Below, piece by piece: positions 1 through 37,002 of a DNA stretch of 37,002 bases; within the stretch, counting starts at the first letter, position 1, and each line of letters starts with the position of its first letter. Source of the DNA: a virus; IMG/VR virus record IMGVR_UViG_3300042375_000990, positions 1-37,002 of that record; one strand, given 5' to 3'. A program made the position numbers and the translations under genes. The notes under the pieces are model-generated. The model was given only the letters and a program-made list of their open reading frames with translations, had not been told where the DNA came from and ran no database searches.

Positions 1-1
1 T

Positions 2-130
2 AATGATGATTCAAGTCTGGATTCTGGATCAAGTCAAGTTTTTGTAGACGGTAAGGGTGTAGGACGAATTGGAGATACCATGGGGAATAATGTGATAACT
101 CAGGGCTCAACTACGGTATTTGCCAGCTAA
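2..130 (+). CDS. PAAR-domain baseplate spike tip protein, C-terminal part
   Basis: The reading frame is open from the window edge to a TAA at 128-130 and gives a 42-residue C-terminus. It contains VFVDGKGVGRIGDTMGNN followed by a Gly/Thr-rich end (ITQGSTTVFAS). Short Gly-rich turns with V-x-V-D-G-K-x-V-x-R-x-G-D spacing are typical of PAAR proteins, which form the sharp cone capping the central spike; T4 gp5.4 is the equivalent. The gene lies directly before gene 25, where marine T4-like phages carry their spike genes. The start and the N-terminal part lie outside the window, so total length and any fused domain cannot be judged. Confidence 0.7.
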   Translation, partial: NDDSSLDSGSSQVFVDGKGVGRIGDTMGNNVITQGSTTVFAS

Positions 131-136
131 CGCCAC

Positions 137-144
137 CATAAATA
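137..144 (+). promoter_or_regulatory. Possible late promoter box CATAAATA before gene 25
   Basis: CATAAATA fits the relaxed NATAAATA late box. It ends only five bases before the ATG of gene 25, so a transcript from it would be almost leaderless. No Shine-Dalgarno is visible there. This is weaker support than for the boxes elsewhere in the window. Confidence 0.3.
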
Positions 145-149
145 TAAAC

Positions 150-545
150 ATGGCCACCAGAAATACCAGACAATATACAGATTTTAATCTTCTCTTCTCA
201 TCTCATCCCGTAACCGGTGATGTTACAAGAAAGAATGATGAGGAAGCTGTTAAGCAATCTCTTAGAAGTTTAATCTCTACGAGACATTACGAGCGTCCCT
301 TCCATCCTGAGATTGGATGCCAAATTCACGGTCTTTTATTTGAAAATTTTAACCCTGTGACTGTGCAGGTTATGAAGAAGACTATACTTGATACAATTGA
401 TAAGTTTGAGCCAAGAGTAACGGTATTGGAAGTTAAATTGCGTGAAAAAGCAGATGATAATGAAGTTGTGTGTGACATAATTTTTAGACTTAATAACTCT
501 GATAGACCTATTACTTTAACAACACTACTAACAAGAATAAGATAA
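150..545 (+). CDS. 25: Baseplate wedge subunit gp25 (lysozyme-like GPW/gp25 family)
   Basis: A 131-aa protein, almost the same length as T4 gp25 (132 aa). gp25 sits in the inner baseplate wedge with gp6 and gp53 and helps nucleate sheath assembly. The family signature Glu-Pro-Arg is at residues 87-89 (FEPRVTVLEV), in the conserved core strand. The segment around residues 45-66 (YERPFHPEIGCQIHGLLFEN) matches the RPF.P..G..L.. pattern of the family. The ATG at 150 is preferred: a TTG at 120 would add ten residues encoded inside the PAAR gene's end. The stop overlaps the gp6 start as TAATG, suggesting translational coupling. Confidence 0.93.
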   Translation: MATRNTRQYTDFNLLFSSHPVTGDVTRKNDEEAVKQSLRSLISTRHYERPFHPEIGCQIHGLLFENFNPVTVQVMKKTILDTIDKFEPRVTVLEVKLREKADDNEVVCDIIFRLNNSDRPITLTTLLTRIR

Positions 546-2392
546 TGTCTAATCTAAGAATAGCCGAACTCGATTTTGATCAGATCAAGACCAACTTAAA
601 AACATTCTTGAAAGCTCAGTCTGAATTTACAGACTATGATTTTGAGGGCTCAGGTCTTTCCACACTACTTGACGTACTTGCATACAATACCCACTATAAT
701 GCCTACCTGGCAAATATGGTAGTTAATGAAATGTTCTTAGACTCGGCAGTAAAGAGATCATCTGCAGTGTCTATTGCTAAGCACCTAGGTTATACACCTG
801 TATCAACAAGAGGCTCAGTTGCAAATTTAGATATTGTTGTGACTAGCCCATCGAACCTTCCAGCATCCCTTACGATGGATCGATATACCCCCTTCACATC
901 TACGGTTGATGGGGTTTCATATACATTCTTAACTACTGAAGCAAAAACAGCTTTAAGAGTTGGTACAATTTATACATTTTCAGATGTTAATGTTACTGAG
1001 GGTACTCTGTTAAGCTATAGCTATGTTGTAACAGATACAACACCTAACAGTAAGTATGAGATACCAAATTCGGCTGTTGATACTACTACAATATTGGTAA
1101 GTGTGCAGACATCATCCTCGGATACCACTACTACTACATATACTCTATCTACTGATATTACGGGTCTGGATGATACTTCTAAAGTATATTTTCTAGAACA
1201 AAACCCTCAAGGTAATTATCAAATATATTTTGGGGATGGGGTTATAGGTGAGAGTCTGTCATCCGGTAATATTATTACAGTTCGGTATATGGTAGCTACC
1301 GGTTCAGCTGTTAATGTATCAAGTACTGTTTCTCAATCTTTTACAGCCGGTACTACAATAGGTGGTTCGAGCAGTATTGCTATTACTGTTAACAGTAATT
1401 CAACCGGTGGAGCAGATGCTGAAAGTATTACATCGATTAAATTTAATGCACCTAGAATTAACGCATCTAAAAATAGAGCGGTAACAGCTACTGATTATGA
1501 AGCTTTGATTCTGGCTAATTATGCGGGCGCAGAGTCTGTATCTGTATGGGGCGGGGAGGATAATGATCCTCCTTATTATGGCAGAGTAATAATTTCTCTT
1601 AAACCGTACTCAAGCTTTACCATTTCTGATGCAACAAAAGAGTCTATTGCTAATAATATTCTTAAGTCCAAACAAGGTATTACTGTTACCCCGGTCTTTG
1701 TTGATCCTGTACTCTTTTTTGTTAATCTTACTGCTGCTATAAAATATAATTCTTCAATTACTACCTTATCTTCGGAACAAATAAGAGCACAAGTTGACAC
1801 TACTATAACTAACTTCTTTACTAATAACGTACAAAAATTTAATAAAAATTATACTCATTCGGCTTTAATAAAAGATATTCTTAGTACCAGCAGTTCTATT
1901 ACCAGTGCTTTACTTACTCTAAAGTTGCAACGTAGAATTATACCGGTCTTAAATACTTCTAACTTATTTACTGGAGATACAGCTGTAAAGTTTAGAAACC
2001 CACTAAAGCCCGGGTCTATACTTTCAAGCTTCTTTTTTATCTCTGTTAGTGGAGTTACAACGCTGGTAAAAATTACAGATCTTCCAAACGACACCCCTCC
2101 GAGCGATACTGGCTTAGGGGTACTAAGACTTGTTAACATTATTAATAATGCTATTGTAACTTCTAATGTCGGAACAGTCGACTATGGCACCGGTGTTATT
2201 GCTTTAACTGGTATAACTCCAACAGGTATTCCTGCTGGAGTAACTGATATCAGAATTACTGGGAGTGTACAGGAAGCTAATTATAATTTGACTGTTTCAA
2301 GAAATGAAATATTATTACTAGATGATACTACGACTAATAAGACCGGGGGCCTGGTAGCCGGTACAACCATAAATGTAACGTCATCTGTTTAA
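545..2392 (+). CDS. 6: Baseplate wedge subunit gp6
   Basis: A 615-aa protein (T4 gp6 is about 660 aa). The N-terminus (residues 1-90) has the strongly conserved gp6/baseplate-J pattern: LDFDQIKTNLKTFLKAQ, then DYDFEGSGLSTLLDVLAYNT, NEMFLDSA and AKHLGYTP. gp6 dimers form the continuous inner ring that ties the six wedges together and drives the hexagon-to-star change on infection. The middle is Ser/Thr-rich beta structure; residues about 300-340 (RINASKNRAVTATDYEALIL) fit the baseplate J-like core. It overlaps gene 25 by one base and is followed after one base by the next structural gene. Confidence 0.93.
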   Translation: MSNLRIAELDFDQIKTNLKTFLKAQSEFTDYDFEGSGLSTLLDVLAYNTHYNAYLANMVVNEMFLDSAVKRSSAVSIAKHLGYTPVSTRGSVANLDIVVTSPSNLPASLTMDRYTPFTSTVDGVSYTFLTTEAKTALRVGTIYTFSDVNVTEGTLLSYSYVVTDTTPNSKYEIPNSAVDTTTILVSVQTSSSDTTTTTYTLSTDITGLDDTSKVYFLEQNPQGNYQIYFGDGVIGESLSSGNIITVRYMVATGSAVNVSSTVSQSFTAGTTIGGSSSIAITVNSNSTGGADAESITSIKFNAPRINASKNRAVTATDYEALILANYAGAESVSVWGGEDNDPPYYGRVIISLKPYSSFTISDATKESIANNILKSKQGITVTPVFVDPVLFFVNLTAAIKYNSSITTLSSEQIRAQVDTTITNFFTNNVQKFNKNYTHSALIKDILSTSSSITSALLTLKLQRRIIPVLNTSNLFTGDTAVKFRNPLKPGSILSSFFFISVSGVTTLVKITDLPNDTPPSDTGLGVLRLVNIINNAIVTSNVGTVDYGTGVIALTGITPTGIPAGVTDIRITGSVQEANYNLTVSRNEILLLDDTTTNKTGGLVAGTTINVTSSV

Positions 2393-2393
2393 T

Positions 2394-4241
2394 ATGGCAA
2401 CTACTAGAATTAACGAAAAAATATCAGAGCTTGTAAACAGTCAGCTACCTGAGTTTATCAGATCTGACTTTACAACTTTTGTTGCGTTTTTAGAATATTA
2501 TTATAAATTTCTGGAACAGGATCAAGGTGCTCTTGAAATAGTACAAAATGCAAGGCAGTACAGTGATATAGATAAAACCACTTCTAGTTTTGTAAATTAT
2601 TTCTTAGCTAATTACGCAAGCGACTTACCCGTAACTCTTCAAGTTAATAAATCTCTTTTAATAAAGAAAATAGAGGGATTGTATAAAGCCAAGGGTAGTA
2701 CTCTTTCTATAGAAACTTTATTTAAAGTTTTATATGATACTGTTGCTACTACAAGTCATCCTTATGACTATGTACTAAGACCATCAGATGGTATCTGGAA
2801 CCAACGGTCTTCAATACGAGTTTTACTGACTAGCGGAAGTATAGAAGGAATTACAGATAGATTTTTAACTTATTCCAAGAATAATATTGCATATTCTGCA
2901 GCAATATTAAGAGTTAAAAGTATTACTTCAAACTTATATGAAATTTTTTATAATAGTAGATCTAATGTACCTTTTGAAGTAGGTGATGATGTAGTTGTAA
3001 ATACCGCTACAGGAACTATTTTTACAGGTACTATAAAGCCAACTACCACCTCTTATGAAATTAGTTTCGGGGGCACAGGGTTTAGAGTAGGGGAAGTATT
3101 TAATCTCAACACCGGAGGTGTAGAAACCTTAGTTAGAATTACAAAGGTTGGAGCTAATGGGTCTATTCAAGCTTTAAAGTTTATTAATTTTGGTTATAAT
3201 TATAGTAGTAATTTTACTATTACTTTATCCAATGCGTTAGGGGTAGCAACCTCTACTAAATACTTTGAAACTTTAACTGGAGGATTCAAGGAAAGTGTTA
3301 CTGTATCTCTGGTACATTCAGCTACGAGTGCATCTAGATATTTTGATTCAGATTATGTTACTCCCTTTAACTATACTGGTAATGCATCAGTTTCTTCTAC
3401 AACTACATCACAGGCACTTACTTCAGCAGCAACAACAACGACTGGGGGTACTTCAAATCCTTCAGATGCTATCTTAACGTTTATTATAGGGGCTGTAGCC
3501 AGATCTCCAGGGGAATATATTACCACTCAGGGCTTCTTATCCGAACCTGATGTACGTGTACAAGATAAAAATTTATACCAACCATTTGCCTACCAGGTTG
3601 AATCTGAACTTGATATAAGTGTTTTTTATGATTTAGTTAAAAAGTTAGTTCATCAAGCTGGCACAAATTTATTTGTAAATAGAGCTCTTACTTCAATTGC
3701 AAGTGTAAGTGCAAATGTTGAAGTAGTTTCTGCTAAAAACGTATCTACACAACTTAACAGCGTATTTAGCACTCTTGATAGTAAATTATATCTGTTGCAA
3801 AAACCACTTGCAAATGTTACAAGTATATCCGATAATTTCATATCATTAGATGTATATAAACCCATATCTGATACTGTTACTATATCTGACTCACTTACTT
3901 TAGTACAATATCTGGCAGCTTTCTCTGATAGTGTTACCATAGCTGATGTTACTGGTTATGTAAGTGGATATAATTTAAGTGATGTTTTAGAGAGTTTTGG
4001 ACCAATTATAACTCACCCTCCAGGCGATCCTACAAGATATTTTGATGGTGATTATGTAGACCCGTACAACTATACAGGGTTTTTAAACCTTGGAAATGAT
4101 GAGTTGAGTTTTGTTAGTTCTAGTAATTTAACAAGTAGTTCTACTTCTACTGATACCGGCAGTGGATTAAGACTTGATTATGATAACGCAACTTACTTTG
4201 CAGAAATCTACGCAGGTACTGAAGTGCTTGCGTTCAATTAA
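2394..4241 (+). CDS. Virion structural protein, probable baseplate component in the gp7 position
   Basis: A 615-aa protein. I recognise the N-terminal module (LPEFIRSDFTTFVAFLEYYY, then KKIEGLYKAKGSTLSIETLF at about residues 90-110) as common at the start of structural proteins in marine T4-like phages, but it does not align with T4 gp7 by eye. A 16-residue segment occurs twice, around residues 314-329 and 547-562 (RYFD-x-DYV-x-P-x-NYTG). A region around 440-530 is rich in S-D-x-V-x-I-S/A-D motifs (SDTVTISDSL, SDSVTIADV), resembling repeats in tail surface proteins. Its place between genes 6 and 8 suggests a baseplate periphery role. Exact identity is uncertain. Confidence 0.65.
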   Translation: MATTRINEKISELVNSQLPEFIRSDFTTFVAFLEYYYKFLEQDQGALEIVQNARQYSDIDKTTSSFVNYFLANYASDLPVTLQVNKSLLIKKIEGLYKAKGSTLSIETLFKVLYDTVATTSHPYDYVLRPSDGIWNQRSSIRVLLTSGSIEGITDRFLTYSKNNIAYSAAILRVKSITSNLYEIFYNSRSNVPFEVGDDVVVNTATGTIFTGTIKPTTTSYEISFGGTGFRVGEVFNLNTGGVETLVRITKVGANGSIQALKFINFGYNYSSNFTITLSNALGVATSTKYFETLTGGFKESVTVSLVHSATSASRYFDSDYVTPFNYTGNASVSSTTTSQALTSAATTTTGGTSNPSDAILTFIIGAVARSPGEYITTQGFLSEPDVRVQDKNLYQPFAYQVESELDISVFYDLVKKLVHQAGTNLFVNRALTSIASVSANVEVVSAKNVSTQLNSVFSTLDSKLYLLQKPLANVTSISDNFISLDVYKPISDTVTISDSLTLVQYLAAFSDSVTIADVTGYVSGYNLSDVLESFGPIITHPPGDPTRYFDGDYVDPYNYTGFLNLGNDELSFVSSSNLTSSSTSTDTGSGLRLDYDNATYFAEIYAGTEVLAFN

Positions 4242-4249
4242 TATAAATA
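4242..4249 (+). promoter_or_regulatory. T4-type late promoter box TATAAATA
   Basis: Exact match to the late promoter box recognised by the gp55 late sigma factor. It lies 28 bp before the ATG at 4278, in the only real gap in this part of the baseplate cluster. An AAGG Shine-Dalgarno at 4267-4270 follows. It would drive the small structural gene, gene 8 and perhaps the long tail gene. Confidence 0.75.
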
Positions 4250-4277
4250 TAAAAAAGAACTTTTTTAAGGAAAAAAT

Positions 4278-4718
4278 ATGTTTACAGAATCAGTAAGTTT
4301 AAAGGGTAACCTTGAAGTTATTCTTCTAGATCAAAATGGTATTCAAAAAGATTACCGAAAAATAGAAAATGTGGTAGTAGCAGTAGGTAAAGAAATTATT
4401 GCCGCTCGCTTGGTTGGTAATACTATTGCAATTCCCAGTCATATGGCAGTAGGAACAGATTCTACAGCTGCTGCTACCGGTCAAACTGCATTAGGCGGGG
4501 AATTAGGTAGAGTTGTACTAGACTCTACTGCTCGTGCATCTAATGTTCTTACTTATGTTGCTACGTTCCCGGCTGGTACCGGTACCGGTGCTCTCGCTGA
4601 GGCAGCTATTCTAAACGCAGCCGCTTCGGGTAACATGTTATGCCGTACAACTTTCAGTGTAGTAAATAAGGCGGTTGGAGATAGTATTGTTATTACCTGG
4701 AACGTTACTGTAGCATAA
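4278..4718 (+). CDS. Small tail/virion structural protein
   Basis: A 146-aa beta-rich, Ala/Thr/Val-rich protein. It resembles a small phage protein family found beside tail genes in many phages. Recognisable parts are an early VVAVGKEIIAARL helix, the central IPSHMAVGTDSTAAATGQTALGGEL, FPAGTGTGALAEAAILNAA, and a closing NKAVGDSIVITWNVTV strand. No enzymatic motif is seen. It is preceded by a late promoter box and an AAGG Shine-Dalgarno, and ends one base before gene 8. A baseplate or fibre-attachment role is inferred from location; the function of the family is not established to my knowledge. Confidence 0.65.
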   Translation: MFTESVSLKGNLEVILLDQNGIQKDYRKIENVVVAVGKEIIAARLVGNTIAIPSHMAVGTDSTAAATGQTALGGELGRVVLDSTARASNVLTYVATFPAGTGTGALAEAAILNAAASGNMLCRTTFSVVNKAVGDSIVITWNVTVA

Positions 4719-4719
4719 C

Positions 4720-6858
4720 ATGTCTTTTCTTTTAAAGGATACCATTCACCGCTCATTGGTGGAGTCGGTTTATAATGAGTTCTTGTCTCGTAGGGCTAAC
4801 TATTACTATTTTATTGGTAATATCTTAGAATGGGCGTCACCCTCTACACCCGAGACACCTGAGGTAACTAAGGGTTATGAGGACTATACGCGAAATGGTA
4901 TTTTAAGTATTAAGAGAATAAATTTAAGAGACGTTTCATTTGTTATACCTAGAATTGATTGGGAAACAGGTACTGTTTATGATCAGTATGATGGTAATTA
5001 CAGTGCTACGGATACAGCAGAATCTGGAGCAACCAGTTTAAAGGCTGCTCAATTTTATGTATTGACCAGCAAATTTGCTGTATATAAGTGTATATTTAAT
5101 AACAATGGAGCAGCTTCTACTGTTGAGCCTACCGAGCGAGATGTAACTACGCTGTCTACTGCTGATGGATATATTTGGAAGTATATGTATACTATCCCCC
5201 TATCGGCTCAAAATAGATTCGTTACAGCTTCCTTTATACCAGTACAAAGAGCGGTAACTAATGCTTTTTATTCTAAGGGTGAAGTAAGCAGTATTACTAT
5301 TGATAGCAATGGCTCGGGATACACCGGTAACGCATTAGTTTCATTATCTGTACTTGGTGAATTTACCGGAGGATCTGGTAATTCAATAGCTAATATTAGA
5401 CCGGTATTTAATAATTCAGGTGAATTTATAAAGGTATTAATAGATGATGCAGGTGCAAAATATAAGTCTGCAAATATAAGAATAAACAATTCAGGGTATT
5501 CAGGACACAGTGAGTTTAATAATATCAGTAATGTAAGTATTTACAGTACTGGTGCTGGGTACTTTACAAATGTAAGAAGTAATACTACCGTAACTATAGC
5601 AACTACTGGTAATACCCAGCCAACAGCTAATGCATTTGCAAGTCTTGTTTATGGCGGCACCAGTAATTCAATTGTAGGTGTTACTTTAACTAATAAAGGG
5701 TATGGTTATTCATCTGCCGCAAGGTCAAACACTACCATCAGTATAGCAACTACAGGCAACAGTCAACCCACTTCTAATGCTACAGCTAATCTAAACTTTT
5801 CTACCAGTGCAGTACTTACCCCTGTACTGGTTAATGGACAATTAGAAAGAGTGTTAATTGAAGACGGTGGCGTTAATTATTCATCAAATTTAAATACTAC
5901 AATTTCTTTAATAGGTGATGGTACAGGAGCAGTCTTAACACCATTTGTTAATGCAGCTGGACAGATTGAAGATGTTATAATTGAAGAACGCGGCAATGGG
6001 TATACTCATTTAGAAATAACTTTTGCAAGTGCTACCGGTAGTGGAGCTAACGCGTTTCCTAATCTCTCTGCCGATGATCTAGATACCTTGCAGACAGTAG
6101 TAGAATTATCCGCAGTTGATGGTGGTATTCATGCTTTTAGAATTGCAAATGTTGGCAGTGGTTATTCCTATGCCAATGTAGTAGTTACAGGGGATGGATC
6201 GGGGTTTGCAGGAAATGTAGTACTTGCAAATAATACTATTAGTTATATCACAGTACAATCACCGGGTGTAGGGTATACGTTTGCCAATGTTACTATAACT
6301 GGTAATGGTGGTAATGCTAATGTATCAGCCATTATTTCACCTACCGGGGGACATGGAAGTGATCCTGTAAAAGAATTATTTGCAGATACTTTAATGTTTA
6401 CATCTACCATAAATAATGAGAAGAATCATGGAGTATTAGTGCAAAATGATTATAGACAGTTTGGTATTATAAGAGATATTGATAAGTTTACGAGTGATCA
6501 AGCATATGCTAACGTTACCGGGAGCGCATGCTACCTGGTAACTACTGATACAGTTACCGGCCTTGCTCGCGATGATATATTGACTATTACTATAACAGGA
6601 GCCGAGCGTAGTTATGAAGTTGTAGAAATCGTTAGTACCTCCAATCAATTGCTACTTCAAGATAAAAATAATTATGCTTTAGTAGTAGGAGATGTTTTAA
6701 CCGATGAAACTTCCAATCTTAATTATACAGTAACTGTAATAAATAAAACTCCTGATATAAATAAGTTTAGCGGTGACTTGTTGTTTATAGATAATAGAAC
6801 AGCAGTAAGTTACAGCGAACAACAATTAGTTACTCTTAGAACAGTACTCAAATTATAA
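4720..6858 (+). CDS. 8: Baseplate wedge subunit gp8 with a large repeat insertion
   Basis: A 712-aa protein, about twice T4 gp8 (334 aa). Landmarks of gp8 are present: VIPRIDWE with YDQYD at about residues 74-90, the DGYIWKYMY motif near residue 150, and a C-terminal end FIDNRTAVSYSEQQ that parallels the T4 end (IYMENRPPI...). Between these, about residues 187-545, lie seven to eight copies of a short beta motif built on G-x-G-Y (NGSGYTG, GAGYFTN, KGYGYSS, RGNGYTH, VGSGYSY, PGVGYTF), often followed by T/V-I-x-G-x-G. gp8 links the wedge ring with the short tail fibres; the repeats probably form a surface beta structure. It starts one base after the previous stop. Confidence 0.87.
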   Translation: MSFLLKDTIHRSLVESVYNEFLSRRANYYYFIGNILEWASPSTPETPEVTKGYEDYTRNGILSIKRINLRDVSFVIPRIDWETGTVYDQYDGNYSATDTAESGATSLKAAQFYVLTSKFAVYKCIFNNNGAASTVEPTERDVTTLSTADGYIWKYMYTIPLSAQNRFVTASFIPVQRAVTNAFYSKGEVSSITIDSNGSGYTGNALVSLSVLGEFTGGSGNSIANIRPVFNNSGEFIKVLIDDAGAKYKSANIRINNSGYSGHSEFNNISNVSIYSTGAGYFTNVRSNTTVTIATTGNTQPTANAFASLVYGGTSNSIVGVTLTNKGYGYSSAARSNTTISIATTGNSQPTSNATANLNFSTSAVLTPVLVNGQLERVLIEDGGVNYSSNLNTTISLIGDGTGAVLTPFVNAAGQIEDVIIEERGNGYTHLEITFASATGSGANAFPNLSADDLDTLQTVVELSAVDGGIHAFRIANVGSGYSYANVVVTGDGSGFAGNVVLANNTISYITVQSPGVGYTFANVTITGNGGNANVSAIISPTGGHGSDPVKELFADTLMFTSTINNEKNHGVLVQNDYRQFGIIRDIDKFTSDQAYANVTGSACYLVTTDTVTGLARDDILTITITGAERSYEVVEIVSTSNQLLLQDKNNYALVVGDVLTDETSNLNYTVTVINKTPDINKFSGDLLFIDNRTAVSYSEQQLVTLRTVLKL
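6756..6763 (+). promoter_or_regulatory. Possible internal late promoter box inside the end of gene 8
   Basis: An exact TATAAATA lies within gene 8 coding sequence, 108 bp before the start of the 2178-aa tail gene. It is preceded by AATAAATA at 6739-6746. It could provide extra late transcription of the long downstream gene. AT-rich coding sequence produces such matches by chance, so support is modest. Confidence 0.3.
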
Positions 6859-6870
6859 CATAGGTAAGAG

Positions 6871-9800
6871 ATGGCGATTAATTTTAACACCGATCCGTAC
6901 TACGATGACTTTAGTGAGAGTAAAGAATTTTATCGTATTCTTTTTAAACCTGGTCGTGCAGTACAAGCCCGTGAACTAACACAATTACAGACGACTTTAC
7001 AAAATCAAATTGCAAGATTCGGTCAAAATGTATTTAAAGAAGGTGCAATAGTAATACCGGGTCAGCAAATATTTGATAACTTTTATAACTATGTAAAGCT
7101 CACTGATAGCTTTAACGGTGTAAATTCAGATGATATTATAATTGATTTAATAGGTGGTACTGTCACAGGTCAAACTACCGGTGTTACGGCCAGTATCGTT
7201 AATTATGCTGTAGCTGAAAGTGGTGATCCATCTACTATCTATGTAAAGTATACCGGATCGGGTACGGATAAAACAACTTCAGTTTTTGCGGACGGTGAGC
7301 TATTAAGCTTTGCATACGGTGTGAATAGTACTGCTACCTTACAAGCCGCTGCTACTTCAGCTACTGGTAAAGGAGTTGCGTATTCAATTGCAGCGGGTGT
7401 TATTTTTTGTAAGAACCATTTTGTATATTTTGGAGATGAGACTCTCATCGTGTCCAAGTACAGTGACACACCATCAAAATCAGTCGGCTTCTTAGTTACT
7501 GAAAGTATTATTACTTCTGATGAAGATGAAGATTTATTAGACCCTGCTGCAGGTTCAAATAACTACTTTGCACCTGGTGCTGATCGTTACTCTATTAACT
7601 TAACACTTCAATCTAGAACTTTACCAGAAGCTGATACCGTTGATAACAACTACGTAGAAATTTCTAAAATTCAAAACGGAGTAACGGTCTACCAGAAGTC
7701 TGCTTCTGATTATAATGTATTAGGAGATATACTTGCAAGACGTACATTTGACGAGTCTGGTAATTATACTGTTAGACCCTACGGTATAGAGAATATTGAA
7801 CACCTAAGAACTACTTCTGCAAGTATCAGAGATGGCTTATATACTGCTAATGCAGGTGGAAATGCAGACCTAGTTGCAAGTGTAATATCTCCTGGTAAAG
7901 CGTATGTGCTAGGATATGAAATCGATAACATAAAAAATATGTATGTTATTACCCCTAAGGCAAGAGATTTCGTTGTAGTTAACAACAGTACAGTATCTAC
8001 TTTAATTGGTAACTACATTACTATTACAGGTCTTTATTCTGTACCTGATTTAATAACGTTAAGTCAAGTAGACTTATATAACAGTTATACAGCTACTCCG
8101 GGATCAGCTGCTGGTACTAAGGTAGGTACTGCCAGAATTAGTTCAATTGTTTATGTATCAGGTTCTGGTATGACTGCCATTTATACCGCCTACCTGTTTG
8201 ACATAAAGATGTCAACAGGGTATGCTTTTGATAAAGATGTAAGACAAATATATTATGATAACGCCGGCTTTGTTGACTCAACCGCTAACGTTGTTCCTAC
8301 ATTAGTTACTATTACAGGTACCGTTACAACAACTAATGCAAGTAATGTTATTACAGGGGTTGGTACAAAATTTAATACCGATCTTCGAAGTGGTGACTTT
8401 ATTACTATCAATGGTAATATTTCTGCCATTAGCAGTGTTGTGAGTGATATTTCTGCCTTTGCAACTGCTAACTTAATTGGTAACGTTTCAGGTATTAGTG
8501 CATCTAAGCATACATCTGTAATTACAAATAACCCATCAGAGAATGATGCAACATATTTGTTTGAATTCCCTTACTCTATAATTAAAACGGTAGACCCTAC
8601 CAATCTTGAAACTTCATATCAAACTAAACGCATATACGATAGAACATTGAGTGGGGGTAATGTATCGATTACTGCTGGAACAGATGAGGTGTTTGCTCCT
8701 TTTTCTGTAACTAACTATATGGTAGTCAATAAGACAGATGGAGCCTATCTTCCCCTAACTGGTAATGTTACAAGATCCGGTTCCCCAACAGGTAAAACTG
8801 TTACCTTTACATTAGGTAGCGGGTACGCTTCAAACGATGTACGTATTATTTCTACCATTGCCAAAACTAATTCTGCAGCCGATAAAAAGACAAAGACTCT
8901 AGTCAGCGGTGCTACTATAGATTTTACAAGTAATATTACAGCTACTGCTACCGTTCTTTCACTAGCACAGGCAGACATTTATACTTTATCTAACGTTAGA
9001 ATGTCGGCTAATGCTTTTGGTACCGCCTATAGCGCTTCTAATTCTGTAGATATTACATCTCGGTATACATTAGATAACGGTCAGAAAACTTCACATTATG
9101 ATCTTGGAAGTGTAAGATTACTTCCAGGGCAACCAACACCAACTGGTCCAGTTCGTGTAACATTTAGTCATTTTACACATTCTAGTGGTGATTTCTTCTC
9201 TGTAGATTCATACAACGATATTGATTATAAAGATATTCCAACATTTACAGCTGGCTCTAAAACTTATAACTTAAGAGATTGTTTAGATTTCAGACCTAAA
9301 ATTGATGCAAATGGTACAACGTTTACAAGCCCTTCAGAATTCTTAGATCAAGATGTTGATATCTTAACAGATTACAGTTATTACCTCCCAAGAACTGATA
9401 AGATTGTTTTAAATTCTTCAGGTACAATGCAATTGGTAAAGGGTGTAAGTTCCCTTACGCCACAAGAGCCTGCAACCCCACAAAACACTATGGCGATGTT
9501 CGTTCTCGCGCAAAAACCATACGTATTTGATGTTATTAAGGATATAGATGTAACCGTTATTGATAATAGACGGTACACAATGAGAGATATTGGTAAACTT
9601 GAAAATAGAATTAAGACCCTTGAGTACTATACCACGTTGTCTTTACTAGAGACCGACACATCCTTATATCAAATTAAGGATGGTTTAGGGTTCGATAGAT
9701 TTAAAAACGGTTTTGTTGTAGATAACTTCACTGGGCACAAAGTTGGTAACCCTCTTGATTCTGATTATAAAATATCTATGGATTTCCAACAGGGTATTTT

Positions 9801-12800
9801 AAGACCATCTTATAATCAAACCAATTTTAGATTAAAAGAGATTTCTACTACAGCAGCTCAAAGAACATCTAATAATTATGCTATAACTGGTAACATTGCA
9901 ACTTTACCATATACAAGTAGTGTTTTTGTTGAGAGTAATGCTGCCTCAAGGGTTGAAAATATCAATCCATTCAGCGTTGTATCGTACATAGGTTCTATTA
10001 TACTAGATCCCCCATCAGATGTATTTTTTGATACGGAAAAATTACCTGACATTCAAATTGACAGAGAGGGTAACTACAGTACACTTGTTACTTCTGCTCA
10101 ATCTACGGGTAAGTATGGGACGGTCTGGGGTTCATGGCAGACTAATTTCTATGGTGGTGCGTATGTTGACGAAAGACAGGGTACCACATTTGAAGTTAAA
10201 GAGACAATTGATACTGTAACTAATAACGATGTATTAGTGAGTCAGACGGTTATTCCAAAGATGCGTAATGTTAGCATCAAGTTTACCGGTACAGGAATGA
10301 AACCTAATACCAGGGTACAAGCCTACTTTGAGAACTATAGAGTTACAGATTTTGTAACCGGTACATATGCATCTGGTAATACGGCATTTCAAGCTAATAC
10401 CTTACTTGGCGGGTATATTGTTAACAAAGGAAATATTTTTACAGATGCAGCTGGTGTTGTAAGCGGCACCTTCAATTATGATGCCTCACACTTCAACTTC
10501 CCAACAGGGGACAAGCTCTTTAGATTAACTGATTCCCCAACTAACAGTAATGATAGTGAGACAGCAGCGGAAGCTAAGTTCAGTACATCTGGGCAATTAA
10601 AGACTCTTCAGAATCAAATCATTTCTACAAGAAATGGTTACACAACATCAGAATCAATTTTTGATCGAAGAGCTTCTTCTTATGTTCAACCGCCACCAAC
10701 GACTACAACTGTAACTACAGGAGCTGATACTGCTACGGTGGAACCAGTAGTTACAGTTGTAGTTACTACTGATCCAGTAGTTCAAGTTAGCCCTACAGTG
10801 ACGGTTTCAGTTACTACTGATGTCACGACTACAGATTCATCTAATACCGTAACAGTTGGTTCTAATCTTATTACAACAGTTATAAGAACAACCAAAACCG
10901 CAACCCACACAACAACTACTACTAATGGTGTTCCTAATACTGTAACAACAGTCTCAGAAAGCTCCACAACTCTCTCTGTTACCTCAACACCTGTGGAAGC
11001 TGTAAGACCCCCATTAACGTATGCTGATGTGATTTATGGAGCGGCGTTTGGTAGACTACCAGACCAGGGAGGAGCGGATTTCTGGGCGGCTAGTGGCGAG
11101 TTTACAACTATTTCTAATTCTGTAAGTACTATGTCACCTGCAGGCAAAGCACTTCTAGCTAATCTAATTGATTCTGATGGTGCAGGGCTTGATGGGATTA
11201 ATGCTATTAATCAATTTGCATCTGTTTCTGCAGCCATGACTGATGCAGATAGAACTGCCTACCATCTTGCGATGCACGCTATTAATACAATTACTCATTC
11301 AGGTGCAGCTAACAGTGAATATATAAATCCAATTGGTTCTATGGCGGGGTATGTAGCCGAAGGTTTTGACCCACTTACATCAGCGACAATCACTGCTAAT
11401 CAAATTGCTATTGCTTTGTTAGCTGGTGACGCCATGCCCGGTATTGCCGGAGTCGATTCTAACGCCTACTGGCCGGTCGTGAGTAATTATTTCGACACCC
11501 CGGGTGGAGCTTCTATTCGCTCCATAGTTCAAGAAGTAAATATTAACCCTAATCGGGCTACCTCTATAATCGCTGCTGCTTCGCCTGCTGGTTCTTCAAC
11601 TGCAAGAACCTGCTGGTCAGCAGATCCCCTAGCACAAACTTTCATTATATCTGGCAACCCTACTATATTAACCGGTGTAGATATATTCTTCTACTCAAAG
11701 GATACAAGTACACCGATGTATGTTGAGTTGCGCACTGTTGTTAATGGTTCACCATCTCAGACCGTGGTACCGTTCTCCAGAAGAGTTGTTACTCCAGATG
11801 AAATTGTAATTTCTGAAGATGGTTCTGTTGCTACTTACTTAGCTTTTGATGGGTTGGTTTATCTTGAACCAGGTGAATATGCTTTAGTTCTTTTAACAAG
11901 CTCTATTAATTATAGAGTTTGGATTTCTCAAATTGGAGAAACAGATGTTGGTACAGGTAGAGTAATTAACGATCAACCGTTTGTTGGTGTATTGTTTAAA
12001 TCTCAAAATGCCTCGTCTTGGGAAGCTAATCAAAACCAAGATCTTAAGTTTAGAATGTACAATGCTAGCTTTACAAGTACCCTTCCTGCCACTATTGACT
12101 TTGAGGTAAATTATGATAATTACCAATATACCAGCCTCGGTATAGATCCGCTGGAGTTTTATCCTAACAGTTCGGTATTAAAAGTATATCACACTGATAA
12201 CGGGTTTGTAAATGGTTCTACAGTTAAACTGTTTAATATTTTTGGTGATGAACCTAATGCAACCTTAAGTGGGAAGGGTAATATTTACGGAGTTAACGTA
12301 GCAACAATTAATAATGTTCAATATTCAGTATCTAACGTAAAACCAAATTCATATACAATTATACTACCTGCATCTTCTAATACCACCTCAATTGTACGTG
12401 CTGGAGGAAACGGAATAGTAGCCGAGCGGGACTTCCAATTTGATGCTGTCTATCCTGCAATTTCATCTCTTGACTTCGCAGGTACAATTTCAGATGTAAG
12501 TATCAAGGTTGTAGATAAAGGGTACACACCACAAACTGCATTTATTCCTCTTACAGGATCAAGCGCAACAGAGCTATCTACAACGGCTGTTATGCCGAGT
12601 GAAACCAACATTACGAACAACCTGTCAGGGGCAAGACCCATGACATTACGAATAACGTTAAACAATAAAAATCCTAATCTATCCCCAATTGTAGATATGG
12701 AGCAGTTATCTGCCGTGTTTATTAAAAATATTATTAATAATCCTTCTTATTCGTCAGAAAATCTTTCAACAGATATTGTTACGGTTGCTAGAAATTCTAA

Positions 12801-13407
12801 TATTTCCTTTACAAATGCTTCAGCCAACACCGGGTTCATAAGTATAGTGTCAACGGCTGATAAAGCCAATGTTTCTGGTATTGTAAAAGGTACGACAGTT
12901 ACTGTTTCTAATACTACGACTAATAGCGGAACGTTTAGAGTATTGAATGTTTTAGATGCTGGTGCTAATATCTTGGTTGCAGGTACTATTACAACTGCAG
13001 CTGCAGCCAACGTTATTACAGTTACCAATGGCAGAGCATTTATTGCAGAAGAAGCTGCAACTGGTGGATCTGCTCTTGCTAAGTATATTACAAGACAAGT
13101 TGACTTGGTTAACCCTTCATCTTCAATCAACATAAGATTAGATATATCTAAGCCTGAAAATTCAGATATAAAAATTTATTATAAAACTAAGCTTGTTGGA
13201 GAAGCAGCCGATCTGAGCACAAAAGAATACGTTGAATTAACTGGATTAGTTATTCCTACCTCACTAAGTGGTGAGTTCTTTGAAGTAGAAAAACAAATAG
13301 ATGATACCGCTCAATTCACATCTATAGTGTTCAAGATCGTACTTCTTTCGGATGATACAGCTGATATTCCGAAATGCAAGAACCTAAGAGCGATTATGCT
13401 GGTATGA
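6871..13407 (+). CDS. Very long DUF4815-type tail/baseplate fibre protein with Thr-rich linker and DUF4214-like insert
   Basis: A 2178-aa structural protein. The N-terminus (FNTDPYYDDF, then FYRILFKPGRAVQARELTQL and NQIARFGQNVFKEG) is the typical opening of DUF4815 proteins in marine T4-like phages. Residues about 1274-1377 form a Pro/Thr/Val-rich low-complexity linker. Residues about 1383-1575 resemble a DUF4214 domain (YGAAFGRLPDQGGADFWAAS). After it comes the segment known from phage tail proteins, DPLAQTFIISGNPTIL...VDIFFYSKD...RVWISQIGE (about 1585-1720). The likely role is a baseplate-attached long adhesin or fibre base, acting where T4 uses gp9-gp12. Its last four bases (ATGA) overlap the next start. 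A conserved GRxPD-x-GG-x-x-FW motif supports the DUF4214 call. Confidence 0.8.
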   Translation: MAINFNTDPYYDDFSESKEFYRILFKPGRAVQARELTQLQTTLQNQIARFGQNVFKEGAIVIPGQQIFDNFYNYVKLTDSFNGVNSDDIIIDLIGGTVTGQTTGVTASIVNYAVAESGDPSTIYVKYTGSGTDKTTSVFADGELLSFAYGVNSTATLQAAATSATGKGVAYSIAAGVIFCKNHFVYFGDETLIVSKYSDTPSKSVGFLVTESIITSDEDEDLLDPAAGSNNYFAPGADRYSINLTLQSRTLPEADTVDNNYVEISKIQNGVTVYQKSASDYNVLGDILARRTFDESGNYTVRPYGIENIEHLRTTSASIRDGLYTANAGGNADLVASVISPGKAYVLGYEIDNIKNMYVITPKARDFVVVNNSTVSTLIGNYITITGLYSVPDLITLSQVDLYNSYTATPGSAAGTKVGTARISSIVYVSGSGMTAIYTAYLFDIKMSTGYAFDKDVRQIYYDNAGFVDSTANVVPTLVTITGTVTTTNASNVITGVGTKFNTDLRSGDFITINGNISAISSVVSDISAFATANLIGNVSGISASKHTSVITNNPSENDATYLFEFPYSIIKTVDPTNLETSYQTKRIYDRTLSGGNVSITAGTDEVFAPFSVTNYMVVNKTDGAYLPLTGNVTRSGSPTGKTVTFTLGSGYASNDVRIISTIAKTNSAADKKTKTLVSGATIDFTSNITATATVLSLAQADIYTLSNVRMSANAFGTAYSASNSVDITSRYTLDNGQKTSHYDLGSVRLLPGQPTPTGPVRVTFSHFTHSSGDFFSVDSYNDIDYKDIPTFTAGSKTYNLRDCLDFRPKIDANGTTFTSPSEFLDQDVDILTDYSYYLPRTDKIVLNSSGTMQLVKGVSSLTPQEPATPQNTMAMFVLAQKPYVFDVIKDIDVTVIDNRRYTMRDIGKLENRIKTLEYYTTLSLLETDTSLYQIKDGLGFDRFKNGFVVDNFTGHKVGNPLDSDYKISMDFQQGILRPSYNQTNFRLKEISTTAAQRTSNNYAITGNIATLPYTSSVFVESNAASRVENINPFSVVSYIGSIILDPPSDVFFDTEKLPDIQIDREGNYSTLVTSAQSTGKYGTVWGSWQTNFYGGAYVDERQGTTFEVKETIDTVTNNDVLVSQTVIPKMRNVSIKFTGTGMKPNTRVQAYFENYRVTDFVTGTYASGNTAFQANTLLGGYIVNKGNIFTDAAGVVSGTFNYDASHFNFPTGDKLFRLTDSPTNSNDSETAAEAKFSTSGQLKTLQNQIISTRNGYTTSESIFDRRASSYVQPPPTTTTVTTGADTATVEPVVTVVVTTDPVVQVSPTVTVSVTTDVTTTDSSNTVTVGSNLITTVIRTTKTATHTTTTTNGVPNTVTTVSESSTTLSVTSTPVEAVRPPLTYADVIYGAAFGRLPDQGGADFWAASGEFTTISNSVSTMSPAGKALLANLIDSDGAGLDGINAINQFASVSAAMTDADRTAYHLAMHAINTITHSGAANSEYINPIGSMAGYVAEGFDPLTSATITANQIAIALLAGDAMPGIAGVDSNAYWPVVSNYFDTPGGASIRSIVQEVNINPNRATSIIAAASPAGSSTARTCWSADPLAQTFIISGNPTILTGVDIFFYSKDTSTPMYVELRTVVNGSPSQTVVPFSRRVVTPDEIVISEDGSVATYLAFDGLVYLEPGEYALVLLTSSINYRVWISQIGETDVGTGRVINDQPFVGVLFKSQNASSWEANQNQDLKFRMYNASFTSTLPATIDFEVNYDNYQYTSLGIDPLEFYPNSSVLKVYHTDNGFVNGSTVKLFNIFGDEPNATLSGKGNIYGVNVATINNVQYSVSNVKPNSYTIILPASSNTTSIVRAGGNGIVAERDFQFDAVYPAISSLDFAGTISDVSIKVVDKGYTPQTAFIPLTGSSATELSTTAVMPSETNITNNLSGARPMTLRITLNNKNPNLSPIVDMEQLSAVFIKNIINNPSYSSENLSTDIVTVARNSNISFTNASANTGFISIVSTADKANVSGIVKGTTVTVSNTTTNSGTFRVLNVLDAGANILVAGTITTAAAANVITVTNGRAFIAEEAATGGSALAKYITRQVDLVNPSSSINIRLDISKPENSDIKIYYKTKLVGEAADLSTKEYVELTGLVIPTSLSGEFFEVEKQIDDTAQFTSIVFKIVLLSDDTADIPKCKNLRAIMLV
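10690..10990 (+). repeat. Thr/Val-rich low-complexity coding tract
   Basis: About 100 codons in the long tail gene encode mostly Thr, Val, Ser and Pro, with repeated T-x-T-V-T-T and V-V-T-T-D patterns (for example PPPTTTTVTTG and VSVTTDVTTTDSS). It reads as a flexible or fibrous linker joining the N-terminal tail part to the DUF4214-like domain. The degenerate ACT/ACA/GTT-rich DNA is also a likely site for replication slippage. Confidence 0.7.
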
Positions 13408-13649
13408 TAAATAGACAGGTATTAAAGGTAAAAGATCACCCAACGTTGTTTCGTGATCCTGATTCTAAAGCTATTTTGGTTGTTGATCAAAATGCAAGAC
13501 AAAACTATATTAATCAGAGAACAATTGCTCAAAGAAATGCGCAGGCTTCAGATAACTTGCAGGCTGAAATGTCTAATATGAAGCAAGAACTGAGTGAACT
13601 CAAAGACATGCTTCGTATTTTAATCAGTCAATCTAAAATAGATAAATAA
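13404..13649 (+). CDS. Small conserved coiled-coil protein of T4-like marine phages
   Basis: An 81-aa protein starting MINRQVLKVKDHPTLFRDPD, with ILVVDQNARQNYINQR in the middle and a C-terminal helix with heptad-like spacing (about residues 45-78, MSNMKQELSELKDMLRIL) that suggests a coiled coil. I recognise the VKDHP-x-L-x-RD-x-x-SKAI opening from small proteins beside tail genes in marine T4-like phages; its function is not known to me. The ATG at 13404 forms an ATGA overlap with the tail gene's stop. An earlier in-frame ATG at 13374 would extend ten residues into that gene and is less likely. Confidence 0.7.
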   Translation: MINRQVLKVKDHPTLFRDPDSKAILVVDQNARQNYINQRTIAQRNAQASDNLQAEMSNMKQELSELKDMLRILISQSKIDK

Positions 13650-13659
13650 ATGATAAATA
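13641..13659 (+). promoter_or_regulatory. Two GATAAATA late promoter boxes
   Basis: GATAAATA occurs at 13641-13648 and again at 13652-13659. The first overlaps the last codons and stop of the coiled-coil gene. Both lie upstream of the fibre gene at 13687, which has AAGG at 13676-13679. The second box has better spacing for a short 5' leader. Confidence 0.6.
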
Positions 13660-13686
13660 TTCAAAAGAACACTGTAAGGTAATTAA

Positions 13687-14418
13687 ATGGCAACAATAAT
13701 TCTAAGAGATGCTGGATCAATCACCAGTCCAGGTTCGTCTGCAAAGGGTTCACCTCTAACTAATTTAGAGGTGGATAATAACTTTTCTAATATAAATGTT
13801 ACATTAGGGGTTTTGTCTAATTTAACTACTACAGCCCAGGGTAACTTGGTAGTCGCTATTAATGAGTTAGTTGAATCCAATGCAACTCAAAACACTCAAA
13901 TTACCCTACTGACTACTAATTTAGCAACAACTAATAGTAATATTGGTGTATTGTCTGGATTAACTACATCCAGTACTAGTAATATTGTATCTGCTGTAAA
14001 TGAGTTGGTTACAGCCAATACAACTCAAGGCACTCAAATTACTCTACTGACTACCAATTTAGCAACAACTAATAGTAATATTGGTGTATTAACAGGGTTA
14101 ACAACATCTAATATTAGTAATCTGGTATCTGCAGTTAATGAAATAAATGCTAGCTCTGGTGTAGCAGCATCCACGTATGGTAATGCTACTATTGTACCGG
14201 TAATTACTGTTAATGCCAAAGGGCAAATTACCAGCGCCGCTAATACAACTATCTCCTTATCCCCATCCGGAGTAGCAGCTTCAACGTATGGTAGCACTGG
14301 TATAATTCCAGTAATTGTAGTTGGAGCAGACGGTCGAATTACCAGTGCATCTAATGCAACACCCGCCTTTGCAACGACTGGTAAAGCCATTGCAATGGCC
14401 ATGGTGTTTGGTGGATAA
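13687..14418 (+). CDS. Repeat-built tail fibre protein
   Basis: A 243-aa protein. The N-terminus has the fibre motif GSPLTNLEVDNNFSNIN (about residues 21-37), known from phage tail fibres as a start of the shaft. Residues about 43-155 contain two full 46-aa repeats and a partial third (VSAVNELV...TQITLLTTNLATTNSNIGVL) with heptad-like hydrophobic spacing, suggesting a trimeric coiled shaft. Two copies of GVAASTYG-x-x-x-I-x-PVI-V-x-A-x-G-x-IT-A follow, another common fibre repeat. The C-terminus ends GKAIAMAMVFGG, a short tip also seen at the end of other small phage fibre proteins. A late promoter and an AAGG Shine-Dalgarno precede it. Confidence 0.8.
   Translation: MATIILRDAGSITSPGSSAKGSPLTNLEVDNNFSNINVTLGVLSNLTTTAQGNLVVAINELVESNATQNTQITLLTTNLATTNSNIGVLSGLTTSSTSNIVSAVNELVTANTTQGTQITLLTTNLATTNSNIGVLTGLTTSNISNLVSAVNEINASSGVAASTYGNATIVPVITVNAKGQITSAANTTISLSPSGVAASTYGSTGIIPVIVVGADGRITSASNATPAFATTGKAIAMAMVFGG
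13918..14090 (+). repeat. 35-nt perfect direct repeat, 138-bp period, in the fibre gene
   Basis: The same 35 bases occur at 13918-13952 and 14056-14090, within a longer less perfect 138-bp unit (46 codons). The period is a whole number of codons, so unequal recombination could lengthen or shorten the fibre shaft without changing frame. Confidence 0.85.
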
Positions 14419-14421
14419 ATA
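14414..14421 (+). promoter_or_regulatory. GATAAATA late promoter box overlapping fibre-gene stop
   Basis: GATAAATA spans the TAA stop (14416-14418) of the fibre gene and lies 33 bp before the next ATG. That gene has TAAGGA at 14441-14446 as its ribosome binding site. Confidence 0.6.
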
Positions 14422-14454
14422 ATAAAAACAATTGTATTTCTAAGGAAAAATTAA

Positions 14455-14826
14455 ATGGCCGCACCCAACATTGTCAACGTCGCTACTATTACTGCAAAAT
14501 CTCTCGGAGCCGCATTAGGAGCTTCTAGCGCAGTTATTCTCGCTAACAGCGCTAGTAGTGGTAAAGTGTTTAAAATTAACAACATTGTTGTAACGAATAT
14601 AGATGGTTCTGCCGCAGCAGATGTTACCGTTGAGTACAATACAGCAGCCGCAGGTAGCGGAACCTCATATAGAATAGCAAGTACTATTTCTGTTCCTGCT
14701 GATGCCTCTCTTATCGTTACAGACAAAACAACTTCGTTCTACTTAGAAGAAAATACAAGTATAAAAGGATTTGCTAGCGCAACTGGTGATCTCGAGATTT
14801 TTATCTCTTACGAAGAACTTTCTTAA
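14455..14826 (+). CDS. Small virion structural protein
   Basis: A 123-aa beta-rich protein. The pattern APNIVNVATITAKS at the start, SGKVFKINNIVVTNIDGSAA in the middle, then ISVPADASLIVTDK, FYLEENTSIKG and a closing ISYEELS, matches a small protein family common in marine T4-like phages and usually annotated as a virion structural protein. No membrane segment or enzyme motif is visible. It lies between two fibre/adhesin genes under a late promoter, so tail-fibre or virion-surface attachment is plausible but unproven. Confidence 0.65.
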   Translation: MAAPNIVNVATITAKSLGAALGASSAVILANSASSGKVFKINNIVVTNIDGSAAADVTVEYNTAAAGSGTSYRIASTISVPADASLIVTDKTTSFYLEENTSIKGFASATGDLEIFISYEELS

Positions 14827-14835
14827 TATAATCCT

Positions 14836-16041
14836 ATGTCAAAACGATACCCTTCAGGGTTCATATCGACATTTTATGACCCGCTAAAAAATCCTGATGC
14901 TCCAACCATTGGGACGGCAGAAGCTGGCGATTCAACTGCATCTGTACCGTTTACCGCACCTTCTAATGTAGGTGGGTCGGCTATTACGGGGTACGGGGTA
15001 CAATCAACCCCCGAGGGGATCAAAGCGTCTGCAGCTTCTTCGCCAATCAGCGTCACGGGACTAACTAACGGTACGCCCTACACATTTGCTGTGTGGGCAA
15101 TTAACTCTTATGGTACAGGTCCTTTTAGTGCGGCGAGTAACAGTGTTACCCCTGCTGTTCCCCCATTCGGTATATTAATGGGTGGTGTTGATAACACCGG
15201 CTCCTACACCAGCGCTATCAGGCGTATAACGTTAGATACATCGGGAACGGTGGCCAATTTTGGTAATATGACTACACCAAGAGAAAAGAATGCTGGAGTC
15301 GCGTCTTCTACAAGAGCCATCACCATGGGTGGCTATGGGTCTGGGTTTTATAGTTCAATGGAATATGTCACCATCGCTACAACTGGTAATGGTACCTTTT
15401 TCGGGAATTTGAGTAGGTTAACAATGCAAATGGGCGGCACGGGGAATGAAACTCGCGGTCTTTCTATCTGCGGATGGGACACAAATGTCGGGGGAATTGC
15501 TACCATTTCATATGTAACTATTGCTACAACGGGAAGTTCAACCTCATTTGGAAGTTGGTACAACGGAGCTACGTATAATAACCAAGGCGCTTGCTCATCT
15601 CCAACCAGAGCACTTTATGGTGGAGGCGTTCAAGGTGGTTTAAGCAAAAACGTTATTGGCTATCTTACGATTGCCACTACGGGTGGAGGTACAGCTTTTG
15701 GTGAATTAACCAGCATTTCGGCAGGTGGATCTGCTTGTTCTAATTCTACCAGAGGTGTTTTTGCACATGGTGGCTACAGTAATATATTAAGTTATGTAAC
15801 TATTGCTACTGAAGGAAACTCAACCTCATTTGGTTCACTCACAAATCAAGTCCAACACGTTGGGGCTTTATCTACAACCACCAGAGGATTTTTTGTTGGA
15901 GGTAACGCTAGTGGAACTGGAGTTAATGTGATACAGTATATAACCTTTGCCTCTACGGGCAATGCTATTGATATTGGTGATTTACCCACTACGCTTTGGG
16001 ACTTAGCCGCCTGTTCTAGTGCTCATGGAGGGCTTCAATAA
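14836..16041 (+). CDS. Putative receptor-binding protein: FN3 domain plus six kelch-like repeats
   Basis: A 401-aa protein. Residues about 19-107 form a fibronectin type III domain (NPDAPTIGTA, NVGGSAITGYGVQSTPEG, ISVTGLTNGTPYTFAVWAIN, GPFSAASNSVTP). From about residue 112 there are six repeats of roughly 45-50 aa, each with a Y-V-T-I-A-T-T-G-N-x-x-x-F-G-x-L strand followed by an R-x-x-x-A-x-x-S-S-x-T-R-G-x-x-x-G-G segment. The pattern suggests a six-bladed propeller, typical of ligand binding. The C-terminus ends CSSAHGGLQ. It is the first of three consecutive paralogs and overlaps the next start as TAATG. FN3 domains in phage virions often mediate weak carbohydrate or surface contact. Confidence 0.75.
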   Translation: MSKRYPSGFISTFYDPLKNPDAPTIGTAEAGDSTASVPFTAPSNVGGSAITGYGVQSTPEGIKASAASSPISVTGLTNGTPYTFAVWAINSYGTGPFSAASNSVTPAVPPFGILMGGVDNTGSYTSAIRRITLDTSGTVANFGNMTTPREKNAGVASSTRAITMGGYGSGFYSSMEYVTIATTGNGTFFGNLSRLTMQMGGTGNETRGLSICGWDTNVGGIATISYVTIATTGSSTSFGSWYNGATYNNQGACSSPTRALYGGGVQGGLSKNVIGYLTIATTGGGTAFGELTSISAGGSACSNSTRGVFAHGGYSNILSYVTIATEGNSTSFGSLTNQVQHVGALSTTTRGFFVGGNASGTGVNVIQYITFASTGNAIDIGDLPTTLWDLAACSSAHGGLQ

Positions 16042-17006
16042 TGCCAAGTTTTTCAGGTGTATGGTCCCTACCTGCTGTGATGCAGGCTGTTGGGGCTGGT
16101 AATTGGACAAGCTTTCTTCAAGGCAACATCGGGTTGTTTGGTGGAGGGGGGACGCAAGGCGGCCCGATAGTCAACACTATCCAATACATTACTATTACTA
16201 CCACGGGTAACACAACAGACTTTGGTGATTTATCAGCACTAACATACTATTTTGGTGCTTGTGCCTCTTCAACAAGGGGTATATTTGGTGGGGGAATTGC
16301 TAACGGCGCATCACGTACAAATACTATTAACTACGTAACCATTGCATCAACTGGTAACTCTACTGACTTTGGTGATTTAACATTTGGCGTACAAAGCCCA
16401 GCATCATGTTCATCTTCTACACGCGGGTTATTTTTTGGCGGGTATACAGACACTGGTAGTACTAATATAAATGTAATAAATTACATAACAATAGCTACAA
16501 CAGGAAATGCGCTTGATTTTGGTGACATGTCAGCAACGTTGCGACAGGCATGTGGTTGCTCATCCACAACCAGGGGTGTAGTTGCTGGTGGAGAAGGTAG
16601 TGGCGGGGAAATTAATGTTATTGAGTATGTAACTATAGCAACTACAGGTAATACTACAGACTTTGGGGATCTGCTTTCAGTTAAAAGAGGAGTTTCAGGC
16701 TGCTCATCATCAACAAGAGGTATTTTTAGCGGAGGAAGTAGTGCAACTAATGTAATCCAATACATCACTATTGCTACCACGGGTAACGCAATAGACTTTG
16801 GTGATCTACTTAGCGCTATCCACGATGCTGGTTCTTGCTCAAGTAGCACCAGAGGGGTGATAGGCGGTGGTGATAATGACGCAATTTACATTAATGTAAT
16901 CCAATACGTAACCATTGCATCAACTGGTGACTCTACTGACTTTGGTGATTTAGCGGCAGGGACTTCATACTTAGCAGCTTGTTCTAACTCTCACGGGGGT
17001 CTATAA
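16041..17006 (+). CDS. Putative receptor-binding protein: six kelch-like repeats (second paralog)
   Basis: A 321-aa protein. A short N-terminal segment (SGVWSLPAVMQAVGAGNW) resembles a module found at the start of other phage fibre proteins. It is followed by six repeats containing T-I-x-T-T-G-N-x-x-DFGDL and S-S-S-T-R-G-I/V-F-x-G-G, then CSNSHGGL at the C-terminus. These are the most regular repeats of the three paralogs. It lacks the FN3 domain of its upstream neighbour. The start is coupled to the previous stop through TAATG. The function is inferred as host or glycan binding. Confidence 0.75.
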   Translation: MPSFSGVWSLPAVMQAVGAGNWTSFLQGNIGLFGGGGTQGGPIVNTIQYITITTTGNTTDFGDLSALTYYFGACASSTRGIFGGGIANGASRTNTINYVTIASTGNSTDFGDLTFGVQSPASCSSSTRGLFFGGYTDTGSTNINVINYITIATTGNALDFGDMSATLRQACGCSSTTRGVVAGGEGSGGEINVIEYVTIATTGNTTDFGDLLSVKRGVSGCSSSTRGIFSGGSSATNVIQYITIATTGNAIDFGDLLSAIHDAGSCSSSTRGVIGGGDNDAIYINVIQYVTIASTGDSTDFGDLAAGTSYLAACSNSHGGL

Positions 17007-17008
17007 AA

Positions 17009-18061
17009 ATGGGTATTAAAGATTGGAACGCAGGTATTATTAGACCTGTAGCTGTTGCTCCTACTGGTGCATTTAACGACAGTGTAGCCTCTGGAATCTG
17101 GACAATACAACAGGTAGCGTATTGGAGAAATCAAAGTTTGTGGCCTATTGCTAATAATTTAAGCCCCATAGCTTATTGGGCAGGAGGCTCTGTAAGCGGC
17201 CCTGGCAGGGTAAACGTAATTCAGTATGTAAAAATTACGTCCCTTGGAAACACCTCAGACTGGGGTGATTTGATTACCGCGCGCTCAGAGGTAGCGGGTT
17301 GTGCTTCTTCTACCAGAGGTATAATTGCCGGAGGCTATAACGTCGGAGGAAATAGGCAAAGTTCTATTGAATTCATTACTATTAGTACCTCTGGTTCTTC
17401 ATCCTCCTTTGGTGATTTAATAAGTGGGAGTAATGAGCATGCAGGGCTGTCTAATAGTACCAGGGGTGTTTTTGGGGGAGGGCAGAATGAAGCTGATAAT
17501 ACAACCAATGTTATCTCGTATATAACTATTGCGTCCGAAGGGGGAGCCACAGACTTTGGAGATTTGAGTTCTAAAAGGTACGGGCAATTCGGGTGTGCAT
17601 CTACCACCCGTGGTCTTTTCGCCGGTGGGGCTACTCAAGTTGGGGGTGATCAGTATGGTGTAACCGCTATTCAATATATAACCATTGCGACCACGGGTAA
17701 CGCTCAAACTTTTGGTGACCTAACTGTTCGCCGTGCGCGCGGGGATGCCGTATCATCTTCTACTCGAGGTGTTTTTCTGGGTGGGAATAGCGGAGATAGT
17801 CCCTTCACTGAAAATAGTGTCATCGATTATGTAACGATTGCAACTACGGGCAACGCTACTAGCTTTGGTAGTCTGGCTGAAAACTCCAGAAAGGGCGCAG
17901 CGTCTTGTTCTGAAATTAGAGGTCTCGTTTCTGTCTCAAATTCTTCTAATGTTATAAACTACATAACGATTGCTACAACAGGAAATGGTTTAGATTTTGG
18001 TGATTTATTAAACTCACCAGAGGAACCAGCGGGATTCTCTAACGCTCATGGTGGCCTATAA
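17009..18061 (+). CDS. Putative receptor-binding protein: six kelch-like repeats (third paralog)
   Basis: A 350-aa protein. It has a different N-terminal segment of about 60 aa (MGIKDWNAGIIRPVAVAPTG, then ASGIWTIQQVAYW), whose G-x-W-T/S-x-x-x-V pattern parallels the second paralog. Six repeats follow (first YVKITSLGNTSDWGDL, last YITIATTGNGLDFGDL), and the end is FSNAHGGL. The first repeats are more diverged than those of its neighbours, as expected for a variable adhesin. It starts two bases after the previous stop. Immediately downstream a sigma70-type promoter opens a different transcription unit. Confidence 0.75.
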   Translation: MGIKDWNAGIIRPVAVAPTGAFNDSVASGIWTIQQVAYWRNQSLWPIANNLSPIAYWAGGSVSGPGRVNVIQYVKITSLGNTSDWGDLITARSEVAGCASSTRGIIAGGYNVGGNRQSSIEFITISTSGSSSSFGDLISGSNEHAGLSNSTRGVFGGGQNEADNTTNVISYITIASEGGATDFGDLSSKRYGQFGCASTTRGLFAGGATQVGGDQYGVTAIQYITIATTGNAQTFGDLTVRRARGDAVSSSTRGVFLGGNSGDSPFTENSVIDYVTIATTGNATSFGSLAENSRKGAASCSEIRGLVSVSNSSNVINYITIATTGNGLDFGDLLNSPEEPAGFSNAHGGL

Positions 18062-18071
18062 TTTAAAACTA

Positions 18072-18100
18072 TTGACTTTTCTTGCTACATCATGTATAAT
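18072..18100 (+). promoter_or_regulatory. Host sigma70-type promoter before the first A-B cassette
   Basis: TTGACT (18072-18077), a 17-bp spacer, then a perfect TATAAT (18095-18100). Five of six -35 bases match the consensus. The start codon at 18134 and its AGGA ribosome site (18122-18125) follow with a leader of roughly 27 nt. No late box is present. This predicts transcription by host RNA polymerase early in infection. Confidence 0.8.
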
Positions 18101-18133
18101 TGAATACATCATATTTACATTAGGATAAAATAA

Positions 18134-18952
18134 ATGAATGAATTGACTATAAAAAACATCTCGACCTCACTTACAACTGTCAAGCCTGAGTACAGCGTCA
18201 TGCTAAACAACATTGACGTAAAATTACCTGCAGTTATGAAAACAGCGACCAACTTTTATAAAGGTCACTCGCAGTTTATGAATGTAACTTTGGATGTGAC
18301 AACATTAACCCCCTTACGTTCTATATACCAGTCATTGGCTGAGATTGAGCAAACTAGAGCGGCCTTGCAAGATAACCACTTTAAATTAAAAAAAGCAGAA
18401 ATTGAATGCCGCCGCAAAGAGTCTATGTTAGCCGAGACAACAGATCCTTTTGATCGTGAGTTATTAGAGTTAGAAATTATTGAAGCTAGAGCTGGTGCCT
18501 TTAGTAACCAAAATTATATGGAAGGTGCAGTTCGCAAACTTAATTTCTTTATTAACCAATATGATAATATCTTGGCAAAGATTGGCAAGACCGAAATCAC
18601 CGAAGAAGACTACGAACTGGAAGAGAAGCGTTACCATGTGATGACATGCATGAAGCAGGGATTAAATGCCGCGCGAGCTCGAGGCGGAGTAATTGATGAG
18701 GGCAATATGATTTACTTGTTTGACTTGGGCATTAATGCTGCACAAGCACAAGCCGAAGTCTATGCCTATCTTACAATGGAAAATGAAATGATATCCAAAG
18801 GAATTCCGCCAACGCATGAGATGACGGTGAAATGGTTAGAAGCCTGTGCCGATAAGTTTGAAAACTGTGCTGAAAAGTTTGCTGCAAGCCGCGGCTTCGC
18901 TGTTCTAGATCGCCAGTCATTGACCAATACTCCCCAGCTAGAGAACAAATAA
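18134..18952 (+). CDS. Unrecognised coiled-coil protein 'A1', partner of a glycosyltransferase
   Basis: A 272-aa protein that I do not recognise. It is cytoplasmic in appearance, with no signal peptide or membrane segment. The N-terminal part has KPEYSVMLNNIDVKLPAV and HSQFMNVTLDVT. The middle (about 75-150) is charged and helical, fitting coiled coil. The C-terminal half (about 155-250) contains ITEEDYE, HVMTCMKQGLNAARARGG, IDEGNMIYLFDLGINAAQAQ and PTHEMTVKWLEACADK. It is a paralog of the gene at 19734; the C-terminal half is the most conserved part. Its stop overlaps the glycosyltransferase start (TAATG), and the A-B order is repeated downstream, so A and B probably act together. DNA in its conserved region is GC-richer than the second copy (27/60 versus 18/60 GC over comparable 60-base stretches). 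Confidence 0.75.
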   Translation: MNELTIKNISTSLTTVKPEYSVMLNNIDVKLPAVMKTATNFYKGHSQFMNVTLDVTTLTPLRSIYQSLAEIEQTRAALQDNHFKLKKAEIECRRKESMLAETTDPFDRELLELEIIEARAGAFSNQNYMEGAVRKLNFFINQYDNILAKIGKTEITEEDYELEEKRYHVMTCMKQGLNAARARGGVIDEGNMIYLFDLGINAAQAQAEVYAYLTMENEMISKGIPPTHEMTVKWLEACADKFENCAEKFAASRGFAVLDRQSLTNTPQLENK

Positions 18953-19659
18953 TGCATTTAGTAATTGGTACCCCAATGTATGGGGGTATGTGTTGTAGTG
19001 AGTACACACAGTCCCTGTTACAGTTGCAGAGCGATATGGAGCGTAGTGGTCACAATATGACCTGTATATTTCTTGGGAACGAGTCTTTAATTCAACGTGG
19101 ACGCAATACAATCGTACACCACTTTCTGAAGACGGACGCAAGCCACCTACTGTTTATTGATGCCGATCAATCGTTTCGACCTCAAGATATTGTCAAGATG
19201 ATTCAGGCCGACAAGCCCCTAATTGCTGGATGTGTTCCAATGAAGAACATTAACTGGCAACGAGTAAGACAAGGTGCTGTTCTGAATCATAAGGAACTGC
19301 ACAAGTTAACTGGCATTTTTAACATCCACGAGTTAGAAGGTCACCAGATGATCCACCCAGATGAACCCTTCCAGGTGGAGTGGGCAGGAACTGGATTTAT
19401 GTTAATTCGTAGAGATGTATTTGAAACGCTGACTCCGCATGTCCGCCAGTATACTAACGGTGGACATTCAATAGAGCTGGGTGAACCTGTTTATGACTTT
19501 TTCCAAGTCGGAATGAGTGGCGATAAGCTTCTTTCTGAAGACTTTTTCTTTTGCCATAACTATCGCGAACGCGGAGGCTCTGTCTGGGCCGCGCCTTGGT
19601 GTGAACTTGGACATTTTGGTTCGTATCATTTCAGTGGACAATATTCACAAATAGCATGA
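18952..19659 (+). CDS. GT-A-type glycosyltransferase 'B1'
   Basis: A 235-aa protein with the layout of small GT-A-fold glycosyltransferases. It opens with MHLVIGTPMYGG, has NESLIQRGRN around residues 43-52, then a metal/nucleotide-sugar binding DAD at residues 70-72 (LLFIDADQSF). GTGFMLIRRDVF lies near residue 146, and LSEDFFFC plus GHFGSYHFSG lie near the C-terminus, as in other phage-encoded members. The donor sugar and acceptor cannot be read from sequence. It is translationally coupled to the preceding A1 gene. A role in decorating virion proteins or altering host surface sugars is inference; the T4 DNA glucosyltransferases have a different (GT-B) fold. Confidence 0.75.
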   Translation: MHLVIGTPMYGGMCCSEYTQSLLQLQSDMERSGHNMTCIFLGNESLIQRGRNTIVHHFLKTDASHLLFIDADQSFRPQDIVKMIQADKPLIAGCVPMKNINWQRVRQGAVLNHKELHKLTGIFNIHELEGHQMIHPDEPFQVEWAGTGFMLIRRDVFETLTPHVRQYTNGGHSIELGEPVYDFFQVGMSGDKLLSEDFFFCHNYRERGGSVWAAPWCELGHFGSYHFSGQYSQIA

Positions 19660-19687
19660 CTCAGCACACAAACCAGTGGTTTAAATT

Positions 19688-19717
19688 TTGTTTTTAATTT
19701 ATAATATTCTATATAAT
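19688..19717 (+). promoter_or_regulatory. Sigma70-like promoter before the second A-B cassette
   Basis: TTGTTT (19688-19693), an 18-bp spacer and TATAAT (19712-19717), in a very AT-rich 74-bp gap. A second TATAAT is at 19700-19705. An AAGG ribosome site (19724-19727) and the ATG at 19734 follow. The -35 match is weaker than at the first cassette, but the arrangement is the same. Confidence 0.55.
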
Positions 19718-19733
19718 TTTTATAAGGTAATCT

Positions 19734-20570
19734 ATGTCAAATGATTTAATTATTGGTAATATTACAACCGCATTGGCTGTAAATCAAAAGCCTGAATATT
19801 CGGTAATGCTTAAGAATATTGATCAAAAACTACCAGCTGTTGTTCGAGATACTTCTAACTTTCACAAATCTCATTCTCAATTCATGCAGGTTACATTAGA
19901 TGTAACCGCAATTACTCCAATTCGTTCTATTAAGCATACTCTGGCTGAAATTGATCGTACCCGATCTGCCTTACAGGAGGCTTATATCAGTATTCGTAAG
20001 AAGCAGGTGGATTTAAAGCGCAAGCAAAAAGAACTTGAAGAAGCTCTCGATCCTCTAGACCGAGAGTATATTGAAATTGAAATTTTAGAGATGAACGGTC
20101 AGCTTGAGGGTACTCAAAATCACATTAATGGTGCGCTTAGGAAGATGAACTTCCTAGTTAACCAACATGAACAATTACTTCAAGTAATCGGTAGGACCGA
20201 GATTACAGAAGAAGATTATGAGAAAGAAGAAGCTCGTTACCATATTATGACCTGTATGAAGCAAGCACTTAATGCAGCGCGTTCACGTAATGGAATGATT
20301 GATGAAGGTAATCTTATTTATTTGTTTGATCTCGGTATTAATGCAGCCCAGGCGCAAGCTGAAATGTTTGCCTATCTTAATATGGAAAATCAACTAATAT
20401 CAAATGGTAATGCTCCAACCCATGAAATGACTATGAAGTGGTTAGAGGCATGCGCAGATAAGTGGCAAGGTGATCCAGAGAAATTTGCGCAGCGTCGAGG
20501 ATTTAGTATTTTTGATAAGTCTAGTTTAACTAACACCCTTACTTATAATAAGCCAGAAGAGGCAGTCTAA
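19734..20570 (+). CDS. Unrecognised coiled-coil protein 'A2', paralog of A1
   Basis: A 278-aa protein. It aligns along its length with the gene at 18134 with few gaps. Identical blocks include KPEYSVML, HSQFM-x-VTLDVT, TEITEEDYE, IYLFDLGINAAQAQAE and KWLEACADK. The central coiled-coil part (about 80-150) is the least similar. No catalytic motif is recognised. The conserved C-terminal half with fixed Cys, His and Trp positions could be a binding surface for its glycosyltransferase partner or a small unknown domain. Its stop overlaps the start of B2 exactly as in the first cassette. Third codon positions are much AT-richer than in A1, matching the rest of the phage. Confidence 0.75.
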   Translation: MSNDLIIGNITTALAVNQKPEYSVMLKNIDQKLPAVVRDTSNFHKSHSQFMQVTLDVTAITPIRSIKHTLAEIDRTRSALQEAYISIRKKQVDLKRKQKELEEALDPLDREYIEIEILEMNGQLEGTQNHINGALRKMNFLVNQHEQLLQVIGRTEITEEDYEKEEARYHIMTCMKQALNAARSRNGMIDEGNLIYLFDLGINAAQAQAEMFAYLNMENQLISNGNAPTHEMTMKWLEACADKWQGDPEKFAQRRGFSIFDKSSLTNTLTYNKPEEAV

Positions 20571-21304
20571 TGCATTTAGTAATTGGTACCCCATGTTACG
20601 GGGGCATGATGTGTACAGAATATACACAATCTCTTCTTGAATTAAAAGAGGCATGTCTTCAATATAATATTAAATTGACTTGTATCTTTTTAGGTAATGA
20701 ATCCCTTATTCAACGAGGTCGAAATACTATTGCACATCACTTTATGAGTATGCCAGATGCTACACATCTGATGTTTATTGATGCAGATCAAAAGTTTGTA
20801 TCTAATGATATTGCTTTAATGATTAAGGCTGATAAAGGTATTATTGGTGGTCCAGTTCCAATGAAGGGAATTAATTGGGATAAAGTTCGACAAGGTGCTC
20901 TTCTTAATCACCCTAATTTATCTTCTCTCACAGGCATCTTTAACATAAATAAATTAGTAAACCATGAAATGATTGCCCCTAACCTACCGTTTCAAGTTAA
21001 ACATATAGGTACGGGGTTTATGTTAATTCGTAGAGATGTATTTGAAAAAATAATGCCTCATGTTGGTTGGTATACTAACGGTGGTTCGTCTATGAATACA
21101 TCTGATAAAATATATGATTATTTTAAAGTTCAGAATGTAAATAACGAATTACTTTCTGAAGATTATAATTTCTGCCATATGTACCGTGAACACGGTGGAA
21201 CAGTCTGGGCTGCTCCTTGGTGTGTTCTTGGTCACTTTGGCGCCCATCTTTTTTCGGGGCAATATGCCCAACAAGGAGCTTTAAATGGCACATCATTGCA
21301 TTAA
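20570..21304 (+). CDS. GT-A-type glycosyltransferase 'B2', paralog of B1
   Basis: A 244-aa protein. It has the same motif set as B1: IGTPCYGG at the start, IFLGNESLIQRGRN, the DAD at residues 71-73 (LMFIDADQKF), GTGFMLIRRDVF, LSEDYNFC, and WAAPWC-x-LGHFG. Differences lie mostly in the region after DAD (GGPVPMKGINW versus GCVPMKNINW) and around residues 160-185, which in GT-A enzymes usually shape acceptor choice. The C-terminal tail is longer (AQQGALNGTSLH) and overlaps the following gene by 20 bases. As with B1, donor and acceptor are unknown. Confidence 0.75.
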   Translation: MHLVIGTPCYGGMMCTEYTQSLLELKEACLQYNIKLTCIFLGNESLIQRGRNTIAHHFMSMPDATHLMFIDADQKFVSNDIALMIKADKGIIGGPVPMKGINWDKVRQGALLNHPNLSSLTGIFNINKLVNHEMIAPNLPFQVKHIGTGFMLIRRDVFEKIMPHVGWYTNGGSSMNTSDKIYDYFKVQNVNNELLSEDYNFCHMYREHGGTVWAAPWCVLGHFGAHLFSGQYAQQGALNGTSLH

Positions 21305-21629
21305 ATATCGATTAACTGCTGAAGGTACAGTACCTTCTTTCCTATGTCTTCACCCCGAAGGTGTCGGTGGTGTATATGTTGTTTGGGACACCTCAACACC
21401 TGGTCCTCGTGATATGGTCATGATTGGCTTATCGGAAAACGACGATGTAGGTGATGCAGAAATTATTCCTACTAAAGCTGATTTGCTGACATATTTGACT
21501 TCTGTTAGTGCAGATTGGACTCAACAGGATCCTTCACAACCTAGTGACTCACAAGCTACAATTCCTTTTGATCCTTCTGCAGCAGCTGATTGGGTCTGGG
21601 CACGAAAGACAGCGCTTGATGCAAGCTAA
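21285..21629 (+). CDS. Unrecognised 114-aa protein
   Basis: A 114-aa acidic protein starting inside the end of the B2 glycosyltransferase gene. The start is supported by a good AAGGAG at 21273-21278, seven bases before the ATG. Features: CIKYRLTAEGTVPSFLCLHP near the start, a Trp-containing strand GGVYVVWDTSTPGPRDMVMIGL, a Pro/Ser/Gln-rich stretch (about 80-95), and a C-terminal WVWARKTALDAS. No known domain is evident. It is the last gene before a terminator, so it belongs to the transcript of the glycosyltransferase island. Confidence 0.65.
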   Translation: MAHHCIKYRLTAEGTVPSFLCLHPEGVGGVYVVWDTSTPGPRDMVMIGLSENDDVGDAEIIPTKADLLTYLTSVSADWTQQDPSQPSDSQATIPFDPSAAADWVWARKTALDAS

Positions 21630-21663
21630 TATGTAAGTTCAGTCAAAGTTTGAAGAAAAATGA

Positions 21664-21683
21664 AAAGGGCCTAAGGGCCCTTT
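21664..21683 (+). terminator. Intrinsic terminator ending the glycosyltransferase island
   Basis: A perfect 8-bp inverted repeat (AAAGGGCC / GGCCCTTT) with a four-base TAAG loop and a short T run. It lies 35 bases after the last stop of the island and three bases before a TATAAATA late promoter. It separates the island from the neck genes. Confidence 0.75.
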
Positions 21684-21686
21684 CCC

Positions 21687-21694
21687 TATAAATA
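21687..21694 (+). promoter_or_regulatory. T4-type late promoter box TATAAATA
   Basis: Exact late box directly after the hairpin terminator and 22 bp before the ATG at 21717. That gene has GGGG at 21708-21711 as a probable ribosome site. It restarts late transcription into the neck and terminase genes. Confidence 0.75.
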
Positions 21695-21716
21695 TACTAT
21701 AATATTTGGGGAAAAC

Positions 21717-22052
21717 ATGGCAACCAATTACAATTTAGTTATTGATCAGGGCGCAGACTTTAGTAATACATTTACAATTAAAGACTATACTAATACAGTA
21801 AGAAACCTTACTGGTTATACAGGTAAGGCTCAGCTTCGTAGATCTTATGCATCTACATCAAACGTCGCATTTACAATTAATATAGCTGATCCTGCTAACG
21901 GAAACGTAATAGTTACCCTTTCTAATGCCGCGACTGCAAATTTAAAGTACGGTCGTTATGTCTATGATCTTGAACTTACCCTTACCTCGGCAAATACCAT
22001 TGAGAGAGCATTTGAGGGTATAGTTACGGTGTATCCAGAAGTCACAAGATAA
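21717..22052 (+). CDS. Small beta-sandwich virion protein
   Basis: A 111-aa protein. NYNLVIDQGADFSNTFTI at the start, VRNLTGYTGKAQLRRSYAST in the middle, then YGRYVYDLELTL and FEGIVTVYPEVTR at the end, form a family seen in marine T4-like and other tailed phages as a small structural protein. It resembles the N-terminal domain of baseplate/fibre adaptor proteins (an Ig-like beta-sandwich). It lies between the terminator/late promoter and gene 13, overlapping its own downstream promoter box. A role as a tail or neck accessory is inferred. Confidence 0.65.
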   Translation: MATNYNLVIDQGADFSNTFTIKDYTNTVRNLTGYTGKAQLRRSYASTSNVAFTINIADPANGNVIVTLSNAATANLKYGRYVYDLELTLTSANTIERAFEGIVTVYPEVTR

Positions 22053-22055
22053 ATA
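22048..22055 (+). promoter_or_regulatory. GATAAATA late promoter box overlapping the stop codon
   Basis: GATAAATA spans the TAA stop at 22050-22052 and lies 22 bp before gene 13. AAGGA at 22067-22071 is the ribosome site of gene 13. Confidence 0.6.
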
Positions 22056-22077
22056 TAGAAAATAATAAGGATAACAA

Positions 22078-23037
22078 ATGGCTTCACCATCCACCAGACA
22101 AGGGTTAATTGATTATTGCTTAAGATCGCTGGGTTCACCTGTCTTAGAAATTAACGTTGATGACGATCAATTAGAAGACCGTGTTGATGAAGCATTCCAG
22201 TTTTATAGAGATTTTCACTATGATGCTGTTGAGGCAGTTTATCTTAAAGAACAAATTACTGCCTCCACATTAGCAATTACCGGTTCCAACGCAGCTTCAT
22301 TTTCAATTGGAGAGAAGATTACAGGTGCCTCTTCTGGTGCAACTACTTTTGTTCACGCTAACAAAGACTCAAATGAGATTTTTACCAAGAATACCTCTGG
22401 GACTTTTACTGCAGCGGAGACTTTAACAGGTGCAAGTTCTGGTACAACAGCTACCTTTTCAAGTATTGAACTTGGTAACTTCGATAACAAATACATCACG
22501 TTAAATGATTCTGTATTAAGTGTTGTAAGAACATTACCATTATCAAGTAGATCAAACAGTATTAGTTTCTTTGATGCTAAGTATCAGCTTTTACTTAACA
22601 ACATCCAGTCTTTAACTAATACTGATATTCAATACTTTACAATGTTAAAGATGCATATTAATATGATAAACGATCTAATGACTGGCCAAAAACCGATCAG
22701 GTTTAATCGTCATATGAATAGACTGCATATAGATTTAACCTGGGGTGATGGGGGTGATTTAGCTATAGGAGACTATATCATTATAGAAGCTTATCGTATG
22801 CTGGACCCCGATACGTTTACCGATGTGTACAATGACGGGTATCTTAAGAGATACACAACTGCTTTAATAAAGCGCCAATGGGGTGTAAATCTTAAGAAGT
22901 TTGAAGGCGTTCAATTACCAGGTGGAGTAACGTTAAATGGTCAAAAGATCTTCGATGAAGCAATGGATGAGATTACAGAGTTAAGAGAAGAAGTCAAATC
23001 TACTTATGAACTACCTGTCGACTTCTTTACAGGTTGA
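22078..23037 (+). CDS. 13: Neck protein gp13
   Basis: A 319-aa protein (T4 gp13 is 309 aa). gp13 with gp14 completes the head and forms the neck that accepts the tail. Family landmarks: LIDYCLRSLGSPVLEINVDD, VDEAFQFYRDFHYDAVE, KPIRFNRHMNRLHIDLTWG, RMLDPDTFTDVYNDGYLKRY, LIKRQWGVNLKKFEGVQLPG and a C-terminal YELPVDFFTG. Residues about 70-135 hold an extra Ser/Thr/Gly-rich segment with two similar units (ITGASSGATTF, LTGASSGTTATF), absent from T4 gp13 as I recall it. It is followed by a possible 26-codon gene, then gene 14. Confidence 0.92.
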   Translation: MASPSTRQGLIDYCLRSLGSPVLEINVDDDQLEDRVDEAFQFYRDFHYDAVEAVYLKEQITASTLAITGSNAASFSIGEKITGASSGATTFVHANKDSNEIFTKNTSGTFTAAETLTGASSGTTATFSSIELGNFDNKYITLNDSVLSVVRTLPLSSRSNSISFFDAKYQLLLNNIQSLTNTDIQYFTMLKMHINMINDLMTGQKPIRFNRHMNRLHIDLTWGDGGDLAIGDYIIIEAYRMLDPDTFTDVYNDGYLKRYTTALIKRQWGVNLKKFEGVQLPGGVTLNGQKIFDEAMDEITELREEVKSTYELPVDFFTG

Positions 23038-23039
23038 GA

Positions 23040-23120
23040 ATGTTTATACCTTATCTCAACAGCCCACATATGGATTATACCATCAAGGCAACAACTAATC
23101 CACGTGAGTATACCGAATAA
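23040..23120 (+). CDS. Possible 26-codon small ORF between genes 13 and 14
   Basis: ATG at 23040 opens two bases after the gene 13 stop and reads MFIPYLNSPHMDYTIKATTN followed by PREYTE. Its TAA at 23118-23120 overlaps the gene 14 ATG as TAATG. It therefore fills exactly the 82-base gap between the two neck genes. No strong Shine-Dalgarno precedes it, so translation would depend on coupling from gene 13. It may be a coupling leader for gene 14 or a remnant. No homology is recognised. Confidence 0.4.
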   Translation: MFIPYLNSPHMDYTIKATTNPREYTE

Positions 23121-23863
23121 TGGCAACTAACGCATATTTTCAATCTGGTGTACCTGGAGGCAGATCTTCTGAGCAATTGCTCATGGAAGATATAATTATT
23201 GAGTGTCTTAAAATTTATGGTCTTGATACGTATTATATGCCAAGACACAAGGTAAATGAAGATGCAATTTTGGGCGAAGATACACTTAATGATTTCGAGC
23301 ATGCTTATCCTTTAGAAATGTATATGCAGAACGTTACCGGGTTTGAAGGTGACGGGGATCTGATGTCTAAGTTTGGTGTTGAAATTAGAGATACAGCTAC
23401 TTTTATTGTAGCCAGAAGAAGATGGGATGAGGTTGTTGCTCGTACTGGTAATGCTGTTCTTACAACAAGACCGGCCGAGGGTGATGTAATTTACTTTCCA
23501 TTAACTAAAGCATTCTTTGAAATTAAGTTTGTAGAATCAACTGACCCTTTTTTCCAGGTTGGTAAGTTATACGTTTATAAACTCCAATGTGAGTTGATGC
23601 AGTACTCTTCAGAGAGATTCAATACTGGTATACCTGATATCGATAGTATTGCTGATGGGGTTTCATTAGATATAAATGAATTTAACTTAATGCTTGAGAG
23701 CGGTGATAGGGTGTTACTACAAGAGTATTCACCTGCAGGTATTATTCTTCAGTCCTATAACCTAGGTACCATATTACCAAATGTTGATAATGAAGACTTC
23801 AGGGGTGAGATTTCAGTATTAGACTTCTCTGAACGTAACCCATTCGGAGAAATAAGTGTTTAA
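23120..23863 (+). CDS. 14: Neck protein gp14
   Basis: A 247-aa protein (T4 gp14 is 256 aa). Recognisable segments are LLMEDIIIECLKIYGLDTYYM-type N-terminal sequence, then PRHKVNEDAILGEDTLNDFE, YPLEMYMQNVTGFEGDGDLM, KFGVEIRDTATFIVARRRW and RPAEGDVIYFPLTKAFFEIK. gp14 joins gp13 in the neck complex that seals the filled head. It starts within TAATG of a 26-codon ORF, and its end overlaps gene 15 by eight bases. Confidence 0.92.
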   Translation: MATNAYFQSGVPGGRSSEQLLMEDIIIECLKIYGLDTYYMPRHKVNEDAILGEDTLNDFEHAYPLEMYMQNVTGFEGDGDLMSKFGVEIRDTATFIVARRRWDEVVARTGNAVLTTRPAEGDVIYFPLTKAFFEIKFVESTDPFFQVGKLYVYKLQCELMQYSSERFNTGIPDIDSIADGVSLDINEFNLMLESGDRVLLQEYSPAGIILQSYNLGTILPNVDNEDFRGEISVLDFSERNPFGEISV

Positions 23864-24611
23864 TAACAAGTTCTATCACGGTACAGTACGAAAGTCTATT
23901 GTGGCTTTCGGTAACATGTTTAATAATATCCACATAGATAGATTAGACTCTAGTGGCAATATTACTCAGACCCTTCGCGTACCTTTATCATATTCACCAA
24001 AGGCAAAATTTTTAGCAAGAATTGCTGCTCAACCTCAATCGTTTGAACAGAGTTATCAAACGTTTTTGCCAAGGCTTGGATTTGAGATGGTAAGTCTAAC
24101 TTATGATCCAGCCAGAAGAGTTAGTTTGGTACAGCAAAATAGAGCGCTTAATGGTACATCAACCACAACATTAAACGCGCAATACGCTCCTACACCTTAT
24201 AATATTGATATGACTTTGTATGTGTATACAAAGAATCAGGATGATGGATTACAGATCATTGAACAAATTTTACCTTACTTTAATCCTGACTATAACCTGA
24301 CTATAAATGCAATTCCGGCGATGGGCATAAAGAATGACTTACCTGTAATTTTAGATAATATTAGTTATGAAGATGAGTATGAAGGTGACTTTACTCAAAG
24401 AAGAGCTATCATCTGGACTCTTAACTTCACAATGAAACTTAACTTTTATGGCCCAATCAACAGACAGGGCATTATTAGATCAACAAACGTCAATACATTC
24501 TCAGATCCCGCACTATCTAATAAACAATCGTCATACACTGCGACAGTTACCCCTGATTCAGCCGTTCCAGGTGACACAATTGGTATTGTAGATACGTTTG
24601 AGGACTTTTGA
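23856..24611 (+). CDS. 15: Tail terminator / sheath stabiliser gp15
   Basis: A 251-aa protein (T4 gp15 is 272 aa). gp15 caps the finished tail as a hexamer and joins it to the neck. It has the family pattern FYHGTVRKSIVAFGNMFNNI at the start, RVPLSYSPKAKFLAR, LPRLGFEMVSLTYDPARR, QYAPTPYNIDMTLYVYTKNQ, QIIEQILPYFNPDYNLTI and a terminal region before a Ser/Thr-rich tail. The start is GTG at 23856, supported by GGAG at 23846-23849 six bases upstream. It overlaps gene 14 by eight bases and gene 16 by one (TGATG). Confidence 0.92.
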   Translation: MFNNKFYHGTVRKSIVAFGNMFNNIHIDRLDSSGNITQTLRVPLSYSPKAKFLARIAAQPQSFEQSYQTFLPRLGFEMVSLTYDPARRVSLVQQNRALNGTSTTTLNAQYAPTPYNIDMTLYVYTKNQDDGLQIIEQILPYFNPDYNLTINAIPAMGIKNDLPVILDNISYEDEYEGDFTQRRAIIWTLNFTMKLNFYGPINRQGIIRSTNVNTFSDPALSNKQSSYTATVTPDSAVPGDTIGIVDTFEDF

Positions 24612-25012
24612 TGAAATCATTTAACAAAATTAACGATGTATTTAATATAGATACAACGGTTGATTTAACTATTCCATCCAGTATGCCAGTTGCATACAAT
24701 CCTTCTGAGCTTGATCAAGAAGAGGATTTTCAATTGGCACGGAACACGCTTCGTGGGTTAATTAATAAAAACGAAGATGTAATGTCGGAGCTAGTTAATA
24801 TAGCTAAGAACTCTGAGAACCCTAGAGCTTTTGAAGTAGCCGGGCAACTAATATCTGCACAAACTGCTATTACAAAAGAGTTAATTGGACTGCATAAAAC
24901 TAAAAAAGATATCGACAAAGCAAGCGGTAAAAACGAAAATATTAAACAACAAAATAATATCGTATTTGCTGGCTCTACATCTGAGCTTATGAAGATGATT
25001 AATGGAAAATAA
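24611..25012 (+). CDS. 16: Terminase small subunit gp16
   Basis: A 133-aa protein (T4 gp16 is 164 aa). It is identified by position directly before the large terminase and by the gp16 layout: an N-terminal NDVFNIDTT-type segment, an acidic-to-helical core (LDQEEDFQLARNTLRGLINK), a central helix pair (about 62-98) and a C-terminal NNIVFAGSTSELMKMINGK. gp16 forms a ring that recognises DNA and regulates gp17. The ATG at 24611 overlaps the gp15 stop as TGATG and has GAGG at 24600-24603. A TTG three bases earlier would also be in frame but is less likely. Confidence 0.88.
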   Translation: MKSFNKINDVFNIDTTVDLTIPSSMPVAYNPSELDQEEDFQLARNTLRGLINKNEDVMSELVNIAKNSENPRAFEVAGQLISAQTAITKELIGLHKTKKDIDKASGKNENIKQQNNIVFAGSTSELMKMINGK

Positions 25013-26654
25013 TTCTTATAATGGTAATGACCTACTCAAGCCAGCCGGCTTTGAGATGCAGTTTACCTCCGAGCAGGTAAGGGAGTTAATGAAGTGTAAG
25101 GAAGATCCGATATACTTTATTGAGAACTACTGCTACATTGTTTCGTTGGACAGAGGCTTAATTCTATTCAGCTTATATGATTGTCAGAGAGAAAAAGTAG
25201 ATGTCATCATGAATAACAGAAAAGTTATTCTTATGGAAGGACGTCAACAGGGTAAGACCATTACATCGGCTGCCTGTATACTTCACTACACTATTTTTAA
25301 TTCTAATAAAACGGTAGCTATTCTTGCTAATAAATCGGCTGCTTCAAGAGAGGTGCTATCTCGATACCAAATTATGTACGAAAATTTACCTTTGTGGATG
25401 CAGCAAGGTGTAAAAACTTGGAACAAGGGTGATGTGGAATTAGAAAACGGATCCAAGATCTTTACCTCTGCAACCTCAACATCTGGTATTCGAGGTAAGT
25501 CGGTTAACTGGTTGTATATCGATGAGGCGGCAATTATTCCTAATAACGTAGCTGAAGAGTTCTTTACCTCTACATATCCAACCATTATGGCTGGAGAGAC
25601 TACAAAGGTGTTGCTAACCTCTACACCTCTAGGGTATAATCATTTCTGGAAATATTGGAATGATGCTACAGAAGGCCGTAATGGTTTTGTTGCATTACAG
25701 ATACCTTATTGGAAGATACCAGGTAGAGATGAGAAGTGGGCTGCTGAACAGAAATCAATCTTAGGTGATCTTAAATTTAACCAAGAAGTTTTGTGTGCAT
25801 TCCTTGGTTCATCTAATACATTAATTGCCCCTGATACTATCGCCAGGTTGTCACCAATTCCTTTCATGCATGAGAAAGATGGGTTAGATATTTTAGAATA
25901 CCCTGTACCAGGCCATGTATACTTTACAACAGTAGATACATCGAGAGGTATTGGTGGTGATTACTCTGCCTTTACTATAATCGATACAACAGAATATCCA
26001 TATAAAGTTGTAGCTAAATATAGAAACAACAAGATTAGTCCTCTTTTATACCCTACTGTAATTCATAAGGTATCTAAGGATTATAACAGTGCATATGTAT
26101 TGGTTGAGATTAATGATATTGGTCAACAAGTGGCCGATATTATACATAATGATCTTGAGTATGAGAATATGATCTGGGTCGGGTCCGATGCCAGATACGG
26201 TCAAGTTCTATCTAGTTCTGGAAGAAGTTCTATACTAGGTGTAAGAACAACAAAACAAGTTAAGCGCATAGGGTGTGCAACTTTAAAATCTTTGGTAGAA
26301 GAAAATAAACTACTTGTTTTTGATAGAGATATTATATCGGAATTTTCTACATTTATTGAACACAATGGTGTATTCCAGGCAGATGAAGGTTATAACGATG
26401 ACTTAACAATGACGTTAGTTCTTTTTGCATGGGCTACTAATGACCCTATGTTTAAAGATTTAATGAATGCGAACAATAGACAAGCACTTTATAGTTCGCA
26501 GATGAAGAATATAGAAGATGAATTAACTCCATTTGGTTATATTGATAATGGACAGTCAATGGAACCTGAGGTCGAAGTTATAGGTGGTGATATTTGGCTA
26601 AGTGATAAATATCAAAAGGACTACTCGGATTTTATAAAAGAACGTAACTGGTAA
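25002..26654 (+). CDS. 17: Terminase large subunit gp17 (packaging ATPase and nuclease)
   Basis: A 550-aa protein (T4 gp17 is 610 aa). It cuts concatemeric DNA and drives it into the prohead. The N-terminal ATPase has a Walker A-like GRQQGKT at residues 80-86, Walker B LYIDEAA with Asp174-Glu175, and the coupling motif TSTPLGYNHFW (about 205-216). The C-terminal RNase H-like nuclease has VDTSRGIGGDYSAF (Asp312), VGSDARYG (Asp396) and YNDDLTM (Asp466/467) as likely metal ligands. Motif order and spacing match the T4 family. The start overlaps the end of gene 16 by 11 bases. Confidence 0.96.
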   Translation: MENNSYNGNDLLKPAGFEMQFTSEQVRELMKCKEDPIYFIENYCYIVSLDRGLILFSLYDCQREKVDVIMNNRKVILMEGRQQGKTITSAACILHYTIFNSNKTVAILANKSAASREVLSRYQIMYENLPLWMQQGVKTWNKGDVELENGSKIFTSATSTSGIRGKSVNWLYIDEAAIIPNNVAEEFFTSTYPTIMAGETTKVLLTSTPLGYNHFWKYWNDATEGRNGFVALQIPYWKIPGRDEKWAAEQKSILGDLKFNQEVLCAFLGSSNTLIAPDTIARLSPIPFMHEKDGLDILEYPVPGHVYFTTVDTSRGIGGDYSAFTIIDTTEYPYKVVAKYRNNKISPLLYPTVIHKVSKDYNSAYVLVEINDIGQQVADIIHNDLEYENMIWVGSDARYGQVLSSSGRSSILGVRTTKQVKRIGCATLKSLVEENKLLVFDRDIISEFSTFIEHNGVFQADEGYNDDLTMTLVLFAWATNDPMFKDLMNANNRQALYSSQMKNIEDELTPFGYIDNGQSMEPEVEVIGGDIWLSDKYQKDYSDFIKERNW

Positions 26655-26672
26655 TAGTCAAAGTTCGAGATT

Positions 26673-26680
26673 TATAAATA
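26673..26680 (+). promoter_or_regulatory. T4-type late promoter box before the tail sheath gene
   Basis: Exact TATAAATA in the 77-bp gap after gene 17, 51 bp before the gene 18 ATG. AAGGAG at 26720-26725 gives gene 18 a strong ribosome site. This placement suits one of the most highly made virion proteins. Confidence 0.8.
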
Positions 26681-26731
26681 TACTGGTATAAAAAATTTGT
26701 TATGACAGAATAACATTATAAGGAGAAAAAT

Positions 26732-28420
26732 ATGGCATTTCAGCTATCACCAGGCGTTCTGGTAACGGAGCAGGACCTTACCTCGGTTGTCCCAGCAGTT
26801 GCTACAACAGCCGGCGGCTTTGCTGGCGCATTTGCATGGGGTCCAGTTGGTGTTGTTACCACGATAGATTCAGAAAACGCACTTGTAAATACTTTTGGAA
26901 AGCCTAACGGCGATACATTCCAATCGTTCTTTACAGCTGCTAATTTCTTGTCTTACGGTAATAACCTACAAGTGATTCGCGTTGTAGATCAGTCATCCGC
27001 TAAAAACGCAAGATCGAACACTGCAGCTACTGCAGTTATTATTAGAAACGAAGACCACTACATAGCATCTTATTCCGCTGGAGAAGGTACTGTGGGCGAG
27101 TGGGCCGCTAAGTATCCAGGAGCACTGGGTAATTCATTAAAAGTCTCAATGGCTGATGCTAATGCTTGGTCTACTTGGTCTTATGCTGCTAACTTTGATG
27201 CTGCCCCTGGCACGTCTGGTTATGTAAGCGCACTGGGTGGGTCATTCGATGAACTACACGTTGCTGTTATTGATGAAGACGGTTTGTTTTCAGGTACAGC
27301 AGGTACAGTGGTTGAGAAATTTGCTTTTGCATCAAAAGCTTCTGACGCTAAGAGATCCGATGGTACATCTGCATACTACAAAGACGTGGTAAACACACAA
27401 TCTGAATACGTTTACTGGATGGATCATACATCTAACGTTACTGCAACAGGTACAGCCTGGGGTAATGCAGCTAATGCATCCTTGTTCGCTAATCTGACAT
27501 CTAACGTTACAATATCTCTATCAGGTGGTGTTTCAGCTGATAGCCCAACTGATGGTAACCTTACAAGCGCTTTGGCCATATTTGCTAACGACGAACTGTA
27601 TGACATTTCGTTGCTTCCATTAGGTGCTGCCTCTTCTACAGTTGTTAACTTCGCTATCTCTAGCGTGGCTGAAGTAAGAAAAGACGTTATCGTTTTTGCT
27701 TCTCCAGAACTAGCCGATGTGGTTAATAATGCAGGTACAGAAGCTACCGATGTTGTAACATTCCGCGAATCTCTAACATCTAGCTCTTACGCTGTTTTAG
27801 ACTCAGGTTGGAAGTATCAATATGACCGCTACAACGATGTATATCGTTATGTACCACTTAATGGTGATACAGCCGGTCTTGCAGTTCGCACAGACTTTGT
27901 AGCTGATCCATGGTTCTCACCAGCTGGTTTCAACCGCGGTCAAGTTAAGAACGTTGTAAAACTAGCTTACTCACCAAGCAAAGCTGATCGTGATACATTG
28001 TACAAAAAGGGTGTTAACCCTGTTGTTACTTTCCCTGGAAACGGTACAGTACTATTCGGTGACAAGACATTGCTAGCCAAGCCTTCAGCCTTCGATCGTA
28101 TTAACGTTCGAAGATTGTTTATTGTGCTTGAGAAAGCAATCGCTACAGCCGCAAAGTTCCAATTGTTCGAGTTCAACGACCCGTTTACAAGAGCTCAGTT
28201 CCGCAATTTAGTCGAACCGTTCCTTCGTGACGTTCAAGGTCGCCGTGGTATCACGGACTTTAAAGTAGTTTGCGATGAGTCAAATAACACAGCCCAAGTT
28301 ATCGATACCAACAACTTTGTTGCTGATATCTTTATCAAGCCAGCTCGTGCGATTAACTTCATACAGCTCAACTTTATTGCAACTCGCACCGGGATTTCTT
28401 TCGAAGAAGTCGGCGCTTAA
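26732..28420 (+). CDS. 18: Contractile tail sheath protein gp18
   Basis: A 562-aa protein (T4 gp18 is 659 aa). The N-terminus FQLSPGVLVTEQDLTSVVPA is the typical sheath opening, followed by GGFAGAFAWGPVG. The C-terminal domain has FNRGQVKNVVKLAYSPSKAD, NPVVTFPGNGTVLFGDKTL, FDRINVRRLFIVLEKAIATA and FNDPFTRAQFRNLVEPFLRD, the conserved core that interlocks sheath rings and contracts. A variable surface-exposed middle (about 100-290) accounts for the length difference. It has an exact late promoter box, a strong AAGGAG, and codon choice visibly richer in C-ending codons than the fibre genes, as expected for high expression. Confidence 0.96.
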   Translation: MAFQLSPGVLVTEQDLTSVVPAVATTAGGFAGAFAWGPVGVVTTIDSENALVNTFGKPNGDTFQSFFTAANFLSYGNNLQVIRVVDQSSAKNARSNTAATAVIIRNEDHYIASYSAGEGTVGEWAAKYPGALGNSLKVSMADANAWSTWSYAANFDAAPGTSGYVSALGGSFDELHVAVIDEDGLFSGTAGTVVEKFAFASKASDAKRSDGTSAYYKDVVNTQSEYVYWMDHTSNVTATGTAWGNAANASLFANLTSNVTISLSGGVSADSPTDGNLTSALAIFANDELYDISLLPLGAASSTVVNFAISSVAEVRKDVIVFASPELADVVNNAGTEATDVVTFRESLTSSSYAVLDSGWKYQYDRYNDVYRYVPLNGDTAGLAVRTDFVADPWFSPAGFNRGQVKNVVKLAYSPSKADRDTLYKKGVNPVVTFPGNGTVLFGDKTLLAKPSAFDRINVRRLFIVLEKAIATAAKFQLFEFNDPFTRAQFRNLVEPFLRDVQGRRGITDFKVVCDESNNTAQVIDTNNFVADIFIKPARAINFIQLNFIATRTGISFEEVGA

Positions 28421-28435
28421 TAAAGGAGAGAACAA

Positions 28436-29011
28436 ATGACAACATTTAACGTAGAACGTTTTAAATCATCACTAACCAACGGTGGAGCTCGTCCCAACCA
28501 GTTTATGGTACAACTGTCGTTCCCGACATATGTAGCCGGACAATCACTGGCTGTAGCAAGAGCCCCGTTCTTAGTTTCTGTAGCTGAGTTACCTGGACAA
28601 ACAGTTAACCCTGCTATTGTACAATACCGTGGTCGCGAAGTAAAATTCGTAGGCGACCGTATTTACGCGCCCTTTACCATTACTGTATTAAATGACGCTG
28701 AAATGTCAATTCGTACAGCTATGGAACAGTGGATGACTGGAATGGAAGATAATGTCGCAAAATTTGGTAGATTACAACCTTCTGAATACCAACGTGATAT
28801 GCAAGTATTTCAGTTGGACAGAAACGGTAATGCATTAAAAGAATATAGTATTGCAAATGCATTCCCAGTTGATCTGTCTCCTGTAGCATTGGACTTCGGT
28901 GCTAACGATCAGATTTCCACTTTTACAGTGACATTCCAATACCAACATTTTACAGTATCTAACAACCCAGGTGGAAGTATTGTAAACTTTGGTGGTATTT
29001 TTAATCGTTAA
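28436..29011 (+). CDS. 19: Tail tube protein gp19
   Basis: A 191-aa protein (T4 gp19 is 163 aa), placed directly after the sheath gene as in all T4-like phages. Pattern: NGGARPNQFMVQLSFPTYVA, FLVSVAELPGQTVNPAIVQY, RGREVKFVGDRIYAPFTITV, then MEQWMTGMEDN and a closing IVNFGGIFNR. gp19 hexamers stack to form the rigid inner tube through which DNA passes. GGAG just upstream, and a 15-base gap after gene 18, suggest joint expression with the sheath. Confidence 0.94.
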   Translation: MTTFNVERFKSSLTNGGARPNQFMVQLSFPTYVAGQSLAVARAPFLVSVAELPGQTVNPAIVQYRGREVKFVGDRIYAPFTITVLNDAEMSIRTAMEQWMTGMEDNVAKFGRLQPSEYQRDMQVFQLDRNGNALKEYSIANAFPVDLSPVALDFGANDQISTFTVTFQYQHFTVSNNPGGSIVNFGGIFNR

Positions 29012-29028
29012 TAATTGAATAATATATA

Positions 29029-30579
29029 ATGGCACTTTCACTATTTGGTTTTACAATTGGACGTGAAGATAAGCAATCGGAGTTAAAAAGTCAATCTTTT
29101 ATAACTCCGGTTTCCGAAGATGGTACCACCACGGTTTCGGCCGGGGGGTATTTCGGCACGTATGTTGATATTGATGCATCAGCTCGCTCGGAGAGTGAGT
29201 TGATTTCTCGTTATCGAGACATCTCTACCTATCCAGATGTTGATAATGCTATTGAAGAAATCGTCACAGAGGCAATCGCAGCTGTGGACAGTGAAGATCC
29301 AGTCTATCTAGATTTAGAGAAGCTGGAGCTTTCTGATAGTATAAAGAGTAAAATTCGTGATGAGTTTAATGAAGTTGTTTCCTTGTTAGATTTTAAAGAC
29401 AAGGCTCACGACATCTTTAGACGTTGGTATATTGACGGTCGTTTGTACTATCAAAAGGTTATCAATCCTGCTCAACCTAAGCAAGGTATACAAGAATTAA
29501 GGTATGTTGACCCTCGTAAGATTAGAAAAGTACGAGAAGTAAAGAAAGATAAGTTACCATCTGGTGTAGAGGTTATTAAGTCAATAGATGAGTTTTTCAT
29601 CTATAACGAAAAAGGCTTAAACTATACCGCCGGTACCAATCCTAATAACAACAACGGCATTAAGATTGCAACTGATACAATTACATTTGTTCCTTCTGGT
29701 GTTTTAGATCTAGATAGAAATGTTGTATTAGGTTATCTGAATAAAGCTATTAAACCAACCAATCAATTAAAGATGATGGCTGACTCCTTGGTCATCTATC
29801 GTTTAAGTAGAGCACCAGAGAGAAGAATATTTTATATTGACGTAGGTAACTTACCTAAGTTAAAGGCCGAGCAGTACATGAAAGACATCATGGCCCGGTA
29901 CCGTAATAAGATCATCTATGACTCCACTACAGGAGAGATCAAAGACGATCGTAAGTTTATGACTATGTTAGAAGATTTTTGGTTACCTAGACGCGAAGGC
30001 GGTCGAGGTACAGAAATTACAACATTACCTGGTGGAGAGAATCTAGGTCAGATTGCTGACATTGAATACTTCCAGAACAAGGTATACCAGTCGTTAAATA
30101 TTCCGTTATCTAGATTCCAACAGAATTCTGGATTCAATTTCGGTAGACAGGCTGAAATCTCTAATGATGAGATTAAGTTTGCAAAGTTTATCAGTCGTCT
30201 GCGTAGAAAATTTAACGCTTTATTTGATGATCTGCTAGAGACTCAATTGGTATTAAAGGGTATTATTACCCCTGAAGACTGGTCAAGTATTAAGTCAAAG
30301 ATTGACTATAAGTATGCCCAGGATCAGTACTACCAAGAAATGAAATTGGCGGAGAATTTACGCAACCGAGTTGATCTTTTAAATCAGATGTCTCCCTATG
30401 TTGGTGTATACTACAGTAAAGAATATGTTCGAAAGAATATTCTTAAACTGACTGATGACGAAATTAAACAAATTGAAAATGATAACGAGAAAGACCCGGT
30501 TGAAATACAACCAGGTATGCCGGGTTCAGATCAAGCAGCTGCTCTAAGTCGTGAGGTTAACGCCTCTCCTCAACAATAA
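29029..30579 (+). CDS. 20: Portal vertex protein gp20
   Basis: A 516-aa protein (T4 gp20 is 524 aa). It forms the dodecameric portal at one head vertex, starting head assembly and gating DNA. Recognisable blocks: ISRYRDISTYPDVDNAIEEI, FRRWYIDGRLYYQKVI, ELRYVDPRKIRKVREV, SRAPERRIFYIDVGNLPKLK, DFWLPRREGGRGTEITTLPG, LGQIADIEYFQNKVYQSLNI and RFQQNSGFNFGRQAEISNDE. These are among the most conserved sequences of T4-like phages. The stop is embedded in the next late promoter box. Confidence 0.97.
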   Translation: MALSLFGFTIGREDKQSELKSQSFITPVSEDGTTTVSAGGYFGTYVDIDASARSESELISRYRDISTYPDVDNAIEEIVTEAIAAVDSEDPVYLDLEKLELSDSIKSKIRDEFNEVVSLLDFKDKAHDIFRRWYIDGRLYYQKVINPAQPKQGIQELRYVDPRKIRKVREVKKDKLPSGVEVIKSIDEFFIYNEKGLNYTAGTNPNNNNGIKIATDTITFVPSGVLDLDRNVVLGYLNKAIKPTNQLKMMADSLVIYRLSRAPERRIFYIDVGNLPKLKAEQYMKDIMARYRNKIIYDSTTGEIKDDRKFMTMLEDFWLPRREGGRGTEITTLPGGENLGQIADIEYFQNKVYQSLNIPLSRFQQNSGFNFGRQAEISNDEIKFAKFISRLRRKFNALFDDLLETQLVLKGIITPEDWSSIKSKIDYKYAQDQYYQEMKLAENLRNRVDLLNQMSPYVGVYYSKEYVRKNILKLTDDEIKQIENDNEKDPVEIQPGMPGSDQAAALSREVNASPQQ

Positions 30580-30582
30580 ATA
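30575..30582 (+). promoter_or_regulatory. AATAAATA late promoter box overlapping the gene 20 stop
   Basis: AATAAATA spans the TAA stop at 30577-30579 and lies 22 bp before the GTG start at 30605, which has AAGGAG at 30593-30598. It fits the relaxed NATAAATA late box of marine T4-like phages. Confidence 0.5.
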
Positions 30583-30604
30583 ATACATTATTAAGGAGAT
30601 CATT

Positions 30605-30796
30605 GTGGATACAACAGAAATTATTAACAGGATGATAGATGATATCATTGACGGAAACAATACAGATGCCAAGGCTGGTTTTGATTCCGCGCTTTCATCT
30701 AAATTAACTGATGCCTTAGATGTAAGAAAAGTTGAGATAGCCCAATCCCTCTATAACCAGGAAGAAGAAGATGAACCTGTCCCATCTGAGGAATAA
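30605..30796 (+). CDS. 67: Prohead core protein, gp67-like
   Basis: A 63-aa acidic protein. It starts with GTG, supported by a strong AAGGAG six bases upstream. The segment FDSALSSKLTDALDVRKVEI followed by AQSLYNQEEE is characteristic of the small gp67-like core proteins between the portal and prohead genes of marine T4-like phages. T4 gp67 (80 aa) is part of the internal core that shapes the prohead and is later degraded by gp21. The C-terminal run of Glu and Asp matches. It overlaps the next gene by 26 bases. Confidence 0.75.
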   Translation: MDTTEIINRMIDDIIDGNNTDAKAGFDSALSSKLTDALDVRKVEIAQSLYNQEEEDEPVPSEE

Positions 30797-31136
30797 GTTA
30801 GACGAGAAAACTCTTACCCCTGCTGAGATGAAGAAGCGGGAAGAGGTTGCTAAGGCTATTGAAAAAGATAAGCCAGGTATGCCCATGGGTATGAAGATGG
30901 CTATTGCAACTAAGACGGCTAAGAGAGTAGCTGAAGAACAAGATCCTCGCGAGTACGACTATGAAGGTGATATGGCTAAGTCTCAATTGAGATCCATTAT
31001 TGCTAATGCACAAACCGTTCACGATATGTTAGAAGATGATACTAACATGGCGGAATGGGTTCAAAATAAAATTACTTTGAGTGCTGATTACATAAGTACT
31101 GTAAGAGATTATATGCAATCAAACAAAGAAGACTAA
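30771..31136 (+). CDS. Conserved small prohead-region protein (gp68 position)
   Basis: A 121-aa charged protein. LTPAEMKKREEVAKAIEKD near the start suits a helical, core-associated protein. The C-terminal half, EYDYEGDMAKSQLRSIIANA then HDMLEDDTN, WVQNKITLSADYISTVRDYM, is a block I recognise from small proteins in the same place in marine T4-like phages. T4 has gp68, a prohead core protein, here; similarity to it cannot be judged by eye. It overlaps the gp67-like gene by 26 bases in another frame and is followed after two bases by the next gene. A core or scaffold-associated role is inferred. Confidence 0.65.
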   Translation: MNLSHLRNKLDEKTLTPAEMKKREEVAKAIEKDKPGMPMGMKMAIATKTAKRVAEEQDPREYDYEGDMAKSQLRSIIANAQTVHDMLEDDTNMAEWVQNKITLSADYISTVRDYMQSNKED

Positions 31137-31138
31137 AA

Positions 31139-31537
31139 ATGGCAAATATATTCGTTTTAAAAAATACAAGACGACAGGCTGCTGTCAAGATTACGGGTAC
31201 TGGACAAGCTAATGTTTTCTTAGCTAATATTCTTTACCCTGGTCAATTTGCAAATAACCAATCCGCAGGTAACGTACTTTGGCCTATTACCGATATTACA
31301 TATGATGTGGGTAATGCTGCTAGTGTAAATAGAAATGGTAATATTATTTTTGCAATGAACGCTGGGCAAAACTATGTTGGCTTTACAAAGGATATGGGTG
31401 TATCTTTAATTGATGACGCTAATGCCAACGTTAACGTTAACGTTGGAGCTGCAAACGGTACAGTAATACTACAGTTCTCAAAAGAATCTGGATTCGTTGA
31501 TCCTGATCGCCAAATTTTAGAAGATAGGAATCGTTAA
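31139..31537 (+). CDS. Unrecognised beta-rich protein inserted between prohead genes
   Basis: A 132-aa Asn/Ala/Val/Gly-rich, beta-type protein. I do not recognise it, and it is not part of the T4 order 20-67-68-21. Features: NIFVLKNTRRQAAVKITGTG at the start, WPITDITYDVG in the middle, an alternating NVNVNVGAANGTVILQF strand and a charged end (DPDRQILEDRNR). It resembles small virion decoration proteins in composition. Its location amid head genes makes a capsid-surface role possible, but this is speculation. Its stop overlaps the gene 21 start as TAATG, so it is co-translated with the protease. Confidence 0.6.
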   Translation: MANIFVLKNTRRQAAVKITGTGQANVFLANILYPGQFANNQSAGNVLWPITDITYDVGNAASVNRNGNIIFAMNAGQNYVGFTKDMGVSLIDDANANVNVNVGAANGTVILQFSKESGFVDPDRQILEDRNR

Positions 31538-32184
31538 TGAAACTTATTACAGAAATGAATCAGGATGTAAAATTCCTGACAGAAAAAAAAGAAGACGGTA
31601 CTAAGTCTGTTTACATCGAAGGTATCTTCATGCAGGCAGAAAAAGCAAACCGCAATGGGCGTATGTATGGTAGAAGTATTATGGAACGCGAAGTTCAGAA
31701 ATACCAAGAACTAATTAATGAAAAACGTTCATTGGGAGAATTAGGTCATCCTCCTAACCCCTCTATAAATCTTAACCAAGTATCACATATGATCACTGGA
31801 CTTAAGTTTGAAGGTAACGACGTCCTTGGTAGAGCTAAAATTTTAGATACTCCAATGGGTAAGATTGCTAAAAATTTTATTGAAGAAGGTGTTCGTCTGG
31901 GTGTATCTTCTAGAGGTTTAGGATCCGTTAAGCTAAACAAAGAAGGTGTAAATGAAGTTCAAGATGACTTTCATTTAGCTACAGTCGATATTGTTGCTGA
32001 CCCATCTGCCCCTGATGCTTTCGTGCAAGGTATTATGGAGTCAGCTGATTGGATTTTGGAAAATGGTGTTTGGAAAGCCATACAGGTTGAACAAGCACAG
32101 ACCACTATTAGGAAGGCATCTAAAGCAGACCTAAATAAAGTTAAATTACAAGTATTTGAACAGTTCCTTCGAACTATCAAGTAA
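31537..32184 (+). CDS. 21: Prohead protease gp21
   Basis: A 215-aa protein (T4 gp21 is 212 aa), a serine protease of the herpesvirus-assemblin type. It cleaves the scaffold and capsid precursors during head maturation. FMQAEKANRNGRMYGRSIME begins the core. GELGHPPNP provides the catalytic His71, and LGVSSRGLGSV gives the Ser at 124 or 125. The ATVDIVADPSAPDA block follows, as in the family. The start overlaps the previous stop. A late promoter follows the gene, so the scaffold and capsid genes can be transcribed independently. Confidence 0.95.
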   Translation: MKLITEMNQDVKFLTEKKEDGTKSVYIEGIFMQAEKANRNGRMYGRSIMEREVQKYQELINEKRSLGELGHPPNPSINLNQVSHMITGLKFEGNDVLGRAKILDTPMGKIAKNFIEEGVRLGVSSRGLGSVKLNKEGVNEVQDDFHLATVDIVADPSAPDAFVQGIMESADWILENGVWKAIQVEQAQTTIRKASKADLNKVKLQVFEQFLRTIK

Positions 32185-32192
32185 CTAATTTA

Positions 32193-32200
32193 TATAAATA
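32193..32200 (+). promoter_or_regulatory. T4-type late promoter box before the scaffold gene
   Basis: Exact TATAAATA, 32 bp before the gene 22 ATG at 32233, which has a full AGGAGG ribosome site at 32221-32226. Confidence 0.8.
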
Positions 32201-32232
32201 TAAACGTTAAACATACTCTTAGGAGGCCAAGG

Positions 32233-33321
32233 ATGTCAGTAGAGAATAAAATTAAACAATTGCTAAGCCGGGCAAACGGTACTGAGCAATTGACTGAAGC
32301 GCACGATTCAGAAACAGCGGTTGCAGATGGCAAGCCTTCCGTTAATACAGCAAAAGATACTTCTAAATCTGGGCAAGGCTCAGGTCAGGGAGATTCTTCA
32401 ATGCCTAGACAAGGTTCATCGAAAGATGCAGACATGGAAGTGGTAATGGATGCTACTGGTAAGAACAGTGCAGCTGCCAAGGCTTCTAAAGAAGTAAATC
32501 CTCTCCCTATGAAGGGTGATGCTAAGTCTGTAAAGACTCAGGCAATGGAGGAGACAGATGAAGATGGGGAGACAATTGCTGAAGAAGAAACTGTTGATAT
32601 TAAATCTCAACTAGACTCTATCTTTGGTGAAGATCTATCCGAAGAATTCAGAACAAAAGCTTCTTCTATTTTCGAAGCCGCCGTTATTGCTAGAGTTAAT
32701 AACGAGATGGAGAAAGTTACTTCTAAGTTAGAAGAGCAAACAGCTAATCAATTGGTAGAGTTTAAAGAAGCTCTAATTGAAAAAGTTGATGGATATTTGA
32801 ACTATGTTGTTGAGCAGTACATGGAAGAGAACGAGTTGGCAATAGAGTCTGGCTTGAGAACTGAAATTGCTGAAGACTTTATCCAAGGCATGAAGACATT
32901 GTTCAAAGAGCACTTTATCGAAGTGCCAGAAGAAAAATATGACGTTCTAGATGAATTGCAAGCAAAATCAGAAAGCTTACAATCTGAACTAGATGAGTCT
33001 ATTACACAAAGCATTGAGTTGGCCAAGGAATTAAATGCTCTTAAAGCATCCTCAATCCTTGACGAGCAAACAAAAGATCTTGCCGCTACTGAGGCTGAAA
33101 AGCTGAAGAAATTAGTTGAAGGTGTAGATTTTGATTCTGAGGATCTGTATCGTGAGAAAGTATCTGTTATAAAGGAAAATTATTTCCCTAAGACACCTAA
33201 GCAATCTCCAGAAAAGATGCTCGTCGAAGAAAGTGGAACTAATCCTTCTGCATTCATCGACAATAACAGCATGATGTCCAGATACGTTGATACTCTATCA
33301 AGATCTATCAAAAATCGTTAA
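32233..33321 (+). CDS. 22: Prohead core scaffold protein gp22
   Basis: A 362-aa, highly charged, helix-rich protein (T4 gp22 is 269 aa). It lies between the protease and major capsid genes as in T4. Residues 1-130 are a Ser/Gly/Lys/Glu-rich disordered part. Residues about 125-300 are a long helical stretch with coiled-coil character (IKSQLDSIFGEDLSEEFRTK, FEAAVIARVNNEMEKVTSKL, LQAKSESLQSELDESI). The C-terminus has EESGTNPSAFIDNNSMMSRY, like other gp22s. It forms the internal scaffold around which gp23 assembles and is destroyed by gp21. Strong AGGAGG. Confidence 0.9.
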   Translation: MSVENKIKQLLSRANGTEQLTEAHDSETAVADGKPSVNTAKDTSKSGQGSGQGDSSMPRQGSSKDADMEVVMDATGKNSAAAKASKEVNPLPMKGDAKSVKTQAMEETDEDGETIAEEETVDIKSQLDSIFGEDLSEEFRTKASSIFEAAVIARVNNEMEKVTSKLEEQTANQLVEFKEALIEKVDGYLNYVVEQYMEENELAIESGLRTEIAEDFIQGMKTLFKEHFIEVPEEKYDVLDELQAKSESLQSELDESITQSIELAKELNALKASSILDEQTKDLAATEAEKLKKLVEGVDFDSEDLYREKVSVIKENYFPKTPKQSPEKMLVEESGTNPSAFIDNNSMMSRYVDTLSRSIKNR

Positions 33322-33323
33322 AC

Positions 33324-33331
33324 TATAAATA
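33324..33331 (+). promoter_or_regulatory. T4-type late promoter box before the major capsid gene
   Basis: Exact TATAAATA three bases after the gene 22 stop and 32 bp before the gene 23 ATG, with AAGGAG at 33350-33355. Confidence 0.82.
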
Positions 33332-33363
33332 AATAACAATTCCCAACAGAAGGAGAACAGGTA

Positions 33364-34698
33364 ATGTACCTATCAGAAAATATCCAAAAGAAGTGGGGTG
33401 CCATTCTCGAGCACGCCGATCTTCCTGAGATCAAAGACAACTACAAGAAGACTGTTACAGCCATTCTTTTAGAGAACCAAGAACGAGCTCTTGCAGAAGA
33501 GCGCGGTATGCTGAACGAGTTAGCTCCTGCTAACAGTATCGGTGACGGCACTGCTGGTGTTGCAAAGTACGACCCGATCTTGATCGGTCTTGTACGCCGC
33601 GCAATGCCTAACTTGATGGCTTATGACATCTGCGGCGTTCAGCCTATGACTGGCCCAACGGGCTTGATCTTCGCTATGCGTTCCGTATATGGCAACACTC
33701 GCGCTGTTGGATCAGAAACAGAAGCTTTGTTTAACGAAGCGAATACACAATTCTCTTCTTCTTCATATACCAACGCTTCTTCAGGCTCTGGTACACCTTT
33801 CAACGGTACTCATACTGGTACTGACCCAACTGGTACATATACTACTGGTAAGGGTATGACTACAGCACAAGCTGAAGCACTGGGTGATGCATCTACTAAT
33901 GCATTCGGTCAAATGGGCTTCTCAATTGACAAGACTACAGTAACTGCTCAGTCACGCGCTTTGAAAGCTGAATACACTCTTGAACTTGCTCAAGACTTGA
34001 AAGCTGTTCACGGTCTTGATGCTGAGTCAGAATTGTCTAACATTCTTTCACAAGAAATTATGTTTGAAATTAACCGCGAAGTTGTTCGTACAATATATAC
34101 AGTTGCTAAGCCAGGTTCTCCTGCTACAGCAACAGCCGGTACATTCAACCTAGACGTTGACTCAAACGGTCGTTGGTCTGTTGAGCGTTTCAAAGGTCTA
34201 TTGTTTAACATCGAACGAGATGCTAACCACATTGGTCAAGATACTCGTCGTGGTAAAGGTAACTTCATCGTTTGCTCTGCTGACGTAGCTTCCGCATTGG
34301 CCATGGCCGGTGTGTTAGATTACACACCTGCATTGTCTACAAACTTGAACGTTGATGATACTGGTAACACATTTGCTGGTGTATTGAACGGTCGTTTCAA
34401 AGTTTATGTTGATCCATATTCTGCCAACCTCGGTTCTGCTAATCAGTTCTATGTTGCTGGTTACAAAGGTACATCACCTTATGACGCAGGTATTTTCTAC
34501 TGCCCTTATGTTCCATTACAAATGGTTCGCGCTGTTGATCCTAACAGCTTCCAGCCAAAAATTGGCTTTAAGACTCGTTACGGAATGGTTGCTAACCCCT
34601 ACGTTACAACTTCTGCAAACGGTGTTGCTGATGCATCCACCTTCACAGCGAACCGTAATCAATACTATCGTCGCACCAAGGTTACTAACTTGATGTAA
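33364..34698 (+). CDS. 23: Major capsid protein gp23
   Basis: A 444-aa protein (T4 gp23 is 521 aa) with the HK97 fold. Conserved blocks: KDNYKKTVTAILLENQERAL, GDGTAGVAKYDPILIGLVRR, MPNLMAYDICGVQPMTGPTG, LIFAMRSVYG, SRALKAEYTLELAQDLKAVH, SNILSQEIMFEINREVV, and near the end FYCPYVPLQMVRAVDPNSFQ and KTRYGMVANPY. The N-terminal propeptide should be removed by gp21 at an L/I-x-E site; LNE around residues 50-52 is a candidate. Residues about 120-180 hold a Ser/Thr/Gly-rich loop. Codon choice is visibly richer in C-ending codons than in the fibre genes. A strong terminator follows. Confidence 0.97.
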   Translation: MYLSENIQKKWGAILEHADLPEIKDNYKKTVTAILLENQERALAEERGMLNELAPANSIGDGTAGVAKYDPILIGLVRRAMPNLMAYDICGVQPMTGPTGLIFAMRSVYGNTRAVGSETEALFNEANTQFSSSSYTNASSGSGTPFNGTHTGTDPTGTYTTGKGMTTAQAEALGDASTNAFGQMGFSIDKTTVTAQSRALKAEYTLELAQDLKAVHGLDAESELSNILSQEIMFEINREVVRTIYTVAKPGSPATATAGTFNLDVDSNGRWSVERFKGLLFNIERDANHIGQDTRRGKGNFIVCSADVASALAMAGVLDYTPALSTNLNVDDTGNTFAGVLNGRFKVYVDPYSANLGSANQFYVAGYKGTSPYDAGIFYCPYVPLQMVRAVDPNSFQPKIGFKTRYGMVANPYVTTSANGVADASTFTANRNQYYRRTKVTNLM

Positions 34699-34723
34699 TC
34701 TAAAGCCGTCGATAAGAACGGAT

Positions 34724-34735
34724 CCCGGCAACGGG
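34724..34735 (+). other. Small hairpin with GCAA tetraloop after gene 23
   Basis: CCCG and CGGG flank a GCAA (GNRA) loop just before the terminator hairpin. It may stabilise the 3' end of the abundant capsid transcript. The stem is only four base pairs. Confidence 0.35.
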
Positions 34736-34737
34736 TT

Positions 34738-34767
34738 AAAAGGGAGCCTAAACAGCTCCCTTTTTTT
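34738..34767 (+). terminator. Strong intrinsic terminator after the major capsid gene
   Basis: A 10-bp stem (AAAAGGGAGC / GCTCCCTTTT), a seven-base loop and a run of seven T (34761-34767). It is the classic form of a rho-independent terminator, 40 bases after the gene 23 stop. A new late promoter follows at once. Confidence 0.92.
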
Positions 34768-34769
34768 GT

Positions 34770-34777
34770 TATAAATA
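34770..34777 (+). promoter_or_regulatory. T4-type late promoter box before gene 3
   Basis: Exact TATAAATA two bases after the T run of the terminator, 16 bp before the gene 3 ATG. AAAGGA at 34782-34787 is the ribosome site. Confidence 0.75.
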
Positions 34778-34793
34778 TTGTAAAGGAACAATA

Positions 34794-35381
34794 ATGTTTA
34801 CAGCAAATCTTTCAACAGTATTAAATGAAGTTAGTAGTATAACAACCTCCCCGGTTACTAACTTCTTAAGACCTAACGCTTTTAGGTTTTTAATTAAAAA
34901 CTTACCAAGTGTAGCATTTACATGTCAGTCAGCTAATTTACCAGGGCTAACTTTAGGGTTTACAACTCAGCCAACGCCTTTTCTAGATATACCTCATGTA
35001 GGTGATAAGAACGTATTTGGTGACTTTACAATTCGGTTTTTAATAACTGAAGATATGTCAAATTATATTGAATTATATGAATGGTTAGTTGCACTTGGCT
35101 TTCCAAACGACTATAATCAATATAGAAATTTTACTGGAGAACGGTTGAATAGGTTTCCTTTTGTTAAAGATGCTCGTGGTGCTCCGATGGCGGTAGCTTA
35201 CTCAGATGCAACTTTAACTATATTGGATAGTAACAACGTACCGAAAACAAATATTAATTTTAAAGATGTTTTTCCTGTCTCAGTAGAAGCTCTTGATTTT
35301 GATATCACCTCTTCCTCGGTTGATTATTTCGTAGGTATCGCTTCTTTTAAATATAAACTATTTGATATTGAAGTTTTATAA
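34794..35381 (+). CDS. 3: Tail completion / tube terminator protein gp3
   Basis: A 195-aa protein (T4 gp3 is 176 aa). T4 gp3 ends the tail tube before gp15 binds. The order of features matches: an N-terminal NAFRFLIKNLPSVAFTCQSA strand pair, LPGLTLGF-type turn, then FGDFTIRFLITEDMSNYIEL followed by YEWLVALGFP. T4 gp3 has an equivalent RFIVDEELKSWIGMYEWML block. The C-terminal DYFVGIASFKYKLFDIEV corresponds to the closing tube-fold strands. Location straight after gene 23 and before uvsY is the marine T4-like arrangement. It is related in fold to tail tube proteins, so a gp19-like label is an alternative. Confidence 0.82.
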   Translation: MFTANLSTVLNEVSSITTSPVTNFLRPNAFRFLIKNLPSVAFTCQSANLPGLTLGFTTQPTPFLDIPHVGDKNVFGDFTIRFLITEDMSNYIELYEWLVALGFPNDYNQYRNFTGERLNRFPFVKDARGAPMAVAYSDATLTILDSNNVPKTNINFKDVFPVSVEALDFDITSSSVDYFVGIASFKYKLFDIEVL

Positions 35382-35402
35382 TTCTTTTTTTGGAGCTAAA
35401 TT

Positions 35403-36269
35403 ATGGCAACTAAGCAAGTTCACCTTTCCGTTGATGAGATTCGTAAAAATAAATTCTTTATCGCTACCCCATGCTATGGTGGTCAGCTAAACGAGCCTTA
35501 CTTCCGTTCAGTCATCAAGATGATGACATTCTTTAACGGGCATCAAATCCCTCTCGCCTTTGGTACTATTGCTAACGAGTCTTTAGTGACCCGGGCCCGC
35601 AACGTACTAGTGGCTTATTTTCTAGCATCTGATTATACTCACCTTATGTTTATCGATGCTGATATTGAATTTCAGACTGAAGATATCTTGAAGCTATACG
35701 CTCACAAGAAAGACGTAGTGGTTGGTGCATATCCTAAGAAGGGTGTTGCATGGGATAAGATTAGATCTAATTTAACGGACCCAGCCAACAAAGATAAGAA
35801 CCTATCTGATCGTGATATGGCCTCTTTTGGTTCAGACTACGCTATTAACTTTAAGTTTGTTGATAAAGAGACTAAGACTATTGGCGTTGAAAATGGCTTG
35901 ATCAAACTACATGATGCCGGTACAGGGTTCATGATGATTAGCCGCGAAGCTATTCTTAAGATGATTAAAGCCTATCCTGAGTTTAAATACAATAACGATG
36001 TTAATATCAATAATGCAGATCTGAAAGATCACTTCTACGCATTGTTTGATACCAGTATTGATCCTGTTGATCGTCGTTACCTATCTGAAGACTATACGTT
36101 CTGCCGACGCTGGCAGGAAATTGGCGGAGATGTTTGGCTTGATCCTTCTATCTCTCTCAACCATTACGGTCATTTCTGCTTCCAAGGTAATCCTGAAGCC
36201 ATTATTAGCTTTGGCCCTCAACCAGAACAAAAGAGAGAAGAAGTAATTACCGTCGACCTACCTGATTAA
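35403..36269 (+). CDS. GT-A-type glycosyltransferase-like protein (third family member)
   Basis: A 288-aa protein sharing the motif order of B1 and B2 but clearly diverged. ATPCYGG lies at about residues 21-27, ANESLVTRARN at 57-67, DAD at 85-87 (LMFIDADIEF), GTGFMMISRE near residue 179, LSEDYTFC near 227, and HYGHFCFQG near the C-terminus. About 40 residues are inserted between the DAD and GTGF motifs relative to B1. It lacks an adjacent A-type partner gene. TGGAG at 35391-35395 is the ribosome site. Donor, acceptor and target are unknown. Confidence 0.75.
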   Translation: MATKQVHLSVDEIRKNKFFIATPCYGGQLNEPYFRSVIKMMTFFNGHQIPLAFGTIANESLVTRARNVLVAYFLASDYTHLMFIDADIEFQTEDILKLYAHKKDVVVGAYPKKGVAWDKIRSNLTDPANKDKNLSDRDMASFGSDYAINFKFVDKETKTIGVENGLIKLHDAGTGFMMISREAILKMIKAYPEFKYNNDVNINNADLKDHFYALFDTSIDPVDRRYLSEDYTFCRRWQEIGGDVWLDPSISLNHYGHFCFQGNPEAIISFGPQPEQKREEVITVDLPD

Positions 36270-36287
36270 AGCAACCTTTACTATATT

Positions 36288-36728
36288 ATGCGACTAAGTG
36301 AATTGACAGAGGAGTGGTCCAAGGACGCTCCTATTAACGAGACCAACCTAGGGCACGAAGCTGCCCGGGTTCCTATTCTACACTCAAAGTACATTACGGT
36401 GATGTCCACCACCAAGCTCCAGCTTCGTAAAGCAGAGTCGGACTATCTTAACACCAGACGTTTGAAGTACAAATACTTCAGAGGCGAGATGACTAAGCAG
36501 GATTTAGAAGACGAGGGCTGGTCTCAATATCAAGGCAACAAACCATTAAAGAATGAGATGGATGAATTACTTGATTGTGATAACAAGCTGATTGAGCTGC
36601 AAGATAAGATAGAATATTTTAAAACTACTATCTATACACTTGAACAAATAATTAGATCTCTCAACTCGCGTACCTGGGATATAAAATCAGGTATCGAGTG
36701 GGCTAAATTTACCAACGGTATGATGTAA
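36288..36728 (+). CDS. uvsY: Recombination mediator UvsY
   Basis: A 146-aa protein (T4 UvsY is 137 aa). UvsY loads the UvsX recombinase onto gp32-coated single-stranded DNA. The N-terminal segment with LSELTEEWSKDAPINETNLG, VPILHSKYITVMS and the basic patch LRKAESDYLNTRRLKYKYFR, then KNEMDELLDCDNKLIELQDK and a C-terminal heptad-like helix, match the family. It lies directly before uvsW with a TAATG overlap. Confidence 0.88.
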   Translation: MRLSELTEEWSKDAPINETNLGHEAARVPILHSKYITVMSTTKLQLRKAESDYLNTRRLKYKYFRGEMTKQDLEDEGWSQYQGNKPLKNEMDELLDCDNKLIELQDKIEYFKTTIYTLEQIIRSLNSRTWDIKSGIEWAKFTNGMM

Positions 36729-37002
36729 TGGCTGATATAGCAATCAAGAGGAAAAATGAAGTTTACATAACAGTACACGCAGATCCTTCAATAGCGCAGG
36801 AACTAGCAGATCATTTTTCTTTTGATGCTCCGGGTGCTAAGTTTCATCCCCTCTTCCGTAATAAGATATGGGATGGAAAGATTAGACTCTTTTCAATGTT
36901 TACAAAAGAATTATATGCTGGTCTAATTAGTTACTTAGAACATTTTGCTGAGGTTAATAATTATACGATAGATTATGAACAGTATCACATTCAAGCTGAT
37001 GC
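36728..37002 (+). CDS. uvsW: UvsW helicase, N-terminal part
   Basis: The first 91 codons are present and the frame runs off the window edge. HADPSIAQELADHFSFDAPG followed by KFHPLFRNKIWDGKIRLFS is the N-terminal DNA-binding domain of T4 UvsW (T4: FHELRDFFSFEADG and FRYGNWDGRIRLLD). UvsW is a superfamily 2 helicase that resolves branched recombination and replication forks. The helicase motifs lie outside the window. The start overlaps the uvsY stop (TAATG). Confidence 0.88.
   Translation, partial: MADIAIKRKNEVYITVHADPSIAQELADHFSFDAPGAKFHPLFRNKIWDGKIRLFSMFTKELYAGLISYLEHFAEVNNYTIDYEQYHIQAD

Follow-up and report, generated by a model that had tools for sequence, protein, structure and literature searches.

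The window, the whole 37,002-nucleotide stretch of virus DNA analysed here, comes from an uncultured T4-like phage whose gp23 was nearest to that of Pelagibacter phage Mosig (66% identical). In its adhesin region, an island bordered by a 2178-aa phrog_358 protein and by gp13/gp14 holds two consecutive gene pairs, A1-B1 and A2-B2, flanked by repeat-built fibre genes (16041-18061) on one side and gp13/gp14/gp15 on the other. The unit extends past B2 into a small gene, C, and a third B paralog lies elsewhere in the window:

16041-17006, plus strand: FGDL-repeat tail adhesin 1, propeller-like, with an N-terminal GVWSL...W anchor (phrog_19111, E 4e-8)
17009-18061, plus strand: FGDL-repeat tail adhesin 2, directly upstream of A1 (phrog_26444, E 2e-4)
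18072-18100, plus strand: sigma-70-like promoter, TTGACT-17-TATAAT, ahead of A1 (11/12 matches, the best in the region)
18134-18952, plus strand: A1, helical protein of the second lineage, GC3 0.42 (phrog_1409, E 1.3e-9)
18952-19659, plus strand: B1, predicted GT-A glycosyltransferase, DxD (DAD) and SED motifs intact (phrog_1574, E 5.9e-41)
19674-19733, plus strand: A2 leader
19734-20570, plus strand: A2, predicted helical protein with a long hairpin (residues 62-151) and a C-terminal helical domain (phrog_1409, E 1.1e-8)
20570-21304, plus strand: B2, predicted GT-A glycosyltransferase (phrog_1574, E 7e-38)
21285-21629, plus strand: C, small protein; start overlaps the B2 end; placed by its position behind A or A-B
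21662-21694, no strand assigned: hairpin (21662-21685), then late-promoter-like TATAAATA (21687-21694), before the next gene (consensus scans only)
35403-36269, plus strand: B3, third phrog_1574 paralog (E 3.1e-44), without A, a gp19-like gene and uvsY on either side

The open reading frames of the two pairs, all on the plus strand amid late structural genes, were exactly as given in the preliminary description, and in each pair the A stop does overlap the B start, by 1 nt within TAATG. Identity is 61% between A1 and A2 (266 aa, E 3e-129) and 65% between B1 and B2 (234 aa, E 4e-115), similarities far above chance that bear out the designation of both as paralogs. Of the adhesins upstream, the one at 16041-17006 carries six FGDL repeats of ~48 aa spaced 45-50 aa apart, and the one at 17009-18061 repeats spaced 44-52 aa apart; with this spacing, kelch-like in the first, both would be propeller-like. 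Of the adhesin residues, 22-25% are Ser/Thr.

The earlier assignment of B to the GT-A enzymes was supported by its predicted fold. The AlphaFold2 model of B2 (pLDDT 80.2, pTM 0.80) was matched by Foldseek to solved GT-A enzymes at E values from 2.3e-7 to 1e-3, the closest being STIV A197 (2.3e-7) and the collagen hydroxylysine glycosyltransferases LH3 and COLGALT1 (1e-6 to 1e-5); B1, being 65% identical to B2, is expected to fold likewise. With TM-scores of only ~0.5 and 8-14% identity, these matches indicate the fold and not the substrate, and GT-A matches cannot separate protein from glycan acceptors. The motifs D71-A-D73 and S196-E197-D198 were invariant across 24 aligned sequences, including B1, B2, and B3, all three of which match the phrog_1574 profile over its full length, even though B3 is only 33% identical to B2. 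T4 DNA glucosyltransferases differ in having the GT-B fold. Phages Cr30 (Caulobacter), phiM12 (Sinorhizobium), DLP_6 (Stenotrophomonas), and OC (Ochrobactrum) encode the same enzyme family, but there, unlike B1 and B2, it stands solo among replication/recombination genes and without A; the A-linked B clade formed a separate, supported branch of the phrog_1574 tree. Where dS was not saturated, dN/dS was ~0.03-0.08 for A2, B1, and B2, and these genes are under purifying selection.

Protein A, previously taken as unrecognised, is not an orphan: profile searches place it as a distant relative of T4-GC_353/phrog_1409. The phrog_1409 profile was detected in 8/8 A-bearing contigs tried, and hhalign gave a probability of 96 (E 2e-9) over 131 columns that included non-coil motifs; the marine A of locus L112 gave no direct match. 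The A2 model (AlphaFold2, pLDDT 77.7, pTM 0.65) had as its best BFVD match the S-ShM2 member E3SJT9 (E 5.5e-3, TM 0.41-0.44). Foldseek against the PDB returned generic coiled coils only, none at E<=0.001, and the A profile matched no sequence of a solved structure. A Pfam search of A, C, and the adhesins gave nothing useful, with no match of A or C above the cut-off and hence no homology there to the chaperones Tfa, gp38, and gp57A; a Tfa-like role for C had position as its whole basis and was rejected. Neither A nor C had a tblastn match among named phages, which were reached from A solely via phrog_1409 and BFVD, and A was absent from the closest T4-like phages with names, Mosig, Melnitz, and S-H38. 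Among bacterial genomes A was found on one contig, of a Pirellulales MAG; it has the layout fibre-A-C and is probably a phage contig. A siphovirus relative sits behind a gene annotated as kelch.

The cyanomyovirus proteins of T4-GC_353/phrog_1409 (PSSM4_034 of P-SSM4, SShM2_038 of S-ShM2) resemble A in being helical and in closing a tail-fibre array at its 3' end, and they followed tail-fibre genes in those cyanophages that were examined. They share with A the motifs TPxR, a coiled coil, EE..Y....KQ, and G.I..GNL, but are only ~22-27% identical to it, over part of the length, and no FGDL repeats were found in their neighbouring fibres, unlike at A loci. A transferase is usually lacking; in S-ShM2 the next gene is a 2OG-Fe(II) oxygenase, whose start T4-GC_353 overlaps by 1 nt. 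The phages S-SM1, Syn9, and S-PM2 lack phrog_1409, so their proteomics is uninformative on relatives of A in virions.

The two pairs had been called duplicated. They are paralogous and adjacent, as tandem duplication within the phage lineage followed by divergence would have it, but A1 and A2 fell in separate, strongly supported clades, each with single-copy relatives 80-93% identical, and so did B1 and B2; GC3 also contrasts, at 0.42 for A1 against 0.24-0.29. The leader of A1 was homologous to that of phages with a single A2-type gene (L011, L029-L031), and the A2 leader, by blastn and side-by-side sequences, to the spacer separating fibre and A in L009/L010, which likewise have a single A; this A2 leader marks the 3' edge of the A1-B1 insert. 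With separate clades and both leaders matching single-copy phages, tandem duplication in place was rejected as very improbable. The trees and junctions instead show the other option raised at the outset, repeated acquisition: A1-B1 and A2-B2 are of two long-separated lineages, each single elsewhere, the window phage having acquired a second, anciently separated cassette. A1-B1 is inserted with ORF precision, an A-type leader on either side, so the pair moves as a cassette, and trees and leaders agree with the earlier view that A and B have been kept together, inherited and moved jointly. The finding hints at an exchange among phages of enzymes for chemically decorating either the phage's own adhesins or the surface of its host.

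A survey of A-B co-occurrence showed the coupling to be one-way. B of the A-linked clade was accompanied by A in 77/77 testable contigs; the one apparent B-C locus without A (L309), in which a truncated B runs into opposite-strand lysis-type genes, is likely a chimeric or degraded contig. The converse did not hold, as 59 of the 148 testable A genes with room for it had no B (one locus, L141, appears twice in that count), so that the constant partners of A are not B, as had been supposed, but the adhesin and gene C. The latter followed A or A-B in 142/161 A-gene entries, most of the remainder being cut by contig ends. An FGDL-repeat adhesin followed by A was scored by script in 47/50 testable loci, and in 50/50 once three ORF-overlap misses were corrected, against 1/23 for fibres that share the anchor and lack the repeats; the noted location beside an adhesin array is therefore not incidental. 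Marine A loci without B often have a sulfotransferase in its place, adjoining A in 22 loci and never found together with B.

Ahead of A1, a stricter form of the sigma-70-like pattern had its sole match in the window (0.14 expected), and the late motif NATAAATA, which precedes 10 other genes of the window at a distance of up to 60 nt, was absent from the A1 and A2 leaders. The hairpin and TATAAATA form the apparent end of an A-B-A-B-C unit. The strong promoter and the leaders lacking NATAAATA fit early expression better than work on the virion, and count against decoration of adhesins.

Temperate phages carry in gtrABC serotype conversion a glycosyltransferase tied to host recognition, in which B has a parallel; A, helical and adhesin-linked, sets the present locus apart. 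Glycosyl- and sulfotransferases also commonly act on surface polysaccharides, and a serious alternative, if less likely than not, is that B and the marine sulfotransferase alter the host surface polysaccharide while the infection runs, keeping rival phages out or preventing re-adsorption on release. A would then be a helper, or else a fibre protein that shares the locus only because the choice of a receptor and its masking have to agree. The A1 promoter and the missing late motif favour this, although the sigma-70-like site is missing at most A loci and a late motif is present at 13. No flippase or membrane-bound partner such as the bactoprenol glycosyltransferase was among the PHROG/Pfam matches of the window proteins scanned, the record being a fragment, and a host-directed system would not be expected to have A linked to a single type of adhesin repeat. 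The pelagimyophage host recognition cluster is likewise a T4-like island before gp14 with tail fibres and glycosyltransferases, which its authors read as host O-chain modifiers (PMC7029224). It lies between VrlC and gp14, the window island between the phrog_358 protein and gp13/gp14, and the available part of that paper names no A-B unit, A-adhesin linkage, or cassette transfer.

That A and B do not work together, A serving adhesin assembly and B being cargo between A and C for an unrelated role, is improbable. DNA or nucleotide glycosylation comes into question because B relatives lie amid replication and recombination genes in several T4-like phages; B-family enzymes also lack an accompanying A in 65 named phages and in 80 contigs (A or C in 0/80 of the latter), besides the A loci without B and some with the order A-C-B (L100). 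Against this, every B of the A-linked clade keeps its A, and the pair was transferred as a single ORF-precise unit. In addition, among 89 A genes followed by B in the first two scans the translational overlap was kept in 80 (1 nt in 66, 4 nt in 14), and distances correlated better for A-B (0.80) than for A-C (0.58).

The reading we prefer, tentatively and with somewhat more doubt than confidence, is that A is an accessory protein dedicated to FGDL-repeat tail adhesins, most likely as assembly chaperone, connector, or adaptor. B would be an optional cytosolic glycosyltransferase, translated right behind A and using A to reach its target; freshly synthesised adhesin is the most likely one and would then be decorated with sugar. 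In marine relatives the sulfotransferase beside A may be its counterpart. The window phage combines a resident A2-B2 with an A1-B1 cassette from another phage lineage, and two cassettes could confer two specificities. A wider and more doubtful extension is that aquatic phages of several morphotypes share a mobile module for finishing adhesins, in which A, as a conserved helical adaptor bound to a propeller-like tail adhesin, recruits interchangeable small-group transferases (glycosyl, sulfo, and perhaps a hydroxylating oxygenase), and ORF-precise cassette swaps change adhesin chemistry as well as sequence.

The asymmetric linkage, with the transferase needing A and A going with the repeat adhesin, yields a specific adaptor hypothesis, and offers a handle on the function of T4-GC_353, still annotated as hypothetical in >100 cyanophage records. 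Tail adhesins decide the host of a phage, and if locus-resident, swappable transferases decorate them, then sequence-based prediction of host range misses a layer.

The 37,002-base virus record carries a T4-like structural module, in which gp25, gp6 and baseplate wedge genes are followed by a 2178-aa phrog_358 protein, tail adhesins, two consecutive A-B gene pairs, and then gp13-gp23 and uvsY. The major capsid protein was nearest to that of Pelagibacter phage Mosig (66%), and was also close to those of Methylophilales and Synechococcus phages. Two phrog_45 (tail-tube-like) genes were present, after gp18 (28436-29011) and after gp23 (34794-35381). The positions of the four paired genes in the preliminary description were exactly right. 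The A/B junctions are TAATG overlaps, and identity was 61% between A1 and A2 and 65% between B1 and B2. The genes concerned are:

16041-17006, tail adhesin with six FGDL repeats
17009-18061, tail adhesin with six FGDL repeats
18134-18952 (+), A1, helical protein
18952-19659 (+), B1, predicted glycosyltransferase
19734-20570 (+), A2, paralog of A1
20570-21304 (+), B2, paralog of B1
21285-21629, C, small gene whose start overlaps the end of B2
35403-36269, third B paralog (phrog_1574), beside uvsY and without A

The third paralog was only 33% identical to B2, and its nearest relative was an enzyme of Sinorhizobium phage phiM12 (39%).

The pairs had been described as a duplicated cassette, and two paralogous pairs are indeed present, but duplication in place was rejected. 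A1-B1 was nearest to loci L091-L097 of other contigs or phages (80-92% identity) and A2-B2 to L009-L011 (84-93%), all with a single pair, and in the A and B trees the copies fell in different clades, both with strong support. DNA similarity of A1-B1 to L091/L092 spans 18135 to 19659, beginning where A1 starts and ending at the B1 stop codon. From 19674 onward, the spacer separating B1 and A2 matches the one that lies between fibre and A in L009/L010, and the A1 leader resembles those of single A2-type phages (L011, L029). GC3 was 0.42 for A1-B1 versus 0.24-0.29 for A2-B2. Because of these clades, similarity edges, leader and spacer matches and GC3 values, the arrangement is read here as a second cassette inserted behind an A-type leader. 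Where dS was unsaturated (A2, B1, B2), dN/dS was about 0.03-0.08, so these genes look functional; for A1, dN was low (0.05) and dS saturated.

B gave only sub-threshold matches to Pfam, and was assigned to phrog_1574 by PHROGs search. The AlphaFold2 model of B2 (pLDDT 80, pTM 0.80) matched STIV A197 (E 2.3e-7), LH3 and COLGALT1, so the predicted fold is GT-A; DAD (71-73) and SED (196-198) were invariant among 24 sequences. In four T4-like phages (L004, L005, L006 and L008: Cr30, DLP_6, phiM12 and OC), solo B-family genes, lacking A, have recombination genes on one side and the sliding clamp on the other, and from this context a DNA or nucleotide role is possible for those enzymes.

Protein A has no relative in PDB, by sequence or by fold. 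The A2 model (pLDDT 78) consisted only of helices; residues 62-151 form a long hairpin, and the helical part at the C-terminus is conserved. The best BFVD match of A was S-ShM2 protein E3SJT9, taken to be SShM2_038 since both are of 253 aa; SShM2_038 is the S-ShM2 member of phrog_1409, with the record name T4-GC_353. A matched phrog_1409 at E about 1e-9, as did all eight A-bearing contigs tried, and hhalign aligned it with T4-GC_353 over 131 columns (probability 96, E 2e-9). This wider family was present in 125 named records, and in the cyanophages examined its gene either closes the fibre array or lies close to the array's end. An unannotated siphovirus relative (L196 8314-8962, MW202864.1) lies directly 3' of a gene annotated as kelch. 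A fibre-A-C layout was also seen in a Pirellulales MAG contig (L207, JAKUOW010000009.1), which is probably of phage origin and was binned together with the bacterium.

Each scan for co-occurrence used a single query and kept the best 80 loci, and so gives samples, not censuses. The A2 and A1 queries together gave 158 distinct loci, with B following 89 A genes, including both copies in the window (overlap of 1 nt in 66, 4 nt in 14). At 59 loci A lacked B despite room; the script counted 60 entries, having entered one locus twice (L141 2153-3010, otherwise typical, where A is in two ORFs through either a frameshift or an assembly error), and a further 12 entries ending at contig edges were set apart. 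With B of the A-linked branch as query, A was found in 77 of the best 80 loci, the other three being cut at the B start, whereas none of the best 80 loci for the solo B family held A or C. C stands downstream of A as a constant partner, and 53 of the 60 loci from the C query had both A and B. The order was A-C-B in L100, read directly, and the same 357-nt A-B gap occurred in five loci (L100-L104). Because loci with A and no B exist, and reverse-scan B loci carry A, dependence is one-way in these samples: B of this branch needs A or its locus, and A does not need B.

Other enzymes occupy the slot. A sulfotransferase abuts A upstream in 22 marine loci without B (including L111 2171-2971 and L121 804-1598), Pfam Sulfotransfer_3 being matched (E about 1e-11) in both of the two that were tested, and no surveyed locus had both sulfotransferase and B. 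In S-ShM2, the A relative and a 2OG-Fe(II) oxygenase gene share 1 nt, at the stop of the former and the start of the latter. The labels glycosyltransferase, sulfotransferase and none require at least eight changes on the A tree, so slot enzymes have been gained or lost several times.

Upstream of A is a tail adhesin of ~48-residue repeats ending in FGDL, whose sequence looks like that of a six-bladed propeller. With the N-terminal anchor from one of these adhesins as query, and counting loci with room downstream, A followed 47 of 50 repeat-bearing adhesins by script, and 50 of 50 once three A genes overlapping the adhesin end beyond the cut-off were restored, versus one of 23 same-anchor adhesins without repeats. 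The Fisher p of 2e-14 should not be taken at face value, because the loci are interrelated and the query itself derives from a phage that carries A. The FGDL motif was absent from the cyanophage fibres beside T4-GC_353, so the link applies to the A family proper.

The A1 leader contains TTGACT-17-TATAAT, the top sigma-70-like site of the region scanned and, across the whole window, the sole match to a stricter pattern, for which 0.14 matches would be expected. The T4 late promoter-like NATAAATA lies within 60 nt upstream of ten other window genes, and was not found within that distance of A1 or A2. Together these hint that transcription of A-B-A-B-C is early or host-type, but the pattern is not general among the A genes scanned, a sigma-70-like score of at least 10 occurring in only 9 of 150 and the late motif in 13. 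Late promoter-like TATAAATA motifs (4242, 21687, 26673, 32193, 33324 and 34770) show regular placement, preceding structural genes by about 20-60 nt, although their total is near chance.

Fibre islands with glycosyltransferases are already known; in the open literature searched, outside which most subscription journals lie, no report was found of A-adhesin linkage, glycosyltransferase/sulfotransferase alternation or ORF-precise cassette transfer. A change to the host surface is a serious but somewhat less probable reading, favoured by the A1 promoter and by the interpretation given for similar phages in PMC7029224. Decoration of the adhesin is favoured by the tie of A to one adhesin repeat type, by the lack of membrane glycosyltransferase or flippase genes among the proteins scanned, and by the swap of B with a sulfotransferase, and is tentatively ranked higher: A may be an assembly or adaptor protein dedicated to the adhesin, and B an optional transferase that would work through A, probably on the adhesin itself.
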